Assembly: GCA_002746975.1 (NCBI GenBank)
Contig: NVXE01000008.1
Location: forward strand, 33,667 to 97,666
Direction: 5' to 3'
Source: Bacteroidota bacterium
GTDB taxonomy: Bacteria; Bacteroidota; Bacteroidia; Flavobacteriales_D; Sanyastnellaceae
DNA: 64,000 bases
Shown here: positions 1-64,000 of the stretch, piece by piece
Position numbering within the stretch: the first letter of the stretch is position 1
Layout: each line of letters starts with the position of its first letter
Position numbers and translations under genes: made by a program
The notes under the pieces: model-generated
Seen by the model: only the letters and a program-made list of their open reading frames with translations
Told to the model about the DNA's origin: nothing
Database searches by the model: none

Positions 1-1009
1 CTAAGTTCGAAATCGTAAAAGTACTTCCCTCCCAATCGCTCGGCTGTAAAGTCTTCGCTTTAGCTCTAGATGCAAATTCTCTCACTTCCTCTCCGATTGT
101 GGCGAATGATTTACTATCCGCGAATCTCACTACAGGCACTAGGAGTCCATCTTCAACAGCTACTGCGACTCCTATATGAACGTGCTCGTTATATCTAATC
201 CTATCCTCTAACCAACTGCTATTTACTGCGGGGTTCTTCCTCAAAGAAACTGAAGCAGCCTTAACAACCATGTCATTGAACGACACTTTATATAAACCTT
301 GGTCATTGATTGCTTTACGAGCCTGCATAGCATTCGTCATATCGATAGAAATCGACAAATAGAAATGAGGAGCCGTAAATTTGCTCTCTGCTAGGCGTCG
401 AGCTATAGTTTTACGCATTTGGCTTACACCTACTTCAGAAAACTTTTCTTGAGTGAGAATAGGCATCCCTGTTGCGCCAGCCATCTTAAAGTTCTCTACG
501 TCACTTTTCACGATGCGACCACCATCGCCAGTCCCGGGGATTCTATTTAATGACAACCCAAGTTTCTCGGCTAACTTTTTCGCAAGCGGAGAAGCAATCA
601 CTCGAGAAGCAGGAGCATTTGTAACTGGGGTGGATGATGGAGCTTGTGTACTCAAAACTGGAGTTGTTACAGCAGCCGGAGCTGGGGCTGATTCAACTTT
701 AGCTGCAACATCCTCTTTTTCTATAGGCTTTACTTGCGCCTCTTTTTTGAGAAGTTTTGTAATATCCTCTCCTTTCTTGCCTAAAACACATAAAATGCTA
801 TCTACTGGAGCAGTAGCTCCTGTTTCTACGCCTATATGTAGTAAGACTCCGTCTTGGAAAGACTCGAATTCCATAGTGGCTTTATCTGTCTCTATTTCTG
901 CTAATAGCTCTCCGCTTTCTACAGAATCACCAACTTTTTTATGCCAAGCAGCTACGACACCTTCGGTCATCGTATCACTTAGTTTAGGCATGCGTACAAT
1001 TTCAGCCAT
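1..1009 (-). CDS. Pyruvate dehydrogenase E2, dihydrolipoamide acetyltransferase (3' end beyond window)
   Basis: Transfers acetyl groups from E1 to CoA as the core of the cytoplasmic pyruvate dehydrogenase complex. The reading frame begins with ATG at 1009 (MAEIVRMPKLSDTM) and stays open to base 1, so the C-terminal part is missing. A lipoyl domain occupies residues 1-80 with the lipoylated lysine at K43 in ETDKA. A Pro/Ala/Thr-rich linker follows, then a peripheral subunit-binding domain at about 135-172 (ASPLAKKLAEKLG, GTGDGGRI), then the start of the catalytic domain with VSFNDMVVKA and FTISNL. It lies 20 bases downstream of the E1 alpha gene and is surely cotranscribed. The family is certain. 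A branched-chain or 2-oxoglutarate E2 is less likely given the E1 partner. Confidence 0.95.
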   Translation of the reverse strand, partial: MAEIVRMPKLSDTMTEGVVAAWHKKVGDSVESGELLAEIETDKATMEFESFQDGVLLHIGVETGATAPVDSILCVLGKKGEDITKLLKKEAQVKPIEKEDVAAKVESAPAPAAVTTPVLSTQAPSSTPVTNAPASRVIASPLAKKLAEKLGLSLNRIPGTGDGGRIVKSDVENFKMAGATGMPILTQEKFSEVGVSQMRKTIARRLAESKFTAPHFYLSISIDMTNAMQARKAINDQGLYKVSFNDMVVKAASVSLRKNPAVNSSWLEDRIRYNEHVHIGVAVAVEDGLLVPVVRFADSKSFATIGEEVREFASRAKAKTLQPSDWEGSTFTISNL

Positions 1010-1029
1010 GATTTATTAATTTTTTTGAG

Positions 1030-2040
1030 TCAGTCTTTAACGTAAGGGTAATCTTCTTGAGTATATACGTCTTCGTATAGCTCATGAGCTTGAGGTTCTG
1101 GACTTTCTTCAGCAAATTTAACTGCTTCTTCAATTGTCTTCTTAACCTTCTTCTCAACAGCTTTTAACTGAGCTTCAGTCATCCATTTTTCGTCTAAAAG
1201 AATATTACGAACATATGTAACAGGATCTAGGTCTTGGAAAGTCTTTACCTCATCCTTAGTTCTATACTTCTGTGGATCAGACATCGAGTGTCCTTTATAA
1301 CGATAAGTTTCGATATTTAGCAATGTCGGCCCTTCCCCTTTTCTTCCACGATCAGCAGCTCTCTTTATTGCTGCGCAAACATCTTCAGGACTCATTCCAT
1401 CAACGGTCTCCGAAGGCATCTCGTAACTATCTCCCATCTTTGAGAGGTCGTGAACGTTAGTAGTTCTTTTTACGCTAGTCCCCATAGCATACTGGTTATT
1501 CTCAATAACGAAAATTACCGGTAATTTCCAGTTCATCGACATATTAAAGGTCTCGTGCAGGATACCTTGTCTAGAAGCTCCGTCACCCATAAAACAAATC
1601 GTGACATGGTCTTCGTTGCGATATTTATCGGCGAAAGCGATTCCGGCACCGAGACCGATTTGGCCCCCAACAATACCATGACCTCCAAAGAGGTTACGCT
1701 CTTTATCAAACATATGCATCGAGCCTCCCTTCCCCTTAGAGCTACCTGTAACTTTCCCGTAAAGCTCAGCCATTACAACTTTAGGATCAGTACCTAAAAC
1801 TAGTGGATGCGCGTGATCACGATAAGCTGTAATAACCCTGTCAGTTGGCTTAAGAGCCTCTTGCATTCCAGAAAGAACTGCCTCTTGTCCAATATATAAA
1901 TGACAAAATCCGCCAAACTTCTGTTGGATATACAATTGACCACATTTTTCCTCAAACTTTCGCATGAGGTACATGTCTTTGAACCACTTTTTGTAAACTT
2001 TCTCAGAATGAGGTAGTTTCATTTCTTTCTTCTTCGCCAT
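1030..2040 (-). CDS. pdhA: Pyruvate dehydrogenase E1 component, alpha subunit
   Basis: Thiamine-diphosphate-dependent decarboxylation of pyruvate, passing the acetyl group to the lipoyl arm of E2. The 336-residue length is normal for the alpha subunit. The thiamine diphosphate motif runs from GDG at 152-154 to NN at 181-182. The phosphorylation-loop-like segment YRYKGHSMSDP is near residue 250. The start is the ATG at 2040, preceded by a TAnnTTTG box at 2079-2072. The beta subunit gene is not next to it, so it must lie elsewhere, as is common in Flavobacteriia. The gene is followed after 20 bases by E2. Confidence 0.96.
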   Translation of the reverse strand: MAKKKEMKLPHSEKVYKKWFKDMYLMRKFEEKCGQLYIQQKFGGFCHLYIGQEAVLSGMQEALKPTDRVITAYRDHAHPLVLGTDPKVVMAELYGKVTGSSKGKGGSMHMFDKERNLFGGHGIVGGQIGLGAGIAFADKYRNEDHVTICFMGDGASRQGILHETFNMSMNWKLPVIFVIENNQYAMGTSVKRTTNVHDLSKMGDSYEMPSETVDGMSPEDVCAAIKRAADRGRKGEGPTLLNIETYRYKGHSMSDPQKYRTKDEVKTFQDLDPVTYVRNILLDEKWMTEAQLKAVEKKVKKTIEEAVKFAEESPEPQAHELYEDVYTQEDYPYVKD

Positions 2041-2071
2041 GAGCTGTATGCTTTTATCGAAAACAATCAGG

Positions 2072-2079
2072 CAAATATA
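2072..2079 (-). promoter_or_regulatory. -7 box of the pdhA promoter
   Basis: On the minus strand the bases read TATATTTG, an exact match to the Bacteroidota -7 consensus TAnnTTTG. A TTG lies 16 bases further upstream (CAA on the plus strand at 2096-2098), close to the usual 17-23 spacing. The predicted transcription start near 2066 gives a leader of about 26 bases before the pdhA ATG. The box is one arm of an inverted repeat with the box at 2088-2095. Confidence 0.6.
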
Positions 2080-2087
2080 AGTTCACG

Positions 2088-2095
2088 TATATTTG
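2088..2095 (+). promoter_or_regulatory. -7 box of the VTC-domain gene promoter
   Basis: TATATTTG matches TAnnTTTG exactly and points rightward to the VTC/DUF4956 pair. No good TTG element is visible 17-23 bases upstream. The predicted transcription start is near 2101, which excludes any start codon upstream of that point. It is the mirror image of the pdhA box, separated from it by 8 bases. Confidence 0.5.
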
Positions 2096-2126
2096 CAACA
2101 CTAACAACTCCTATTTTTTTTCAGTC

Positions 2127-2909
2127 ATCAATAATTTTTTTACGTCTTACATTCCTATTGACCTAAAAGGTCTAGAGTCTGTAGCGTTATTAGATAGACG
2201 TGAAGAAAAGTTTCTTATTCCAAACTTTTGGTGTGCTGACGTTGCTGTTGCGCTTGACAGTGAGTATAACATTCTCGAAATAAATAACGAACGTAAATTT
2301 AGGTATGACAACTTGTACTTCGATTCACCTGAAAATATTTGTTTGGAAGATCATATACGAGGAAGAAAAAAACGATTTAAAGTAAGGATACGATCTTATG
2401 CAAGTTCTAACATAAGTTTTCTTGAGGTTAAATCTAGAAATGTTCATGGCCGTTCTATTAAAATGCGTTTGCAACGAAAGTCAAAAAAGTGGGATAGCCC
2501 TTTAAGCAAAGACGAGTGGGATTTCCTTTCAGAAAGAGTCCCATTTGCTGATGAATTGTCGCCTGTACTGTACAGCAGTTATTCTAGGTACACATTAGCT
2601 CATCTTGAACGCGGAGAAAGAATTACATTTGACACAAATCTTGAATTTAAATCCATTTCAGGAACAGTTTTCAACCCTCTTAACGGACTATCTATTATAG
2701 AGGTAAAACAAGGAGAAAGTGACCGATACTCACCTCTTCACAAGCTCTTTCGTTCTCACCCTAACCGTAAAGTTCCCCTTGGAAGAACTATACGAATTAG
2801 TAAATATGTACTGGGGCGTCTTTCAACCGATGACACATTAAAACCCAGAACTTACGCTGAAAGCTTAAGAGAGTTAAACAGAGCTGCCCAGTCGGCCCAA
2901 ACTTCCTGA
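2127..2909 (+). CDS. VTC-domain (polyphosphate-polymerase-type) protein, noncanonical start
   Basis: VTC-domain proteins form a tunnel-shaped triphosphate/polyphosphate enzyme fold. The eukaryotic member makes polyphosphate, and bacterial members are mostly uncharacterised. Family features include LLDRREEKF near the N-terminus, RKKRFKVRIRSY, a FLEVKSR strand, FDTNLEF and IIEVKQG: the basic and acidic residues lining the tunnel. The conserved N-terminal part (IDLKGLESVALLDRREEKF) is encoded upstream of the first canonical in-frame start, a TTG at 2313. Between the promoter and 2313 there is no in-frame ATG, GTG or TTG. ATC at 2127 is my best guess and gives about 260 residues. ATT at 2151, or a sequence error, is also possible. 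The downstream DUF4956 gene is a known partner of this family. Confidence 0.75.
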   Translation: MNNFFTSYIPIDLKGLESVALLDRREEKFLIPNFWCADVAVALDSEYNILEINNERKFRYDNLYFDSPENICLEDHIRGRKKRFKVRIRSYASSNISFLEVKSRNVHGRSIKMRLQRKSKKWDSPLSKDEWDFLSERVPFADELSPVLYSSYSRYTLAHLERGERITFDTNLEFKSISGTVFNPLNGLSIIEVKQGESDRYSPLHKLFRSHPNRKVPLGRTIRISKYVLGRLSTDDTLKPRTYAESLRELNRAAQSAQTS

Positions 2910-2925
2910 TATAAACACATTACTC

Positions 2926-3555
2926 ATGAACCCCGCAGATCTATCTTCATTCGCAAACCTTGCTCTTGGATTCGTTGCAAACCTTATCTCAAGTGTTGTC
3001 GTTGTTAGACTTATATACCACCTAGCTTCTCAGAGACGTGATTACGTTTTCACGTTTATGCTTGTTTCGACATCCGTTTACTTTCTATGCTCTCTTCTTA
3101 GTGGAGTTAATATTGAAATGGGATTTGCTTTAGGGTTATTTGCTATTTTCAGTATTATCCGTTACAGAACTGACGCCATCCCTATTAGAGAGATGTCATA
3201 TCTCTTTATCGTTATTACTCTTGCTGTAATTAATGCACTTGCACCTGATGCTACTGGATGGGGAATTGTCTTATTAGCTAATCTTGGAATTTGGGGACTC
3301 GCTTTCGTTTTAGAACGACTTTGGTTCGTAAAACATTTAACCGTTAAGATTGTTATTTACGATAAAATAGAACTTATTAAATCTGGCCGTCGAGCAGAAC
3401 TGACTGCAGACCTAGAAGAAAGAACTGGTGTTAAAATACACTCTTTAGAAATCGGAAAAGTGGACCTTTTAAGAGATACTGCAATTGTAAGAGTTCATTT
3501 CTATGCAGATCTACAAGAAGATCACTTTGAAGAAGCTAGAAATACACCACAATAG
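2926..3555 (+). CDS. DUF4956 integral membrane protein
   Basis: A 209-residue protein with about four hydrophobic segments in residues 1-135 (around 8-30, 40-60, 66-83 and 90-130) and a soluble C-terminal ferredoxin-like half. The motif GLFAIFSIIRYRT is typical of DUF4956. Members of this family are repeatedly found beside VTC-domain genes, as here with a 16-base gap, so the pair probably forms a membrane-linked polymer-synthesising or phosphate-handling unit. The function itself is not established. The start is the ATG at 2926. The gene ends 17 bases from the convergent ispF stop, and no clear terminator is visible between them. Confidence 0.85.
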   Translation: MNPADLSSFANLALGFVANLISSVVVVRLIYHLASQRRDYVFTFMLVSTSVYFLCSLLSGVNIEMGFALGLFAIFSIIRYRTDAIPIREMSYLFIVITLAVINALAPDATGWGIVLLANLGIWGLAFVLERLWFVKHLTVKIVIYDKIELIKSGRRAELTADLEERTGVKIHSLEIGKVDLLRDTAIVRVHFYADLQEDHFEEARNTPQ

Positions 3556-3572
3556 GACTTAACGGTGGAGGT

Positions 3573-4049
3573 TTATTTCTTTAATAATACCACTGCGTGA
3601 GCACTGATACCGTCTTGAGTTCCCACAAAGCCTAGTTTTTCTGTTGTTGTAGCTTTAATGCTAACTTTTTCTTTGTCGACACTTAATATGCGTGCAATTA
3701 CACCTCGCATCTCGTCGATGCCTTCTGAAAGCTTAGGTGTTTGAAGACAAACTACTGTATCTAAGTTCCCGAAAGACCAACCCATACTTTCTACTTTATT
3801 CCAGGTTGTTGCAAGCAACTCCTTACTATCTACACCCTTGTATGATGGATCTGTATCTGGAAAATGGTATCCGATGTCTCTAAGAGCCAAAGCCCCTAAA
3901 AGAGCATCACAAATTGCATGTAGTAAAACATCTGCGTCAGAATGACCTACTGCTCCTTTACTATGAGGAAAGAGAACGCCGCCTATCCACAACTCCTCAC
4001 CCACCTCCAAACGATGAACATCGTAACCATTGCCTATCCTAATATCCAT
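3573..4049 (-). CDS. ispF: 2-C-methyl-D-erythritol 2,4-cyclodiphosphate synthase
   Basis: Fifth-stage enzyme of the non-mevalonate isoprenoid pathway, converting CDP-methylerythritol 2-phosphate to the cyclodiphosphate and releasing CMP. The 158-residue length is standard. Metal ligands are visible as D10 and H12 in YDVHRL and H44 in LLHAICDALLGA, and the HSDAD motif is at 36-40. The C-terminal segment TTTEKLGF is conserved. It lies 14 bases after porV. This adjacency to the T9SS genes is typical of Flavobacteriia and probably reflects shared transcription, not shared function. Confidence 0.96.
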   Translation of the reverse strand: MDIRIGNGYDVHRLEVGEELWIGGVLFPHSKGAVGHSDADVLLHAICDALLGALALRDIGYHFPDTDPSYKGVDSKELLATTWNKVESMGWSFGNLDTVVCLQTPKLSEGIDEMRGVIARILSVDKEKVSIKATTTEKLGFVGTQDGISAHAVVLLKK

Positions 4050-4063
4050 ATTTCTATAATGAA

Positions 4064-5320
4064 TTAACCTCCCACATTTGGTGAAGCAGATAAATCACTG
4101 AATTGCATTCTAAGTGTAAACCTTAGGGTATTTGCTAAAGGATTTTGTTGGGTAGTACTAACTAGATAACTGAGATCAATAGTAAAAACTGTGTATTTCA
4201 TACCAGCTCCCATTGTAATAAACTGTCTATTTCCTTTCGAGAAATGTTCATAGAAATAACCCGCTCTAAATGCGAACACATCAGCGAAGTCATATTCTAG
4301 CCCACCTCCTAGGTTAATTTCTCTAAGTTCTTCCTTAAAAATACTTCCAGGGACAACTGTATATGTTCCATCCTCATTAAAATTAACTATGCCCGGAGCG
4401 TCGTAAAAGGACTGAATTATGCCCGTGGCAACACCTACATCATTTGAGTATCCGCTTACGATAGTGTTTCCGTCTTGTTGATCGTAAACAGGGGCGGTAG
4501 GTACAAGTAATTTATTTGCATCAAGCGTAAAAGTAAGAGCATTGTAATCATCCAACTCCATCTTATACGCAGCTCCTAAACGCAGGTTTGCTGGAATGAA
4601 ATCACGAGCTGCAGTCTCTGTATAACTCATTTTAGAACCAATATTAGAAATATTCATCCCCATATTAAATGTTCCTTTTTTACTTCCCCAATTTGCTTGA
4701 TCATTTGTATAAAACATACTTACATCAGCCGCTACCGACACTCCTGGTTTTGATTCAGCACCCAGAACGCTGACACCTCCTGTTAAGTTAGAATGCACAA
4801 ACCTTCCCGCAACGCCACCACTAAATTTATCGGTAAATTTTTGAGAAAACCCTGCGTCTAAACTTAACTCAGCAGGCTGAAAGTCCCTAATCGTAGTTCC
4901 CACATCATCCGTGAATGTGATGTTGCCCAAACTGAAATAACGCAATGCCAAACCATAAGCTTGACGTTTGTTTATTTTACGAACCATAGTCAAATACGCT
5001 AAGTTCATGTCATCTACTAATGCTCTTAACCAAGGCGCATAGCTAAGACTCATCTCAAGCTCATTTTCCGAAAAAGCCATTTTGGCTGGATTCCAATGTA
5101 AACTATTCCCATCTGGAGAAAGAGCTACTCCAGCATCTCCAAGTGCTCCAGACCTTGAATCTGGGGCAATCATTAAGAACGGAACTGCCGTTGTAATTGT
5201 GTTAAGCTGCACTAATGAGGCGGCTTGTCCTGGATCCAACTGAGCATTATTACTCCCTATAGACATAGTAAAAACTACTACCCCAGCTATAAGTTTGTTT
5301 AGGATTGAAAAATTCTTCAT
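4064..5320 (-). CDS. porV: Type IX secretion outer-membrane protein PorV (LptO)
   Basis: Outer-membrane FadL-like barrel that collects T9SS cargo from the translocon and delivers it to PorU for attachment to the surface. I chose the ATG at 5320 (MKNFSILNKL), which gives 418 residues and a clear signal peptide ending near residue 26. The longer frame starting at 5386 would overlap the porU coding end. The conserved N-terminal block SRSGALGDAGVALSPD, followed by HWNPAK, is diagnostic, and the rest alternates in the manner of beta-barrel strands. It sits 16 bases downstream of porU, the conserved partner arrangement. Confidence 0.94.
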   Translation of the reverse strand: MKNFSILNKLIAGVVVFTMSIGSNNAQLDPGQAASLVQLNTITTAVPFLMIAPDSRSGALGDAGVALSPDGNSLHWNPAKMAFSENELEMSLSYAPWLRALVDDMNLAYLTMVRKINKRQAYGLALRYFSLGNITFTDDVGTTIRDFQPAELSLDAGFSQKFTDKFSGGVAGRFVHSNLTGGVSVLGAESKPGVSVAADVSMFYTNDQANWGSKKGTFNMGMNISNIGSKMSYTETAARDFIPANLRLGAAYKMELDDYNALTFTLDANKLLVPTAPVYDQQDGNTIVSGYSNDVGVATGIIQSFYDAPGIVNFNEDGTYTVVPGSIFKEELREINLGGGLEYDFADVFAFRAGYFYEHFSKGNRQFITMGAGMKYTVFTIDLSYLVSTTQQNPLANTLRFTLRMQFSDLSASPNVGG

Positions 5321-5336
5321 GTAACGTTTTAAGACA

Positions 5337-8300
5337 TTAGGGTTTGAGAACGACAAGTTTACTACCATATTGTGTAGAAGCACCATTTTTCGAAGTCATT
5401 TTAATTTTAAAGACATATACACCTGGCGAGACATTTACACCATCGTTTCCGATCAAGTCCCATTTAAGAACATCTGTACGACCACTGTGAGAAAAAAGTT
5501 CCGTTTTAAATACTTTTACTTGTCTTCCAGCCGCATCGTAAATTTCGACTACTACTTCTACTTCATTACAGGTTTGGTTATGAGAAACTTTAAATGAGAC
5601 GTATTCACTAGCAGGATTAGGGTAAGCTATTACATCCTGGAGAGCTACTTCAATTGAATTAGCAACGATAAATTTTGTAGTAGATAAAGTACTATTATTT
5701 TGCACATCCCAAACTTTTAATTCCAAAACATGTTCGCCCTCTTCAAGATCATTGAAAGGGTATCGGACAATCCCGCTTTTATAGGTATCCAAATCTGCCG
5801 AAAAGTATGTGTTTAAAACGAAAGGAGCATCGTACGCTTCATCGAGTACTGCTTTGAGGTCATGTCCTATACCATTCCCCACCGTGTTAATGCCACTTTC
5901 GTCATAAACACGTGCGTAAAGCCACGGATCTTCATTAGTAATGCCACCCTCGACAAATAATGAGTCATTCATAAATAAGTTTACTACCGGACCTACATCG
6001 TCGACAAGAACATCTTCTGAGGTTCCGCCAATAATGAAATCCTCAAAAGCCCCATGAGCATCAATGCTTTCGGAAACAGCATACAAGCTCACTCGTCCTT
6101 GACCTAAGGTATAGTCAATATCTCTAGGTACTACGAATTCGAACTCAAACACCCCGTTAACAACACTTGCTAACCCTTTGTGTATTACGTTTCTGAACAT
6201 CGTATATGAAAAAGCCCCTGCAACATTGTCATTATCAAGTGTACTTATCTGAGAACGCTTATCAAAAACTTTGGGATATAAAAAACCATTAAAATCCTCG
6301 AGAGTATCACCTAATTCCATGCCTACATACCCCTTCATTATGACGTGATCTAATGACTTAATCGTATCTGGAACCTCAGTCAAGAATATCTTGTGAGTCG
6401 GATAAGCGAGTTGCAGAGCGGGATCTCCTAGAAGCGAGAAATTCCTCATATTCGTCACACTTGTAACTAAAGGGCTGTTTTTCGTGTCCTTACAAATGTC
6501 TCCAAGGCAACGAACTTGAGATGTTCCAGTGTCTTCGTCAAGTACCGTTTGGAAAAATGCTGTGTTAAGCTCTTGATTTCCTCCGCTAAAAACTGTTCTA
6601 GTCGTTGTAAGCATTCCTACAGAACCACCATCTGGGTTGAATAGTAACATCTCCCCCGCAGATTCAACTTCGGGATCGTCATAGCGAGATAACTCACAAG
6701 TTGCCGTCATAAATATAGGAAGTCGCTTTTTATTTGTCCATTCACGAATCGTTGTCGTATTGAGAATTCTCTCGTGAGCCCAACCACGTTCTCCACCATG
6801 ACCGATATAATCAATTATCAAAGCTCCTTCTTCGACTTTCCTATCTATTTCTGCCTCTGCCTCATAATATCGCTCACCTCCTGGTGTAGCCTCTTGCTGG
6901 TATGAATCTGGATAAATCTTTATTATGTCGTATTCGCTGTGGTCTTGAGAAACTCTGTTAGAATGCACTTCGCTATCCGACATGTGGCGCCATCCATCGT
7001 TGTTGTTGCCATCTTGATCATCAGTAACAAATATTATCCTGTTACGCCACGCACCGAATGTAGTAGTTGATCCTTCAGGCTCACAACCCGCACCCTCAGA
7101 AAAATCTTCATTTGCGCCTAAATAAGTTTCTACTTTTGAAACATAAGCAAGGGCATGAGATAGAGTTGGAGCTGGAATACGTCCCACACCTATAGCAAGT
7201 TTATCGCCTGGAGATTCACCCATACCTTCTTCTAATAGTCCAAAATAATCATCTGTCACATAACTACTCACTGTACTCTCAGAATTTGCGCTTTGGAATG
7301 TTATAAGGTTCACTCCGTCAGGATTAAGATTCCTGTTATTATATCTACCATCTCCCATCAGAAGAAGATATTTGGGCTTATCTGCATCATTATCTGCCTT
7401 ATCCCAAAGCATCATCATAAGCATCTTCAATGCAGTTGGGTCTGGAGATCCTGATGAGAATGCATTAAAAACCTCTCTTTGGTTTACTATCGATACTCTT
7501 AATCCTCTGTCAGCATGAAGTGTCGCTATTCGCCTAGCAGCGGAATCGAGTTGAGGCACTGTAATAATTAGTAAGTCTGTATGACCCAAACTATGTAAAT
7601 TGAGATTCTTCACCCGTCCCATAGGCCTGACTTCTTTAGCCGCACTAAACCTAAAAGCGACGAAGCGCCTTGTTGTATCTTGACTTGCCTTCCACGAAAC
7701 ATCTTCTCCAGTATAGACTAAACTTTTATTTATCGGTGATAAAGGGTCGGTAATATCCCATATTTGGTCTACTGAAGAAGCGTCAGATAAAGTGTAATTC
7801 GCAGCATTTCCTATAGAAATATTTTCTGTCCCATTTATAAAAAACTGCCCTCCCGAAAACTTTAACCATTGCCTTGCTTGAACTCTAACGTAATCAATCC
7901 AGCCTTCAGCCTCATTATTCCCAGGTTCAAAGTGCATCTCAACATTCACACCATCTCCAGTCATAGGAACATTTACAGAAAGATTTCTTTTCTGTGCGAT
8001 AAGAAGACTACTGGAACTTAAAGAGATGTCATTTGTACTAGCTTCAGTTCCATTGCAAATTAATTTATAGCCACTTGTTGTACCAAGAGTTCTTCCTGCA
8101 ATTCTAGCATCAACCCATCCCGAATCTCCGGTAAGGTTAGGTATACTGAATCCCAAACCATAAACTTGACTTCCCAAATTTGTGAAATGTTCTCCATAAA
8201 ATTCTCGACCACTCTTTGCAATATTGTAGATCTCAATTTCATGAAATTCTTTAGCCCAATGAGTATCTAACTCGTCAAGAACAGGCAAGGTTTCCTCCAT

Positions 8301-9173
8301 AACATCAGTTATTCTACTCCCATCAAGATTAAGTTCCCCATCAAGGTTGAGAAAGTAATATGCACTATCACTCCAAGGATTTAATTCGTGTTCCCATCTT
8401 TCATATGACGAACTCCACTTCCAAGAATTAACACCCGAAGAGTGGAAATAAATCGCATCACCAGAATCGAATACCCCATCTTCTTCACCTTCGGTTCTAA
8501 CTTTTATTAAAGGCAGATCTAACGGCCTGTCAGAATCATTTTCAAATGGCAACATTCTACCGCCTCCACCGTATAGTTGTAATGCGTTAAAATTTAAAGT
8601 GTCTGGGTTTATCCCTGAAGCAACTAAGTCTGAATAACCAATCTTAAAAACCCCTTCTTGCCCAGTCGCGAACTTTACCCATGTCCCTTCTGAAAGCACT
8701 GAGTTTTCAGGCCAAACCCGTTGCATCCGATTCCCTGAAACTGGTGAATTTCCGATAATACCACTCCACCCTATAGACTTCTCCCACACTCCATTTTCTC
8801 TCTTTCTAAACTTGGGTCCTCGAAACTGAGCATACCACTCCCCGGTATTCATACCACGAACCACCATCCATTTCGATTTATTTGGTGATTCATCAACAGG
8901 CATAAACCCTAAATCAGCTATTTCCCATATCGTTTCTCCTTGAAGAACAACTACCCCAGACCATCGAGATGGAATCCTTATTTCACCAATAACATGATTA
9001 TCTAGTTCACCCTCGAATGAAAACTCAACGTCAACAACCTCACCTTCCTCTAAACCTCCATCAAGGATATTTTGACCTAAAACACTTGCTTGAGCAAGTA
9101 TCATTAAAACTATAATAACGGAAAACACACGAAGCTTTGTGCATATCATTTCGTGAGTATTGTAAATTATCAT
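5337..9173 (-). CDS. porU: Type IX secretion sortase-like protease PorU (gingipain family C25)
   Basis: Removes the C-terminal signal of T9SS substrates at the cell surface and transfers them to a lipid or polysaccharide anchor. The protein has 1278 residues, a signal peptide (VFSVIIVLMILAQA), an N-terminal beta-rich region and a C25 peptidase domain from about 540. The catalytic dyad appears as H792 in DYIGHGGERG and C826 in TATCELSRY. An Ig-like region follows, then a C-terminal T9SS-type domain (AYPNPASEYVSF, DAAGRQV, GVYVFKI). ATG at 9173 is the first start. ATG at 9149 would equally leave the signal peptide intact. porV follows directly. A TAnnTTTG box lies at 9216-9209. Confidence 0.95.
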   Translation of the reverse strand: MIIYNTHEMICTKLRVFSVIIVLMILAQASVLGQNILDGGLEEGEVVDVEFSFEGELDNHVIGEIRIPSRWSGVVVLQGETIWEIADLGFMPVDESPNKSKWMVVRGMNTGEWYAQFRGPKFRKRENGVWEKSIGWSGIIGNSPVSGNRMQRVWPENSVLSEGTWVKFATGQEGVFKIGYSDLVASGINPDTLNFNALQLYGGGGRMLPFENDSDRPLDLPLIKVRTEGEEDGVFDSGDAIYFHSSGVNSWKWSSSYERWEHELNPWSDSAYYFLNLDGELNLDGSRITDVMEETLPVLDELDTHWAKEFHEIEIYNIAKSGREFYGEHFTNLGSQVYGLGFSIPNLTGDSGWVDARIAGRTLGTTSGYKLICNGTEASTNDISLSSSSLLIAQKRNLSVNVPMTGDGVNVEMHFEPGNNEAEGWIDYVRVQARQWLKFSGGQFFINGTENISIGNAANYTLSDASSVDQIWDITDPLSPINKSLVYTGEDVSWKASQDTTRRFVAFRFSAAKEVRPMGRVKNLNLHSLGHTDLLIITVPQLDSAARRIATLHADRGLRVSIVNQREVFNAFSSGSPDPTALKMLMMMLWDKADNDADKPKYLLLMGDGRYNNRNLNPDGVNLITFQSANSESTVSSYVTDDYFGLLEEGMGESPGDKLAIGVGRIPAPTLSHALAYVSKVETYLGANEDFSEGAGCEPEGSTTTFGAWRNRIIFVTDDQDGNNNDGWRHMSDSEVHSNRVSQDHSEYDIIKIYPDSYQQEATPGGERYYEAEAEIDRKVEEGALIIDYIGHGGERGWAHERILNTTTIREWTNKKRLPIFMTATCELSRYDDPEVESAGEMLLFNPDGGSVGMLTTTRTVFSGGNQELNTAFFQTVLDEDTGTSQVRCLGDICKDTKNSPLVTSVTNMRNFSLLGDPALQLAYPTHKIFLTEVPDTIKSLDHVIMKGYVGMELGDTLEDFNGFLYPKVFDKRSQISTLDNDNVAGAFSYTMFRNVIHKGLASVVNGVFEFEFVVPRDIDYTLGQGRVSLYAVSESIDAHGAFEDFIIGGTSEDVLVDDVGPVVNLFMNDSLFVEGGITNEDPWLYARVYDESGINTVGNGIGHDLKAVLDEAYDAPFVLNTYFSADLDTYKSGIVRYPFNDLEEGEHVLELKVWDVQNNSTLSTTKFIVANSIEVALQDVIAYPNPASEYVSFKVSHNQTCNEVEVVVEIYDAAGRQVKVFKTELFSHSGRTDVLKWDLIGNDGVNVSPGVYVFKIKMTSKNGASTQYGSKLVVLKP

Positions 9174-9208
9174 TCTAATAATGCCAAATTTCGGACTTAA
9201 TTACTAAA

Positions 9209-9216
9209 CAAACGTA
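9209..9216 (-). promoter_or_regulatory. Putative -7 box for the porU-porV-ispF operon
   Basis: The minus strand reads TACGTTTG, an exact TAnnTTTG match, 35 bases upstream of the first porU ATG. No TTG is present at the preferred distance upstream, so support comes from the -7 element and its position only. Confidence 0.45.
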
Positions 9217-9276
9217 ATTGACACAATAATATTGTGGACGTTTATTAAGTATAAATTCCGTATTATTGTGAGTTCA

Positions 9277-10293
9277 ATGGGAACCTCTATGTTGAAAACA
9301 TCAATAACATCAGTTTTAAGCTTCTTGCTACTTGCAGGAATCATGGTTGTGAGCACATCTAACGAAGCGCTTGCACAAGATCCGGAATTCACGCAATACT
9401 ACGCTAACCCTCTGTTCTTAAACCCAGCATTTGCTGGGTCTGACAGATGTCCTCGGCTAGTTATGGCTTACAGAAATCAGTGGCCTGCGATGAGTGGCGC
9501 TTATGTTACTCAAGCCGTTTCGTATGACCAACATTTGCAGAGTATTCAAGGTGGTTTGGGCTTGACAGTGATGCGTGATCAGGCAGGCCAAAATACACTT
9601 TCTACCACTCGTGTCACTGGAATGTACGCTTATCAACAAGCTTTAACCAGAAAAATCTCTCTTCGAGCAGCTCTTGAAGCAAGTTATTTTCAGAAAGCTC
9701 TAGATTGGAGTAATCTAACTTTCGGTGACATGATTGATCCTCGTCGAGGATTTATCTACGAAACTCAGGATACACCTAGAGGAGGAACAGTCCAAAATGT
9801 TGACTTCGGTGCAGGATTCCTGCTATTTACTGAAAAATTCCACATAGGGTTTGCAGCTCACCACCTTAACGAACCTAATGAGTCTCTCGTCGTAGGATTG
9901 AGTCGTCTACCCATGAAGCTGACTGTACATGGAGGTGGTAAATTTCCATTAAAAACAAATGTTCGTAAAGAAGTTGTTGCCTCAATTTCTCCTAGTTTCC
10001 TGTTCCGAAGACAAGCTGAGTTCAGGCAAATGAATTTAGGTCTATTCGTAAATAAAGGACCTCTTTTTGGAGGAGTTTGGTATAGAGGTGTAGTATTTAC
10101 TCAATACAGAGACGCTTTAATAGCAGTATTAGGTATAGAAACCGATATTATGAGATTTGGATATAGTTACGACATTACTATATCCGAGCTAACCCCAGCA
10201 TCTGGTGGTGCTCACGAGCTAAGTATGACTTTAAAATTTGATTGTACACAGAAAAAAGGCAAGTTCCGCAAAATACCTTGCCCTACTTTCTAG
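9277..10293 (+). CDS. PorP/SprF-family type IX secretion membrane protein
   Basis: Outer-membrane protein of the PorP/SprF family. PorP itself belongs to the core T9SS. SprF-type paralogues are dedicated partners for secreting adhesins with a type B C-terminal domain. The start is probably the ATG at 9277 (ATG at 9289 also possible), giving 338 residues with a signal peptide ending at NEALAQ. The diagnostic beginning of the mature protein, DPEFTQYYANPLFLNPAFAGS, is present, and the C-terminus carries GAHELSMTLKF. It lies between divergent porU and codirectional gldJ. No adhesin gene is adjacent, so I cannot say whether it is the core PorP or an SprF paralogue. Confidence 0.88.
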   Translation: MGTSMLKTSITSVLSFLLLAGIMVVSTSNEALAQDPEFTQYYANPLFLNPAFAGSDRCPRLVMAYRNQWPAMSGAYVTQAVSYDQHLQSIQGGLGLTVMRDQAGQNTLSTTRVTGMYAYQQALTRKISLRAALEASYFQKALDWSNLTFGDMIDPRRGFIYETQDTPRGGTVQNVDFGAGFLLFTEKFHIGFAAHHLNEPNESLVVGLSRLPMKLTVHGGGKFPLKTNVRKEVVASISPSFLFRRQAEFRQMNLGLFVNKGPLFGGVWYRGVVFTQYRDALIAVLGIETDIMRFGYSYDITISELTPASGGAHELSMTLKFDCTQKKGKFRKIPCPTF

Positions 10294-10375
10294 TTATATA
10301 TAGTACCTAACGAATAAATATCGAAGGAGCTCACCTGCAAGATCGATAAACTAACATTCTCAAATAAAGATTAAT

Positions 10376-12124
10376 ATGACCTGGAAACAACCCTCAAGCA
10401 TACTCTCGCTTCTTGCTGTGTTGACTATTCTTTCTGGATGCTACTACGAGCGTTCTGGAGCTACAGGATGGAGTTACAATAGTACCGATAATGGTGGTTT
10501 TGAAAAACCTACTTTCTTTGAACAACAAACTGGTCCTGGCCTAGTTCTCATTGAAGGTGGAACCTTCGCTATGGGGCAGGTAGAAGACGATTTAATGGGA
10601 TCATGGGATAATGCTCCTCGAAGAGTTACAGTATCATCATTCTATATGGATGAAACTGAGGTAACCAACATCTACTGGCTAGAATACCTTACTTGGTTAG
10701 AAAGAGTTTACGGTAATTCATTCCCTGAAATTGTTGAAAGAGCTCTGCCTGACACACTCGCTTGGAGAGAAAAACTCGCATATAATGAACCGTTAGTAAA
10801 GTATTATTTAAGACACCCTGCTTACAGAGATTATCCAGTTGTGGGAGTTTCTTGGAGACAAGCAAACGACTTCTGTAAATGGCGTACTGATCGTGTAAAC
10901 GAAGAAATATTAATAAACGAAGGTTTATTAGTTCATAGCCCTCAATCTCAAATAGATGAGGAGCATTTTACTACTGAAACTTATTTTAACAGGCAATACA
11001 GTGGAGAGAGAGAAATTGAAGGAGTAGAGGATTTCCGTCCTAACTCAAGTGGATTTAGAGATATTAAGTTAGAAGACGGTCTGCTATTACCTGACTATAG
11101 ACTTCCAACAGAAGCGGAATGGGAATACGCTGCTTTAGGACTTATAGGGAATAGTTATGGCGAACTAATTGAGGAAAGGCGCACTTACCCATGGGATGGT
11201 CATTATGTACGTAATGATGACCTTAGATCTAAGGGCTATGGAAATATCAATGCTAACTTCGTTAAAGGTCGAGGTGACTTTATGGGTGTTGCAGGAGCTC
11301 TAGATGACTTCGGTGATATAACTGTTGAGGTTCATAGTTATGCTCCTAATGATTATGGGCTATTTAACATGGCTGGTAATGTAAACGAGTGGGTCATGGA
11401 TGTGTATAGACCTATGTCAAATCTTGATAACGAGGAGTTTAGACCGTTCAGGGGTAATAATTACCAGACTATGATTCAGGATCCTGAAGGAAATCCCGAA
11501 GACAAGTATGATTATGTAGTTTATGATATTCCTAGCATAACTCAATTTCTCGTTGATTACAGAAGAGATAAGAGAGGTATAGGTATGACTCCAGAAGATG
11601 AAGAGTTGCTTAATGGACTAGAGCTTAAGCTCGAGGAGGCTACTGAGATGAGTCGTAAAAGCCAAGAAGAAGAAAGTCAAACTCAGATTGCTGAAGCGAT
11701 GGATTTAATTGAAGAAAGTGAAGCTATTATTGCTGCAGATTTGAGAAAAGGATTCAGTAAGAATATTACTGCAGTGCCTGGAGACATGAAGTATCGCGAT
11801 GTAACACTAGAAGAGAACTTAGGACGTACGAACTACAGAGTTGCTGATAACATTGATTACCGCGATGGAGATTTAAATAGCTCTACTATGTTTGGGAATG
11901 CTGAAGATGGAGTCGCTAATGAAAATCGTATGTATGATTACGGAAACTCTTCTTTGATAAACAATGAGTCTCGTGTATATAAAGGCGGAAGTTGGAATGA
12001 TAGAGCATATTGGTTGGTTCCAGGAACTAGAAGGTTTATGGATGAACGTAAATCTTCAGCAACCGTAGGGTTCCGTTGCGCTATGACTAGGGTAGGCACC
12101 CCTGTTCCTTACCAAGGACAGTAA
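10376..12124 (+). CDS. gldJ: Gliding motility/T9SS lipoprotein GldJ
   Basis: Periplasmic-side outer-membrane lipoprotein required for gliding and for stability of the GldK/GldL/GldM machinery in flavobacteria. The 582 residues begin with a lipoprotein signal (lipobox ILSGC, lipidated C22), followed by the GldJ-typical segment ATGWSYN. A formylglycine-generating-enzyme-like (SUMF1) fold follows, with MGQVEDD, LPTEAEWEYAA, NMAGNVNEW and GGSWNDRAYW. Residues about 404-455 are rich in Glu, Lys and Gln and look like a coiled-coil insertion. GldK shares the SUMF1 fold, but the N-terminal motif, the length and the neighbouring porU/porV and murF favour GldJ. A hairpin terminator follows. Confidence 0.92.
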   Translation: MTWKQPSSILSLLAVLTILSGCYYERSGATGWSYNSTDNGGFEKPTFFEQQTGPGLVLIEGGTFAMGQVEDDLMGSWDNAPRRVTVSSFYMDETEVTNIYWLEYLTWLERVYGNSFPEIVERALPDTLAWREKLAYNEPLVKYYLRHPAYRDYPVVGVSWRQANDFCKWRTDRVNEEILINEGLLVHSPQSQIDEEHFTTETYFNRQYSGEREIEGVEDFRPNSSGFRDIKLEDGLLLPDYRLPTEAEWEYAALGLIGNSYGELIEERRTYPWDGHYVRNDDLRSKGYGNINANFVKGRGDFMGVAGALDDFGDITVEVHSYAPNDYGLFNMAGNVNEWVMDVYRPMSNLDNEEFRPFRGNNYQTMIQDPEGNPEDKYDYVVYDIPSITQFLVDYRRDKRGIGMTPEDEELLNGLELKLEEATEMSRKSQEEESQTQIAEAMDLIEESEAIIAADLRKGFSKNITAVPGDMKYRDVTLEENLGRTNYRVADNIDYRDGDLNSSTMFGNAEDGVANENRMYDYGNSSLINNESRVYKGGSWNDRAYWLVPGTRRFMDERKSSATVGFRCAMTRVGTPVPYQGQ

Positions 12125-12145
12125 TCTAATTGACAGACAATATTT

Positions 12146-12181
12146 AAAGCCCTAGCGTACTTTGTACGTTGGGGTTTTTTT
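12146..12181 (+). terminator. Rho-independent terminator after gldJ
   Basis: AAAGCCCTAGCGTAC, a TTT loop and GTACGTTGGGG followed by seven T residues form a stem with a few wobble or mismatched pairs and a proper U tract. The position, 22 bases after the gldJ stop and just before murF, fits. Confidence 0.8.
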
Positions 12182-12192
12182 AATCCAAAACG

Positions 12193-13485
12193 ATGACGAC
12201 TGAAGAACTTTACGAAATTTATAAAGGTGCCGAAAATGGGGTGACTACTGATAGTCGTAAATGTGGTCCGGGGATGTTATTTTTCGCTTTAAGGGGGGAG
12301 AACTTTGATGGAAATCAATATGCTACAGAAGCGATTAATGCTGGTTGTGTCGCAGCTGTGGTGGATGACACAAAAGTGAATAATGTAGATGGAGTAATTG
12401 TCGTTGAGGATGTCCTTACATCAATGCAAGAACTAGCGAAAATGCATAGAAGAACTTTTGATATACCAGTTCTAGGACTTACTGGAAGTAATGGCAAGAC
12501 GACAACTAAGGAGCTAGTTACTGCAGTATTAGCTAAAAAATATAAAGTTCACGCTACTGAAGGCAATTTAAATAATCACATTGGCGTCCCTTTAACCTTA
12601 CTTTCTACTCCTTTGGACTGCGAGTTTTTGATTGTTGAAATGGGTGCTAACCATATCGGTGAAATAAGCTATTTAGTAAATATTACAGAACCTAATCTAG
12701 GTATTATAACAAATATAGGATTAGCTCATTTGGAAGGTTTTGGTGGGAAAGAAGGGGTGAAAAAAGGCAAAAAAGAATTATTTGATTATTTAAGAGATAT
12801 AGAATCTACTGTCTTTATTCATGGTGATCATCAAGAGTTGCTTGAAATATCAACTGGTATGAATAGAGTGATTTTCGGAACGAAAGAGCACTTGCCGGAA
12901 GTAAGGTTTATCGCGCAGGGAAATGGCAGGAAATTTGTTTGGTCTGAAAACGGATACGAAAGCGACCACAAAACCATAAAGTTAGAAGGGGACTACAACT
13001 TGGACAATATCGCCGCCGCTATTACGATAGGCCGGTTTTTTAATGTCGAAAAAAATGACGTTGAAACTGCAATTTCAGAATACACACCTACGAATAACCG
13101 CTCACAGGTATATGACACAGGAAATAATGAAATACTGTTAGATGCATACAATGCGAATCCCTCAAGTATGGAAAAGGCCATATTATCTTTTGAGAAAAAT
13201 TCGAATCACCCTAAACTTGTCATCTTGGGAGATATGAGAGAACTCGGAAGTCACTCAAGAGAATCTCACCAAATGGTAGTTAATCTTTGTAAATCACTTC
13301 ACCTTGATTCTATTTTCGTGGGTGAGGAATTTATGAGTGTCGAAGATGAGGAAATAAAGATGAGGTTTTATAGTACTATTGATGAATTGATGGATAACCT
13401 AAGAGAGGAAACGTTAAAAAACAAAAGTATTTTATTAAAAGGGAGTAGAGGGATGGCAATGGAGCAATTACTACCCCTACTCTAA
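12193..13485 (+). CDS. murF: UDP-N-acetylmuramoyl-tripeptide--D-alanyl-D-alanine ligase
   Basis: Adds D-Ala-D-Ala to the UDP-MurNAc-tripeptide in the cytoplasm, the last soluble step of peptidoglycan precursor synthesis. The 430-residue length fits. The N-terminal domain carries TDSRK, the ATP-binding loop GLTGSNGKTTTKE begins near residue 96, HIGVPLTLL and EMGANHIGEI follow, and the third domain has DAYNANPSSM and LGDMRELG. The start is the ATG at 12193, about 12 bases after the gldJ terminator. The gldJ-murF adjacency recurs in Flavobacteriia. Confidence 0.96.
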   Translation: MTTEELYEIYKGAENGVTTDSRKCGPGMLFFALRGENFDGNQYATEAINAGCVAAVVDDTKVNNVDGVIVVEDVLTSMQELAKMHRRTFDIPVLGLTGSNGKTTTKELVTAVLAKKYKVHATEGNLNNHIGVPLTLLSTPLDCEFLIVEMGANHIGEISYLVNITEPNLGIITNIGLAHLEGFGGKEGVKKGKKELFDYLRDIESTVFIHGDHQELLEISTGMNRVIFGTKEHLPEVRFIAQGNGRKFVWSENGYESDHKTIKLEGDYNLDNIAAAITIGRFFNVEKNDVETAISEYTPTNNRSQVYDTGNNEILLDAYNANPSSMEKAILSFEKNSNHPKLVILGDMRELGSHSRESHQMVVNLCKSLHLDSIFVGEEFMSVEDEEIKMRFYSTIDELMDNLREETLKNKSILLKGSRGMAMEQLLPLL

Positions 13486-13488
13486 TCT

Positions 13489-13496
13489 TATCTTTG
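13489..13496 (+). promoter_or_regulatory. -7 box immediately before tyrS
   Basis: TATCTTTG matches TAnnTTTG exactly and ends only four bases before the tyrS ATG at 13501. With the usual 5-7 base distance from box to transcription start, the transcript would begin at or inside the start codon. No TTG element is seen at 17-23 bases upstream. Confidence 0.55.
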
Positions 13497-13500
13497 CATA

Positions 13501-14775
13501 ATGGATTTGATAGCAGAATTAAAATGGAGGGGGATGTTACACGACATCATGCCCGGTTTGGAGGAGCAACTTGTGAAAGAATGCACTACAGGGTATGTTG
13601 GATTTGACCCAACAGCTGATTCACTTCATATAGGGAATTTGGTGCCGGTAATGCTACTTGTCCACTGGCAGAGAGCAGGACATAAACCTATGGTTCTAGT
13701 AGGAGGAGCTACTGGAATGGTGGGAGACCCAAGTGGGAAATCTAAAGAGAGACAACTTCTGGACCTTGATGTTATGCAGCATAATCTAGATTGTCAAAAA
13801 GCCCAATTAGAGAAATTTCTAGATTTTGAAGGAAATAATTCTGCTGTTGTAGTAAATAATTTCGATTGGTTTAAGAATCTAAATTTCCTTGAATTTATCC
13901 GTGACGTGGGTAAGCATATTACGGTAAATTATATGATGTCTAAGGATAGTGTGAAAAATCGCTTAGAACAAGGAATGAGCTTTACTGAATTCTCCTATCA
14001 ACTTGTTCAGGGATATGACTTCTATCACCTCTGGAAGAATAAGAATTGCATGGTCCAAATGGGGGGCAGCGACCAGTGGGGAAATATTGTCACAGGAACA
14101 GAGCTCATTCGCAAAAAGGGCGGAGGACAGGCGTTTGCTATGACAGCTCCGCTAATAACTAAAGCGGATGGAAGTAAGTTCGGCAAGAGTGAAGGTGGGA
14201 ATATTTGGATAGATAAGAATAAGACTTCTGCGTATAAATTTTATCAATATTGGATAAATGCCGCTGATGAAGATGCGGGGAAGTATATTCGAATTTTTAC
14301 TCTCAAGACTAAGGAAGAAATTGAAGCTCTCGAAGCTTTACATTCAGAAAACCCTAGGGCTAGAGTCCTCCAAAAAGCTCTTGCAGAAGATATAACCCAA
14401 AGAGTTCACGGAAAGGATGACTTAAATACAGCTATCGCTGCATCCGGTATTTTATTTGGCAAAAGTGCAAAATCAGATCTTGAATCACTTCCAGAATCTG
14501 AATTTCTTTCTGTCTTTGAAGGTGTCGACAAAGCTGAGATAAAAATACACACTGTGAATGAAGGTGTAAGCATTATCGATTTACTAAGTGAACACACCGG
14601 ATTTCTATCCTCAAAAGGAGAAGCTAGGCGAGCATTAAAAGAGAATAGTATAAGAGTGAATAAAGATTTGGTAGATGATTCTAAGACCATTTCTAACGGC
14701 GACCTTATTAATGGACGACAACTTTTACTTCAAAAAGGGAAAAAGAATTACTTCCTAGTCCTAGTGAAAGAATAG
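13501..14775 (+). CDS. tyrS: Tyrosyl-tRNA synthetase
   Basis: Class I aminoacyl-tRNA synthetase charging tRNA-Tyr. The 424-residue length is normal for the bacterial enzyme. The HIGH-type motif is HIGN at 43-46 and the KMSKS-type motif is KFGKS at 226-230. QLVQGYDFYHL and QMGGSDQWGNI line the tyrosine site. A C-terminal S4 RNA-binding domain begins near residue 355 (SSKGEARRALKENSIRVN). The start is the ATG at 13501, 15 bases after murF, with its own -7 box in the gap. Confidence 0.97.
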   Translation: MDLIAELKWRGMLHDIMPGLEEQLVKECTTGYVGFDPTADSLHIGNLVPVMLLVHWQRAGHKPMVLVGGATGMVGDPSGKSKERQLLDLDVMQHNLDCQKAQLEKFLDFEGNNSAVVVNNFDWFKNLNFLEFIRDVGKHITVNYMMSKDSVKNRLEQGMSFTEFSYQLVQGYDFYHLWKNKNCMVQMGGSDQWGNIVTGTELIRKKGGGQAFAMTAPLITKADGSKFGKSEGGNIWIDKNKTSAYKFYQYWINAADEDAGKYIRIFTLKTKEEIEALEALHSENPRARVLQKALAEDITQRVHGKDDLNTAIAASGILFGKSAKSDLESLPESEFLSVFEGVDKAEIKIHTVNEGVSIIDLLSEHTGFLSSKGEARRALKENSIRVNKDLVDDSKTISNGDLINGRQLLLQKGKKNYFLVLVKE

Positions 14776-14783
14776 ATACTTGC

Positions 14784-15866
14784 CTATACTGTAAGAAGAT
14801 TACATCCACGGACTTCTGCGTGATCGAACCTCCCCAAAACCTCGAAATCACTAGACCCTATCTCGTTCCTAAGGCTACCTAGATCAGACGTTGATAAAAA
14901 GGAACAGCTATCGATATTTGCTAAATCTATAATTTGCAATCTACCTGTCCTACCTCGCTTCACTTCGGTTCCGGGATCTGATACATCACGAACAATAATC
15001 TCCATGGTCGCAGGGGGGGTGAAATATCTACCATCTGTACAATATGCTTGAGATAGCAGCTCAGTCATTCCGTACTCACTAATAATTGTGGCATTAGGTA
15101 TAACTCTTTTAATCCTTGAGTGTACTTCTTCTCTTATCGGTTCACGCCCATGACCTTTCATTCCACCAGTTTCAATAATGGTCAAAGAAGATTTGGCTAA
15201 TTTTTCACTCAGGCTATCCGAAATACCCGCAACCTCTAGCCAGCTTAAGAGAGCGTGAGTTACTCCAATAACAACAACAGGCCTATCGTTAGATAAAGTG
15301 CTCATTAGGTCATCCTGCAATGCCATATAATTATCTAAATAAAACCTATCTGACTGTTCTGAAATATCCATAAATGATTTCGCCATAGCCACTAATGAGG
15401 CATCTCCCCTATCTATATACCCCGGCAATAATGCAAACCAAATGCATTCCTTTACTGGCCTAACTAACCTACTATAAATCTTATTCGAAACCTCATTATA
15501 CCAAGCAACTGATCTTATTCTATGCTCTGATCGTGCTCCTGAATTTGAAGTTCCGGAGCTACGATAGATAACTTCAGGTTCAAATTCTCCTGAAATAACT
15601 TTATGAGATCGAAAAAACTCAACTGGCATAAACGGAATATCTCGATAATTATTCACTTTCATCCAATCGATTCCCATTAAGCTCACAAACTCCCTATATA
15701 CCTCATTATTAGCTACTTGAAAAGCAAATACTTTTAAAGCTACATCCTTAAAACTGACTGACAGCTCATAATTAAGTAGACTTCTAACACTATCCACTAA
15801 AAGTGAATGTTCAGATTTAAACTTAGTTTCAAAAGGTTTATTTGAGTTTTTTTGTGGAACGCTCAT
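14784..15866 (-). CDS. LuxE/PaaK-like acyl-activating (acyl-protein synthetase) enzyme
   Basis: A 360-residue member of the LuxE branch of the adenylate-forming superfamily, which activates a carboxylic acid with ATP and transfers it to a protein or carrier. The phosphate-binding loop IYRSSGTSNSGARSEHR is near residue 105. TIIETGGMKGHGRE and SEYGMTELLSQAYC are the mid and adenine-site motifs, and the small C-terminal lid follows IIDLANIDSCSF. Its substrate is unknown. No LuxC-type acyl-CoA reductase, acyl carrier protein or ketosynthase lies nearby, so the bioluminescence name should not be transferred. It ends 8 bases from tyrS (convergent) and diverges from the lipoprotein gene at 15900. 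Confidence 0.82.
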   Translation of the reverse strand: MSVPQKNSNKPFETKFKSEHSLLVDSVRSLLNYELSVSFKDVALKVFAFQVANNEVYREFVSLMGIDWMKVNNYRDIPFMPVEFFRSHKVISGEFEPEVIYRSSGTSNSGARSEHRIRSVAWYNEVSNKIYSRLVRPVKECIWFALLPGYIDRGDASLVAMAKSFMDISEQSDRFYLDNYMALQDDLMSTLSNDRPVVVIGVTHALLSWLEVAGISDSLSEKLAKSSLTIIETGGMKGHGREPIREEVHSRIKRVIPNATIISEYGMTELLSQAYCTDGRYFTPPATMEIIVRDVSDPGTEVKRGRTGRLQIIDLANIDSCSFLSTSDLGSLRNEIGSSDFEVLGRFDHAEVRGCNLLTV

Positions 15867-15886
15867 GGGCGTAAGTTCGGAAGTGG

Positions 15887-15894
15887 TAGCTTTG
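15887..15894 (+). promoter_or_regulatory. -7 box immediately before the lipoprotein gene
   Basis: TAGCTTTG matches TAnnTTTG exactly and ends five bases before the ATG at 15900. It sits in the 33-base gap between two divergent genes, so the upstream part of this promoter must lie inside the LuxE-like coding sequence. No TTG is visible at 17-23 bases. Confidence 0.5.
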
Positions 15895-15899
15895 AATTA

Positions 15900-16412
15900 A
15901 TGAAAAATTGGAATTTTAGTTCGGAATTATTGTTGATTAGTGCTATTTCTGCCACTTTCCAACTGACTAGCTGCATACCCGCGCCTAATTACCCCATTGA
16001 ACCTAGTATTGAGTTCATTGCCTTTGAAGTCGATGAAAGTAATCACGCAATACTTTCGTTTCAATTCACTGATGGTGATGGAAATTTAGGTTTAGACCAA
16101 ACCGACACGCTTCCTCCCTTCTGCACTTCATGCGAAAACCATTTCAATCTAAAATGTGAGTACGATGAACTCAGAGATGGTGAGTGGGTTCATATCCCAC
16201 TTATTCCTGCTCAAGGCCAGGTGCCGTTTTACTATCGCGTTCCTAGGGTTGAACCCTCGGGCAGTAACCCCGCACTTAATGGCGTCATAGAGATAGCAAT
16301 GAATACATGGAGTCTAAAGTCTAGCTACGATACATTAAGGTTTCGCCTTACTCTTGAAGATAGAGATTTAAATATCTCTAACGAGGATACTACTCGTGTA
16401 ATAATAAAGTGA
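15900..16412 (+). CDS. Small secreted lipoprotein, function unknown
   Basis: I chose the ATG at 15900 because it gives a classical lipoprotein signal peptide (hydrophobic stretch, then QLTSC with lipidated C25). The longer frame would extend into the divergent neighbour. The mature 145 residues contain FQFTDGDGNLG, a calcium-loop-like Asp/Gly segment frequent in Bacteroidota surface lipoproteins, and two further cysteines in FCTSCENH. The C-terminal part looks like a single beta-sandwich. I do not recognise a named family. It stands alone, ending at a shared bidirectional hairpin. Confidence 0.8.
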   Translation: MKNWNFSSELLLISAISATFQLTSCIPAPNYPIEPSIEFIAFEVDESNHAILSFQFTDGDGNLGLDQTDTLPPFCTSCENHFNLKCEYDELRDGEWVHIPLIPAQGQVPFYYRVPRVEPSGSNPALNGVIEIAMNTWSLKSSYDTLRFRLTLEDRDLNISNEDTTRVIIK

Positions 16413-16427
16413 TTCTAATAAAATAAA

Positions 16428-16452
16428 ATGGGCACCCCTTTAGAGTGCCCAT
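16428..16452 (-). terminator. Hairpin terminator between convergent genes
   Basis: ATGGGCAC and GTGCCCAT form a perfect 8-base-pair stem with a 9-base loop. On the minus strand the stem is followed by ATTTTATTTTATT, a usable U-rich tail, so it mainly serves the long gene that ends at 16511. On the plus side the tail is weaker but may also stop the lipoprotein transcript. Confidence 0.75.
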
Positions 16453-16510
16453 TCCTCTAATTAAATAGAGATTGATTAGAAAGAAAGATACTTATACCTT
16501 CTTTAAATTA

Positions 16511-19500
16511 TTATTGACAAGCCTGTCCAAATGCAGATAGGAATTGTAACAAGTCAGCTGCAGTCACTGTTCCGTCACCATTAATATCTGCTGGGCAAGT
16601 ACTAGTGCCAACAGTGAAAGTACAAGTGCCGTCATCTACAGTCGCACCATTAGTAAAGTTATCCGCATCTGGGTAAGTACATCCGTAACAACCGTAAGTA
16701 CAAGTTGTGTTATCTGCTAAGTAAGCAGTAGCATTATAGTTACATGCAGTAGCATCATTGCAACCGAAAGCAGATGAGTTTGCAGCACCAGGTGTACCTC
16801 CATCAACCCAAGATGCTTGCCAGTTAGAACCTAAATCATTGCCCATTCCTAGAGTACCTGCGTTGTAAGCAGCTAACACCTCTGGGATATACTCTAATGA
16901 AGAACAACCACCATTAGGGTTACTGATTAGAGTGCTTCCTAGAATACTAAACCCAGCTCCAGGCCATGTTCCAGTAGAAGCATAAGTAACTGCATTTACT
17001 ACGTTACCCCATGCATCTTGAAGAGAAAGAGCCTCTCCGCTGTTTGAGAAGTTTCCTAAATCCATAGTAAACACCTGATATCCATTACCAGCATAGTTAG
17101 GAGTTCCTAACCCACCTGCAACAGTAATAACTACAAACTCTCCAGCTGCTAACACAGTTCCTGCAGGAAATACCATTCCTAATTGAGGAGCACCAGATGC
17201 TGAGTTGTAGAAGTTGTAACCAGAAATATCAGCAGGAAGATCACCTATATTATGTAGCTCACAGAATTCCCAATCGAAATCATTACCCTGTGAAGAACAA
17301 GGGTTAAAGTGAATCTCATTAATAATTATAGACGGCAATGTGTAGTAACACAGTGTATTGTCAGCTAACGTAGTATTAATATTGTAGTTCAGAGCTAATG
17401 GATCAAAACATCCTGTAATCACACAAGAACCATCATCTGCAACAGCAGCAGGATCGTAGTTATCTGCAGCAGGATTTGTACAACCAGCAAGATTAGAACA
17501 AGAACCATCATCTTCAGCAGCTTGTGGATCAAAATTAAGGAAAGTCAGATCCGTACAACCTAGTCTAACAACATCAAGGCTATTCCGTGGGATAAGCTTC
17601 CAAGCTCCGAAAGAATAGAAGTTAGGTCCAGTTACTCTGTAAGTAACTCCAGCAACAACTACAGGCATGTTTACCAAACCAACTAGAGTACTATCAGTGA
17701 TAGCATTATAAGCCATTCCACTTACTTTAACAATTCCAGATCCATCATCTAGCAACCACTCTGTATATCCAGCATTTGGATTAACTACAGGAGCAACTAC
17801 TTGAGTAAGTACGCTTTCCCACTGCTCATCATTAACAGCGAATGTAGAAACCAATTCTGGAGCAGGAAGAACGTTTCCTGAAGAGACAATTGTAGGGACA
17901 GCACCTGCGATTTGGCGTAAGCCGTAAACTTCACTTACAGTTCCTGTTACATCTAACAAATCTCCAACTGCGACACCTGAACCTATACACCAAATAGCTG
18001 AGAATGGACCTGTACCATTCTGAATTACGTAAGAAGGGTTATTTGAAAGTGCTGATGAAGCTGCGAATACAGCTGTTACGGTTCCACCTGTCATAACCTG
18101 ACCACTTACTAGCCCATTATGGATCTCCTGAACAGTTAGGTTAGGAATATAGATACAAGAACCATCATCGGTAGTGGCTGTACTATCATAGTTAGTAGCT
18201 CCTGGATCTGTACACCCACTAGTGCTAACAGCACAACCATTTGTGAAGACATGAGATCCTAAATTAGACCAATCATTAAGTGGGTTAACTATCCACTCCC
18301 CATCGAATTCGTTAGTTCCAGCAGAAGCTGCCCACATTCCTGCGTTACCTGCATTAACATCCGATTTACGTACTAGAGTATGGTTTTGTGTTGCATTTGC
18401 AACTCCTGAAACAATAAATCCAGTCCCAGGATCAGGACCTATACTTCCGATAAGATCAACAAGAACGGTATCTACTCCTACAATCTCTGCAAGACCGTAT
18501 GTATCGTCTCCATTAGATAAATATGTGTAAGTCATATCAGCTACTGCTAAAATCAAAGGATCTGCAGTAGGGTGAGCGATAACGTATGTGCTGTTAGGAG
18601 GAACAATTGCTCCAGCAGGGAATGTTAGAGTCCAGTAATCGAATTGATCTGTAATATATAAAGCTGCAGGAGTATTACATCCATTGCTACAATTAGCCAT
18701 TGTATACTGATCTAAGAAAATAGGAGAACTAGTAGGGTTGAAAAGCTCGATATACTTATTGTTTGCTGAACCCTCAGCAACTTCAGAAACAAACAATGTA
18801 CATGATGTGCCTGTAAAAATACATGAACCATCATTTACAGATGCAGTAGGATCGTAGTTATCAGCCTGAGTAAATGTGCAACCATATAAAAGAACATCAT
18901 TGACATCACGAGGTTGAAGTTTAAAAGCTCCAAATGAGAAATCCATAGCTCCAGTCACTTGTAAACTAGAACCTAAATTAACTAGTCCGGCAGCGATTGC
19001 TCCGAAACCTAAATCGTCAACAACTAATGCACCACTTGCATCATTAATTGACCACTCACCAAAACCAAGTGCTGGGTTTTCAACAGCACCCGAGGTTTGT
19101 ACCAAAACACCCTCCCATTGCTCCGCAGAAGCTGACAAAGTAGTAAGAACTTCAGCAGCAGGCAGTGCGTTTCCCTGACTTAGAATGGTGACTGTAGGAG
19201 TATTAATTTGAGTTAAGCTGAAGTTTTCAGCAACAACTCCAGACACATCTACTGCATCACCAATTTGCAACGCAACATCAGAACCATTAATCCAAATACC
19301 TGAGTATGGACCAACACCATCTTGAATAGTTGCTCTTGCACCATAAACTCCAGTTACTATACCTGATGTCAATACTCCAACACCTTCAAATAAACCTGTT
19401 TCCTGTCCTATTTGAATATCTGTAATAAATGTATAGGGAGAAGCTAAACAAGAACCATCGTCAAAGTCAGCAGCAGCATTATAGTTAGGAGCCACTGGGT

Positions 19501-20527
19501 CCATACAACCACCAATGCCTACTGTAATTGTTCCCACCATGCCTATAGCAGCGTGAGATCCAACTGAACAATCATAAGAATAAACACCTGGAATTGTAAA
19601 CGTATGTGAGCCAATGCAAACACCTCCCGATACTCCTGTAACAGAAGGGAAAGAAAACGCCTCAGGATTCCCAAAAGACAAGCCTGTCTGAGTTTCAATA
19701 TCACCATTAGCATTATGCGTACCACCAGTATTAACGAAGAAAACTAAGTCTCCTACATTAATGTTTAAAGCTGAAGGAGTAAAAGTGAAATTTGTTGCAA
19801 CAACCTCTATTCCGTCTAGGTTACAAGCATTCGGGAATAAACATGTTCCATCATCAGTATTTGCAGTAGGATCATAGTTCGTAGCGTTAGGGTTCATGCA
19901 TCCCGGAATAACTGGTCCACAAGTTCCAGTCATTGTGTGAACTCCTAAGTCTGTCCATGTATCTATTGGCAAAACACTCCATTCTGATGACGCAGCATCT
20001 ATTCCAGCGGAACTAGACCAAATTGGATTTCCTTGAGTGATGTCAGGATTTCTGACAAGAGTGTGGTTTTGTGTAGCATTTACAACTCCAGCAACAGCCC
20101 ATCCCGTTCCAGGATCACCTTGGTAATCACCTATAGCATCAACGAAAACGTGACTAAGTTCTGTCCCGAAAGCAAGCTTATATCCATCGTCTCCATTAGA
20201 CAAGAAATTATGCGTTTGGTTAGCTAAAGCAAGTATAGAGGGATCTGCAGACCCATGAGCGATTATGTAAACGCCTCCAGCAGGAATCGTTGCACCAACT
20301 GAGAACGTATTCCAATATTCGTACTGGCCAACAACTGTTGGAGCATTACTAACACTAGGGAAAGCGTATGTTGTTAAATCTATTGCAGCATTTGTTGGAT
20401 TATAAATCTCTAAATACTTATTGTTTCCGGACCCTTCAGCGTACTCTGAGAAAAACAGATCGCATTGGGCTTGAGTGTTTACAAACGACATAGTCGCTGC
20501 AACAAATAAAAATAAAATACGTTTCAT
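16511..20527 (-). CDS. Large secreted multidomain protein: lamin-tail domains, cupredoxin, Cys repeats, dockerin-like end
   Basis: Start chosen at ATG 20527 (MKRILFLFVAATMSF, cleaved after NTQA), giving 1338 residues; an in-frame ATG at 20557 lacks a signal-like beginning. Domains in order: lamin-tail domain (about 21-200); cupredoxin (about 242-337) with candidate type 1 copper ligands H271, C320, H325 and M330; OB-like domain (365-545); second lamin-tail domain (575-765); second OB-like domain (797-985); third lamin-tail domain (1065-1250). Nine roughly 25-residue repeats of the form GC...NYDP...DDGSC separate them. The C-terminus is a Cys-bracketed calcium loop, DINGDGTVTAAD, like half a dockerin. 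It is probably displayed or shed outside the cell. No specific function can be assigned, and no standard T9SS C-terminal domain is visible. Confidence 0.85.
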   Translation of the reverse strand: MKRILFLFVAATMSFVNTQAQCDLFFSEYAEGSGNNKYLEIYNPTNAAIDLTTYAFPSVSNAPTVVGQYEYWNTFSVGATIPAGGVYIIAHGSADPSILALANQTHNFLSNGDDGYKLAFGTELSHVFVDAIGDYQGDPGTGWAVAGVVNATQNHTLVRNPDITQGNPIWSSSAGIDAASSEWSVLPIDTWTDLGVHTMTGTCGPVIPGCMNPNATNYDPTANTDDGTCLFPNACNLDGIEVVATNFTFTPSALNINVGDLVFFVNTGGTHNANGDIETQTGLSFGNPEAFSFPSVTGVSGGVCIGSHTFTIPGVYSYDCSVGSHAAIGMVGTITVGIGGCMDPVAPNYNAAADFDDGSCLASPYTFITDIQIGQETGLFEGVGVLTSGIVTGVYGARATIQDGVGPYSGIWINGSDVALQIGDAVDVSGVVAENFSLTQINTPTVTILSQGNALPAAEVLTTLSASAEQWEGVLVQTSGAVENPALGFGEWSINDASGALVVDDLGFGAIAAGLVNLGSSLQVTGAMDFSFGAFKLQPRDVNDVLLYGCTFTQADNYDPTASVNDGSCIFTGTSCTLFVSEVAEGSANNKYIELFNPTSSPIFLDQYTMANCSNGCNTPAALYITDQFDYWTLTFPAGAIVPPNSTYVIAHPTADPLILAVADMTYTYLSNGDDTYGLAEIVGVDTVLVDLIGSIGPDPGTGFIVSGVANATQNHTLVRKSDVNAGNAGMWAASAGTNEFDGEWIVNPLNDWSNLGSHVFTNGCAVSTSGCTDPGATNYDSTATTDDGSCIYIPNLTVQEIHNGLVSGQVMTGGTVTAVFAASSALSNNPSYVIQNGTGPFSAIWCIGSGVAVGDLLDVTGTVSEVYGLRQIAGAVPTIVSSGNVLPAPELVSTFAVNDEQWESVLTQVVAPVVNPNAGYTEWLLDDGSGIVKVSGMAYNAITDSTLVGLVNMPVVVAGVTYRVTGPNFYSFGAWKLIPRNSLDVVRLGCTDLTFLNFDPQAAEDDGSCSNLAGCTNPAADNYDPAAVADDGSCVITGCFDPLALNYNINTTLADNTLCYYTLPSIIINEIHFNPCSSQGNDFDWEFCELHNIGDLPADISGYNFYNSASGAPQLGMVFPAGTVLAAGEFVVITVAGGLGTPNYAGNGYQVFTMDLGNFSNSGEALSLQDAWGNVVNAVTYASTGTWPGAGFSILGSTLISNPNGGCSSLEYIPEVLAAYNAGTLGMGNDLGSNWQASWVDGGTPGAANSSAFGCNDATACNYNATAYLADNTTCTYGCYGCTYPDADNFTNGATVDDGTCTFTVGTSTCPADINGDGTVTAADLLQFLSAFGQACQ

Positions 20528-20620
20528 TATAGAACGGTTTGGTTTTGAGTAGGCCAATTTACGAGGTTTTGTCTAATAAAAACTAGTTTTCAGGGAGTTT
20601 TTATACAGTTACGTCGAGTT

Positions 20621-21217
20621 TTACTCCTTAGAAAGCAGCTTGAATGATTTCCTGTGAATTTCTGAAGGGCCAACTATCTCAATGCCAGCGCGATGTACCT
20701 TGGTTGGATACCCGAAATTCGTGTCCCATCCATACCCTGGGAAAACTTTATGCATTTTAAGCATATACTCATCTCTATGTGTCTTTGCAAGTATGCTAGC
20801 AGCTGCTATTGATGCAAATTTTCCATCTCCTTTAACAAAGCAAGTATGAGGTGGCATTGTTTGTGATGTCACGAATCGGTTACCGTCAATTATTATGTGG
20901 TCCGGTTTAATAAAAAGTTGTTCTACAGCCTCTCGCATTGCTAAAAATGAAGCCTGTAAGATATTTATTTCATCGATTTTATCATGGGGAACGAATGATA
21001 CTGCCCACGAAACGGCCTTAGATTCTATCAAAATACGTAACTCATCACGTTTTTTTGAAGAAAGTTTCTTACTGTCATCGAGGGCAAGACTGTTTGCTGT
21101 TTCAAAATCTAAAATAACAGCTGCCGCGACGACAGGCCCAGCTAAACAGCCCCTACCTGCTTCATCACAGCCTGCTTCTACTCTACTCGGCTCTGAATAT
21201 GGAAGTAGTTTTGCCAT
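20621..21217 (-). CDS. rnhB: Ribonuclease HII
   Basis: Cleaves RNA in RNA/DNA hybrids and removes ribonucleotides misincorporated into DNA. The 198-residue length fits. The catalytic motif CDEAGRGCLAGP supplies D18 and E19, a third acidic residue lies in HIIIDGNRF near residue 109, and KGDGKFASIAAASILAK is the conserved nucleic-acid-binding block. The start is the ATG at 21217, one base after the glycosyltransferase stop codon, so the two genes are probably translationally coupled. Confidence 0.96.
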   Translation of the reverse strand: MAKLLPYSEPSRVEAGCDEAGRGCLAGPVVAAAVILDFETANSLALDDSKKLSSKKRDELRILIESKAVSWAVSFVPHDKIDEINILQASFLAMREAVEQLFIKPDHIIIDGNRFVTSQTMPPHTCFVKGDGKFASIAAASILAKTHRDEYMLKMHKVFPGYGWDTNFGYPTKVHRAGIEIVGPSEIHRKSFKLLSKE

Positions 21218-21218
21218 T

Positions 21219-22328
21219 TTATTTCACCTCTAGCATTTCATCAATTGCCATCGAAAGTAGTTTAGCACTTTTTTCCCATGAAAATTCTGCTGCACGCTTT
21301 ATCCCTGCTCTCACTCTGTCATTATACCAAACCTCATCATTTTCAAGTTTCAATAATTCTTTGGCTGCCGAATTTGAATCTGAAGGGCTAACTAACGCCG
21401 CCTCAGCACCCCCACAAACTTCTGGAATAGAGGTCGTATTGCTCGCGATAACAGGAACTCCACATGCCATCGCTTCGACAATAGGAACTCCAAATCCCTC
21501 AAAAAAAGGAAGGTAAAGAAGTGCATTAGCAGCTGCAATTGTATTTACAAGATCATCGTCATTTAAACGACCCACCCAATGAACATTTTCTGCTTTAATT
21601 ACTTCGTCACTCCACATCGCAGAACCGACAATAACAAGGTCTGATTTACCACCTAAAGAACAATAAACCTTATGAGCTTCAATCATCCCCTTAATGTTTT
21701 TTCTTGGATGTATCGAACCTACAAAAACATGATACTTATTACCATTAGAAACCGAGTTTCTTACATGAGCTTTTTGCTTTTCCGATATCGGAGCGAAAGA
21801 CTTATCTGGTGCGTTGGGTATTACAGAAATTGAACTAGAATCTAATCCGTAAGTTTCGGATATATCTTGTTTACTAAATTCCGACACCGTACAAAGCTTA
21901 GTTGCACGCCTCGCATATTCGGGAAATCGCGTTCTAAAATGCTTTGCATATCGTGGGGGGAGCCATTCTGGATGATGCTCGAAATTAATGTCGTGAATTA
22001 CATTAAGTTGAGGGATTTTCGATCTTCTAGAAAGATATCCATCAGCAGAAACGAAAGCATCAGCCCTCCATCTCTTTAATTTCCATGCAATTGCAAAGTC
22101 GAACCAAATATCGAAAAGCCATGGCCTTCTTGCTGGAGGAAGAAGGCAAATTGACGAGCAGTTTGGTCCAAATTCAAATTGAGATGGGGGTTTTCTATCG
22201 AAGATTAATAGAAATTCATCATTAGGCCTTTGCATTACAATTCTTTTATAGCACTGATAGGTAAATCTACCTGTTCCCTCTAACATTCCGGGAATCAATA
22301 ATCGTGCGTTTAATGCAATGCGAGCCAT
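21219..22328 (-). CDS. Family 4 glycosyltransferase
   Basis: A 369-residue GT-B-fold enzyme that transfers a sugar from a nucleotide donor, presumably to a surface polysaccharide or lipid acceptor. The C-terminal donor-binding domain shows VGSIHPRKNIKGMIEA and the EX7E motif in FFEGFGVPIVEAMACGVPV, then SNTTSIPEVCGGAA-like loops. The N-terminal domain begins MARIALNARLLIPG. The donor and acceptor cannot be read from sequence. The divergent operon across the promoter region contains Wzz-like and O-antigen-ligase-like genes, which supports an envelope polysaccharide role. Confidence 0.9.
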   Translation of the reverse strand: MARIALNARLLIPGMLEGTGRFTYQCYKRIVMQRPNDEFLLIFDRKPPSQFEFGPNCSSICLLPPARRPWLFDIWFDFAIAWKLKRWRADAFVSADGYLSRRSKIPQLNVIHDINFEHHPEWLPPRYAKHFRTRFPEYARRATKLCTVSEFSKQDISETYGLDSSSISVIPNAPDKSFAPISEKQKAHVRNSVSNGNKYHVFVGSIHPRKNIKGMIEAHKVYCSLGGKSDLVIVGSAMWSDEVIKAENVHWVGRLNDDDLVNTIAAANALLYLPFFEGFGVPIVEAMACGVPVIASNTTSIPEVCGGAEAALVSPSDSNSAAKELLKLENDEVWYNDRVRAGIKRAAEFSWEKSAKLLSMAIDEMLEVK

Positions 22329-22419
22329 TTGGCTAAGTTAAAGACAAACCAATTACTGAAGTTGGCAGATTGAGTCCAAATTGCTCTTATCATTGCACTA
22401 TAAATAGGATACTACTTTG

Positions 22420-23343
22420 ATGAATTACGCTGAAGAAATAATCAAGCTTAAGAAAGAGAAAAACGCCGTTATTCTGGCCCATTACTATCAAATACCAGAA
22501 ATTCAGGATATTGCTGATTACGTAGGTGATAGTTTGGGATTGTCAAAACAAGCTGCCTCTACTGATGCAGATATGATAGTTTTCGCAGGAGTACATTTTA
22601 TGGCGGAAACTGCCAAAATAATTAATCCTTCAAAAACAGTAGTTCTACCTGACCTTGATGCAGGTTGCTCTCTTGCAGATTCTTGCCCAGCTTCGGGACT
22701 TCAAAAATTAAAAAGCTCAAACCCTAACCATGTCGTTGTAAGCTACATAAATTGCTCTGCCGAAGTCAAAGCTATGAGTGACATTATATGTACTTCATCA
22801 AATGCCGTGAAAGTTGTCGAATCTATCCCTAAAAATAAGGAAATCATTTTCGCTCCTGACAAAAATTTAGGGCGATATGTTTCTGAGAAAACTGGAAGAA
22901 AATTATTAATTTGGGATGGCGAATGTGAAGTACATGTAGAATTTTCAAACGAAAAAATTGAACAAATTCAAATAGCACATCCAGAATCAAAACTTATTGC
23001 ACACCCTGAGTCACAGCAACAAATTCTTGATCAATCAGACTTTATAGGGTCAACTTCAGCACTTTTGAAGTTCGTACAGGAGGATAACGCACAAGAATAT
23101 ATCGTAGCAACCGAGGTGGGAATCCTTCACAAGATGAAGCAACTTGCTCCAGATAAAAAATTCATTCCGGCTCCTATATACGCGAACAATACTTGCGCTT
23201 GCAGTGAATGTCCATATATGAAGCTCAATACATTAGAGAAAATTTACAATTGTATGAAAAACGAGCAACCTCAGATAAATGTTGAGGAAAGTACTCGTCA
23301 AGCAGCGGCTAAATCCCTTGACAGAATGCTCTCTTTAGCATAG
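22420..23343 (+). CDS. nadA: Quinolinate synthase
   Basis: Condenses iminoaspartate with dihydroxyacetone phosphate to quinolinate in NAD synthesis, using an oxygen-sensitive [4Fe-4S] cluster. I start at ATG 22420; the preceding TTG adds one residue only. The 307-residue protein carries the three cluster cysteines: C83 in DAGCSL, C169 in DGECEVH and C264 in SECPYM. Substrate motifs [29 protein letters not shown] and GSTSALL are present. A weak promoter (TTG, 23 bases, TATCATTG at 22388-22395) lies upstream. nadB follows after two bases. Confidence 0.96.
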
Positions 23344-23345
23344 CA

Positions 23346-24923
23346 ATGAAAGAGGTTGATTTCTTAGTTATCGGATCTGGCATTGCTGGCTTATGTTATG
23401 CTATTAAAGTAGCTGAGCATTTTGATTCGGAGGGAAAGGACGTGAAAATATGCATGCTCTCTAAAGTTATTGAGGATGAAACTTCAACTAAATACGCTCA
23501 AGGTGGAATAGCAGGTGTGTTTGATAATTCAAAAGATTCTTTCGAAAAGCATATAGAAGACACCATTCTCTGTGGTGATGGTTTGTCCGATATTAGTGTA
23601 GTTGAAATGGTTATTAAAGAAGGCCCTCGAATAATTCAAGATATAATTAAGTGGGGTACTAATTTCGATTTAGGTGAAGACGGGGAGTACGATTTGGCAA
23701 AAGAAGGCGGTCACTCAGAAAGCAGAATAGTACACCATAAAGACATTACAGGGAAAGAAATCGAAAGATCCCTTTTAAGTAAGGCCTCTAAATTCGCTTC
23801 TATAGAAATTCTATCACATTACTTCGCTGTCGATTTAATTACACAACACCATCTAGGAAAGGCTATTGAACGCAATGTGGGGGAAATTGAATGTTTTGGT
23901 GTTTATGCCTTAAACAGAAGGGATAACAAGGTCATAACCATACTTTCTAAATGCACTCTTTTAGCAGCCGGAGGAGCTGGGAATATTTATTCAAATACAA
24001 CGAATCCAAGCATTGCTACTGGAGATGGTGTTGCTATGGCATACAGAGCTAAAGCAGATATCTCAAACATGGAGTTTTTCCAATTTCATCCAACCTCCCT
24101 TTACAATCCTGACGAAAGGCCGTCATTTTTAATCTCAGAAGCTGTGAGAGGCATGGGGGGTATATTAAAGGATAGAGATGGCAAAGATTTTATGCACAAG
24201 TATGATGAAAGAGGCTCCCTCGCTCCTCGTGACATCACTGCCAGAGCTATTGATTCTGAGTTAAAGAAGTTTGGAGGAAGTCACTTGTATTTGGACGTTA
24301 GTCACTTAGATTATGATAGGTTTATTGAGCATTTTCCTAACATTACTAATAAGTGCTCCTCTTTAGGCATCGATATTAAAGACCAAATGATTCCTATCGT
24401 CCCCGCCGCACATTACATGTGTGGTGGTATAGTTGTCGATAAAGACGGGAAGACAACGATAAAAGGTCTTTATGCATGTGGGGAATGTTCTTCAACTGGG
24501 CTACATGGTGCTAATCGACTTGCGTCTAACTCGCTCCTGGAAGCATTGGTCTATGCAAACAGATCGTATTTGGCCTCGATTAATGATGTTAATAAGGAGC
24601 ATAAAGTTGACGTCCCAGAATGGAATATTGAGGGTACTGGACATCCTGAGGAATGGGTGGTTATTGAGCATGCTATCCGTGAACTGCAAAGTATTATGAG
24701 TAATTATGTGGGGATTGTAAGAACAAATACCCGATTAAACAAAGCAAGGATAAGATTGGAGGTCCTTTATGAGGAAATGGTGCAAGAGTTTAAGAGCTAT
24801 AAACCTTCCATACGTGTACTTGAGCTTAGGAACATGATAAATGTTGCACATTTGGTTATAGAACAGGCACTTCTGAGGAAAGAAAATAGAGGATTACATT
24901 ATTCTCTAGACAATGAAGGATAG
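23346..24923 (+). CDS. nadB: L-aspartate oxidase
   Basis: FAD enzyme oxidising L-aspartate to iminoaspartate, the substrate of NadA encoded just upstream. The 525-residue length is normal. FAD-binding motifs are VIGSGIAGLCYA near residue 8, KYAQGGIAGVF near 52 and AAGGAGNIYSNTTNP. The succinate-dehydrogenase-like active-site blocks FFQFHPTSLY and RGSLAPRDITARAID and the C-terminal GECSSTGLHGANRLASNSLLEAL are clear. nadC is not in the window. Confidence 0.96.
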   Translation: MKEVDFLVIGSGIAGLCYAIKVAEHFDSEGKDVKICMLSKVIEDETSTKYAQGGIAGVFDNSKDSFEKHIEDTILCGDGLSDISVVEMVIKEGPRIIQDIIKWGTNFDLGEDGEYDLAKEGGHSESRIVHHKDITGKEIERSLLSKASKFASIEILSHYFAVDLITQHHLGKAIERNVGEIECFGVYALNRRDNKVITILSKCTLLAAGGAGNIYSNTTNPSIATGDGVAMAYRAKADISNMEFFQFHPTSLYNPDERPSFLISEAVRGMGGILKDRDGKDFMHKYDERGSLAPRDITARAIDSELKKFGGSHLYLDVSHLDYDRFIEHFPNITNKCSSLGIDIKDQMIPIVPAAHYMCGGIVVDKDGKTTIKGLYACGECSSTGLHGANRLASNSLLEALVYANRSYLASINDVNKEHKVDVPEWNIEGTGHPEEWVVIEHAIRELQSIMSNYVGIVRTNTRLNKARIRLEVLYEEMVQEFKSYKPSIRVLELRNMINVAHLVIEQALLRKENRGLHYSLDNEG

Positions 24924-24971
24924 AGAGATAAGAAACGTAACTTCGCAGCGTTGAGTACAAAACATAATGAT

Positions 24972-25994
24972 ATGACGCCAAGAAACGAAAATAGCAATTC
25001 ATCTAATTTAGACTCTTCTCATTTACTGTTGTTTGTTTACAATCGAATGCGTGTTTTCGTAATAGTTGGAGCTCTTGCATTATTTATATCTGCAGGTGTC
25101 TCATTATTGTTGGAAGAAAAATTTGAATCCTCTGTGATTCTGTTTGCTACAACTCAAAGCTCTATCGGAGAACAATTTTTTGAGGAAAGCAAACAGGGAG
25201 ATCTTCTTGCATACGGAGAAACTGAAGATGCTGAACGTCTTTTACAATTGTTCAATTCTAATTACGTAAGAACTCAAATTATAAAGTCTTATAAGTTAGA
25301 TGAACATTACGATATCGACCTTTCAGAAGCAGGTTCTAGGACACTTCTACAAAAGGAATACAATAGCAATGTAGGAGCTGATCTTACTCGTTTCGGGTCA
25401 ATCCGAATACACGTATTAGACAAAGATCCAAATATCGCTCGAGACATCGCCAACGACCTTGTATTTATCGTAGATAGTCTAGCAAATGGATTAAGAAACG
25501 AAAGAGCCCATATTGCTTTAAAGCTTGCAAAAAAATCTTATGAAAAAGCCCTTATAGAAATTCAAGATGCTGAGAACAGTTTGGGAGAACTCCACAAGAA
25601 AGGTATTTACGATTTCGAAGCCCAAGTTGAGGGGCTGACTGCTGAATACGGGAGAGCGATTACGACTAATAATCTTAAAGGTGCAAAAACACTCAAGGAA
25701 AACTTAGAACAAATCGCAAAATTTGCAAATGACTACAATAAACTTGTTAATTTTCTAGAGCCGGCATATCTTCAATTAGCTACATTAAAAAAGAGATTTG
25801 ACCTTATGAGTGTTGATGCATCGGCTCAATTACCTTCTAACTTAGTTGTCGATTATGCTGAAGCCGCTGATAAAAAGTCATATCCTGTGAGGTGGCTAAT
25901 CGTGGTTGTAAGCGTAATTTCAACTCTTGTTATGGCGTTAATCTTACTTCTTATAATAGACAGTATTAAAAGCACTGAAAGCTTAGAAAAGTGA
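24972..25994 (+). CDS. Wzz/chain-length-determinant-type inner-membrane protein
   Basis: About 340 residues with transmembrane segments near residues 36-56 (VFVIVGALALFISAGVSLL) and 311-333 (LIVVVSVISTLVMALILLL) flanking a largely helical periplasmic domain. This is the topology of Wzz-type polysaccharide co-polymerases, which set polysaccharide chain length. ATG at 24972 is preferred over an in-frame TTG at 24951. No cytoplasmic tyrosine-kinase domain is attached. The gene overlaps the following ligase-like gene by four bases (GTGA), which supports a joint role in surface polysaccharide assembly. Confidence 0.82.
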   Translation: MTPRNENSNSSNLDSSHLLLFVYNRMRVFVIVGALALFISAGVSLLLEEKFESSVILFATTQSSIGEQFFEESKQGDLLAYGETEDAERLLQLFNSNYVRTQIIKSYKLDEHYDIDLSEAGSRTLLQKEYNSNVGADLTRFGSIRIHVLDKDPNIARDIANDLVFIVDSLANGLRNERAHIALKLAKKSYEKALIEIQDAENSLGELHKKGIYDFEAQVEGLTAEYGRAITTNNLKGAKTLKENLEQIAKFANDYNKLVNFLEPAYLQLATLKKRFDLMSVDASAQLPSNLVVDYAEAADKKSYPVRWLIVVVSVISTLVMALILLLIIDSIKSTESLEK

Positions 25995-27463
25995 GGCCAA
26001 ACTTGACGGATAAAACTGCTATTTTAGGTGCATCACTTTTTTCTGCTTTACTAGGTTTTGCCATATACTTAGATTTTCTCTGGTTTTCTTTACTTCCAAT
26101 AGGGATTTTACTTGCCTGGTGGGGAATTAAACGACTTGACCTATTCATAGGGTTTATTATCCTTGCTGTGCCTTTAAGTCTTAATTTACAAGAGTTTGGA
26201 GAAACCCCACTTGGATTATACATGCCTACAGAGCCAATGCTTTTTATAGCATTAGTAATATTTTTACTGCGCTCTTTTAGTGGATGGCCCGTTGATAAAC
26301 GGTTATTTAAACATCCTATTACAATAATCATTAGTTGTATGATGCTATGGATGGCAATTACCACCATTACTAGCTATGACCCAATAGTATCATTAAAGTT
26401 TATGATATCTAGAGCCTGGTTTATTGTGAGTTTCTTCTTTTTCCTAGGTCATATAATGCTTAACGACTCTAAGTACCGTGAAAAAATAGTGATGATGTTG
26501 GTGTTCCCTCTTTGCATCGTTATTATATACACCATGATTAGGCATGCAGGATATGGCTTTGACAAGCATGCAGGGCATTGGGTTATGAAGCCTTTTTTTA
26601 AAGATCACACTTCATATGGAGCTGTTCTTGCTATGATGTTCCCGCCAGCCATAGCTCTATTTTCGAAGAAGAAAAGGCCTGCACTTTTACGCGTCATGCT
26701 CGCAATTGCATGTTTTATTATCGCTACTGGGCTAGTACTTTCCTTTACTCGAGCCGCTTGGGTATCACTAGCAGTAGCAGGAGCTCTCTTTTTTGCTATG
26801 AGGCTAGGGGTCAAATGGAAAACTTTAGTTGGAATCGGAGCTACCGTTTTAGTTGGACTTTTCTTAAGTATGGACTCAATTATAATTGAGATGCAAAGAA
26901 ATAAACAAGATTCTTCCGACAACTTAACTGAGCACCTAGAGTCAATTTCAAACGTCTCAAGCGACGACTCAAATCTTGAGAGACTAAACAGGTGGAGTTG
27001 TGCTATTTCACTTTTCAGGGAACGTCCCATTACAGGATGGGGCCCTGGTACATATCAATTTGTTTACGCTCCATTTCAAAGGTCTGATCTAAAGACTGTT
27101 ATTAGTACGAATAATGCTGATGGGGGAAACTCTCATAGTGAATACTTAGGACCTCTTGCAGAGCAGGGAGTTTTGGGTGCAGTATTCATATTACTATTAC
27201 TCTGGTATGCCTCAACTGTGGGTTTTAGGTTATGGTTTCGTATTAAGGATCGCGACGAAAGAAATTTTGCTGCATCAATATACCTTGGGTTAATGACCTA
27301 TTTCGTTCATGGAATAATGAACAATTATTTAGATACTGATAAAGCTAGCGCTCCGTTTTGGGGCTTCATCGCAATTCTTGTTGTGTTAGACATAGAGCTA
27401 AAGCAACATGAGCAGGCTACTCGTGATAACGTAAATGTTCTACTTAAACCTACAGCTAAGTAA
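25991..27463 (+). CDS. O-antigen ligase/polymerase family membrane protein
   Basis: A 490-residue polytopic inner-membrane protein with about ten to twelve hydrophobic segments and the Wzy_C/WaaL periplasmic loop. The loop contains TGWGPGTYQFVYAPF and the conserved HSEYLGPLAEQGVLG (catalytic-type histidine near residue 381). Such proteins either ligate O-antigen to lipid A core or polymerise repeat units, and the two cannot be separated here. The start is GTG at 25991, overlapping the previous stop. The 3' end overlaps the convergent phosphatase gene by 24 bases. Confidence 0.87.
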   Translation: MRPNLTDKTAILGASLFSALLGFAIYLDFLWFSLLPIGILLAWWGIKRLDLFIGFIILAVPLSLNLQEFGETPLGLYMPTEPMLFIALVIFLLRSFSGWPVDKRLFKHPITIIISCMMLWMAITTITSYDPIVSLKFMISRAWFIVSFFFFLGHIMLNDSKYREKIVMMLVFPLCIVIIYTMIRHAGYGFDKHAGHWVMKPFFKDHTSYGAVLAMMFPPAIALFSKKKRPALLRVMLAIACFIIATGLVLSFTRAAWVSLAVAGALFFAMRLGVKWKTLVGIGATVLVGLFLSMDSIIIEMQRNKQDSSDNLTEHLESISNVSSDDSNLERLNRWSCAISLFRERPITGWGPGTYQFVYAPFQRSDLKTVISTNNADGGNSHSEYLGPLAEQGVLGAVFILLLLWYASTVGFRLWFRIKDRDERNFAASIYLGLMTYFVHGIMNNYLDTDKASAPFWGFIAILVVLDIELKQHEQATRDNVNVLLKPTAK

Positions 27464-28687
27464 AGCAGTATCATCCAACGGTGGTATTTTACCGCGAAAA
27501 GTTTGAAGTTCTAAGACCATTTCTTCATGCATTTTGTCTAAAGACATTGAATCTCCTCCCCTTACAATCTTCTCTAACCTAGCCATTCCGAATGGCACCT
27601 CCTTAGAATTCTCTTGTTCAACCAAGCCATCAGTATAGCATATTAATGAACTCCCAGGTAGTGCATTAAAAATCCCAGACTGCACTGTCGGTAATTCTTC
27701 AAACATTCCTAATCCTACTGAACCCAGCTCCAAAAGGGAAGATTCTTTTTTATCATCTATCCAGAGTGGTGGGTTGTGGCCACAGTTTACATACTCCACT
27801 CTTCTGTTTTTTCTATTAAAAACTGCAACGAAAAATGTAATGTATTTTTCCCCTTGAGCACTATCCATCACCCTCTTATTCAAAGTCTTAACCTTATATA
27901 TCAAATCCCCTGAATCTCCTTCAAATATAGCTCTTACGTTTGCTTGAAAGTTTGACATTAAAATTGCAGCACCTATCCCTTTCCCACTTACGTCAGCCAT
28001 ACAAATAACGACTCTGTCATCCCCTATTTTAAAACAATCATAGTAATCTCCTCCTATCTGATGATGTGGTTGGTAGTATCCTGAAACATCTATGTGTTCA
28101 TCTATTGGCCATGAACCAGGAACTAGCATATTCTGCATCTCTCTTGCTAGTTCTAACTCTCTTTTTAAACCTTCTTGACGAATGTTTTCATCGACTAATT
28201 CTTTATTTCTCAGTGCAACAACAAGAATATTAGTTAGGGTTTGTAGAAAATTTAAATGCTTTACAACGGGACTCATACCTCTTGCATTTTCTTCAACGTC
28301 ACCAGCTAAAACGAAAGCAATAACTTCATCGTTTTGGGATACAGGTACAACAACATCGAAAACGTGGTCATTTACTCCATCGCTTCCTGCTAATGAAATC
28401 CCTCCAGAATTTAACTTCTCGAAGAACTCAACAGACTGAGTTTCTGGAATGAACCCTGACACGCCATTTGCGACGATTAGTCTCCAAAATGCACCATCCA
28501 AATCAAGAGCATATAGAACAATTCTTCCAATTCCCAAGTAGTTATGAAGGGCATTACTATATTGGTTTAATAAATCGTCTTCCGAAGACTGAGAGTTTAT
28601 CGCACGAGTTACATCTAAGAGAGCTTTTAATTTAAAATCTCTAAGATCAAGTTTGCTCTGTAAGCGCGATTCACGAGAAGATACCAT
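27440..28687 (-). CDS. GAF-like sensor with SpoIIE/PP2C-type serine phosphatase domain
   Basis: A 415-residue cytoplasmic phosphatase of the RsbU/SpoIIE type. Residues about 20-165 resemble a GAF ligand-binding domain, 165-190 form a charged helical linker (RELELAREMQ), and 190-415 are the PP2C domain. Metal-binding aspartates are in IGGDYYDCF and MADVSGKGIGAA, and the late DDTALLSCRFK is conserved. Such enzymes normally dephosphorylate an anti-anti-sigma (STAS) protein, but no STAS or RsbW-type gene is in the window, so the target is unknown. It follows efp by 14 bases. Confidence 0.9.
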   Translation of the reverse strand: MVSSRESRLQSKLDLRDFKLKALLDVTRAINSQSSEDDLLNQYSNALHNYLGIGRIVLYALDLDGAFWRLIVANGVSGFIPETQSVEFFEKLNSGGISLAGSDGVNDHVFDVVVPVSQNDEVIAFVLAGDVEENARGMSPVVKHLNFLQTLTNILVVALRNKELVDENIRQEGLKRELELAREMQNMLVPGSWPIDEHIDVSGYYQPHHQIGGDYYDCFKIGDDRVVICMADVSGKGIGAAILMSNFQANVRAIFEGDSGDLIYKVKTLNKRVMDSAQGEKYITFFVAVFNRKNRRVEYVNCGHNPPLWIDDKKESSLLELGSVGLGMFEELPTVQSGIFNALPGSSLICYTDGLVEQENSKEVPFGMARLEKIVRGGDSMSLDKMHEEMVLELQTFRGKIPPLDDTALLSCRFK

Positions 28688-28701
28688 AATTTTTATCGGG
28701 T

Positions 28702-29268
28702 TTATTTCTTTACTCTTTCAGAATATTCTTTTTTCTTAGTATCGACCTTGATGAAATCTCCTGTCCCGATAAATAAAGGCACTCTGATTTCAACTCCAGT
28801 ATCAATAGTAGCTGGTTTTAACGTGTTTGTTGCGGTATCACCCTTAATTCCAGGCTCTGTATAAGTTATTTCAGCTTCAATAAATTGAGGAAGTTCACAA
28901 GAAATCACTTTCTCTTCATCGGCATGAAAAATAATACGACAAATCAAACCGTCCTTTAAAAATTCTGGAGCATTAATCATATGCTTCTCTACAGGAATTT
29001 GCTCAAAGGTTTCGCAATTCATAAAGTGAAAACCCATATCATCATTGTATAAAAACTGATATTCACGCGTTTCGATTCTAACAGGATCGATCTTGGTTCC
29101 AGCATTAAACGTATGGTCTACAACTTTCCCTGTTTCAATATTTTTCAATTTGGTTCTAACAAATGCTGCACCTTTTCCAGGTTTAACATGAAGAAACTCC
29201 ACAATATTCCACAATCCATTGTTGTGGTTCAAGCACATTCCGTTTTTAATATCCGAGGTGTTTGCCAT
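28702..29268 (-). CDS. efp: Elongation factor P
   Basis: Ribosome-bound factor relieving stalls at polyproline. The 188-residue protein has the three-domain EF-P layout. The functional loop HVKPGKGAAF places the modifiable or tip lysine at about K32. The C-terminal OB domain has TNTLKPATIDTGVEIRVPLFI, the family signature. It heads a two-gene unit with the SpoIIE-type phosphatase. No clear TAnnTTTG box is seen in the 42 bases upstream. Confidence 0.96.
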   Translation of the reverse strand: MANTSDIKNGMCLNHNNGLWNIVEFLHVKPGKGAAFVRTKLKNIETGKVVDHTFNAGTKIDPVRIETREYQFLYNDDMGFHFMNCETFEQIPVEKHMINAPEFLKDGLICRIIFHADEEKVISCELPQFIEAEITYTEPGIKGDTATNTLKPATIDTGVEIRVPLFIGTGDFIKVDTKKKEYSERVKK

Positions 29269-29310
29269 CTTATTTATTTATTTCATTGTAGTGGCAAGAT
29301 ACATCTACTC

Positions 29311-30996
29311 TTACCGCCCTTCAAGTCTGATTGATATTCGTTGCGATGAATGTGTATCTCCTCCCTCAGGCCAAACCTTTTCAAACGACAGCACCAACTT
29401 GTCAGGTACAATTTCGTAAGTAATTATGGTTCTGTACGTGTTATCCCCAACAGAAAATAAACGATAACCACGAGATGTTGGAAGTAATGAGTATAATCGC
29501 CCTTCCATTTCACTAACTCCATTCATTACTGCAATCGTAAGCGGTTTGGCACTTTTTACATCAATTCTAAAAGACCTTCCCCATCCATAAATACCCACCC
29601 CTGATTTAAAAAATTCTCCAGTTAACCTAATTAATCCCAGATCCCATCTCATCCTTCCTGAAACTTCATAAGTTCCATCATCTTTTACGAAAAGCTTCAA
29701 TCTAGATTGAATATCCCAAATATCAGTTTCACTCGTCTTATGCACCAACGTAGCCTTAAACGAAGATCTCATGTCTTTAATTTCCGATACAATAATTAAA
29801 TTCCTTTCTTTAGGACCAACTGAAACACCCAGACTACCTACCCAGTGTAACTCTGAATTTGATTTTGCTCCCCAATTACGGCCAGGGTGCATTAGGTCTT
29901 CACGATCTACCACACCAAATAGAAAAACATTTCTGTTTACAGAAAGTACAGCTCTGTTTCGCATGACAAACCCTTTGTTAAAGCACCCTAACTCTGATTC
30001 AAAACTCAATGCATCTTTTTCAATACGAAACACTCCTCCTACTATGCCTGTCCATGACTGTCCCATAAACTTCCCAACCTCTCCCAAAACACCTAAGCGA
30101 ATAGAATGATGTAAGTAATTTGGTTTAGAAAACGCAGCAAATGCAAGACGGTTAACATATACTGACTCTCTTTGAATTTCGTTTAAAGTTCTATGTAAGC
30201 CAGTATTAAACCACGAAATATCTGAAGTAGAAGTAAGAGAGTACTCTCTATTTTGAGAATCGAAAGAACCAGCGAACCACCAATTTCCTATGTTCTTACG
30301 AATTGCTACTCCACGACGCATAGGTGACCCGTCCCCAGAATATACACCATCGAAGTCACGACTGATTTGGACTAAACGATGAGGCGCACGCATAGATTGA
30401 AATGGGTCATAACGAGAAATGGTAGCCCCAGAACCCCAATGTATCCTATGATCACCTACAATCCAGCTCACCCCGTTTTTTGCGTTTCCATTCACAAACC
30501 CTCCTATAAAATCAATACCCACCTCTCCAGCATCTCTTTCAACAACAGCACCCCAATTCTCACTCCGTACTCTAGCTACACAACCTATATTCGAGCCCTC
30601 AAATTTATAATCTTCGTTATTGAAATCGCCCATTCCGATTATATTCCATTTTATAGGAATTGATTTGGATTTAGAATTCGACTCTACCCCCACCTCTTTT
30701 GCCCACTCACACCACAATCTCCATCTGGGATTTTCCGACAACTTCTTTGATACTTCAGGTCTAATATTTTGAATTGCCCAAGCTTCTTCAGGAACTACTG
30801 GCCACCCATATTTCAATAAATGAATTCTTATAACCTCCGCCTCTGAAACTTCCATCCACCCCTCTTCAATTGCTGGTATTAACAATTTATTTATGGAGAA
30901 TTCCGTCTGTGAAAAGAGACTGTTAATTTCTAATAAGGTTAAGGATATTATATACCAAATAACAATTAATTTATATCTCACCACTTTACTCCCCAT
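29311..30996 (-). CDS. Outer-membrane beta-barrel protein with helix-hairpin-helix-like N-terminus
   Basis: A 561-residue predicted outer-membrane protein. A signal-type segment (IVIWYIISLTLLEINSLFSQ) is followed by a region of about 60 residues (IEEGWMEVSEAEVIRIHLLKYGWP, then RPEVSKKL) that resembles the degenerate helix-hairpin-helix start of a family of Bacteroidota barrels. The rest alternates as beta strands and includes VGDHRIHWGSGATI and SPMRRGVAIRKN, which resemble the GD...WGQG and RGVA blocks of that family. The protein is shorter than the relatives I recall, and its function is unknown. It overlaps the 3' end of the upstream gene by 19 bases. Confidence 0.65.
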   Translation of the reverse strand: MGSKVVRYKLIVIWYIISLTLLEINSLFSQTEFSINKLLIPAIEEGWMEVSEAEVIRIHLLKYGWPVVPEEAWAIQNIRPEVSKKLSENPRWRLWCEWAKEVGVESNSKSKSIPIKWNIIGMGDFNNEDYKFEGSNIGCVARVRSENWGAVVERDAGEVGIDFIGGFVNGNAKNGVSWIVGDHRIHWGSGATISRYDPFQSMRAPHRLVQISRDFDGVYSGDGSPMRRGVAIRKNIGNWWFAGSFDSQNREYSLTSTSDISWFNTGLHRTLNEIQRESVYVNRLAFAAFSKPNYLHHSIRLGVLGEVGKFMGQSWTGIVGGVFRIEKDALSFESELGCFNKGFVMRNRAVLSVNRNVFLFGVVDREDLMHPGRNWGAKSNSELHWVGSLGVSVGPKERNLIIVSEIKDMRSSFKATLVHKTSETDIWDIQSRLKLFVKDDGTYEVSGRMRWDLGLIRLTGEFFKSGVGIYGWGRSFRIDVKSAKPLTIAVMNGVSEMEGRLYSLLPTSRGYRLFSVGDNTYRTIITYEIVPDKLVLSFEKVWPEGGDTHSSQRISIRLEGR

Positions 30997-31742
30997 TTCG
31001 TAACATTACCTATTACACTAGATTCATGAACTAATACAAGATTAAATTCCCTTTGCCATTGAAGTGTACAAGAGAAAAACAACGAAGGCCCTTCAACCAT
31101 AAATTGCACTTTGAATGAGTCAATTTGTCGCCCTACGCTTAACCTCCATGAGTTCCGTTTCAAGCTGGAATACATCCCTAAACCAATTTCCACACCATTC
31201 ATTTCTACGGTGGAAATAGAACCCGAAAAATCCCATGGCCAATTTCTCTGCTTCGATACTAAACGATTAGAGCGAAAAAACTCTGGACTCAAGCTAGCTT
31301 CGAAGCTTCCTTCTGATGAAAACATGTAAATCCCAATTTGAGATATGACACTGAGCTGTTTTGAATTTAATTCTGGCAAAAAGCCTACATGACCACCAAT
31401 TTGTAACCAACTATATACTTTTTGTCCTTCCGCGGTAACACCTAACAATTTTTCCTGACGCCACATTAAAGATGATTCACGCCAAGCCTCCCACCCTTGC
31501 CAAGAACCACACAATACACCCCCAGGTATTACCCGAATACTTTTCTCAAAGTTTATGGAATGCCATTTCACACCCCAAACAAGCTGTCTGCCACTTACAT
31601 TCCAGTTAAAAGTATCTGACAAACTGAAATTGTCTGATAAATTTTGCGTTTGTACAGTTTGAGCCAAATTATTTATGGGTAATGTTATAATGCTAAATAC
31701 AATTAAAGCCCTTGCTATTTCTCTGTTTTTACTCACGCTCAC
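30978..31742 (-). CDS. Predicted outer-membrane protein of unknown function
   Basis: A 254-residue protein starting with GTG at 31742 (or GTG at 31736). A signal peptide (ALIVFSIITLPINNLAQ) is followed by amphipathic, Trp/Ser-rich strands typical of a small beta-barrel (WSLSVGRQ-like segments near the end). I do not recognise a family. It directly precedes and overlaps the larger barrel gene, so the two products probably work together. The upstream region towards tRNA-Leu shows no TAnnTTTG box on this strand. Confidence 0.65.
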   Translation of the reverse strand: MSVSKNREIARALIVFSIITLPINNLAQTVQTQNLSDNFSLSDTFNWNVSGRQLVWGVKWHSINFEKSIRVIPGGVLCGSWQGWEAWRESSLMWRQEKLLGVTAEGQKVYSWLQIGGHVGFLPELNSKQLSVISQIGIYMFSSEGSFEASLSPEFFRSNRLVSKQRNWPWDFSGSISTVEMNGVEIGLGMYSSLKRNSWRLSVGRQIDSFKVQFMVEGPSLFFSCTLQWQREFNLVLVHESSVIGNVTKWGVKW

Positions 31743-31827
31743 AAGGTTGATTTTTATTTCAAAAGGATTTAATTCATTTTACTATCGTTATCTCATAATT
31801 TATTCGTGTATTACAGATTCTTCGTCA

Positions 31828-31835
31828 TATATTTG
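31828..31835 (+). promoter_or_regulatory. -7 box of the tRNA-Leu promoter
   Basis: TATATTTG is an exact TAnnTTTG match 16 bases before the mature tRNA 5' end. The predicted transcription start near 31841 leaves a short leader. Transcription could continue through the tRNA into tig. Confidence 0.55.
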
Positions 31836-31851
31836 CGCCCCGATTTGGAAT

Positions 31852-31933
<82 letters not shown>

Positions 31934-31972
31934 CAATTCCAACTGTCGGTTCAGATTCTCAAAAGGAACGCC

Positions 31973-33328
31973 ATGCAAATTATTCAGGAACCGATTGATG
32001 CTCTAAGAGCAGAATTGATTATTACTATAGAAAAGGACGATTACGAACTTAGATGTGACAAAATCCTTCAGGCTCATCGTAAACAAATCACATTACCTGG
32101 GTTTCGTAAGGGTAAGGTTCCTATGGGAATCGTTAAGAAGCAGTACGGAAAGAGTGTACTTGCCGAAGAGATAAATAAAATCATTAGCGAGTCTCTTCAG
32201 AAGCATATTCAAGAAAATAAAATTCACGTTCTAGGAAATCCTATTCCTGCAGAAGGTAAGACAGAGCAAGGAGACTTTGAAAATCCAGATACCTTCACCT
32301 TTAATTATGAGATAGGTCTTGCCCCTGAGTTAGAATTAAAGTTTGGATGGAGAGCGAAATTCACTCGCCACATTATCCCTGTAGACAAGAAAGCTATTGA
32401 CAACCGTGTTCTAGATATGCAACGTCAACACGGAAAGGTAAGTGATGTAGAAATTTCTGAAGAAAAGGATATGTTGCTTGGAACTTTCGTACAACTTGAC
32501 GCACAAGGTGCACCTTTAGAAGGTGGCGTTGAAAATCGCAGTTCTATTTCTGTCGAATTTATTGAGGACAAACAAACATTAAAGCAGTTAATCGGTGTTA
32601 AAGTGGGAGATGTCATCGTTTTGGACCCAAATAAAGTGAGTAAAAATCACGAGGATATGGCTAGAATGCTAGGTATCACTCATGACGAAATTCACAACTT
32701 GAATAGCGATTTTAAATTCACTGTTGAGGAGATAAAGCGTCTAACTCCACACGAATTTGGACAAAGTCTATTCGATAAAATATATCCTAAAGGAGAGGTA
32801 ACAGACGAGAAAGAATTCCGTTCTCGTATTGAGAAGGATCTTCAAGGTCATTTCGAGCGTGATGCCGAGTGGGTTTTCCGTCGGAGGTTTATTGTCGATT
32901 TGTTAGAGTACATGAAAATTCCTCTTCCTGACACGTTTTTGAAGAGATGGATTAAGCTTTCAAATGACAAGCCTGTTACTGAAGACCAAATAGAAAAGGA
33001 GTTTGATGGGTATGCTGAATCATTAAGGTGGCAGCTTTTACAACAAACCGTGATGAAGGAGATGGATCTAAAAATCACGGCAGAAGAATTAGAGAGCGAA
33101 GCTCGTAAGTTCGTAGGTGCTCAATACGCTCAGTATGGAATGCCTCTTGATGAAGAATCGATGGAGAACGTTGCAAAAAGCGTACTTGCCAAGGATGAGG
33201 AAAGACGTAAAATAGCTGACGTTATCGTTGAAAGAAAGGTAGTTGATCATCTTAAAACTCTTGTAAGCATTAAGGATAAGTCAATATCTTATGAAAAATT
33301 TGCAGTTCTTGCAGCAGAGGTGAAGTAA
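31973..33328 (+). CDS. tig: Trigger factor
   Basis: Ribosome-associated chaperone with prolyl isomerase activity, acting on nascent chains. I start at ATG 31973 (MQIIQEPIDALRAEL); the longer open frame runs back into the tRNA. The 451 residues show the ribosome-binding loop PGFRKGKVPMGIVKKQYG, a central FKBP-type region (about 155-240) and a helical C-terminal chaperone domain. The order tRNA-Leu, tig, clpP, clpX is conserved in related genomes and suggests coordinated nascent-chain folding and proteolysis. Confidence 0.93.
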   Translation: MQIIQEPIDALRAELIITIEKDDYELRCDKILQAHRKQITLPGFRKGKVPMGIVKKQYGKSVLAEEINKIISESLQKHIQENKIHVLGNPIPAEGKTEQGDFENPDTFTFNYEIGLAPELELKFGWRAKFTRHIIPVDKKAIDNRVLDMQRQHGKVSDVEISEEKDMLLGTFVQLDAQGAPLEGGVENRSSISVEFIEDKQTLKQLIGVKVGDVIVLDPNKVSKNHEDMARMLGITHDEIHNLNSDFKFTVEEIKRLTPHEFGQSLFDKIYPKGEVTDEKEFRSRIEKDLQGHFERDAEWVFRRRFIVDLLEYMKIPLPDTFLKRWIKLSNDKPVTEDQIEKEFDGYAESLRWQLLQQTVMKEMDLKITAEELESEARKFVGAQYAQYGMPLDEESMENVAKSVLAKDEERRKIADVIVERKVVDHLKTLVSIKDKSISYEKFAVLAAEVK

Positions 33329-33453
33329 TCTCTAGAATATGTATTGACGATAAACGAGTATCTATTGCTATATATCGTTTGTGAATATCCGACAACTCAA
33401 ATAGTCATATAATGAATATTGCAACCTAAATTGCGATTATATTCTCAAGTAAC

Positions 33454-34131
33454 ATGAACAATCGTAAAGAGTTTTTAAAATTTGCTGTAAAGGATCAGGG
33501 ACTTAGCAGCCATACAGTGGGTGATTTTATTTCTTCGGCTTATGGCCCAGAAAACATGACTAGAACAGTCATTGAAGAACGATCAATGCCATTCCGTGAA
33601 GTTGACGTTTTCTCTCGTTTAATCGCCGATCGTATTATTTTCATGGGTACTGGAGTTGACGATTACGTAGCTAACATCATTCAGGCACAGCTATTATTTC
33701 TCGAGTCTACAGACCCAAATAAAGATATTCAAATTTATATTAACTCCCCTGGGGGTAGCGTTTATGCTGGATTAGGAATCTACGATACAATGCAATATAT
33801 CAGACCAGAAATTGCAACGATTTGTACTGGCATGGCTGCATCTATGGGAGCCGTTCTACTTTGTGGAGGGGCGAAAGGAAAGCGTACTGGACTCAAGCAT
33901 AGCCGAGTGATGATACATCAACCTTTAGGAGGAGCTCGAGGACAGGCGTCAGATATCGAAATTACAGCTCGTGAAATTCAAAAATTGAAGAAGGAGCTTT
34001 ACGATATTATTTCTCATCATTCAGGAAAAGATTACGATACTGTTTGGAAGGACAGTGACCGTGATTACTGGATGACTGCTGAAGAAGCTAAAGAGTACGG
34101 TATGATTGACGAAGTTCTCTCTCGTAATTAA
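33454..34131 (+). CDS. clpP: ATP-dependent Clp protease proteolytic subunit
   Basis: Self-compartmentalised serine protease that degrades proteins unfolded by ClpX. The 225 residues include a 30- to 35-residue N-terminal extension. The catalytic triad is S130 in GMAASMGA, H155 in VMIHQP and D204 in [24 protein letters not shown] and [12 protein letters not shown] are conserved. The start is the ATG at 33454, 125 bases after tig. I see no consensus promoter in that gap. clpX follows after 27 bases. Confidence 0.97.
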
Positions 34132-34158
34132 GAGATAAGTTTAAAGAATAAGATTTAT

Positions 34159-35382
34159 ATGGCTGTAGAAAAAGACGCAATTTGCTCGTTTTGTGGCAGA
34201 GAGAAAGAAGATGCTGAGATACTGATAGCTGGTATCTCGGGGCATATTTGTGATGTTTGCGTAAAGCAAGCTGACGCTATTGTTGAAGAGGAAGTCGAAA
34301 AAGAAGTTGCAGAACTACTTGATTTGGAACTAAAAAAACCTCATGAGATTAAATCACATATTGATGATTATGTTATAGGTCAAGAAGAAGCAAAGCGAAC
34401 ACTTTCTGTTGCCGTTTACAATCACTACAAAAGGCTATTAAATCCAATTTCTGCTGACGATGATGTTGAATTAGACAAAGCAAATGTAATTCTTGTTGGG
34501 GAAACCGGATCTGGAAAAACATTGTTAGCAAAGACTATTGCTAGGATGTTAGATGTACCTTTTTGTATCGCAGACGCTACCGTTCTCACTGAGGCTGGGT
34601 ATGTAGGTGAAGATGTTGAGAGTGTCCTTTCGAGACTGTTACAAACTGCCGATTTCGACGTTGAAGCTGCCGAGAGAGGTATTGTTTTCATCGATGAGAT
34701 TGATAAAATAGCAAGAAAGAGTGATAACGCTTCTATAACTCGTGATGTTAGCGGTGAGGGCGTTCAGCAAGGTCTCTTAAAACTTCTTGAGGGAACAGAT
34801 GTACAGGTACCTCCTCAGGGAGGGAGAAAGCACCCTGAACAAAAATTGATTACTGTTAACACTCAAAACATCTTATTTATTTGTGGCGGAGCCTTTTCGG
34901 GTATTGAAAAGCACATAGAAAGAAGGATGAGTCGATCTACAATCGGATTTAAAAGCGGTGGCGCAAATAAAACTGAAGAAAACATTCTTTCATTTATTGC
35001 TCCTGCAGACTTAAGAAGTTTTGGGCTTATTCCCGAATTAGTAGGTCGTTTTCCTGTTCTGACTCATTTAAACACGTTAGACGCTAATGCTCTCAGAAGA
35101 ATCCTTACGGAGCCGAAAAATGCTATCATTAAGCAATATGTTTATCTGTTTGAATTAGACGGAATAGAGCTAAAATTTAAAGCAGATGCTCTTGATTGGA
35201 TTGTAGACCAAGCCTTAGAATACAAACTAGGTGCAAGAGGTCTTAGAGGTATTCTTGAAACACTCTTAACAAATGCAATGTTTGAAATGCCTGGCTCAGA
35301 TATCAAGAAATTTGTCGTAGATAGGAAATACTGTGAAGGAGAGATGGGATCTAACCCAAGTAAAGAACTAAGGGTAGCTTAA
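34159..35382 (+). CDS. clpX: ATP-dependent Clp protease ATP-binding subunit ClpX
   Basis: AAA+ unfoldase that feeds substrates to ClpP. The 407 residues start with a zinc-binding domain with ligands C9, C12, C31 and C34. The Walker A motif GETGSGKT is near residue 113, Walker [10 protein letters not shown] near 178, and the pore loop GYVGEDVES near 150. The sensor 2 helix carries [10 protein letters not shown]. An inverted repeat lies shortly after the stop codon. Confidence 0.97.
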
Positions 35383-35400
35383 CTTAGATTTGAAGAATGT

Positions 35401-35417
35401 TTGTCCGTTGTGGACAA
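35401..35417. other. Perfect inverted repeat between clpX and mutS
   Basis: TTGTCC, a five-base loop GTTGT and GGACAA form a perfect 6-base dyad 18 bases after the clpX stop. No T tract follows on the plus strand, so a conventional terminator is not supported. It may be an operator or chance. The remaining bases to mutS contain no exact TAnnTTTG. Confidence 0.3.
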
Positions 35418-35493
35418 TCAAACCTTATGTGATTCGGGTATAGAGGGTGTTACTTGTTAATTTGGTCTTCTACTTATAAAAAAACGAGAAGAA

Positions 35494-38130
35494 GTGGCAG
35501 GTAAGGTTACACCTTTGATGAAACAATATAATAGTATTAAGGTGAAACATCCTGATACAATATTATTGTTTCGTGTAGGAGATTTTTATGAAACGTTTGG
35601 CAAAGACGCTGTCATTGCTGCAGGTGTGCTAAATATTATTCTGGCAAAACGGGGTAATGGGAGTGCTTCTGAGATTGAACTTGCTGGATTCCCATATCAT
35701 TCATTAGACAACTACTTACCTAAACTAGTAAGAGCTGGACTTAAGGTGGCAGTATGCGATCAACTTGAAGATCCAAAGCTTGCAAAGGGTCTTGTAAAGC
35801 GAGGTGTTACAGAGCTTGTAACTCCAGGTGTAGTTATGCATGATCAAGTTTTAAAATCTAAACAAAACCATTACTTAGCTGCTTTACACTGGACTAGAAA
35901 GGTGTGTGGAGTTGCTTTTCTAGATATTTCTACGGGTGAATTTATGGCTGCACAGGGTGATACTGAATGGATTGATAGGCTGTTAAAAAGCCTTAATCCT
36001 AAAGAATGGGTATGCCAAAAACAGCATGAAAGTGATTTGGTTTCTCTGTTTGGAGATGATACACCACGTTCGAAGTTAGATGATTGGGTTTTTTCCGAAG
36101 AATATGCAGAAGAGAAGTTACATGGACAATTTGGGACGTCCTCTCTGAAAGGGTTTGGTCTAAATGATGCGCCTTTTGCCAAGGTGGCAGCAGGGGTGAT
36201 CTTGGAGTACTTAGATTTTACACATCACACGAAACTTGGACATCTTCAGGGAATTAAGCGATTACGAGAGGGAGACGGCATGTGGCTTGACCGATTCACT
36301 GTCAGGAATTTAGAAATTCTACAAGCATCTCATGCTGATGGGGTATCCCTTTCACATTGCATTGACAGAACCTCAACTCCCATGGGGGCTAGAATGCTAA
36401 GACGTTGGTTAGTAATGCCGTTAACGAACATCGAGGCTATAGAAGCTCGGCATAATGCTGTCGGTTCTCTATTAGAAGATGAAGATTTACTAGCTCGTTT
36501 AAAATCTATTTTACAGGGAGTGGGAGATTTGGAGCGACTTTCTTCTAAAGCTAGTTCAGCAAGAATTAACCCTCGTGAATTAGTACAACTAAGGCGAGGT
36601 CTAGAAGCCGTAATAACCGTTGCTGAAACAGCTGCTGGTGAAGAGGCCTTTATTCCAACTCTTGAAAGACTCTCTCCCTGTGACAAATTACTATTTCGAC
36701 TACAAAATGAACTTGAGGATGAGGCACCAAACCAAGTAGGTAAAGGTGCTGTGATAAAAGCGGGAGTTAGTAGCGAATTAGATGAAGTGAGAAGTTTGGC
36801 CTTTGAAAGTGATATAGCCTTAGAGGTGATTAGAAAACGAGAGGTTGAGATTACTGGTATTAGCTCATTGAAGATTGGGTTTAATAATGTTTTCGGGTAC
36901 TACCTTGAAGTAAGACATTCACATAAGGATAAAGTTCCTGAAGAATGGATTCGTAAACAAACCTTAACTCAGGCTGAGAGATATATCACTGAAGAATTAA
37001 AGATTCTTGAAACGAAAATTTTAGACGCAAAGGATAAAGCTCTTTCTATTGAGCAACGTCTGTATGAAAGTCTTGTGGCCGAAACCGTAAAAAATATTAA
37101 CGAACTAATTGGAAATGCAAGAGCAATGGGGGAAATTGATGTTCTTTCTAGCTTTGCAGAAATTGCTGCCGATTTTGGTTACACAAGACCTCGCATGAAA
37201 AAAGAGGCCGGAATTCAAATTGTGAATGGAAGACATCCTGTTATCGAGAGGCAGCTTCCTATTGGTGAAAGTTATATTTCGAACGATGTAACGCTTCATC
37301 CAGATAAAGCCCAAATCATTATGGTAACTGGGCCAAACATGTCTGGTAAAAGCGCCTTACTAAGGCAGACAGCTTTAATATGCCTTATGGCACAAAGTGG
37401 TGGATTCGTGCCTGCGAGGAGTGCGGAGCTTGGTATTTTAGATAGGATATTCACTCGTGTGGGTGCTTCAGACAACATCTCTTCTGGAGAATCCACGTTC
37501 ATGGTAGAAATGAATGAGACCGCTGCGATTCTAAATAACATTACAGATCGAAGCTTAGTTCTACTGGACGAAATTGGACGAGGCACTAGTACATATGATG
37601 GAGTGAGCATAGCTTGGGCGATTGCGGAACATCTGCATAATTCCGACAATCTTCGACCGCTCACCTTATTTGCTACACACTATCACGAGCTTAACGAGAT
37701 GCACGATTCCTTCCCACGAATACTGAATTTTAACGTCAGTGTTAAAGAAGTCGGAGGAAAAATTGTTTTCCTAAGAAAGCTAGTCCCTGGAGGGTCTAAT
37801 CACAGCTTTGGAATTCACGTTGCGAAACTTGCAGGAATGCCCAGAAGTTTAGTAAGAAGGGCCAAAGAGGTTTTAGTCGAACTAGAATCTCATAGGGCAG
37901 ATGCAAATGACAGAAGCGGTAGCGTTAAAGCCACAACTAACTCACCTAAGGTCGCACCTGTTAAATTGCCTAAAGTACAGGAAGGTGTTCAAATGAGCTT
38001 TTTCAAATTAGACGACCCAGCTTTAGAGGATGTTAGGGACAGACTCTTAGATCTTGATATAGATACTCTCACACCATTAGATGCTCTCCTAAAGTTGCAT
38101 GAGATAAGAAAGGTTGTAGGAGGTAAATAA
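35494..38130 (+). CDS. mutS: DNA mismatch repair protein MutS
   Basis: Recognises mismatches and small loops and starts mismatch repair. The 878-residue length is typical. The mismatch-recognition motif GDFYETF is near residue 28, with a connector and lever region after it. The ATPase has Walker A TGPNMSGKS, the signature SGESTFMVEM and DEIGRGTSTYDG. The C-terminal helix-turn-helix part ends in LDALLKLHEIRKVV. The start is GTG at 35494. Confidence 0.96.
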   Translation: MAGKVTPLMKQYNSIKVKHPDTILLFRVGDFYETFGKDAVIAAGVLNIILAKRGNGSASEIELAGFPYHSLDNYLPKLVRAGLKVAVCDQLEDPKLAKGLVKRGVTELVTPGVVMHDQVLKSKQNHYLAALHWTRKVCGVAFLDISTGEFMAAQGDTEWIDRLLKSLNPKEWVCQKQHESDLVSLFGDDTPRSKLDDWVFSEEYAEEKLHGQFGTSSLKGFGLNDAPFAKVAAGVILEYLDFTHHTKLGHLQGIKRLREGDGMWLDRFTVRNLEILQASHADGVSLSHCIDRTSTPMGARMLRRWLVMPLTNIEAIEARHNAVGSLLEDEDLLARLKSILQGVGDLERLSSKASSARINPRELVQLRRGLEAVITVAETAAGEEAFIPTLERLSPCDKLLFRLQNELEDEAPNQVGKGAVIKAGVSSELDEVRSLAFESDIALEVIRKREVEITGISSLKIGFNNVFGYYLEVRHSHKDKVPEEWIRKQTLTQAERYITEELKILETKILDAKDKALSIEQRLYESLVAETVKNINELIGNARAMGEIDVLSSFAEIAADFGYTRPRMKKEAGIQIVNGRHPVIERQLPIGESYISNDVTLHPDKAQIIMVTGPNMSGKSALLRQTALICLMAQSGGFVPARSAELGILDRIFTRVGASDNISSGESTFMVEMNETAAILNNITDRSLVLLDEIGRGTSTYDGVSIAWAIAEHLHNSDNLRPLTLFATHYHELNEMHDSFPRILNFNVSVKEVGGKIVFLRKLVPGGSNHSFGIHVAKLAGMPRSLVRRAKEVLVELESHRADANDRSGSVKATTNSPKVAPVKLPKVQEGVQMSFFKLDDPALEDVRDRLLDLDIDTLTPLDALLKLHEIRKVVGGK

Positions 38131-38150
38131 TTCTTCACACAACACTTATT

Positions 38151-39368
38151 CTAATAAGCTGCAAGTAGTAAGTCCAAATCTTTATATGGCAAACCTCTCT
38201 CTTCAGCTACCCCACGGTTAGTGATGACTCCTTTATACATATAAACTCCTGAACGTACAATATTAGCCATTCTAATGGCAGTAGAAACTCCTCCATCAGC
38301 AGCAATACTCAAAAGCAGAGGAGCAATAATATTACTCAAAGCTTGACTTGCAGTCCCCGAAACGCTTGAAGCGATGTTTGGCACACAGTAATGTATGACA
38401 CCGTTCTCTACATATGTTGGGCATTCGTGACTTGTAATTCTAGAAGTCTCAAAGCACCCCCCTGTGTCAATACAAACGTCAATAATTACAGACCCTTCTT
38501 TCATAGAGCTAACCATTGATTCGCTAACTATCATAGGGGCTCTCTGTCCATCTCCCTTTATAGACCCTATTGCTACATCAGCTGTCTTCAAGGCTTCATT
38601 TAATACTGATGGTTGCAAAGTTGAAGTCCAAACCCGAGCGCCCAAACTTTGCTGAATCCTCACTAATCTATGTGGTCTATTGTCAAAAATTTTCACTTGA
38701 GCTCCTAAACCCATAGCTGCCCTAGCTGCGAACTCACCAACAGTACCTGCACCTAAAATGACCACCTCGCTAGGCCTAACTCCACTTATACCACCTAGCA
38801 TCATCCCACGACCTTTCTCCCCTGACAACAATTCTCCCGCAGTTATAATACAGACATTACCCGCTATTTCACCCATTGCACGAACAAGTGGATATAGTCC
38901 ATTAACATTCTTGATGTAATCCCATGCTATACAAGTAGTCTTCTTCTTGCACAACAACTCAAGCAATTTTTCATTCTGTACACTTAATTGAATCGCGCTA
39001 ATTAAAGTCGCCCCTATACCCATCATTCTTACCTCCTCCATCGAAGGTGGCCCTACTTTTAAAACTAAACTTGACTGGAAAACGTCATTTCTATCATGAG
39101 AAATTCTAGCTCCTGACTCACTGTATTCAATATCTTCAAAATGGGAGTTTTTGCCTGCACCTGACTCGACAATTACTTGGTGTCCATGTGCTACAAGTAA
39201 AGCAACTGCTTCAGGAACTAGAGCTACACGTTTTTCTTGTAAGCTTGTCTCTTTGGGAATTCCGATTAGTAAATCTGACTGCCCTGCTAATACTTGAAGC
39301 AGCTCTTCTTGAGGTAATAGAGAAGCTTCTTTAGCCAAAGCCTTAATGTCTTTACGTGCGGTTTCCAT
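38151..39368 (-). CDS. ald: Alanine dehydrogenase
   Basis: NAD-dependent interconversion of alanine and pyruvate plus ammonia. The 405 residues belong to the alanine dehydrogenase/transhydrogenase alpha family. The substrate side has IGIPKETSLQEKRVALVPEAV and VLKVGPPS, and the nucleotide-binding domain has VVILGAGTVGEFAARAAMG followed by KIFDNR. A Bacteroidota-type N-terminal extension of about 35 residues is present. It lies 41 bases after tsaE in a porX-tsaE-ald series. A transhydrogenase alpha subunit is less likely because no beta subunit is near. Confidence 0.88.
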   Translation of the reverse strand: METARKDIKALAKEASLLPQEELLQVLAGQSDLLIGIPKETSLQEKRVALVPEAVALLVAHGHQVIVESGAGKNSHFEDIEYSESGARISHDRNDVFQSSLVLKVGPPSMEEVRMMGIGATLISAIQLSVQNEKLLELLCKKKTTCIAWDYIKNVNGLYPLVRAMGEIAGNVCIITAGELLSGEKGRGMMLGGISGVRPSEVVILGAGTVGEFAARAAMGLGAQVKIFDNRPHRLVRIQQSLGARVWTSTLQPSVLNEALKTADVAIGSIKGDGQRAPMIVSESMVSSMKEGSVIIDVCIDTGGCFETSRITSHECPTYVENGVIHYCVPNIASSVSGTASQALSNIIAPLLLSIAADGGVSTAIRMANIVRSGVYMYKGVITNRGVAEERGLPYKDLDLLLAAY

Positions 39369-39409
39369 TCTGAGTAATTATGAGTGTGAAATTAACACTT
39401 TACACTTTC

Positions 39410-39859
39410 CTAAACACTTTCTGGCCCTATCAAACTCAATTTTCTTTCATTATCAATTAAAGTTCTCTCAATTTTTAATATCCAAAGGTCTTCGGGCAAA
39501 TTATCTGCAATTCTTTCTGGCCACTCTAAAAAAGTCAACCCTTTCCCATTAAACAAATCGAAAACACCCACATCTTCAGCTTCCTCTTCGTCACGAAGTC
39601 TATATAAATCAACATGGTTAATCACACCTATTTCACCCGGACACAAGTAAACATTTATTAAGCCAAAAGTAGGACTTGAAACCTCATCGCTAACACCGAA
39701 ACTCGAGCACAGCTGCTTAATTAAAGTAGTTTTGCCTGCTCCCATTTCTCCATGAAATGCAATAACACCTTGTTTAGGTAATATTGAGGAAAGTTCATTC
39801 GCTACTATTCTAATTTCTTCTAATGTAAATCCTGAATGATTGTATTTATGGACCATCAT
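39410..39859 (-). CDS. tsaE: tRNA threonylcarbamoyladenosine synthesis ATPase TsaE
   Basis: ATPase that activates the TsaB-TsaD complex making t6A37 on ANN-decoding tRNAs. The 149-residue protein carries Walker A HGEMGAGKTTLIKQL, the conserved SSPTFGLINVY and INHVDLYRLRDEEEAEDVG, and TFLEWPERI. Its ATG at 39859 overlaps the porX stop as ATGA, implying translational coupling. Confidence 0.96.
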   Translation of the reverse strand: MMVHKYNHSGFTLEEIRIVANELSSILPKQGVIAFHGEMGAGKTTLIKQLCSSFGVSDEVSSPTFGLINVYLCPGEIGVINHVDLYRLRDEEEAEDVGVFDLFNGKGLTFLEWPERIADNLPEDLWILKIERTLIDNERKLSLIGPESV

Positions 39860-41430
39860 TCCTTCTTAGAATCGAGAACTGCAAACGGCACTATTACCTC
39901 CTCCATACTTACTCCTCCATGCTGAAAGGTATCCTTAAAATACTTTACGAATTGATGGTAGTTATTAGGGTAAACAAAGAAATCTCTTTCTTTCGCGAAT
40001 ACATAACTCGTGCTGACATTTGATTTAGGAAGACCTATTTTCTCAGGATTAACTCCCTCCATTACTTCTTTAGCATCATATCCCAAATTCTTTCCGACTT
40101 TATATCGCAAATTGCTATTTGTACTTCTATCTCCTCTAACTTTTACATCGTTATTTACTCTTATCGTACCGTGGTCAGTTGTAATAATAACTCTACCTCC
40201 TACCTCGCTCATTCTCTCAAACATTTCTCTCAAAGTACTGTGCTCAAACCATGTTAGGGTCAAAGATCTATAAGCTGCCTCATCATCAGCTAATTCTTTT
40301 ATCACCTCCATGTCAGTTCTTGCATGGCTTAGCATATCTACAAAATTGTATACTATAGTAGTTAAAACCTCTCCTTTTGTTTGATGAAATTGATCTAATA
40401 ATTTTTTTCCTGTTGCCAAATTTGCAACTTTATGATAGCTCGTCTTACCCTCAATTCCCATTCTCTCTAACAATTTTCCGAGCAATTCCTTTTCGTACTT
40501 ATTCTTAGAGCCTTCTTCTTCTTCGGAAATCCACCATTCAGGGTAGACTCTTTGAATATCAGCAGGCATCATCCCTGCGAAAAGTGAATTTCTTGCATAT
40601 TGGGTTGCAGTAGGAAGAATACTCATGTAAGCTTCATCTTTAACTACATGAAACATATCCTTTAACAAAGGTTCTATTGATCTCCATTGATCTAATCTTA
40701 AGTTATCTATCACAACGAGAAAAACCTGTTTCCCATTCGCAGACTCAATAATCTCAGGGAGCTTCGTTCTAAGCACTCTATGAGAAAGCAATGGCACTTC
40801 GCTATTTTCTTCTCCAGCCTGAACCCAATCCATGTAGTTTTCTTCTACAAACTTTCCAAACTGACGATTTGCATCCTCAAATTGCATTCCAAGCACGTCT
40901 TGCATACTGTCGTCCTCAGATCGTTCTAACTCTAATGTCCAGTGGACAAGTCTGCTATAAACATCGTACCAATCCTCAACATCCATACGACCCATTAACT
41001 TCATTCCCAACTCTCTGAACTCACGTTGATAATCCGTCATAACCTTCTCACTAACAATCCTTTGAGAGTCAAGACATTTTTTAACAGCCAGTAGAATTTG
41101 GTTTGGATTCACAGGTTTAATAAGATAATCACTAATCTTTGACCCAATAGCTTCCTCCATAATATGCTCCTCCTCACTCTTTGTAATCATGATAACAGGC
41201 AGGTGCGGCCTCAATTCTTTTATTCTCTGAAGTGTTTCAATACCATTAATCCCTGGCATATTTTCATCAAGAAAGACCAAATCAAATATTTCTTCCTCTA
41301 CCACCTCTAGTGCCTCAACACCACTATTTACAGGTGTTACTGTAAATCCTTTTCCCTCAAGAAATAAAATATGGGGCTTGAGCATATCGATTTCATCATC
41401 TGCCCATAGTATATGCGGTTGTCTCGTCAT
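39856..41430 (-). CDS. porX: PorX, response regulator with PglZ phosphatase-type domain
   Basis: Regulator of type IX secretion. In studied species it receives phosphate from PorY and works with an ECF sigma factor. I start at ATG 41430 (MTRQPHILWADDEIDML); the ATG at 41451 adds seven residues. The 524 residues comprise a receiver domain (1-125) with acidic D11 and D12, phosphoacceptor D55 in LVFLDENMPG and K105-type lysine in SDYLIKPVNP. A helical linker and then a PglZ domain (about 210-515) follow, with FLVVIDNLRLDQWR, FAGMMPADI, THSDHGT-like RVIITTDHGTIRV and KEVMEGVNPEKIG. The PorY kinase is not in the window. Confidence 0.95.
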   Translation of the reverse strand: MTRQPHILWADDEIDMLKPHILFLEGKGFTVTPVNSGVEALEVVEEEIFDLVFLDENMPGINGIETLQRIKELRPHLPVIMITKSEEEHIMEEAIGSKISDYLIKPVNPNQILLAVKKCLDSQRIVSEKVMTDYQREFRELGMKLMGRMDVEDWYDVYSRLVHWTLELERSEDDSMQDVLGMQFEDANRQFGKFVEENYMDWVQAGEENSEVPLLSHRVLRTKLPEIIESANGKQVFLVVIDNLRLDQWRSIEPLLKDMFHVVKDEAYMSILPTATQYARNSLFAGMMPADIQRVYPEWWISEEEEGSKNKYEKELLGKLLERMGIEGKTSYHKVANLATGKKLLDQFHQTKGEVLTTIVYNFVDMLSHARTDMEVIKELADDEAAYRSLTLTWFEHSTLREMFERMSEVGGRVIITTDHGTIRVNNDVKVRGDRSTNSNLRYKVGKNLGYDAKEVMEGVNPEKIGLPKSNVSTSYVFAKERDFFVYPNNYHQFVKYFKDTFQHGGVSMEEVIVPFAVLDSKKE

Positions 41431-41528
41431 GTGCTTAAGTATATTGCGCAAAGAAACATCAACGGTAGTGAGAAGGTTATTAGTATCTACTATTATCTTT
41501 TTACAAAACTTTAAAGTAATAGGCTTTT

Positions 41529-42770
41529 ATGGCGAATACAAATAAATATAAAATTCTTAACGACCCTATTTATGGATTCGTGACACTGCGACATTCATTT
41601 ACATTACAGCTTCTAGACCATCCATACGTCCAAAGACTGAGACGTATTAGTCAACTAGGATTAAGTCATTTGGTTTATCCAGGAGCCGTTCATAATAGGT
41701 TTCACCATGCGGTAGGCTCAATGTTTCTCATGCAACAAGCAATTGATAGCCTTAGATCCAAAGGTATAGAGATTTCACCTCAAGAAGATGAAGCTGTTTG
41801 TTTTGCTATACTTCTTCACGACGTTGGACATGGTCCTTTTAGTCACGCTTTAGAGCACAGTATTGTAAAAGGAGTACATCACGAGGACATATCAATTATG
41901 ATAATGGATCGTTTAAACAGAGATTTTGATGGCAAATTATCTCTTGCTATAAAAATATTCAAAAACGAATATTCTAAAAAATTCCTACACCAACTTGTAT
42001 CTTCTCAGCTTGATATGGACAGACTTGACTACTTAGCTCGTGACAGTTTCTACTCTGGAGTAACAGAAGGTAAAGTAGGTTCTGAGCGAATTATTAAGAT
42101 GCTTTCAGTATCTCAAGACAAACTTGTAGTTGAAGAAAAAGGGATTTACAGTATTGAGAAGTTTATTGTGGCAAGACGATTAATGTACTGGCAGGTTTAT
42201 TTGCACAGAACCGTGCTAAGTGCTGAGCACATGCTTACGTTAGTCCTTCGTAGAGCAAAACACCTTTCCCAAAACGGTTTGGACTTGTTTTCAACCCCAG
42301 CTCTATCAAAATTTCTTAAACACGATTACAACAAACAATCATTCGAAGCAAATCCCGACGTCCTAGATTCATTTTGTGAGCTAGACGATTCTGATATATA
42401 CAGTGCGATGAAGGCATGGAGACATAGTGACGACAAAGTTCTATCTTCACTTAGTTCTAGACTTCTCGACAGGAATTTATTCCGAATCGAATTAAGATCA
42501 GCCCCGTTTAGCGATAACGAAGTCGAAGAGCGAATACAAGAAGTAGTTTCAATAATGAACTTAACTCACGAGGAAGCAACTTATTTCGTTTCTAACGACA
42601 CAATAACGAACATAGCCTATTCCGAGAACGGTATCCAGATAATGTACAAAAACGGCGAGATAAAAGACTTTGCCGAAGCAAATGATCATCTCTCATTAGA
42701 ACACCTAATGCGCCCAGTAGTAAAGTCGTTCTTATGCTATCCTAAAGAAATAAAACCTCCAAACAGGTAG
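41529..42770 (+). CDS. HD-domain phosphohydrolase (dNTPase/SAMHD1-like)
   Basis: A 413-residue cytoplasmic HD hydrolase. Metal ligands are visible as histidines in NRFHHAVGS (near 58-60), the HD pair in LLHDVGHGPFSHALEH (near 96-97) and the late aspartate in SQLDMDRLDYLARDS. Relatives hydrolyse dNTPs to nucleosides and triphosphate. The precise substrate of this subgroup is uncertain. It stands alone between porX (divergent) and rng (convergent). Its stop codon precedes a hexanucleotide repeat. Confidence 0.85.
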   Translation: MANTNKYKILNDPIYGFVTLRHSFTLQLLDHPYVQRLRRISQLGLSHLVYPGAVHNRFHHAVGSMFLMQQAIDSLRSKGIEISPQEDEAVCFAILLHDVGHGPFSHALEHSIVKGVHHEDISIMIMDRLNRDFDGKLSLAIKIFKNEYSKKFLHQLVSSQLDMDRLDYLARDSFYSGVTEGKVGSERIIKMLSVSQDKLVVEEKGIYSIEKFIVARRLMYWQVYLHRTVLSAEHMLTLVLRRAKHLSQNGLDLFSTPALSKFLKHDYNKQSFEANPDVLDSFCELDDSDIYSAMKAWRHSDDKVLSSLSSRLLDRNLFRIELRSAPFSDNEVEERIQEVVSIMNLTHEEATYFVSNDTITNIAYSENGIQIMYKNGEIKDFAEANDHLSLEHLMRPVVKSFLCYPKEIKPPNR

Positions 42771-42779
42771 TCCCACAAA

Positions 42780-42815
42780 GTCGAAGTCGAAGTCAAAGTC
42801 GAAGTCGAAGTCGAA
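42780..42815. repeat. Six-copy GTCGAA tandem repeat
   Basis: Six contiguous GTCGAA units, the third one altered to GTCAAA, fill almost the whole gap between two convergent stop codons and end exactly at the rng stop. In both flanking frames the repeat is open, coding Val-Glu on the plus side and Phe-Asp on the minus side if either stop were lost. Confidence 0.9.
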
Positions 42816-44393
42816 TCATAAACTCAACTCCTCCCCTAACTCGGTGTAAATATGGTATTCCAAAATCTCCATCGAAGAGTTACTCTCCAATTCTAAGCTA
42901 ACTCCGAACTCCTTTTCCCAGTCTATCCTCTTAGAAGAACCGAGTAACCCATTTAGAGGCTTAAAAATCTCTCCTTTAACCAGGTATGCCTCAAGAATTG
43001 GGTGTAAAAGAATCGTTAACTTCTTATGCCCCTCACCTTTGGTAAGGTATTTCAAACTAGACTTAATAGTATCCGTGACGAGGATTGCAGCTTGAACTGA
43101 TCCTGTACCATTACACGAAGGACATCTATCTAGAGTTTGAACATTCGCTACATCTCTAACTCTTTGGCGAGTTAGCTCCATAACACCAAACTTTGAAGGA
43201 GGCGCAATATTATGCTTAGCTTTATCAATCTTCATTGCAGACTTCATGGAATCTGTGAGCTGTTTATTATGCTCACGTTTAGCCATATCTATAAAGTCAA
43301 TCGCTACAATTCCTCCGATATCTCTCAGACGTAATAGGCGTGCTATTTCTTCAACACACTCCAGGTTTGTTTGAAGGGCGTTTTCTTCTTGACTAGAAGC
43401 TCCCTTTTTCCTGCCTCCACTATTAACGTCAATGACGAACATAGCTTCGGTTTGTTCTATAATAAGGTAAGCACCACTTTGAAGAGATACCTTTTTCCCG
43501 AAAGTAGCTTTAATCTGACGGTGTATCGACAGAGTATTGAAAAGGTCTTTATCCTTCGAATACTTAACCATTTCCACCTTGTCAGACCCGGTAGATCCAA
43601 GGTATGTCCTGACTTCATCAGCAAGCTTTTCATCGTTTACACGAATCATCTCACACTCAGGTCTTAGAACATCACGTAGAACAGTACTCGTTTTATTGAG
43701 TTCTCCCAGAATTCGCTTCCCTGGCTTTGCTTGCTTAAGCCCTACAAATAATTCCCCCCACCTCTTCATCAAATCAGATAAATCGCTGTGAAGATCCGCA
43801 GAACCTTTCTCTTGGGCAACTGTTCTCACAATTATCCCAAATCCAGGAGGTCGAATACTTTGTATTAAGCTTTTAAGTCTAGTTCTTTCCTTCTCGCTCT
43901 TTATTCTAGAAGATAAGTTAACCTTATCTGAGAATGGAACGAGAACTAAAAAACGGCCTGGAAGTGTTACTTCAGCTGTTAGTCTAGGACCTTTAGAACT
44001 TATAGGCTCTTTCGTAACCTGTACCATTACGAGCTGTGACGAACTAACATAGTCCTTCATAGCTCCCTTTTTATCAATTTTCGGCTCTAACTTAAACTTC
44101 TCAATATCGCTTACAGGAAGTTTTCCTGACATTACGAGTTTTGTCCATTTTTGTTGAGTCTTATATTGAACTCCCAAATCACTATGGTGAAGAAAAGCAT
44201 CCCTCTCATAACCAACGTCGATAAAGCCGGCGTTGAGATTAGGCATCACTTTCCTTACACGTCCCAAGTAAATATCTCCTACCCTGTAGGATGTCTCACC
44301 TGGATCACGGTGAAGCTCGACGAGCTTACCTTCTTCAAGGATTGCTAACTCAACCCCCTTAGAGGTTGAGTTTATTATAAGTTCCGATTTCAA
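42816..44393 (-). CDS. rng: Ribonuclease G/E family endoribonuclease
   Basis: Single-strand-specific endoribonuclease for rRNA maturation and mRNA decay. The family's conserved beginning KSELIINSTSKGVELAILE follows a TTG at 44393, which I take as the start (525 residues). Another TTG at 44426 would add 11 poorly conserved residues, and there is no ATG. An S1-like domain has GDIYLGRVRKVMPNLNAGF. The catalytic DNase I-like part has FVIDVNSGG and GGIVAIDFIDM, and the zinc-link cysteines are in CPSCNGTGSV. It is last in a HU-TPR-mS38-like-rng series. Confidence 0.92.
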   Translation of the reverse strand: MKSELIINSTSKGVELAILEEGKLVELHRDPGETSYRVGDIYLGRVRKVMPNLNAGFIDVGYERDAFLHHSDLGVQYKTQQKWTKLVMSGKLPVSDIEKFKLEPKIDKKGAMKDYVSSSQLVMVQVTKEPISSKGPRLTAEVTLPGRFLVLVPFSDKVNLSSRIKSEKERTRLKSLIQSIRPPGFGIIVRTVAQEKGSADLHSDLSDLMKRWGELFVGLKQAKPGKRILGELNKTSTVLRDVLRPECEMIRVNDEKLADEVRTYLGSTGSDKVEMVKYSKDKDLFNTLSIHRQIKATFGKKVSLQSGAYLIIEQTEAMFVIDVNSGGRKKGASSQEENALQTNLECVEEIARLLRLRDIGGIVAIDFIDMAKREHNKQLTDSMKSAMKIDKAKHNIAPPSKFGVMELTRQRVRDVANVQTLDRCPSCNGTGSVQAAILVTDTIKSSLKYLTKGEGHKKLTILLHPILEAYLVKGEIFKPLNGLLGSSKRIDWEKEFGVSLELESNSSMEILEYHIYTELGEELSL

Positions 44394-44443
44394 GGCACGT
44401 AAATTGAAGCCTAAATAAATAGGCAAACAAAGAGTACGCTACC

Positions 44444-44464
44444 CAAGTCTGATAATCAGACTTG
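44444..44464. other. Perfect 10-bp inverted repeat between the 30-residue gene and rng
   Basis: CAAGTCTGAT, one base, ATCAGACTTG: a perfect 10-base dyad that would fold as an 8- to 9-base-pair hairpin in the mRNA. No T tract follows on either strand. The position, within the presumed polycistronic transcript and just ahead of an RNase G/E gene, suggests an RNA processing or stability element. Confidence 0.45.
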
Positions 44465-44472
44465 AGAAGAGA

Positions 44473-44565
44473 TTACTTCTTCTTCTTGTGACGATTCTTA
44501 CGTAGACGCTTCTTCCTCTTGTGTGTCGACATCTTATGACGCTTGCGTTTTTTTCCGCTTGGCAT
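44473..44565 (-). CDS. 30-residue AURKAIP1/COX24 (mS38-type) ribosomal-type protein
   Basis: A complete ORF of 30 codons from ATG 44565 to TAA at 44473. It starts MPSGKKRKRHKMSTHKRK and is almost entirely Lys, Arg and His. This matches the tiny basic proteins of Bacteroidota that are annotated as AURKAIP1/COX24-domain proteins, related to mitochondrial small-subunit protein mS38. By that relationship it probably binds the decoding region of the small ribosomal subunit; the bacterial role here is inference. It sits 11 bases after the TPR gene and upstream of rng. Confidence 0.85.
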   Translation of the reverse strand: MPSGKKRKRHKMSTHKRKKRLRKNRHKKKK

Positions 44566-44576
44566 GATAACTAAAT

Positions 44577-45224
44577 TTATTCGTTAGGTGTAGACACCTC
44601 ATTGATGCCTACTTCCAATCTGTTAATAATTCCCTCTACTTTTTCTGTTAAAACAGAATCAGATGTGAGAGATAAAAAAATGCGGTATTGCTCTAGCGCT
44701 TCTACCTTTTCATCCATACTCTCTAAACAACTACCTATAAAAAAATGAGCTTTCTCATCTTCAGGCTTCAGGTCAGCATGGATTCTAAAACCTTTGACTG
44801 CTTCATCGTAATTACCCATCTCCATATCGAGCATGGCTAGGTCCCAAGTAGCTTCTTTATGGTTTGGCTCCAAATCTAGAACATCAGTAAAGCGCTTATG
44901 GGCTTTATCTAATTGCCCACTTTGAACACCAAACCTTCCTAACCAAAGTATAGCTTTTACATTCGGCTTCTCGGCTTCAGCTAAAGCAATAAGTGCTTGA
45001 ATTCCTCTCATCGGTGGCCCTCCACCTGAAACGATTTTAATTGCCTCATCTACAGACATCAGCTCTGAAGCTGCAGGTGTAGGTGCAATTTCATTTTGTG
45101 GATGCGCTGTTGCTTCGTCAGTCGTATTTGAAGAATTCGAATCACAGCTGATAAGAATAGCTGTTGAAGTAATTATTACTGCACTTGCCGTAATTATACC
45201 TTTTATGTTAGAGCGTTTAATCAT
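44577..45224 (-). CDS. TPR-repeat lipoprotein
   Basis: 215 residues with a lipoprotein-type signal: a hydrophobic stretch followed by AILISC, lipidated C27. The mature part has a low-complexity Asn/Thr/Ala linker and at least three tetratricopeptide repeats from about residue 80 (NVKAILWLGRFGVQSGQLDKA, then HKEATWDLAMLDMEMGNYDEA and EKAHFFIGSCLESM). It probably scaffolds protein contacts at an envelope face; partners are unknown. It lies 14 bases after the HU gene. Confidence 0.85.
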   Translation of the reverse strand: MIKRSNIKGIITASAVIITSTAILISCDSNSSNTTDEATAHPQNEIAPTPAASELMSVDEAIKIVSGGGPPMRGIQALIALAEAEKPNVKAILWLGRFGVQSGQLDKAHKRFTDVLDLEPNHKEATWDLAMLDMEMGNYDEAVKGFRIHADLKPEDEKAHFFIGSCLESMDEKVEALEQYRIFLSLTSDSVLTEKVEGIINRLEVGINEVSTPNE

Positions 45225-45238
45225 TTACTTCAGATTGC

Positions 45239-45526
45239 TTATACAGCAACTTTCGTTTTAACGTTCTCTAAAAATTCTTTAGCAGGCTTAAAAGAGGGGA
45301 TATTATGAGCCGGAATACGAATTGACTTTTTTGCTAGGATGTTTCTCCCAGTCTTTGCAGCTCTCGTTTTCACGATAAAACTACCAAATCCTCTGAGATA
45401 AACATTTTCTCCTCCTTCAACATTATCACGTACAGTGCGCATAAATGCTTCGACTGCTACTTGCACGTCGTGCTTCTCCATTCCAGTTTTGTCTGCAATT
45501 TGACTTACAATATCTGCTTTAGTCAT
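45239..45526 (-). CDS. HU-family DNA-binding protein
   Basis: Nucleoid-associated dimeric DNA-bending protein. I start at ATG 45526 (MTKADIVSQIADKTG), giving 95 residues, the usual HU length; the longer frame would add 25 residues with no homology. The DNA-binding arm signature GFGSFIVKTRAAKTGRN and C-terminal IPAHNIPSFKPAKEF are typical. It heads the leftward HU-TPR-mS38-like-rng series and has a distant -7 box at 45606-45599. Confidence 0.93.
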   Translation of the reverse strand: MTKADIVSQIADKTGMEKHDVQVAVEAFMRTVRDNVEGGENVYLRGFGSFIVKTRAAKTGRNILAKKSIRIPAHNIPSFKPAKEFLENVKTKVAV

Positions 45527-45598
45527 CTTTTCGTTGTAGTTGCTTGAATAATAATGCTCTGCGCAAGATTTACGCAAAGTTTCCGAACAATCGGGGTG

Positions 45599-45606
45599 CA
45601 AAAATA
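45599..45606 (-). promoter_or_regulatory. -7 box of the HU operon promoter
   Basis: The minus strand reads TATTTTTG, an exact TAnnTTTG match 72 bases before the HU ATG. The predicted leader is about 65 bases. No TTG lies at the preferred distance upstream. Confidence 0.45.
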
Positions 45607-45688
45607 CATCTATTCATTTGAAAATGAAACGTCTGAGCAACTTTCTATCAAAACTTAATAAAAAAGGTGTTAACTCGCCTAGAATACA

Positions 45689-45696
45689 TACCTTCG
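45689..45696 (+). promoter_or_regulatory. Near-consensus -7 box before ssb
   Basis: TACCTTCG differs from TAnnTTTG at one position and ends five bases before the ssb ATG at 45702, the same placement as at tyrS and at 15887-15894. Confidence 0.35.
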
Positions 45697-45701
45697 CTAG
45701 T

Positions 45702-46109
45702 ATGGCAGGTATCAATAAAGTAATTCTAGTAGGTCATCTTGGAAAAGACCCGGAAATACGCTACACACCTAATGAAATAGCCGTTTGTTCTATTTCGATA
45801 GCAACATCTGAAAGCTATAAAGACAAAGTTTCTGGAGAGCGGAAAACTACCACTGAGTGGCATAATATAGTTTTATGGCGTGGTTTGGCAGAAACTTCTG
45901 AAAAATATTTACGAAAAGGGTCTCAAGTATATATTGAGGGCAAGCTTAAAACCAGGAAATGGGTTGACAAGGAGGGCATTACGCGTTACTCAACTGAAAT
46001 AGTTGCTGATGTTATGCAAATGCTTGATAGAAAATCCGAAGGTGTGAAGTCACCATCTGATAGAGATAATACTGTAGAAGAGTCTAATTCTACCGAATCA
46101 CCATTCTGA
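45702..46109 (+). CDS. ssb: Single-stranded DNA-binding protein
   Basis: OB-fold protein coating single-stranded DNA in replication and repair. I start at ATG 45702 ([21 protein letters not shown]), the family's usual beginning; the frame extends 28 codons upstream without homology. The 135 residues show [36 protein letters not shown] and an acidic C-terminal tip ending in ESPF, which resembles the partner-binding tail. It precedes gldE, as in other Flavobacteriia. Confidence 0.95.
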
Positions 46110-46122
46110 AGAAAATTAGAAA

Positions 46123-47481
46123 GTGAATACTGACTCTCTTCAGTTTATCAGTCCAAATCTTGCCGTTGGGCTCATAGTTCTACTGTTAATTTGTAGTGCT
46201 ATTGTTTCAGGAGCTGAGGTCGCTTTTTTCTCTTTGAAACCTACTGATTTGGAGGGGCTAGAGGAAGATGAAAGCTCTGCCTCAGCGAATGTATTAAAGC
46301 TTCTTAGAAGTCCAGATGAAAAGTCAGCGCCTAGAAACTTGCTAGCTACTATTTTGGTTTTAAACAACCTGATAAATGTTGCAATCGTCCTAATAGCTAC
46401 TGTTACAGCTCAGCAACTATTTCCCGTTGAATCTCTACCTAACTGGTTAGCAATTAGTATTCATGTGGCTGGGGTTACGCTTCTTATTGTGTTGTTTGGA
46501 GAAGTTATCCCAAAACTTTTTGCTACAAAACACAATGTTGGAGTCTCTAGATTTATCTCAGGTACGTTGTTAATCCTTCAAAAGATTTTAATACCGTTTT
46601 GGAAGCCTTTAGTTGCAATAGGACGAAGCTTAGATAAGCAAATAAGTCGTCCCACTCAGGATTTATCTTCTAAAGACCTCGAACAAGCTCTAATTCTAAC
46701 AGACAACGAAGACCGCACTTCAGAGGAAAAAGAAATTTTGGAAAGGATTGTCAAATTTGGTGATAAAGACGCAAAACAAGTCATGACTCCAAGAACTGAC
46801 ATTACGGCTTTTTCTCTTAACGAATCTTGGCCAGTGTTAAGAGCTGCTGTCGTTGCAAGTGGATTTTCTAGAATACCTATTCACAAAGGGTCTATCGATA
46901 ACGTCGTAGGAGTCCTGCATGTAAAAGAACTTATTCCTCTTCTTGATCTTGAAAGTGCTGTATGGAACGCATTACTCAGAGAGCCTTACTTCATACCCGA
47001 AAACATGAAGATAGACGATTTACTTAGAGAGTTCCAAAGCAGAAAAGTACACATGGCTTTAGTTGTTGATGAATACGGAGGTACAAGTGGACTAATTACA
47101 CTTGAAGATGTACTTGAAGAGATTGTTGGAGACATAACTGACGAGTTCGATGCCGAAGAAATTGCATACTCAAGGCTAGATGACACTACTTTCTTAATGG
47201 AGGGAAAGACTGCTCTTATTGATTTCTACAGGATATTAAACTTAGACGAGAATATCTGGGAAGAGTTTAAAGGTGAAAGCGATACTCTAGCGGGTTTTAT
47301 GATTGAGCAGGCAGGTAAAATCCCTAGGCTTAAAGAGTACATTAAGTTTAATAATGTGATTTTAATGGTGGATGCTGGTGATAATAAACGAATTGACCGT
47401 GTTAAAATCATATTGCCTGTTGTTGATGATGGGAAAGGAGCTACTTTTTCAGAGGTAAATAAAGATGAAAATAAATCATGA
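46123..47481 (+). CDS. gldE: Gliding motility-associated membrane protein GldE (CNNM/CorC type)
   Basis: A 452-residue integral membrane protein with an N-terminal DUF21/CNNM domain (three to four membrane segments, about residues 10-190), two CBS domains (about 215-335) with MTPRTDITAF and EYGGTSGLITLEDVLEEIVGDI, and a C-terminal CorC/HlyC domain. In flavobacteria GldE helps stabilise GldD and is needed for full gliding. The start is GTG at 46123. The stop overlaps gldD as ATGA, which together with ssb upstream identifies it as GldE rather than the paralogue at 52471. Confidence 0.9.
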   Translation: MNTDSLQFISPNLAVGLIVLLLICSAIVSGAEVAFFSLKPTDLEGLEEDESSASANVLKLLRSPDEKSAPRNLLATILVLNNLINVAIVLIATVTAQQLFPVESLPNWLAISIHVAGVTLLIVLFGEVIPKLFATKHNVGVSRFISGTLLILQKILIPFWKPLVAIGRSLDKQISRPTQDLSSKDLEQALILTDNEDRTSEEKEILERIVKFGDKDAKQVMTPRTDITAFSLNESWPVLRAAVVASGFSRIPIHKGSIDNVVGVLHVKELIPLLDLESAVWNALLREPYFIPENMKIDDLLREFQSRKVHMALVVDEYGGTSGLITLEDVLEEIVGDITDEFDAEEIAYSRLDDTTFLMEGKTALIDFYRILNLDENIWEEFKGESDTLAGFMIEQAGKIPRLKEYIKFNNVILMVDAGDNKRIDRVKIILPVVDDGKGATFSEVNKDENKS

Positions 47482-48056
47482 CTCTATCATATAAGTTAAT
47501 AATAGCTTTATGTGGAGTTATAATCTTTAGTTGCAGCCCTTCACCAGTACCTAGACCCAAGGGGTATTTCAGAATAGAATTACCCGAACCTGAGTACATT
47601 GAAGATAGCCCTATGTGCGGACCTTCGTTTAAAATACCTGTTTACAGTTTTATTGAAAATGTAAGCTCTTCTAATCCTAATTCGTGTTGGTTTAACATTC
47701 GATTTCCGGATCTAAATGCTAGACTTCACTGTACTAGTATAGTTTTAGACAACAATCTAGAATTATTAATTAAGGATGCACAAGAGCTCGTGTTTAGCCA
47801 TGATTTAAAAGCTTCAGGGATTAGTAGAACTAGGGTTTACAACGATCTTTCAAACATAGAGTCTAGAGGGGTGCTCTACCATTTAGAAGGCCCTGTAGCT
47901 ACTCCCATACAGTTCTTTTTAACTGATAGTACAGAGCACTTTTTGAGGGGATCTTTATACTTTGATAATAGACCAAATGCAGATAGCACTGCTCCTGTAA
48001 TTTCTCGATTAATTATCGATGTGGAACATCTTATGAAGTCTGTCACATGGGAATAA
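47478..48056 (+). CDS. gldD: Gliding motility lipoprotein GldD
   Basis: A 192-residue lipoprotein with signal IIALCGVIIFSC (lipidated C19) and the diagnostic PRPKGYFRIELPEPEY right after it. The C-terminal segment GVLYHLEGPVATPIQFFLTDS and FLRGSLYFDNRPNADS match the family. GldD is required for gliding and T9SS function; its mechanism is not known. It is translationally coupled to gldE and overlaps coaX by 10 bases. Confidence 0.94.
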   Translation: MTLSYKLIIALCGVIIFSCSPSPVPRPKGYFRIELPEPEYIEDSPMCGPSFKIPVYSFIENVSSSNPNSCWFNIRFPDLNARLHCTSIVLDNNLELLIKDAQELVFSHDLKASGISRTRVYNDLSNIESRGVLYHLEGPVATPIQFFLTDSTEHFLRGSLYFDNRPNADSTAPVISRLIIDVEHLMKSVTWE

Positions 48057-48847
48057 CACTTTGGATAGTCGAAAAAGGCAACTCTCGATGGAAGTTAGGT
48101 GTCTTTCGTGAAGGTGAAATATCCTACGTAAAGAAGCTAAATGTTGGAGAGGAATTGAGAAATAATCATCTTCCTGAAGAGAAGGTTGATTTGATTTTTC
48201 TAACGGGTTCTGGTAAATGGTCTCAGGACGATTTTGACCTTTTACAGTTAAGAACGAAATCAAAAATTATAGAGTTTAAACATGGAGATCGACATCCATT
48301 AAAAACGGAAGTTTCTAACCCAGGATCTCTAGGTACTGATCGTGTGGCTAATATTTTCGCTATACAGTCCGGCGTACTTAATGATAAATTGGAAAGTAAA
48401 GCTTGTAAGACTTGGATGATTATTGACGTTGGGACCTGTGTTACTATGGATGTTATTCATAACGGGAAACACCTTGGAGGAAGTATTTCCCCTGGTATTT
48501 CTATGCGTATTAAGTCTATGAATGTAGGAACGGCTTCACTTCCAGAGATAAAAAAAGAGACTTGGTCTAAATCAACCCCGTTTTCCGGAACAACGGTAGG
48601 GATTTCGACTGAGGATGCGATGATTAAAGGTGCCTGTGATGGCATTTCTGCTGAAGTACTCGGACGATGTATGGTCTTGAACCGAGAGTTAGGAGTTAAA
48701 AATGGTGTGGGAGTGGTTATCACAGGAGGGGATAGCTCCTTTTTGGAACTCGGCCAAGTAAAGCCGAAATTCGCAGATTCAAATTTGACCCTAAAAGGGT
48801 ACTATGCACTATTTCCCCACATACAGCGTTTCATCGATGAAAGTTAA
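48047..48847 (+). CDS. coaX: Type III pantothenate kinase (unusual P-loop)
   Basis: Phosphorylates pantothenate in the first step of coenzyme A synthesis. The 266 residues show the second phosphate motif IIDVGTCVTMDVI, LGGSISPGISMR, GTDRVANIFA with the presumed catalytic aspartate, and ITGGDSSF. The first motif, normally DxGN(T/S), reads VEKGNSRWK: the aspartate is replaced by E9. Either glutamate substitutes or activity is altered. The start ATG at 48047 overlaps the end of gldD. Codon use and context look native. Confidence 0.88.
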   Translation: MGITLWIVEKGNSRWKLGVFREGEISYVKKLNVGEELRNNHLPEEKVDLIFLTGSGKWSQDDFDLLQLRTKSKIIEFKHGDRHPLKTEVSNPGSLGTDRVANIFAIQSGVLNDKLESKACKTWMIIDVGTCVTMDVIHNGKHLGGSISPGISMRIKSMNVGTASLPEIKKETWSKSTPFSGTTVGISTEDAMIKGACDGISAEVLGRCMVLNRELGVKNGVGVVITGGDSSFLELGQVKPKFADSNLTLKGYYALFPHIQRFIDES

Positions 48848-50300
48848 TCTTTTAAGTATGCTTAATTTAATTCGAGTGAATACGTTTTTTGTAACGACAT
48901 TACTAGTTATTATGTTCTTGACAAGTATGACAAATGTCATTGCTCAAGAAACTGAACCATCTCCATGGTCTAGGTTTGGTTTGGGACTTACCACTCCTAC
49001 TTTATCACCTCCTCAGTTAATGATGGGGGGTGTGAGTTCTCCAATATTAGATGGATATACCATCAATCCTGATCAGCCTGCATCTGCAGCTGGATGTATT
49101 ACTACACAATTTCAATCATCTATTCACGGGACTAGATCTAATATGACTGAGGGTGACTCAACTGCCTCTATTACAAGTGGCTCACCTGGAGCCATAAGTT
49201 TGGTGATAAAGAAGCCAGGCAGTAGTTCTGCAGTTATGATGGGGATGATGCCTTATTCAGGCAAAGGCTATAGTGTTTCTAGAACATTCACTGACACATT
49301 AATAGGAAGTGATATTCTTGAAAAGTATTCTGGATCTGGAGGTATCGCTAAGAGTTATTTGGGTGCGGCTACTTCTTTTAAGGGGAAGAAATGGATCTCA
49401 GCGGGTGATAATGATAGTGTTTTGGTATCAAATAGATCAATGTTTCTTGGGGCGCAAGTATCATTTCTATTTGGAGAGGTAACTTCGACAGGTAGATTAG
49501 ATATAGAGGACGTTACATATCTAGACAATCGCACTCGTACATCTATGCGACACAGATCATTAGGAGCTCTATTGGGTGTTCAAGGATTTCAACTTTTATG
49601 GGCAAATTACGACGACCAACGAAACTTCCAAAGTAGCGCAACTTTATACGCGGGAGCTACTTATTCACCCTCATCAGTTCTATTAACTGATTATGAAAAA
49701 ACAGTTGAAACAGTTCAGATTTTAAGTAGTGTTGAAACTGTTATAGACACCGCTTCTTACATTAATTTAATAGATGCCTCAGGCCGAATACCATCAAAGA
49801 TATCTGCAGGAGGTTCCATAGTCTTTGAAAAAGCAAATGGTCGACGGATTCAGCTATCAGCTGATTATATGAAGGAAGACTGGAGTTCCGTCTCTGATGA
49901 ATTTGAGGTAAATATCTTAGGAGGCGATGCTACTTGGGCTAAAGCATCTAGGTCATCAATGGGTATTGCTTTCAAGCCCAAATCTAATGGGGTAGCTAAA
50001 ACGATTTTATCTAGATCTACGTATAAAGCTGGCTTCGCACTTGACGCTTACCCTATTGCATATAGAGGCACCCAATTATCTGGATGGAGAGCTTCCGCTG
50101 GCATAACCATTCCGCTAGAGGGAAGTCGATCAATTAGCCGATTCCACTTCGGCGTTGAGATGGGTCAAAGAGGTCTGGGGATAAATAATGGCACAGTTTT
50201 AGAAGGAACATTAAAAGAATCTCTTTTCAATATACAGCTTGGAGTGACTCTTGCTCCCTTTTTCAAGAATTTATGGCTAACGCCAAAACTTTACGATTAA
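48837..50300 (+). CDS. Predicted outer-membrane protein (porin-like barrel)
   Basis: I start at ATG 48837 (MKVNLLSMLNLIR); ATG at 48858 is an alternative, and the longer frame lies inside coaX. About 487 residues with a signal peptide (VTTLLVIMFLTSMTNVIAQ) and then SPWSRFGLGLTTPTLSPPQLMMGG and INPDQPAS, which resemble the start of PorV/FadL-like barrels. The rest alternates in beta fashion. It occupies the position of a conserved Bacteroidota outer-membrane gene between coaX and the TPR gene. Function is unknown. Confidence 0.75.
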   Translation: MKVNLLSMLNLIRVNTFFVTTLLVIMFLTSMTNVIAQETEPSPWSRFGLGLTTPTLSPPQLMMGGVSSPILDGYTINPDQPASAAGCITTQFQSSIHGTRSNMTEGDSTASITSGSPGAISLVIKKPGSSSAVMMGMMPYSGKGYSVSRTFTDTLIGSDILEKYSGSGGIAKSYLGAATSFKGKKWISAGDNDSVLVSNRSMFLGAQVSFLFGEVTSTGRLDIEDVTYLDNRTRTSMRHRSLGALLGVQGFQLLWANYDDQRNFQSSATLYAGATYSPSSVLLTDYEKTVETVQILSSVETVIDTASYINLIDASGRIPSKISAGGSIVFEKANGRRIQLSADYMKEDWSSVSDEFEVNILGGDATWAKASRSSMGIAFKPKSNGVAKTILSRSTYKAGFALDAYPIAYRGTQLSGWRASAGITIPLEGSRSISRFHFGVEMGQRGLGINNGTVLEGTLKESLFNIQLGVTLAPFFKNLWLTPKLYD

Positions 50301-50307
50301 TACAATA

Positions 50308-51708
50308 ATGAACACTTTAAAAAATATTTTCTTTATACTAGCTTTACTATTGCCTTTGAGTTTTTTCGCTCAAGACGACACTAAGTACGGAGCAACTGAA
50401 AACGAACAGATTTTGTGTAAAGAAGCTCTAAGCGTTTACAAAAGCTACAAGAAACAAAAGAACTATGGTGAAGCGTATCAGCAATGGAAGAAGGCGTGTG
50501 ATGTTTGCCCTGAAACAGTTCAAGAGTCATTGTATTCAAACGGTGTTCTATTTATAAAATCAGAGATAAAAGGCTTGAAGAACTCTGAGGACTTAGATCG
50601 TAAAGCCATTCTTGTAGATAGTTTAATGTGGGCTTACGACAAGAGAATGGAGCTTTTCCCTTCAACAACAAAGAAGCCAAATAATAGATGTCACGTGTTG
50701 GGACGTAAAGCATCTGACTATTATAGGTATTTTAAAGACTCCGCTGAAGTAGCGCACAAGATGTTTAAGGAGAGTATCAATTGTTTAAAAGCTGAGAGTT
50801 CTGCTTCAACATTAAGCGGCTATTACGTGACCTCTTTTTATACTATGAAAGCCATTAACAAAGAGGATAAGGAAGCTGGAACAAAGATGAAAGCCAAAAT
50901 GTTGACGGATTATCTTATGTTACTGGATTACATCAATCAAGCGACAGAAGTTGCTAAAAAAGCTGGTAAAGAAAAGACTGTCTCAGGTTACGACAGGGCG
51001 AAAGCAAATATTGAAAAGACGTTTATCGCTATCGCTAAATGTGACGATATGGTTCCCGTTCTTAAAGCGAGTATTGACGCAAACCCCGAAGACTTTGAAT
51101 TAAAGAAAAAAGTTTTGAGTCTTCTAACAAACAGAGAGTGTACAGAGAATGAATTATTCCTTCCTGTTGCTACATCTGTTTACGAGCAAGAGCCAAGCGC
51201 CGAAGCTGCTTTTGCAATAGGGATGGGGTATGCTAAGCAATCCAAATTAAATGAGAGCTTCAAATACATGGAAGAAGCTGTTTCAATGTGTGATAGTTGT
51301 GCCGATCAGCTGTATTATCTCACGAAAACAGGCCAAATCGCTAGTGCTCTCAAAAAATCAAATACTGCGAAACGGTATGCTAGACAGATACTTGCAATTG
51401 ATCCAAACATTGCCGAAGCTTATATGCTAATAGGTGACGCTATTGCAGGATCTTCTAGCGCCTGTAATGACGGAGCTCTAGGAAAACGTGCCGTGTACTG
51501 GGTAGCTCATGACTATTACGCACGTGCTAAGAGTATGGATCCTGAATTAGCAGAAAAGGCTCAAACTAGAATGAGTAAAATGTCCAAGCAATTCCCAACT
51601 ATTGATGAAGTTTTCTCATTAGGATTACAAGCTGGACAATCATTTACAGTAAAGCCTATTTCGGGATGTCCTTGTTCTGGTGAATCGACAACTATTAGAG
51701 TTCGTTAA
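50308..51708 (+). CDS. Exported TPR-repeat protein
   Basis: A 466-residue periplasmic protein with a signal peptide (NIFFILALLLPLSFFAQ) and scattered tetratricopeptide-like helices (AYQQWKKACDVCPE, AEAAFAIGMGYAKQS, AKRYARQILAIDPN, AEAYMLIGDAIAG). The last motif SGCPCSGESTTIRV is cysteine-containing. The gene lies between an outer-membrane protein and lptC and overlaps lptC by one base (TAATG), suggesting an envelope-assembly role; none is proven. Confidence 0.82.
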   Translation: MNTLKNIFFILALLLPLSFFAQDDTKYGATENEQILCKEALSVYKSYKKQKNYGEAYQQWKKACDVCPETVQESLYSNGVLFIKSEIKGLKNSEDLDRKAILVDSLMWAYDKRMELFPSTTKKPNNRCHVLGRKASDYYRYFKDSAEVAHKMFKESINCLKAESSASTLSGYYVTSFYTMKAINKEDKEAGTKMKAKMLTDYLMLLDYINQATEVAKKAGKEKTVSGYDRAKANIEKTFIAIAKCDDMVPVLKASIDANPEDFELKKKVLSLLTNRECTENELFLPVATSVYEQEPSAEAAFAIGMGYAKQSKLNESFKYMEEAVSMCDSCADQLYYLTKTGQIASALKKSNTAKRYARQILAIDPNIAEAYMLIGDAIAGSSSACNDGALGKRAVYWVAHDYYARAKSMDPELAEKAQTRMSKMSKQFPTIDEVFSLGLQAGQSFTVKPISGCPCSGESTTIRVR

Positions 51709-52250
51709 TGAGCCCTAAATCGGGATTAATTTCATTATTTATCGTTATCATAACCTCTATTAATACTGGTTGTGGTTCTTCAGATGCTACATATGATTCT
51801 ATCCTTGAAAAGGAAGATGTTGCATCCCAAATCATTACTGGTGGTAAATTTTTATATTCTGAAAAAGGCGAAGTGAAAAACGTTCTTGAAGCTGGCAAAC
51901 TAGAGCGTTCTGACAACAATGATATTTGGGAAGTAACTGGTGGCTTCAAGTTATTTATTGATGGAACAAGTGGTAATCATCAAGCTGTTTTAACTGGCGG
52001 AAGAGGTACTTATGATTCAAAAAACGGCTATATGATAGCAAGAGATGACGTACAACTTATTAATCTTGAAGGAGAGAAGTTGAATACAGAATATCTTGTT
52101 TGGTCTCATGACTCTGACAAAGTCTATACAGACAGGCCTGTAAAGATAGAAACGAGTACAGGAATCTTAAGAGGAAAAGGGCTTGAGGCGGATAGCAAAT
52201 TCGAAAATTACAAAATCCTTGACCCGACTGGGTCATTTGACTTACCTTAG
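51708..52250 (+). CDS. lptC: LPS export ABC transporter periplasmic protein LptC
   Basis: Bitopic or lipid-anchored periplasmic bridge subunit that passes lipopolysaccharide from LptB2FG towards LptA. The 180 residues begin with a lipoprotein-type signal (IITSINTGC, C22). The LptC/OstA-like fold shows GGKFLYSEKGEVKN, LTGGRGTYDSKNGYMIARDDVQLINLEGEKL and SDKVYTDRPVKIETSTG. The start codon overlaps the previous stop. lptABFG are not in the window. Confidence 0.9.
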   Translation: MSPKSGLISLFIVIITSINTGCGSSDATYDSILEKEDVASQIITGGKFLYSEKGEVKNVLEAGKLERSDNNDIWEVTGGFKLFIDGTSGNHQAVLTGGRGTYDSKNGYMIARDDVQLINLEGEKLNTEYLVWSHDSDKVYTDRPVKIETSTGILRGKGLEADSKFENYKILDPTGSFDLP

Positions 52251-52254
52251 AGAA

Positions 52255-52461
52255 ATGGAGCCTAAAAGAGTTATACAAGTTACACGTGCAGCAGAAATGT
52301 TTTGGCTAGTCGCTTCAATAGTGGCTACTGGAGGCACAGCATTTCTAATGTACACTGAAGGTATCGAATCGAATAAGTTTCTTCCTCTTATTCCTATATT
52401 ATCTTGGCTTTGGTATTTTGTTCGGCGTGCGTTTCGCAAGCGTTTAGAAAGAGATATTTAA
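52255..52461 (+). CDS. Small membrane protein, two transmembrane helices
   Basis: A 68-residue protein from ATG 52255 (MEPKRVIQVTRAAEMFW), four bases after lptC; the longer frame overlaps lptC. Two hydrophobic segments (about 14-32 and 42-58) are separated by EGIESNK, with a basic tail RRAFRKRLERDI. I do not recognise a family. Its position in the lptC series suggests an envelope role. Confidence 0.75.
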   Translation: MEPKRVIQVTRAAEMFWLVASIVATGGTAFLMYTEGIESNKFLPLIPILSWLWYFVRRAFRKRLERDI

Positions 52462-52470
52462 TAATAAAGC

Positions 52471-53757
52471 ATGGACCCCGACCCCTACGTTTCCTTATTA
52501 ATAATTTTAGCATCACTAATTACATCGGCCTTCTTCTCAGGAATGGAGATGGCCTTTGTGTCTGCGAATCGTCTACAAGTAGAACTTGACTCAAAGCATG
52601 GATGGAGAGGCAAATTAGTCGCAAAATTCTTTACTCGTCCTCAGCTTTTCATAGCTGTAATGCTGGTAGGAAATAACCTGGCTCTCGTAATCTGTGGTAT
52701 GGAGTCTGGGGCGTTTATCAGCCGTGAATTATTCTCAGTATCTGATTGGCTTTCTGCAGAATCGCCGATTTGGGCTCTTTCAGTCCAAACTTTAATAACT
52801 ACGCTTGTAGTAATCGTCACGGCTGAATTTATCCCTAAGTCCGTTTTTCATAGAGACCCTACTCTTTGGCTTAAAATATTAAGCATCCCTTTATTTATCA
52901 TTTTAATAATTCTGGCAATTCCTGCTTGGGGAGTAATAGGATTAAGTAATATCTTTTTATTCCCTTTTACAAAAGGAAGGCTGGAGGCTGGAGAAAGTGG
53001 GTTTGGGTCAACTGACTTAGATCATTTCTTAGAGTCAGCAAGTGGTAAAATGGTTCCCGAACAGAATTTAGAGCACGAGTTATTCATGCTTCAAAACGCT
53101 CTTAAATTAAATCAGGTTCAAGCTAGAGACTGTTTGGTACCACGTAACGAAGTCGTGGCCGTATCAAATAAAACTTCTATCGAAGAAATCCGTAAGGTGT
53201 TTTCAACCACCAAATTATCTAAAATCGTAGTCTACGAAGATGATATAGACAATATTATCGGATATATTCATGTCAAAGATTTATTCAGCCTTCCTACTTC
53301 TTTAACTGAGGTGATTTTGCCTACTTTTTTCATTCCAGAGCCTATGGCTGGAGATATCGTTTTAAAACAATTTTTGCGTAGACGAAGACATCTAGCAGTT
53401 GTACTTGATGAGTTTGGCGGAACATCTGGAATACTAACGATGGAAGACATTGTTGAAGAGTTATTAGGCGAAATAGAGGACGAACACGATGTGGAAATCT
53501 TAACTGAAGAGCAATTATCCGAAAATACATGGCTACTTTCTGCTAGGCATGATGTTCAATACCTTAACGAAAAACTTAACCTTAAGCTTCCTGAAGAAGA
53601 TGCTTACGAAACGCTCGGAGGCCTGATTTTACATACCATAGCGAGTATTCCACAAGTCGGTGACGAAATCGAAATTTCAGGATGTTACATTACAATTAAA
53701 GAAGTCGAAGCTTCAAGAATAAACCTAGTTGAGGTAAGACTACTTAGAGTCGATTAA
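52471..53757 (+). CDS. CNNM/CorC-type transporter-like protein (GldE paralogue)
   Basis: A 428-residue membrane protein with an N-terminal DUF21 domain (TSAFFSGMEMAFVSANR and three to four membrane segments to about residue 180), two CBS domains (CLVPRNEVVAV, DEFGGTSGILTMEDIVEELLGEIEDEHD) and a C-terminal CorC/HlyC domain. Family members are linked to magnesium or cobalt efflux. It resembles gldE 6 kb upstream but lacks the gldD neighbour, so I do not call it GldE. Confidence 0.88.
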   Translation: MDPDPYVSLLIILASLITSAFFSGMEMAFVSANRLQVELDSKHGWRGKLVAKFFTRPQLFIAVMLVGNNLALVICGMESGAFISRELFSVSDWLSAESPIWALSVQTLITTLVVIVTAEFIPKSVFHRDPTLWLKILSIPLFIILIILAIPAWGVIGLSNIFLFPFTKGRLEAGESGFGSTDLDHFLESASGKMVPEQNLEHELFMLQNALKLNQVQARDCLVPRNEVVAVSNKTSIEEIRKVFSTTKLSKIVVYEDDIDNIIGYIHVKDLFSLPTSLTEVILPTFFIPEPMAGDIVLKQFLRRRRHLAVVLDEFGGTSGILTMEDIVEELLGEIEDEHDVEILTEEQLSENTWLLSARHDVQYLNEKLNLKLPEEDAYETLGGLILHTIASIPQVGDEIEISGCYITIKEVEASRINLVEVRLLRVD

Positions 53758-53799
53758 TTTCCTTATCTTCGCGCACCTGATAATAATAACGTCTCTACT

Positions 53800-55854
53800 A
53801 TGGCAATGATTGAAAATATTCGCAACCGACAAGGGTTGCTAATGGTGTTTCTCGGAATAGGTATGCTTGGATTCTTAGTACCATTTGACGCAGTTTTAGC
53901 GTTAATGGGCCAAGGAGCAACAAGCGAAGTGGGTAGTGTAAACGGAACTAGTATTTCTGGACAAGAATACCAAGTCGCTGTTCAACAACGCAAAAGCTTA
54001 GGATTTTCTGGTGACCAGCTCCAAGACGAGGTTTGGCAAGATCTAACTGCAGCTATATTTATGGATGATGAATATTCTGAAATTGGAATGAATGTTTCTG
54101 ATAAAGAGTATCAAGAAATGCTTTTCGGAGATATCGCCTCTCAATACATGTCACGTGCTTTTTACAGCAACGGAGATAACAAACGTACTTGGGTTCAGAA
54201 TTTCCAAAACATGCTTACTACCCCTCAGGGAAAAGCTAGTTTTTTGAACTATAAGCGTGTGATTACAGCAAAGCGTATGAAAGAGAAGTTTGAAACTCTT
54301 GTTCAAGCTGGTGCGTACTCAACAGCTCTAGAGGGCAAGTATGATTACTTAAGTTCTGAACGAAAAGCTGAATTTAAATATGCCGTTAAACTTTATAACT
54401 CTATTGCAGATAGCATTGTTACTGTAAGCAACCGCGATGTACAAGCATACTATGCAGAGCATAAAGAAGACAAAGAGTATCAGCAAGCTGAAGGTCGTGA
54501 TATTTCTATAGTTAAAATCCCTGTTGGGGCTTCTGATGTTGATATTGACAAAATTAATGCTGAACTAGAGACATTAGCTAAAGAGTGGAAAACAGCTGAT
54601 AATAAAATTGAATTTGCTACTTCTAATAGCGAAGGAGCAACGTCAGTAAGTACACTCCGTAAGTCAGCAGTAGAAACTGACATTAATGAGTCTAGCTTTT
54701 TTGACGTTGAAGTAGGTACCGTTGTAGGTCCATACCAAAAAGGTAATGTTCTAACAATTGCAAACGTAATGGGAAGAACTATGGTGGCGGACACCGCTGC
54801 AAGGGTTAGACATATATTACTTCAAGCTAAAGATGTCAAGGACGCTAACGAAATGGCAGCTTTAAATGCAAAAGCAGATAGTTTAGAAAGACTTCTTCGT
54901 AATGGAGCTGATTTCACTGACCTCGCAGCCAGATTCTCTGATGATCCTGGTTCTAAATCAAACGGAGGTGTATATGACTTTTTCCCTCAAGGAAGAATGG
55001 TGAAGCCATTCGACGACTTTAGTTTTAACAAGAGAATTGGTGCTATCGGATCTGTTGAAACTAGCTACGGAGTGCACTTGATTGAGGTCTTAGACAGACG
55101 TAAAGAAGTTGAAGAGGTAGAGGTTGCTATGATTACTCGCAATATGGATGCCTCTGATAAGACTAAGCGTGATGCTTATGCAGCTGCAAACGAATTTGCG
55201 ATTAATTCAACTGACCTCGGGTCTCTTGAAGAAGCCGCTGATGAGAATGGATACACCATAAGTGAAGCTTTAAACATTATTCGCTCTGCCAAATCTCTTT
55301 CGGGAATGCGTAACGCAACTGAATTAGTTAATTGGGCTTATGGAGCGGAAGTTGGGGAGATAAGTCAACCAATTCTTGCCGATAACAACTACGTTGTAGC
55401 TATACTAAATGCATCAAAAGAAAAAGGGATTCCTAAGTTTGAAGATGTAGAAGAGAAAATGAGAGCAGGAGCTCTTAAGTTAGCACAGGGTGAGTACTAT
55501 GCTAAATTAATGAATACGTCTAATTTAGAAGAAGCTGCAGCCGCTGCTGGGGTTACTGTTAAAACTGCTCTTAATGTTAACCTGAAAACAGCTGTCGTGC
55601 CTGGAAGTGGTGCTTCAGCTGAACCTAAGGTTGCGGGACTTGCATTCTCTATCCCTATAGGTGAGATGTCTATGCCTATAATTGGGAATAGTGGTGTTTG
55701 GGTTATTGCACCTACAAGTGTTACTGAAGCAGCTGAAAAGACTGAGTTCTTAACTGAGCAAACTGATTTAGTCACGAAGGCTCGTAACAGTTTATCGCTA
55801 GCTATTACTAATGCGATGCGTGACGAGTCTAACGTAGTAGATAACCGTAAATAA
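53800..55854 (+). CDS. PpiD/SurA-type periplasmic peptidyl-prolyl isomerase
   Basis: A 684-residue protein with one N-terminal membrane anchor (LLMVFLGIGMLGFLVPF, about 13-33), a SurA-N-like helical region and a parvulin domain at about 336-435 (VRHILLQA, RNGADFTDLAARFSDDPGSKSNGG, SVETSYGVHLIEV). It probably acts as an inner-membrane-anchored folding factor for exported proteins, fitting the envelope genes upstream. A near-consensus -7 box, TATCTTCG, lies at 53764-53771. The start is the ATG at 53800; an in-frame ATG is two codons later. Confidence 0.9.
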   Translation: MAMIENIRNRQGLLMVFLGIGMLGFLVPFDAVLALMGQGATSEVGSVNGTSISGQEYQVAVQQRKSLGFSGDQLQDEVWQDLTAAIFMDDEYSEIGMNVSDKEYQEMLFGDIASQYMSRAFYSNGDNKRTWVQNFQNMLTTPQGKASFLNYKRVITAKRMKEKFETLVQAGAYSTALEGKYDYLSSERKAEFKYAVKLYNSIADSIVTVSNRDVQAYYAEHKEDKEYQQAEGRDISIVKIPVGASDVDIDKINAELETLAKEWKTADNKIEFATSNSEGATSVSTLRKSAVETDINESSFFDVEVGTVVGPYQKGNVLTIANVMGRTMVADTAARVRHILLQAKDVKDANEMAALNAKADSLERLLRNGADFTDLAARFSDDPGSKSNGGVYDFFPQGRMVKPFDDFSFNKRIGAIGSVETSYGVHLIEVLDRRKEVEEVEVAMITRNMDASDKTKRDAYAAANEFAINSTDLGSLEEAADENGYTISEALNIIRSAKSLSGMRNATELVNWAYGAEVGEISQPILADNNYVVAILNASKEKGIPKFEDVEEKMRAGALKLAQGEYYAKLMNTSNLEEAAAAAGVTVKTALNVNLKTAVVPGSGASAEPKVAGLAFSIPIGEMSMPIIGNSGVWVIAPTSVTEAAEKTEFLTEQTDLVTKARNSLSLAITNAMRDESNVVDNRK

Positions 55855-55862
55855 AAATCCGG

Positions 55863-57077
55863 TTATATTTCAATTAGACAGCCGTCCCCATAACTGAGGA
55901 ATCTGTAATTTTCTTGTAGTGCTTTATTATAGACGTCCTTCCATGATGGCGCCATACATGCTGCTATTAGGCATAATAGAGTACTTCCAGGTTGATGAAA
56001 GTTTGTCACAAGAGCTATGACTGATCTAATTTTGTAGCCTGGTCGAATCATGATTTGGGTTCTGAAATCCCACACCGGATTTAGCGGAGCGTGTTTCAGA
56101 AGGTAGTGCATTGCGTCTTCGTAAGTGTCGAAATGCGTTTCACGGCAGGTTAACCTATCACTATTGTACGGAGTCCATTGTCCCAATACTTGAGGAAATT
56201 CTCCTGTCTCGTAATGAATAACAGCCATCCAAAAGAGGCTTTCAAGTGTCCGTAGTGTCGTAGTTCCTGTTGCTACCCTTCTAGAAGTGGAGGCTAACGA
56301 ATGTAAGGTCTTTCGTGTAATTATGCACCTCTCTGCGTGCATCGTATGATCTGACACTGAACCTTCTGATAGTGGTCTGAAAGTCCCAGCCCCCACGTGT
56401 AGTGTAAGCCTGTTTAAGCTAAGGTCTTGTTGAGCTAGCTTGTCGAGTAATACATCGTCGTAATGAAGTCCTGCTGTAGGAGCAGCAACGCTACCTGGGA
56501 TGCGAGCGAAAACGGTTTGGTATTCAGAGGAGTCTGATGAATCTGAATCTCTCTGCATGTATGGAGGTAAAGGCATTCTGCCCAAAACATCGAGTACATC
56601 TCCGAAAGATGGGGCTCCAATCCAACGAAAAGTTAGCTGAAAAGTCCCTCCCTCCTCTGGCACTAGGCCTACTGAAGGATCAATGGGCGTGACTTTTAAA
56701 GAAAGCCCCGCTAATTCTAATGACGCTGTTTCAGCAGTCCATTTACGTCCGCCTCGCACTAGACATCTCCAAGATGATGACGTTTTATTCGATAATGCCA
56801 GTTCAGCAACTCCATTTACAGGCTCTAAAAGAAAAACTTCTAATCGACCTCCAGTTGGTTTTCTCAAATAAAGTCTTGCTTGAATTACCTTCGTGTCATT
56901 CGCCCACAAACCGTCACAATGTAAATCTTTCAGGTATTGTGGAAGATCTTCGAAGGTTCCGTGAATTATGTCTCCTTTACTAGGGACGTGTAGTAGTTTT
57001 GCAGATCTTCTTGGAGAAACTGGGTGACGAGCAATTTTATCGTCTTTTAAGTCGTATTGAAATTCACTTGATAGCAC
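55863..57077 (-). CDS. queA: S-adenosylmethionine:tRNA ribosyltransferase-isomerase
   Basis: Converts preQ1 to epoxyqueuosine in tRNA, using the ribosyl part of SAM. The family's beginning LSSEFQYDL...IARHP follows GTG at 57077, which I take as the start (404 residues); a TTG at 57113 adds 12 unrelated residues. Motifs include WANDTKVIQARL, GSVAAPTAGLHY, LHVGAGTFRPL, MHAERC and NFHQPGSTLL. An exact promoter (TTG, 21 bases, TACCTTTG) ends four bases before this GTG. The gene is convergent with ppiD-like with an 8-base gap. Confidence 0.93.
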   Translation of the reverse strand: MLSSEFQYDLKDDKIARHPVSPRRSAKLLHVPSKGDIIHGTFEDLPQYLKDLHCDGLWANDTKVIQARLYLRKPTGGRLEVFLLEPVNGVAELALSNKTSSSWRCLVRGGRKWTAETASLELAGLSLKVTPIDPSVGLVPEEGGTFQLTFRWIGAPSFGDVLDVLGRMPLPPYMQRDSDSSDSSEYQTVFARIPGSVAAPTAGLHYDDVLLDKLAQQDLSLNRLTLHVGAGTFRPLSEGSVSDHTMHAERCIITRKTLHSLASTSRRVATGTTTLRTLESLFWMAVIHYETGEFPQVLGQWTPYNSDRLTCRETHFDTYEDAMHYLLKHAPLNPVWDFRTQIMIRPGYKIRSVIALVTNFHQPGSTLLCLIAACMAPSWKDVYNKALQENYRFLSYGDGCLIEI

Positions 57078-57081
57078 GGAA

Positions 57082-57113
57082 CAAAGGTATCCCGTCTTAT
57101 CTTTCCGCCGCAA
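57082..57113 (-). promoter_or_regulatory. Full -33/-7 promoter of queA
   Basis: On the minus strand TTG (57113-57111), a 21-base spacer and TACCTTTG (57089-57082) match the Bacteroidota consensus TTG-N17-23-TAnnTTTG. The -7 box ends four bases before the GTG of queA. The TTG element overlaps the first base of the divergent start codon at 57113. Confidence 0.7.
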
Positions 57114-58051
57114 TGGAAAGACATCTAGTTATTGGAGCTTCTGGACAGCTTGGAATAGAGCTCATTATCGGAATGCAGGACAGATATGGCGTTAGTGCTG
57201 TAGTATCATCTGATATTCGTAAATCAGATGATGACGATGTAAATCGTGGAGAATTTATTTTACTTGACGCAACAAATAAAGAGGCTGTTCGGAAGGTTTT
57301 AGTCGATGGCAAGTTTACCCATGTTTATCATTTGGTAGCAATGCTATCTGCTAAAGGTGAAGAAAATCCTTTAGCTGGATGGGATCTAAATATGACCTCT
57401 CTTTTGAATGTGCTGGAATGTGCTAAAGAAGGGCTAGTTAAGAAAGTGTTTTGGCCTAGTTCTATAGCTGTTTTTGGACCAAATGCACCTAAAAATGCTA
57501 CTGCTCAAGATACTTTTTGCGACCCAACTACTGTGTATGGGGTTTCAAAAGTAGCAGGTGAGTTATGGTGCAAATACTACTTTGAGCATTACGGAGTTGA
57601 TGTGAGAAGTTTAAGATACCCGGGCTTAATAGGACATAGGTCTCAACCTGGTGGGGGAACAACTGACTATGCTGTTGAAGCTTTTTACAGAGCGCTTGAG
57701 GGCAAGAAATTCGATTGCTATCTAGAAAAAAACGAGGCATTACCTATGATGTATATGGACGATGCGATAAGAGCGACTCTAAATTTAATGGAAGCTCCGT
57801 CTGAATGTGTAAGAGTTCGAACATCTTACAATCTTTCTGGATGTTCATTTTCGCCTTCTGAATTGAGTGACGAGATTAGGAAGACAATTCCTGATTTTGA
57901 AACTGTTTATAATCCCGATGCTAGACAACAAATTGCTGCGTCTTGGCCTGATAGCATAGATGATACAGATGCTAGATCAGATTGGGGGTGGAATGCTAAA
58001 TATGATATTGAAGGACTTGTAGCAGCAATGCTTAAGGCTTTAAAACGATAA
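57113..58051 (+). CDS. NAD-dependent epimerase family, L-threonine 3-dehydrogenase type
   Basis: A 312-residue short-chain dehydrogenase/epimerase from ATG 57113 (MERHLVIGASGQLG). The NAD loop GASGQLG is at about 8-14 and the catalytic Y142-x3-K146 pair is in TVYGVSKVAGE. The block AMLSAKGEENPLAGWDLN and SLRYPGLIGHRSQPGGGTTDYAV match the SDR-type L-threonine 3-dehydrogenases, which oxidise threonine to 2-amino-3-ketobutyrate. The partner glycine C-acetyltransferase gene (kbl) is not in the window. Starts further upstream would lie inside queA. Confidence 0.88.
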   Translation: MERHLVIGASGQLGIELIIGMQDRYGVSAVVSSDIRKSDDDDVNRGEFILLDATNKEAVRKVLVDGKFTHVYHLVAMLSAKGEENPLAGWDLNMTSLLNVLECAKEGLVKKVFWPSSIAVFGPNAPKNATAQDTFCDPTTVYGVSKVAGELWCKYYFEHYGVDVRSLRYPGLIGHRSQPGGGTTDYAVEAFYRALEGKKFDCYLEKNEALPMMYMDDAIRATLNLMEAPSECVRVRTSYNLSGCSFSPSELSDEIRKTIPDFETVYNPDARQQIAASWPDSIDDTDARSDWGWNAKYDIEGLVAAMLKALKR

Positions 58052-58106
58052 ATTAAATTCGAGAAACGCTCTTATATGGTTTTTCTTTGTATTAAATATA
58101 AATTAT

Positions 58107-59594
58107 ATGCAACCACTGCAGATTCAAAATAGCCTGACTCGAAAAAAAGAGTTATTCAAGGCACTTAATCCTCCACATGTGGGAATGTATGTATGTGGGC
58201 CTACTGTTTACAGTAATGTTCATTTAGGTAATGTGCGAACATTTCTCTCATTCGATATTATATATCGTTATTTGGAATTTATTGGTTATAAAGTGAGGTA
58301 TGTGAGAAATATCACAGATGTTGGTCATCTTGTTGGGGATACGGACGATGGGGAGGATAAAATCGGAAAGATGGCTCGTCTACAGAAAGTGGAGCCTATG
58401 GAAATAGTTCAGAAGTATACAAACGATTTCCACGATGTAATGCGCGTTTTTAACATACTTCCTCCTTCAATTGAGCCTACAGCTACTGGACATATTATAG
58501 AACAAATTTCATCGATAGAAAAAATTATAGAAAACGGTTACGCTTACGAAGTAAATGGGAATGTTTATTTCAGTGTTAGGACTTTCAGTAATGATTACGA
58601 TTATGGTGAACTTTCGGGGCGTAAGATTGATGAGTTGATGAGTAATACTCGTGATTTAGATGGCCAAAGTGAAAAAAGGGATCCTTTAGATTTCGCGCTT
58701 TGGAAAAAAGCAGATGAAACTCATCTAATGCAATGGCCCTCACCTTGGGGGCTAGGATTTCCTGGATGGCACTTAGAGTGTTCAATCATGAGCACAAAAT
58801 ATCTCGGCGAAAAGTTTGATATACATGGAGGAGGTATGGATTTAAAGTTTCCTCACCACGAGTGTGAAATCGCCCAGAATGTAGCTGCGAACAAATGCGA
58901 AAGCCCTGTAAATTATTGGATTCACGGTAATATGCTTACCGTTAACGGTCGTAAAATGGCCAAATCGGAAGGTAATGGGTTTACTCCCGAAGAGTTAATA
59001 ACAGGTAATCATAAGCTTTTAGAAAGGGGCTATACCCCTATGACAGTACGTTTCTTTATGTTGATGGGTCATTACGCAAGTACTCTTGACTTTTCTAACG
59101 ACGCACTTATAGCTGCCGAGAAAGGTCTTTCCAAATTAACAAAGGCTGTAGAATTGTTACAAGGATTGGAGCCGACAGCAAACGAAAATTTAGATATTGA
59201 TGTTATGGAATTGTCGAACAAGTGTTATTCGGCAATGAATGACGATTTCAATACGCCTGTGCTTATTGCAAATCTTTTCGAAGGTGTAAAGTGGATAAAT
59301 TCAGCAAGCGACGGTAGAATAGAATTAGGTAAAGACCAAATCGAACTCCTAAAAACGCTTTATAAAGGGTTTATGGAAGATGTCTTGGGCATTGCGAACG
59401 AAAGCATGGTTGAAGATGGAAAACAAGGAAACGATGATTTGGCCTCAAATCTGTTAGACCTACTCGTTCAGTTAAGAACAGATGCAAAATCTAATAAAGA
59501 TTATGCTGGAGCAGATAGAATTCGAAATACTTTAAGTGAGCTAGGAATAACGGTGACAGATGGTAAGGATGGAAGCTCTTGGTCACATGAATAG
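58107..59594 (+). CDS. cysS: Cysteinyl-tRNA synthetase
   Basis: Class I synthetase charging tRNA-Cys. The 495-residue length fits. The HIGH-type motif is HLGN at 39-42 and the KMSKS-type motif is KMAKS at 283-287. Zinc ligands are visible in YVCGPTVY, WHLECS and HHECEIAQN. A C-terminal anticodon-binding domain ends with AGADRIRNTLSELGI. The final eight bases overlap the next gene. Confidence 0.97.
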   Translation: MQPLQIQNSLTRKKELFKALNPPHVGMYVCGPTVYSNVHLGNVRTFLSFDIIYRYLEFIGYKVRYVRNITDVGHLVGDTDDGEDKIGKMARLQKVEPMEIVQKYTNDFHDVMRVFNILPPSIEPTATGHIIEQISSIEKIIENGYAYEVNGNVYFSVRTFSNDYDYGELSGRKIDELMSNTRDLDGQSEKRDPLDFALWKKADETHLMQWPSPWGLGFPGWHLECSIMSTKYLGEKFDIHGGGMDLKFPHHECEIAQNVAANKCESPVNYWIHGNMLTVNGRKMAKSEGNGFTPEELITGNHKLLERGYTPMTVRFFMLMGHYASTLDFSNDALIAAEKGLSKLTKAVELLQGLEPTANENLDIDVMELSNKCYSAMNDDFNTPVLIANLFEGVKWINSASDGRIELGKDQIELLKTLYKGFMEDVLGIANESMVEDGKQGNDDLASNLLDLLVQLRTDAKSNKDYAGADRIRNTLSELGITVTDGKDGSSWSHE

Positions 59595-60615
59595 GTTCAA
59601 TATTCCATGTAATGTAGCAGCACTAAGCATATTAGTTGCATTATTTTCGTTAGCAAGTTGTTCTGATAAAGAGGGGTCTAAAGGAAAGTCAAGCAAAAAA
59701 TCGGTAAATATCGATGCTATTGCTGAACAGATAATTGCGCCTGAATTTTCTAGCGATTCTGCATATTATTTTGTCGAAAAACAAGTCGCTTTCGGACCTA
59801 GAGTTCCGAACTCAAAGGAGCACGATGAGTGCGGTATTTGGCTTGCAAATGAACTAAGAAGACACGGTGCAGAGGTAATTGTTCAGGAAGTGAGATCGAA
59901 GGCATTCGACGGTAAGATTTTGAATTTATCAAACATCGTAGGACAGTTCAATCCGAACTCTAAAAAGCGCGTTATGCTGTACGCTCACTGGGATACACGA
60001 CCATTCGCTGATAAAGACACCGTTCGTAGTAACGAACCTATTGATGGAGCTAACGATGGGGCTTCTGGTGTTGGAGTGTTACTCGAAATAGCTAGACAAT
60101 TATCAATAAACCCAGCTGATATTGGGGTCGATATTATCTTCTTTGACGGAGAAGATTACGGGAGTCCAGAGGGCACTCCTTCGACAAACACAAGTTATTT
60201 GGACTGGTGTTTAGGTAGTCAAGCATGGGCGAAGCAACCGCATCGATATGGATATCGCGCAAGATTCGGGATTCTGCTCGATATGGTAGGAGCTAGAGGG
60301 GCGGCGTTTAATAGAGAAGGCACCTCAATGAGGTATGCACCTAACGTGGTGAGGAAGGTTTGGTCTAGAGCAAAAGAACTAGGCCATGACGATTTATTCA
60401 GAAATAGAGAAACACCATCAACGGTAGATGACAACTTATTTGTGAGCGAGTTTGGAGGAGTGCCAAGCGTAAACATCGTTGACTACAGGATGAACGTGAT
60501 ACCCATGGGATACGGACCTTTCCACCACACACATGCCGACAATATGAGCGTGATTGATAAAGAAACTCTCCATGCTGTAGGTGAAACGGTCTTGTCAGTT
60601 GTCTACACTGAGTAG
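59587..60615 (+). CDS. M28-family peptidase lipoprotein (glutaminyl cyclase-like)
   Basis: I start at ATG 59587 (MNRFNIPCNVAALS), giving 342 residues with a lipoprotein signal ending LFSLASC. The zinc-peptidase fold shows YAHWDTRPFAD, GANDGASGVGVLLEIA, DIIFFDGEDYG and a late HHTHADNM histidine. Bacteroidota relatives act as zinc-dependent glutaminyl cyclases or aminopeptidases at the outer membrane or in the periplasm. N-terminal glutamine cyclisation is common for exported proteins in this phylum, which makes that role attractive but unproven. Confidence 0.87.
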   Translation: MNRFNIPCNVAALSILVALFSLASCSDKEGSKGKSSKKSVNIDAIAEQIIAPEFSSDSAYYFVEKQVAFGPRVPNSKEHDECGIWLANELRRHGAEVIVQEVRSKAFDGKILNLSNIVGQFNPNSKKRVMLYAHWDTRPFADKDTVRSNEPIDGANDGASGVGVLLEIARQLSINPADIGVDIIFFDGEDYGSPEGTPSTNTSYLDWCLGSQAWAKQPHRYGYRARFGILLDMVGARGAAFNREGTSMRYAPNVVRKVWSRAKELGHDDLFRNRETPSTVDDNLFVSEFGGVPSVNIVDYRMNVIPMGYGPFHHTHADNMSVIDKETLHAVGETVLSVVYTE

Positions 60616-60672
60616 AGCATAACCATATTAAATCAAGTTAAAGCGAGAGCTATCTTTTTGTAATTTGGTGAA

Positions 60673-62403
60673 ATCGTTAGGCTTCTATCTATATCATCCA
60701 TTTTAATCCTATCAGTAAGCTCATTTTATGCCAAATCTGATAATGCTGACAAACTCCTAGCTCGAGCCGACAGTTTGGTAGAGGTAGGTAAACCTGTTGC
60801 GGCTCTAAGTTTATATCGTTCTGTTTGTGAGACGACAATAAACATTTGTAGTATCGCAAGAGCAGAGGCAGGCAAAGGTGCTATTCAACAAAAGGCCGGA
60901 AATAATGAACGAGCAGCTAAAGCTTGGCTTGCTGTTCAAGAGAACTGCTTTATGTGCAGTCAAGACCTCAGAAGCGAGTTGGTTTTTAAAACAATTGAGG
61001 GTTGGATTAGTCAAGGTGAGGAAACGTTTGCTCTGAATCTACTTGAGTTAGAATTATCAAGGAATCCAAGTGACGAATGGATTTCAGAATTCCAAGTACT
61101 AAGAGCAAGGATTCACTTCTTAAACGGAGATTGGTCATCTGCTCGTGAATCCTCCACTCCAAATTTCTCTTTGAACGAATTAAATACAGATAGACTTATA
61201 CTTTGGGTTCAATCTGGGATATTGAGTGGTTTAAATGTAAAAGATGCTGGAATAGATTATCTTGAAAAAGCCCGCATAGGGAGTGATAAAGAAAAGATAG
61301 ATGCTGCTTACGCTAACCTTCACACACTATTGATTACAGAGAAAAGGTATGGTGAGGCTTTAAACTGGTCTAAGAAAATACTGATAAATTATGACCCCAT
61401 TTTAAATCCTGAGGACTGGATTTTGGGCCAAATGCGTGTTGCTAAATCAGCAGAATTAGCCGGTAAATCATTGGACGCTTTACTTGCGCACCATGAAGCT
61501 GTAATCGCTGCAGAAAACTACGGTGATGACAAACTAACTGCTAGGACATTTCGAGATAAAGCCCAATTCGATTATAAAAGAGGGGACTATAAATCTGCTC
61601 ACACCTACCTACAACGTGCTGATAGTATTGCTATAGCAATGATTTCTGCAGTTCACTTAGGTAGAGAGCCCAAGTCATTTAGAAATCATACTCTCCCTGA
61701 ACTTGACCCTTTCGACCTTGCAAATCAATCAAAAACGACAAGTACAAACCCCGGCGGATGGCCTTTCGCTGCTGCGCTATTAACATTGGGTCTCATGACT
61801 GTTATAATTCGTAACTATGATCTAAAGCGCACTCTCAGACGTGAAAGACTACGAACTATGAGGCTACATACAATGTTTGGAAGTGAAAATCCAGCTGAAA
61901 TTGGAGATCTTGAAGCAGAATCAACTGATGAAATCGTAGAACAGCTAGAAGCTCAGTTTTCAAGTTCATCTCCAGATTGGGAAAGAATAGTTAGTTCAAA
62001 TGCTTTAGATTTTGATGACGTAATTGCCTCACTTGAAATGGAACTAGGCAATGCCGTAGATTGGGTGTTAGAGAACGACACTAAGGCTCCTAAAGCACCA
62101 GAGGGACTGCTGACACTCCTATCTGTGACATTAAGACGGCTTTTACCGCCAAATTATTCAAACGATCAAAACACTCATGTTAATGCACTAATAAAAAATG
62201 ATTGGTCTGGGGTGAGAATAATGTTTGACGGAGATGCTAATGCTGCAACAGAAGAATTGAAAAATCTATTTTCTGGCTCATCTACTAGCCAAATGTGGTC
62301 TCCCGTTTTTGAACAAGCGGAACGTATGTCAGGAAGAATTATGTTAGAATGCAACCCCCTTGGAGGGCATTCAGTCGTTTTGGATATCCCGCACCCAAAA
62401 TAG
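60673..62403 (+). CDS. Membrane TPR protein with degenerate histidine-kinase-like C-terminus, noncanonical start
   Basis: The frame is open from 60664 and encodes a good signal peptide (VRLLSISSILILSVSSFYA) upstream of the first canonical start, a TTG at 60775. ATC at 60673 is the likely beginning unless an indel hides a GTG start at 60668. About 576 residues: TPR-like repeats (about 35-335), one membrane helix (about 358-376, WPFAAALLTLGLMTVII), a basic helix, and a C-terminal domain ending CNPLGGHSVVLDIPHP that resembles the end of HATPase domains. No phosphoacceptor His or intact N- and G-boxes are visible, so it is probably a non-catalytic relative of TPR sensor kinases. Confidence 0.7.
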   Translation: MVRLLSISSILILSVSSFYAKSDNADKLLARADSLVEVGKPVAALSLYRSVCETTINICSIARAEAGKGAIQQKAGNNERAAKAWLAVQENCFMCSQDLRSELVFKTIEGWISQGEETFALNLLELELSRNPSDEWISEFQVLRARIHFLNGDWSSARESSTPNFSLNELNTDRLILWVQSGILSGLNVKDAGIDYLEKARIGSDKEKIDAAYANLHTLLITEKRYGEALNWSKKILINYDPILNPEDWILGQMRVAKSAELAGKSLDALLAHHEAVIAAENYGDDKLTARTFRDKAQFDYKRGDYKSAHTYLQRADSIAIAMISAVHLGREPKSFRNHTLPELDPFDLANQSKTTSTNPGGWPFAAALLTLGLMTVIIRNYDLKRTLRRERLRTMRLHTMFGSENPAEIGDLEAESTDEIVEQLEAQFSSSSPDWERIVSSNALDFDDVIASLEMELGNAVDWVLENDTKAPKAPEGLLTLLSVTLRRLLPPNYSNDQNTHVNALIKNDWSGVRIMFDGDANAATEELKNLFSGSSTSQMWSPVFEQAERMSGRIMLECNPLGGHSVVLDIPHPK

Positions 62404-62421
62404 TTGTATTAATACCGTTTC

Positions 62422-63444
62422 CTAACGTTCTCCACTGAATTGATTAAGGAAACGTTTATCATTTTCAAAGAAAAGCCTTAGATCACCGATTTGGTATTTA
62501 AGCATGGTTATGCGCTCAATACCCATACCGAAAGCAAATCCACTATACTTCTTAGAATCAATTCCATTTGCTTCGAGGACGTTAGGGTCTACCATACCAC
62601 ATCCAAGAATTTCAAGCCATCCAGTGCCTTTAGTGATTCTTTTATCCACTTCAGTTTCTAGTCCCCAATAAACGTCCACCTCTGCGCTAGGTTCGGTAAA
62701 AGGGAAATATGACGGTCTAAGGCGAATTTTCGTTTCCGGTCCGAAAAAACGCTTTGCAAAATGTAATAGCGTTTGTTTTAAATCTGCGAAAGAAACATTC
62801 TCATCAATGTAAAGACCTTCTATTTGGTGAAATATACAGTGAGCGCGAGAGCTTACTGCTTCGTTTCTAAAAACACGTCCAGGCATGATAATGCGCATAG
62901 GTGGTTTGCGTTTTTCCATTTCTCTCACCTGAACAGAGCTGGTATGAGTTCTCAACAGAAGGTCTGGATTACGCTCTACAAAGAACGTATCCTGCATATC
63001 TCGAGCTGGGTGTTCTGGGGGGAAATTTAAGCCACTAAACACGTGCCAATCATCCTCAATTTCTGGCCCTTCGACTACTTCGAAGCCCATATTCTTAAAT
63101 ATCCCAACTATTTCTCTTCGTACCACTTGAAGAGGATGATGAGTACCATGAGGTTGTCCACCAGCAGGTCTAGAAGCATCAATACCACTTGCTTTAGCTG
63201 ATTTCTTCTTTTTAAAAACCGCTTGCTCAATGGCCAATCTCTCCTCTACAGCACCTTTAACTTTATTAATCTGTGGCCCTAATTCTCGCTTCAGCTCAGG
63301 AGCAACATTACGGAACTCAGCCATAAGGTCCTTGATTTTACCTTTTCTCCCAAGAAACTCTACCCTGAATGCCTCAACTTGATCAGCAGTCTCAAATGTT
63401 CTACTTGCAATATCTGCTAGTAATAAATCTAATTCTTCGCGCAT
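62422..63444 (-). CDS. pheS: Phenylalanyl-tRNA synthetase alpha subunit
   Basis: Catalytic subunit of the heterotetrameric class II synthetase for tRNA-Phe. The 340-residue length is standard. An N-terminal coiled coil precedes the catalytic domain, which has TSSVQVREM, the motif 2 region HCIFHQIEGLYIDENVSFADL, the GxGxER-type motif 3 GMGIERITMLKY, and WLEILGCGMVDPNV. The start ATG at 63444 overlaps the cyclophilin stop (TAATG). pheT is not here. Confidence 0.96.
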   Translation of the reverse strand: MREELDLLLADIASRTFETADQVEAFRVEFLGRKGKIKDLMAEFRNVAPELKRELGPQINKVKGAVEERLAIEQAVFKKKKSAKASGIDASRPAGGQPHGTHHPLQVVRREIVGIFKNMGFEVVEGPEIEDDWHVFSGLNFPPEHPARDMQDTFFVERNPDLLLRTHTSSVQVREMEKRKPPMRIIMPGRVFRNEAVSSRAHCIFHQIEGLYIDENVSFADLKQTLLHFAKRFFGPETKIRLRPSYFPFTEPSAEVDVYWGLETEVDKRITKGTGWLEILGCGMVDPNVLEANGIDSKKYSGFAFGMGIERITMLKYQIGDLRLFFENDKRFLNQFSGER

Positions 63445-64000
63445 TATTTTATTACTTCAATACTGAATTTAACATCCTCAAGAGGTCTATCTGACCTATC
63501 TGTTTTAACGGCAGCAATAGAGTCTATTATATCCAGTCCTTCTATCACATATCCGAAAACGGTATAATTTAAGTCCAAAGGAGCATATCCCCCCAGCTCA
63601 AGATATGCTGTCTTCATTTTATCTGAGTATCTAAAATCTGGATTAGTCGCTTGATGTCTCATTTCAAATGACTTAAGTTCACCTTCTTTATACTTCCCAC
63701 CTTGGACTATGTAAAACTGGCTACCGGAAGAATTCCTATCAGGATTTACTGAATCTGGCTGTCTAGCAGCAGCAAGTGCTCCTTTAACATGAAGGTGGTC
63801 AGAACGCATCTCATTTGGAATAGTGTAACCTGGCCCTCCTGACCCAAGTCTAACTCCCTTTTCAGCTCCCTTACTTTTAGGGTCTCCACCTTGTATCATA
63901 AAATCACTCATAACCCTGTGAAACAAAAGGCCATCATAAAAACCTTCTTCAGCTAGTTTTATAAAATTATCTCTGTGTTGGGGTGTTGAATCGGATAATA
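63444..64000 (-). CDS. Cyclophilin-type peptidyl-prolyl isomerase (5' end beyond window)
   Basis: The frame continues beyond base 63926 to the window edge (STPQHRDNFIKLAEEGFYDGLLFHRV), so the N-terminus, including any signal peptide, is missing. Cyclophilin motifs are visible: FHRVMSDFMIQGGDP, GSQFYIVQGG and FGYVIEGLDIIDSI. There is an insertion of about 50 residues in the middle, common in Bacteroidota exported cyclophilins. It is translationally coupled to pheS. Confidence 0.93.
   Translation of the reverse strand, partial: LSDSTPQHRDNFIKLAEEGFYDGLLFHRVMSDFMIQGGDPKSKGAEKGVRLGSGGPGYTIPNEMRSDHLHVKGALAAARQPDSVNPDRNSSGSQFYIVQGGKYKEGELKSFEMRHQATNPDFRYSDKMKTAYLELGGYAPLDLNYTVFGYVIEGLDIIDSIAAVKTDRSDRPLEDVKFSIEVIK

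Follow-up and report, generated by a model that had tools for sequence, protein, structure and literature searches.

A protein of 1338 residues from uncultured marine Flavobacteriales, encoded on the minus strand of the 64,000-nucleotide stretch of DNA analysed here (the window), combines lamin-tail domains (LTDs), OB-fold modules and a cupredoxin that is predicted to be copper-competent. The arrangement of the modules is new, the modules themselves being known, and the cupredoxin joined an older LTD/OB chain at a later stage, as an optional part. The domains and their fold, the conservation of the ligands, the synteny, and the gain and losses of the cupredoxin were all established by computation. 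We give about an even chance to the reading that the protein is an acidic extracellular scaffold of LTD and OB modules, with the cupredoxin as an accessory for redox chemistry or copper handling. The very acidic multi-domain protein would be exported through the Sec pathway to the cell exterior, and its ancestral core would be made of LTD and OB modules, with Cys-stapled repeats as joints and a dockerin-like C-terminal tag as closure. Such a core would most likely serve as a surface or matrix scaffold for polymers or partner proteins. Near the N-terminus, one large clade of this Flavobacteriales family has gained a cupredoxin whose type 1 site (His-Cys-His-Met) is intact, and which most likely carries one copper ion and adds a redox or copper-handling role that is useful yet not essential to the scaffold.

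The open reading frame runs from the ATG at position 20527 to the stop codon at 16511-16513 (whole coding sequence with stop, 16511..20527), and orthologs of it occur family-wide; all features below lie on the minus strand. A Sec-type signal peptide, predicted by eye (residues 1-21, MKRILFLFVAATMSFVNTQAQ, 20465..20527), is followed by LTD1 (residues 22-205, 19913..20464), which is 48% identical to LTD2, then by the first Cys-stapled repeat (GC..NAtNYD..A..DDGTC, residues 209-229, 19841..19903), the cupredoxin (residues 234-338, 19514..19828) and the second repeat (residues 340-360, 19448..19510), the two repeats being visible both in the sequence and in a high-confidence model. Next come a tandem pair of OB folds, 1a (residues 366-458, 19154..19432) and 1b (residues 459-549, 18881..19153), repeat 3 (residues 549-569, 18821..18883), LTD2 (residues 575-765, 18233..18805), repeat 4 (residues 771-791, 18155..18217) and the second OB module (residues 793-988, 17564..18151). 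Repeats 5-7 (residues 990-1060, 17348..17560), LTD3 (residues 1063-1252, 16772..17341), repeats 8-9 (residues 1255-1302, 16622..16765) and the dockerin-like tag (residues 1308-1338, CPADINGDGTVTAADLLQFLSAFGQACQ, 16514..16606) complete the chain, repeats 3 to 9 having been read from the sequence.

The domain order given in an earlier note on this DNA (LTD, cupredoxin, OB, LTD, OB, LTD) is upheld. Pfam assigns the three LTD stretches to the lamin tail domain (PF00932; E 2.1e-37, 128.3 bits against a gathering cut-off of 34.3), the best stretch of LTD3 being residues 1065-1183, and Foldseek relates LTD2 to lamins A/C and B1. Residues 244-336 match Pfam Copper-bind (E 2.6e-8, 34.6 bits against 21.2). 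Since both families are matched above their curated cut-offs, both matches are far beyond chance. The nine GC-x(18-20)-C repeats, most of which end in DDGSC or DDGTC, lie one or more to each domain border from LTD1 to the C-terminal tag, and Pfam and NCBIfam scans gave no family name for them. Neither these repeats nor the tag figured in the earlier note.

Structure prediction of the cupredoxin region, which that note had proposed as a check, returned a confident plastocyanin fold: the AlphaFold2 model of residues 204-362, built from 42 aligned orthologs, has a mean pLDDT of 96.7, and among solved structures it comes closest to plastocyanins (2plt, with Z 13.8 and an rmsd of 1.4 A over 87 residues). 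In a comparison of the ortholog profile with plastocyanin (E 5.5e-8), H271 (19715..19717), C320 (19568..19570), H325 (19553..19555) and M330 (19538..19540, the predicted axial ligand) align with its His, Cys, His and Met, in keeping with the ligands and the C-x4-H-x4-M spacing proposed before. From fold and alignment, we infer that the four residues cluster. The domain fits the type 1 (blue) copper domains (PF00127-like) in its cupredoxin fold and in having His/Cys/His/Met at equivalent positions, and falls short of the equivalog cut-off for plastocyanin proper (TIGR02656, 24.4 bits against 87.85). It shares with the plastocyanin/pseudoazurin family (PF00127) the fold, the ligand places and a single domain of about 100 residues, but its ligand loop exceeds the C-x2-H loop of plastocyanin by two residues, it has an extra conserved Cys pair (C235/C304), and it sits within a secreted protein of 1338 residues instead of being a free electron carrier. 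Loops of the C-x4-H-x4-M or a similar kind are found in rusticyanin, auracyanin and plant phytocyanins. In 110 of 113 distinct domains, the two extra cysteines are both present or both absent, which points to a structural disulfide; the N-terminal Cys of the other three is apparently part of a repeat or signal peptide.

Among those 113 distinct cupredoxin domains, taken from all fetched loci, the four ligands do not vary freely, an outcome that goes against the free variation named as refuting in the earlier note: 105 have HCHM, five HSQM, one HSDM, and two a shorter plastocyanin-type loop, while the first His (H271) is present in every domain scored. The ligand changes apparent in L237 and L238 are most likely alignment artefacts, the profile having misaligned their C-x2-H loop. 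The five HSQM domains form a single group of giant paralogs, and the HSDM site belongs to one ortholog (L029/L069), the sole exception to HCHM among the orthologs that carry the domain. In all six broken sites, the Cys and the second His have gone jointly, with the first His and the Met retained. The earlier judgement that copper binding is plausible stands as a prediction, and with fold, aligned ligands and conservation in agreement, copper competence is a well-supported one.

Full-length orthologs, 54-86% identical, occur throughout the family, their public records being metagenome-assembled genomes, most of them under the name Flavobacteriales bacterium. The gene order GT4-RNase HII-[gene]-small lipoprotein-like-LuxE-like-TyrRS-MurF-GldJ recurs at about 55-60 loci, including those of cupredoxin-less orthologs; at the syntenic place, the distant orthologs have the order LTD-OB-LTD-OB-LTD-tag without a cupredoxin. 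On a quick tree of the C-terminal region, with SH-aLRT as its only support values, the presence of the cupredoxin takes four changes, namely one gain where the larger clade begins and one loss in each of three orthologs (L082, L083 and L084), and a single change if these three are omitted; five rows cut by contig ends were not scored as lacking the domain. Reading the basal change as a gain, as opposed to a loss in the outgroup, follows from our placing the root on the cupredoxin-less clade, an assumption. As for a phage origin, no PHROGs family was matched at E 0.001.

The three losses and the dead site count against a copper role, and they mean that copper is unnecessary for the rest of the protein's role. 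They also lend something to a rather unlikely alternative, that the cupredoxin is a structural beta-sandwich spacer in which copper is not involved, its ligands persisting because the fold is recent or for the sake of stability. A spacer would be dispensable, as the domain is in these three orthologs, could keep its fold with a broken site, as six distinct domains do, and would lie between repeats, as this one does in the manner of other spacer domains. Set against this is the intactness of all four ligands in the great majority of distinct domains, in several families and alongside many partner domains, together with the joint loss of the Cys and the second His, which is what selection for copper binding would lead one to expect. 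At one syntenic place, some orthologs have the module, some lack it and one has a site that is broken; together they make up a natural comparison set, with which the role of the extracellular copper centre in these bacteria is open to testing.

Of the 114 genomes of the family, 83 have the same cupredoxin subfamily, with one to six copies per genome in open reading frames of 188-4472 residues, and the subfamily extends to further families within the order. Its partners within the family include fasciclin, FISUMP, PKD and T9SS sorting domains, and elsewhere CBM48, laminin-G and LTD. The combination of LTD and cupredoxin is not unique, as it is present in at least three non-orthologous Bacteroidota proteins (L110, L234 and L238). 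Among the open-access papers searched, a single one, on Ig folds in general, contains both 'lamin tail domain' and 'cupredoxin', though absence there does not prove absence elsewhere. The closest comparison within the family is with the secreted cupredoxin-fasciclin proteins (for example L174, L175 and L176), which are likewise multi-domain, with the same cupredoxin subfamily and intact ligands, but have fasciclin as the partner and a T9SS sorting domain in place of the dockerin-like tag. The copper-competent cupredoxin is thus an optional module that moves among large secreted proteins of marine Flavobacteriales.

The many secreted copies, together with the stand-alone cupredoxins that carry a T9SS sorting domain, such as L188 in the same genome, would suit a store or scavenger that buffers copper at the cell surface without electron transfer. 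We consider this quite improbable for the present protein, as one copper per 1300 residues would make a poor store, type 1 geometry is tuned to electron transfer, and the locus has no copper-regulated neighbours.

The model of residues 366-770 (37 orthologs) has a pLDDT of 84.6 and a pTM of 0.55. Its residues 1-93 and 94-184 each match the OB domains of Asp/Asn-tRNA synthetases, RPA and Ten1 with Z of about 11-12; fold 1a is matched by the AsnRS OB domain (Z 11.9, model m72c0e5a9de32, residues 1-93) and fold 1b by the AspRS OB domain (Z 12.2, model residues 94-197). A five-stranded barrel is predicted in both halves, so the first OB module comprises a pair of OB folds. With 42% identity to the first over 186 residues (E 5e-43), the second module probably has two as well, making four OB folds in total. 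Of the two OB-like domains described in the earlier note, the OB nature is retained, but the count of one fold does not hold for the first and probably not for the second. Basic residues are few in the second OB fold, namely K536 and R540 (the K536-x-x-P-R540 motif). Together with their counterparts around K977, they hardly vary among orthologs and are seen again in a stand-alone OB protein that carries a T9SS sorting domain; judged by this conservation, they are the best candidate ligand site.

In an NCBIfam search, residues 410-480 resemble the OB part of the ExeM/NucH nucleases, with scores below the curated cut-offs, and the protein is not itself a member of that nuclease family (NF033681, 37.9 bits against 300). 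In ExeM, a region with two putative OB folds is essential for nuclease activity and the LTD is dispensable (PMC6085458); in Xds, the OB part is required, and the LTD is neither required nor responsible for localisation (PMC6746945). The present protein resembles the ExeM/Xds/NucH nucleases (NF033680, NF033681) in being secreted and in having an LTD with an OB region (PMC6085458, PMC6746945), but differs in its lack of an EEP domain, in its several LTD and OB modules, in the added cupredoxin and Cys-stapled repeats, and in scoring below the family cut-offs. The Pfam scan found no EEP nuclease domain in the protein, and no LTD-OB-EEP nuclease reached the cut-off across 30 genomes.

These likenesses bear on whether the protein is an extracellular nucleic-acid-binding scaffold, that is, a relative of ExeM and Xds from which the nuclease domain disappeared, or in which it was never present, and whose tandem OB modules bind extracellular DNA, either to capture it or as part of a biofilm matrix. 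The similarity of the OB segment to that of ExeM/NucH would agree with this, as would the pairing in ExeM of an LTD with the activity-essential region (PMC6085458), the conserved K-x-x-P-R motif and the presence in the genome of a protein with OB and PLD-type domains. The best Foldseek matches of the OB module are also the tandem-OB HIN domains of IFI16 (E 2e-4), one of them in a complex with single-stranded DNA. The charge of the protein speaks strongly the other way. The mature protein has 15 Lys and Arg against 125 Asp and Glu, a net charge of -110 that makes simple electrostatic DNA binding doubtful; every domain is acidic, in this protein and in its orthologs, and the first OB module, with 3 Lys and Arg against 19 Asp and Glu, is acidic in every ortholog. 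With the missing nuclease domain and the fact that sugars or proteins are frequent ligands of OB folds, this leaves nucleic-acid binding unlikely, and the DNA-binding scaffold suggested in the earlier note is weakened, its plain form being made less probable by the extreme acidity and the absence of a nuclease. The Mg2+ and Ca2+ of seawater could bridge DNA to the acidic protein.

Concerning the C-terminus, the last 27 residues match the GC-type dockerin profile NF041540 at 21.8 bits, below the cut-off of 29, over profile positions 36-67 of 67. The tag has the C-terminal DxNxDG...DLL..L..FG..C motif and flanking cysteines of GC-type dockerin-anchored proteins, but only one of their two half-EF-hand repeats, and is not a GC-type dockerin by either cut-off or repeat number. 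It is conserved in nearly every ortholog whose C-terminus is reached, and the genome has its motif (the last 31 residues) in about 70 places; in the 30 places read, most copies end 0-3 residues before the stop, or about 28 if a second copy follows. No cohesin was found in 13 genomes of the genus, and a cellulosome-like docking is rejected on that ground; in the order, two genomes have one cohesin match each.

The T9SS type A sorting domain is likewise found at 70 places in the genome above cut-off, none of the tag matches being seen to overlap with them by coordinates, and the Pfam and NCBIfam scans found no such domain (TIGR04183/PF18962) in the protein. This absence, and that of a known partner for the tag within the genus, count against the surface location that we infer for the scaffold. 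One reading of the tag is that it may be a second export or anchoring signal. It is a long shot that all of these elements work together, with a working type 1 copper centre displayed on an acidic extracellular polymer through the LTD and OB modules, in a protein exported and attached through the dockerin-like tag, which would serve as a sorting signal in addition to the T9SS domain. As many secreted proteins of the genome have the tag, its importance may reach further than that of the copper site. Several proteins that share the tag are similarly poor in Lys and Arg, some of these counts having been made on partial proteins. The secretion context of the locus includes, besides the signal peptide in the sequence and the T9SS sorting domains of the genome, a nearby gene for GldJ.

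The scaffold protein, the predicted secreted product with lamin-tail, cupredoxin and OB domains, ends in a short motif that resembles a dockerin and has cysteines on its flanks (window 16514-16606), and many other proteins of its own genome carry the same C-terminal ending (L135, L241-L269). In many of these proteins the motif lies 0-3 residues before the stop, and it apparently never occurs together with a T9SS sorting domain in one protein of this genome. The motif is a possible second sorting or anchoring signal. Several proteins bearing this tag contain just 0.2-1.7% Lys plus Arg, and the two residues are extremely scarce in the scaffold protein (window 16514-20464) and in loci L005, L012, L124 and L239.

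Nine copies of a Cys-stapled repeat, GC-x(18-20)-C with a DDGSC end, are spread over residues 209-1302 of the scaffold protein (window 16622-19903), where they act as domain separators. The repeat also occurs in many other own-genome proteins, and no named family for it was found in Pfam, NCBIfam or PHROGs.

A LuxE-like acyl-protein synthetase homolog (window 14784-15866, minus strand; weak NCBIfam match) adjoins the scaffold gene in about 60 loci. A small protein whose start, LTSC, resembles that of a lipoprotein (window 15852-16412, plus strand) is likewise syntenic in about 60 loci and has no NCBIfam family.

In the giant paralogs L181, L182, L183, L214 and L217, with open frames of about 2400-4470 residues, the cupredoxin has Cys replaced by Ser and the second His by Gln; judged by these residues, they form a lineage with a predicted dead copper site. 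In another predicted secreted protein of the genome (L229:1247-3451), PLD-like domains accompany an OB region and a T9SS sorting domain.

Scaffold-protein orthologs also occur in metagenome-assembled genomes whose records bear the names Rhodopirellula, Euryarchaeota and Chryseobacterium gleum (L072, L073, L069, L104). Since gene order and the tree place these contigs within the scaffold protein's Flavobacteriales group, the record names look wrong.

Follow-up and report, generated by a model that had tools for sequence, protein, structure and literature searches.

A cysteine-bracketed, dockerin-type unit at the free ends of exported proteins exchanges with T9SS tails in one family of Bacteroidota

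T9SS tails are commonly used to list the surface proteins of Bacteroidota. The T9SS type A sorting domain has an Ig-like fold and a PNP motif, and PEP-CTERM-like tails are defined by a transmembrane helix and a basic end. The latter are reported to be a short C-terminal homology region common to unrelated exported proteins (PMC1569441). For solved two-loop dockerins, a Tyr-Pro clasp that holds head and tail is reported (PMC4728124). NCBI names a two-loop relative of the module described here 'GC-type dockerin domain-anchored protein'. The phrase 'GC-type dockerin' was not found in the open literature searched, and a search of that literature for a cysteine-bracketed end module returned nothing on it.

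The window, the whole stretch of 64,000 nucleotides that was analysed, belongs to a 2.39 Mb assembly that is 95% complete. It encodes a large exported protein with such a module at its C-terminus.

16511..20527, minus strand: module-bearing exported protein of 1338 aa (open reading frame and translation)
20465..20527, minus strand: signal peptide MKRILFLFVAATMSFVNTQAQ (sequence reading and a crude hydropathy scan)
19520..19798, minus strand: cupredoxin-like domain, residues 244-336 (PF00127)
16979..17335, minus strand: lamin-tail domain, the best of three stretches, residues 1065-1183 (PF00932)
16622..16684, minus strand: last DDGTC-type repeat, slightly upstream of the module (sequence)
16517..16597, minus strand: module of 27 residues, made of a cysteine, two residues, a 12-residue calcium loop, a helix and a cysteine (sequence)

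Pfam assigns LTD (E 2e-37, in three stretches) and Copper-bind (E 3e-8) to this protein, which ends in CPADINGDGTVTAADLLQFLSAFGQACQ. The stop codon occupies 16511-16513 and the last cysteine 16517-16519, with the first loop aspartate at 16588 and the first cysteine at 16597. By sequence reading, the putative calcium ligands D-N-D-T-T-D fall on loop positions 1, 3, 5, 7, 9 and 12. Sequence, coordinates and residues agree with the preliminary description, which had reported a single loop with these ligands between two cysteines. The signal peptide that it had noted is present at the N-terminus, and the absence of a T9SS C-terminal domain is borne out by the lack of any NCBIfam T9SS tail at E<=1 for this protein. 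A 61-residue AlphaFold model, of low overall confidence (pLDDT 65), places a helix at residues 46-59, and its sole Foldseek match is a dockerin at E 9.8. Short repeats of the form GC..p.A.NY...A..DDGSC occur in the window protein (seven by pattern) and in many other module proteins; no Pfam model covers those of the window protein at E<=1.

The module is real, common and not a product of chance. When the entire assembly was searched for the last 33 residues, 71 matches were obtained at E<=10 and 45 at E<0.001, and all 53 unit-bearing open frames were read. The motif is not unique to the window protein, and its place is a free terminus: 39 of the 53 frames carry it at the extreme C-terminus and 14 directly after the signal peptide. 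The preliminary description had proposed this count, and had named two refuting outcomes, a motif confined to this protein or one found in cytoplasmic or internal positions as often as at C-termini; neither appeared, internal copies being confined to three of the 39 C-terminal frames. A degenerate DNA pattern search for the motif gave no match, the pattern being probably too strict. Between 0 and 4 residues follow the match in every C-terminal copy except L068, whose match is to the leading unit of a pair. Sixteen of the 39 are clean two-unit tandems by pattern, and the other 23 include the degenerate tandem L068; the single loop of the preliminary description holds for the window protein but not genome-wide. 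In L052, L066 and L070, the closing cysteine of the last unit is lost, and these are the three frames with an extra internal unit, devoid of cysteines and about 110 residues upstream. The bodies of the 39 carriers vary widely and include metalloproteases, sortilin-like proteins, an endonuclease, a subtilase, an amylase, a sulfotransferase and choice-of-anchor B proteins, among others.

The 14 N-terminal copies are less uniform. Both cysteines are present only in L054; seven copies keep the opening cysteine only, two the closing one only and four neither. Because 13 of the 14 have an incomplete bracket, they may be a separate thing or serve a different use. Among these N-terminal frames, L084-L089, L079 and L080 (contigs C2 and C6) form paralogue groups with similar, presumably FISUMP-like bodies and an incomplete cysteine bracket.

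The carriers look exported throughout. Contig ends truncate four of the 39 C-terminal frames, and 31 of the 35 intact ones pass a crude signal-peptide scan. On inspection, L050, L053, L059 and L072 each show a hydrophobic segment near the frame start that ends in SQ, GQ or AQ; in three of the four this segment precedes the chosen Met. Thirteen of the 14 N-terminal frames pass the same scan, and the remaining one, L071, starts with a hydrophobic stretch that lacks a basic residue. All 49 frames with an intact start look exported (44 by the scan, five by inspection) and none looks cytoplasmic, which answers the question of signal peptides raised with the original motif.

Expansion of the module is almost restricted to the window's own bacterial family (f1), which belongs to the Flavobacteriales, and the module is rare elsewhere in the order and phylum. 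Order-wide, a unit match at E<=0.001 was found in 146 of 399 genomes; these comprise 111 of the 114 f1 genomes, many with at least 20 matches, and 35 of 285 genomes outside f1, each with 1-3. At the level of the phylum, a match was found in 15 of 395 genomes, two of them f1 genomes with many matches and the other 13 (of 393 outside f1) with one or two. Three of the outside matches were opened. A protein of a neighbouring family (L264, f9) has a single C-terminal copy with both cysteines, and L265 has an internal copy. In yet another family, the C-terminus of one frame is a dockerin-type loop that lacks cysteines (L266, G761:C112:9000-10400).

Within the lineage of the window protein, the module is conserved. 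A genome contig scan yielded 43 loci, one of them (L232) cut before its end, and of the 42 relatives whose end is visible, 41 retain the module; the exception is a distant protein with a different end (L234, labelled Neomarinimicrobiota). All 41 end in a single unit, in which C1, P2, D4, N6, D8, G9, D15, L16, L17, L20, F23 and C27 are invariant (41/41), with F19 and G24 present in 40. Where relatives are named, they are bins from metagenomes and mostly carry the labels Flavobacteriales, Crocinitomicaceae or Bacteroidetes. Two contigs labelled Rhodopirellula and Euryarchaeota (L216, L217) encode relatives that are 62-66% identical to the window protein, and they are probably misbinned or mislabelled.

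The sequence of the unit is of dockerin type. A profile of 35 C-terminal units (L052, L066, L068 and L070 left out) matched the PDB chains 2y3n_B (E 7.8e-11, over both of its loops), 2ccl_B (1e-6) and 1ohz_B (2e-6), with EF-hand proteins ranking lower than dockerins; with a two-unit tail alone, the EF-hand protein 2jnx_A (1e-5) came out slightly better than 2y3n_B (7e-5). Against Dockerin_1 (PF00404), the window end scores 14.5 bits, below the Pfam gathering cut-off of 22.9, and six of the 39 C-terminal paralogues match at E<=0.001. Two duplicated F-hand loops, the criterion for a type I dockerin, are found in 16 of these paralogues and not in the window protein with its one loop. Against NF041540 ('GC-type dockerin'), the window end reaches 18.2 bits, below the curated cut-off of 29; three of six two-unit tails tested exceed that cut-off (39.3, 34.0 and 31.8 bits), single-unit tails give 14.6-18.2 bits or no match, and 11 of the 39 full proteins match at E<=0.01. 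Judged by its sequence, the unit is half a type I dockerin, that is, one F-hand, with added cysteines. According to the model scores, some two-unit forms belong to the NCBIfam 'GC-type dockerin', with the single-unit form below its cut-off. By the tests run, the single-unit end of the window protein is not a member of the two-loop dockerin family, and it may work in a dockerin-like way.

The tandems largely keep their cysteines. All four were present, within loose windows, in 55 of 55 distinct two-unit tails, many of them from related genomes, although the pattern that collected these tails did not require cysteine. In L068, missed by the two-unit pattern, the second and third cysteines are both lost and the first and fourth are kept. 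By our reading, the first and fourth cysteines of the two-unit form would lie at places comparable to the Tyr-Pro clasp. This pattern, together with the pseudo-twofold symmetry of dockerins, underlies a speculative proposal that we regard as a long shot: single units could be halves of a dockerin that pair in trans. Tandems would have their first cysteine joined to the fourth, head to tail, and their second to the third, across the linker; two single units on different proteins could close the two-loop fold with two cross disulfides. A second surface-assembly system would then operate beside T9SS in f1, its paired calcium-loop ends locking dozens of exported proteins together or to a common receptor.

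The dockerin match of the unit profile would also be expected if the module were a classical cohesin-binding dockerin of a cellulosome-like scaffold. One module-rich genome, G049, encodes a protein organized as a scaffoldin would be: L244 (G049:C45, about 54.6-56.4 kb, minus strand) has repeats that score 52.2 bits as cohesin (PF00963), in two stretches according to Pfam and in four by our reading, and ends in a two-unit module. This layout, which looks scaffoldin-like, occurs in one genome of f1 only. A profile of the G049 cohesin repeats found no other convincing relative in the 114 f1 genomes, and the loops of the tandems are spaced by 28 residues (29 in one of 16), compared with 33 in 2y3n. 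PF00963 has no match at E<=1 in the window's genome, where a diverged cohesin could be missed; the co-occurrence with cohesin-like genes envisaged by the preliminary description did not materialize there. We consider a cohesin-dockerin scaffold very unlikely as the explanation, and cohesin is rejected as the general partner in the window's genome as far as the Pfam model and two small profiles tell.

The wider search for a partner followed several lines. PF00963 matches in 12 of the 114 f1 genomes at E<=0.01 and above cut-off in five. The G049-repeat profile gave 12 other loci, of which eight were opened and none was convincing as a cohesin: five are TolC-type-efflux-like by our naming, one is HYR-rich, one is aminotransferase-like and one has no useful frame. 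In L243 (G039), a cohesin domain (27.2 bits), a dockerin-like loop and a Por_Secre_tail above cut-off share one chain; the similar L247 reached 26.5 bits in the genome cohesin search, yet the Pfam scan showed no cohesin in it. A protein of the window's genus (L267, G156:C27:1-4800) combines an AhpC/TSA-like, redoxin-like N-terminus with DDGSC repeats, internal dockerin-like loops and a T9SS tail; its cohesin-like stretch is below the PF00963 cut-off and absent from the Pfam scan. A two-domain cohesin-like profile found nothing convincing in the module proteins collected or, within the window's genome, in 25 long proteins with T9SS tails (frames of at least 700 residues among its 79 TIGR04183 matches, porU left out). 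No recurrent neighbour gene was seen by eye in eight neighbourhoods.

T9SS tails and the module exclude each other in the window's genome. TIGR04183 has 79 matches there at E<=0.1, 70 of them above cut-off, and none coincides with the 53 module frames. For 70 tails and 53 module frames drawn from an assumed exported pool of 500 proteins, an overlap of about 7 is expected and the probability of none is 2e-4; it rises to 0.15 if the assumed pool is 2000.

The two kinds of end also replace each other on the same kind of body. Choice-of-anchor B proteins (TIGR04312) are found in 109 of the 114 f1 genomes, and 73 frames were assembled from the 30 best-scoring loci, 40 loci picked for variety of genus and length, and three frames of the window's genome included for carrying the module (a fourth TIGR04312 match there lies outside the set). 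After two cut frames and a masked one were dropped, 38 of the remaining 70 end in the module, 25 in a T9SS-type tail, classed as type A by the PNP motif (four of four tested pass TIGR04183), and seven in another, 'IYDDGS' tail, set aside (two tested, neither with an NCBIfam match). Tails of the form 'LGREV...VFYIYDDGSAEKVFV' are carried by the choice-of-anchor B proteins L132, L136, L137, L142, L144, L145 and L149, for two of which a test gave no NCBIfam match, and possibly represent a further, unmodelled type. The PNP motif is absent from the last 160 residues of all 38 module-bearing proteins, as is the loop pattern from the last 250 residues of the 32 others. On a quick maximum-likelihood tree, with the seven other-tail proteins set aside, the module needs at least two changes. 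A single clade of module-bearing proteins is rejected (p-AU 1.2e-8, a test that the long branches L059 and L053 may affect), and two single-unit proteins of genus g5 are nested among T9SS-tailed proteins with SH-aLRT supports of 96-100. Since the module-bearing proteins do not form one clade, tails have been swapped.

A similar opposition is seen in copy numbers. In 26 of the 114 f1 genomes, which we chose from 13 genera, a higher density of module units per Mb goes with fewer T9SS tails per Mb (by genus, with ancestry uncorrected, Spearman -0.72, p 0.006; when three genera with lower-bound T9SS counts are removed, -0.81, p 0.005). Modules are numerous in g1, g7, g12 and g13. This comparison counts units rather than proteins, and the unit profile was built on the window's own genome.

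The window protein itself lies near T9SS genes, its own gene lying 4.4 kb beyond the last member of the following group in the same window.

5337..9173, minus strand: porU, T9SS sortase (NF033707, 1102.7 bits; context)
9232..10293, plus strand: PorP/SprF family T9SS membrane protein (TIGR03519, PF11751; context)
10376..12124, plus strand: gldJ-like lipoprotein (TIGR03524, 446.4 bits, slightly below the cut-off of 458.2; context)

A spacing comparable to that in 5337-20557 is seen elsewhere: among the matches listed, at least 15 genomes of four genera (g1, g2, g3 and g7) have a unit-bearing frame on the strand of porU, at a distance of 7.6-11.8 kb. Thirteen of these frames have 1324-1369 residues, similar in length to the window protein, and two are fragments; by position and length they are candidate counterparts of it. 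porU was detected in 50 of 50 f1 genomes with a completeness of 90% or more and a contamination of 5% or less. This neighbourhood and the exchange of tails would suit a module that is an unrecognised T9SS sorting signal, read by the machinery like a type A domain so that the protein is exported and its end removed or anchored. That explanation, which we judge unlikely but the weightiest of the alternatives, meets three difficulties. Fourteen of the 53 copies stand at the start of the mature chain in proteins that have no T9SS tail, L054 with a full bracket; most of them lack that bracket, so they may not count against it. The module has no similarity to the 72-position tail model. Finally, the eight counted genomes of g8 and g16 have porU and 79-97 T9SS tails with only 0-2 modules, so T9SS does not need the module.

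A more modest role would be that of an end cap, stabilised by calcium and disulfides, for repeat-rich extracellular proteins, with no binding partner. Many carriers are indeed rich in cysteine repeats such as DDGSC, and the loss of the closing cysteine of the last unit in L052, L066 and L070 has been taken on the same side. On the other hand, the exclusion of T9SS tails, their replacement on one kind of body and a spread of 90 to 0 units among the genera of f1 are not what a cap should produce. We regard it as distinctly improbable.

The interpretation we favour, which we rate as marginally probable, is that of a portable terminal docking or anchoring module that replaces the T9SS tail. In f1, exported proteins that lack a T9SS tail would bear it as one unit or as a tandem of two. 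The protein would first be exported by Sec, and the oxidised, calcium-loaded module would then hold it at the cell envelope or surface by binding a partner other than a recognisable cohesin in the window's genome. The preliminary description had left a choice between an export or attachment signal and a docking module. Attachment or docking is favoured because tails swap with T9SS domains; an export signal is weaker, because N-terminal copies do not fit a C-terminal code and because T9SS genera with 0-2 modules exist. The position after the signal peptide, taken by 14 of 53 copies, would depart from an always-C-terminal rule if these copies, only one of them with both cysteines, are the same module. 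These N-terminal copies, most without a full bracket, suggest a docking module rather than a C-terminal signal.

If the module is an alternative anchor, surface-protein lists based on T9SS tails would miss dozens of proteins per genome in f1. Units outnumber T9SS tails in the counted genomes of g12, g13 and g5, as well as in one of the three counted for g1. In addition, dockerin-type units are here used on proteins of a genome without a recognisable cohesin, and the choice-of-anchor B proteins supply naturally exchanged pairs with which the requirements of a surface anchor could be probed.

Among known systems, type I dockerins (PF00404; 2y3n_B, 1ohz_B, 2ccl_B) are alike in the 12-residue D-x-N-x-D-G loop, the aspartate at position 12, the LL-x-x-L helix and the location at a protein end. 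Unlike them, the module is a lone unit in the window protein, is bracketed by cysteines and has a tandem spacing of 28 rather than 33 residues; its bodies are mixed rather than a polysaccharide-degrading set, and no cohesin was found in the window's genome. The GC-type dockerin NF041540 is a 67-position, two-loop model, in contrast to the single-unit module. PEP-CTERM-like short sorting tails share the short C-terminal region on unrelated exported proteins, whereas the module has, by sequence reading, neither a transmembrane helix nor a basic end. The T9SS-tailed chains with cohesin and dockerin-like loops in relatives (L243) come from the same bacterial family and have comparable loops; there, however, the loops are internal and unbracketed, and a T9SS tail is present. 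The T9SS type A sorting domain (TIGR04183) resembles the module in its C-terminal position on the same kind of body, on exported proteins and in the same genomes; it differs as a 72-position model without sequence similarity to the module, whose loop also occurs at N-termini.
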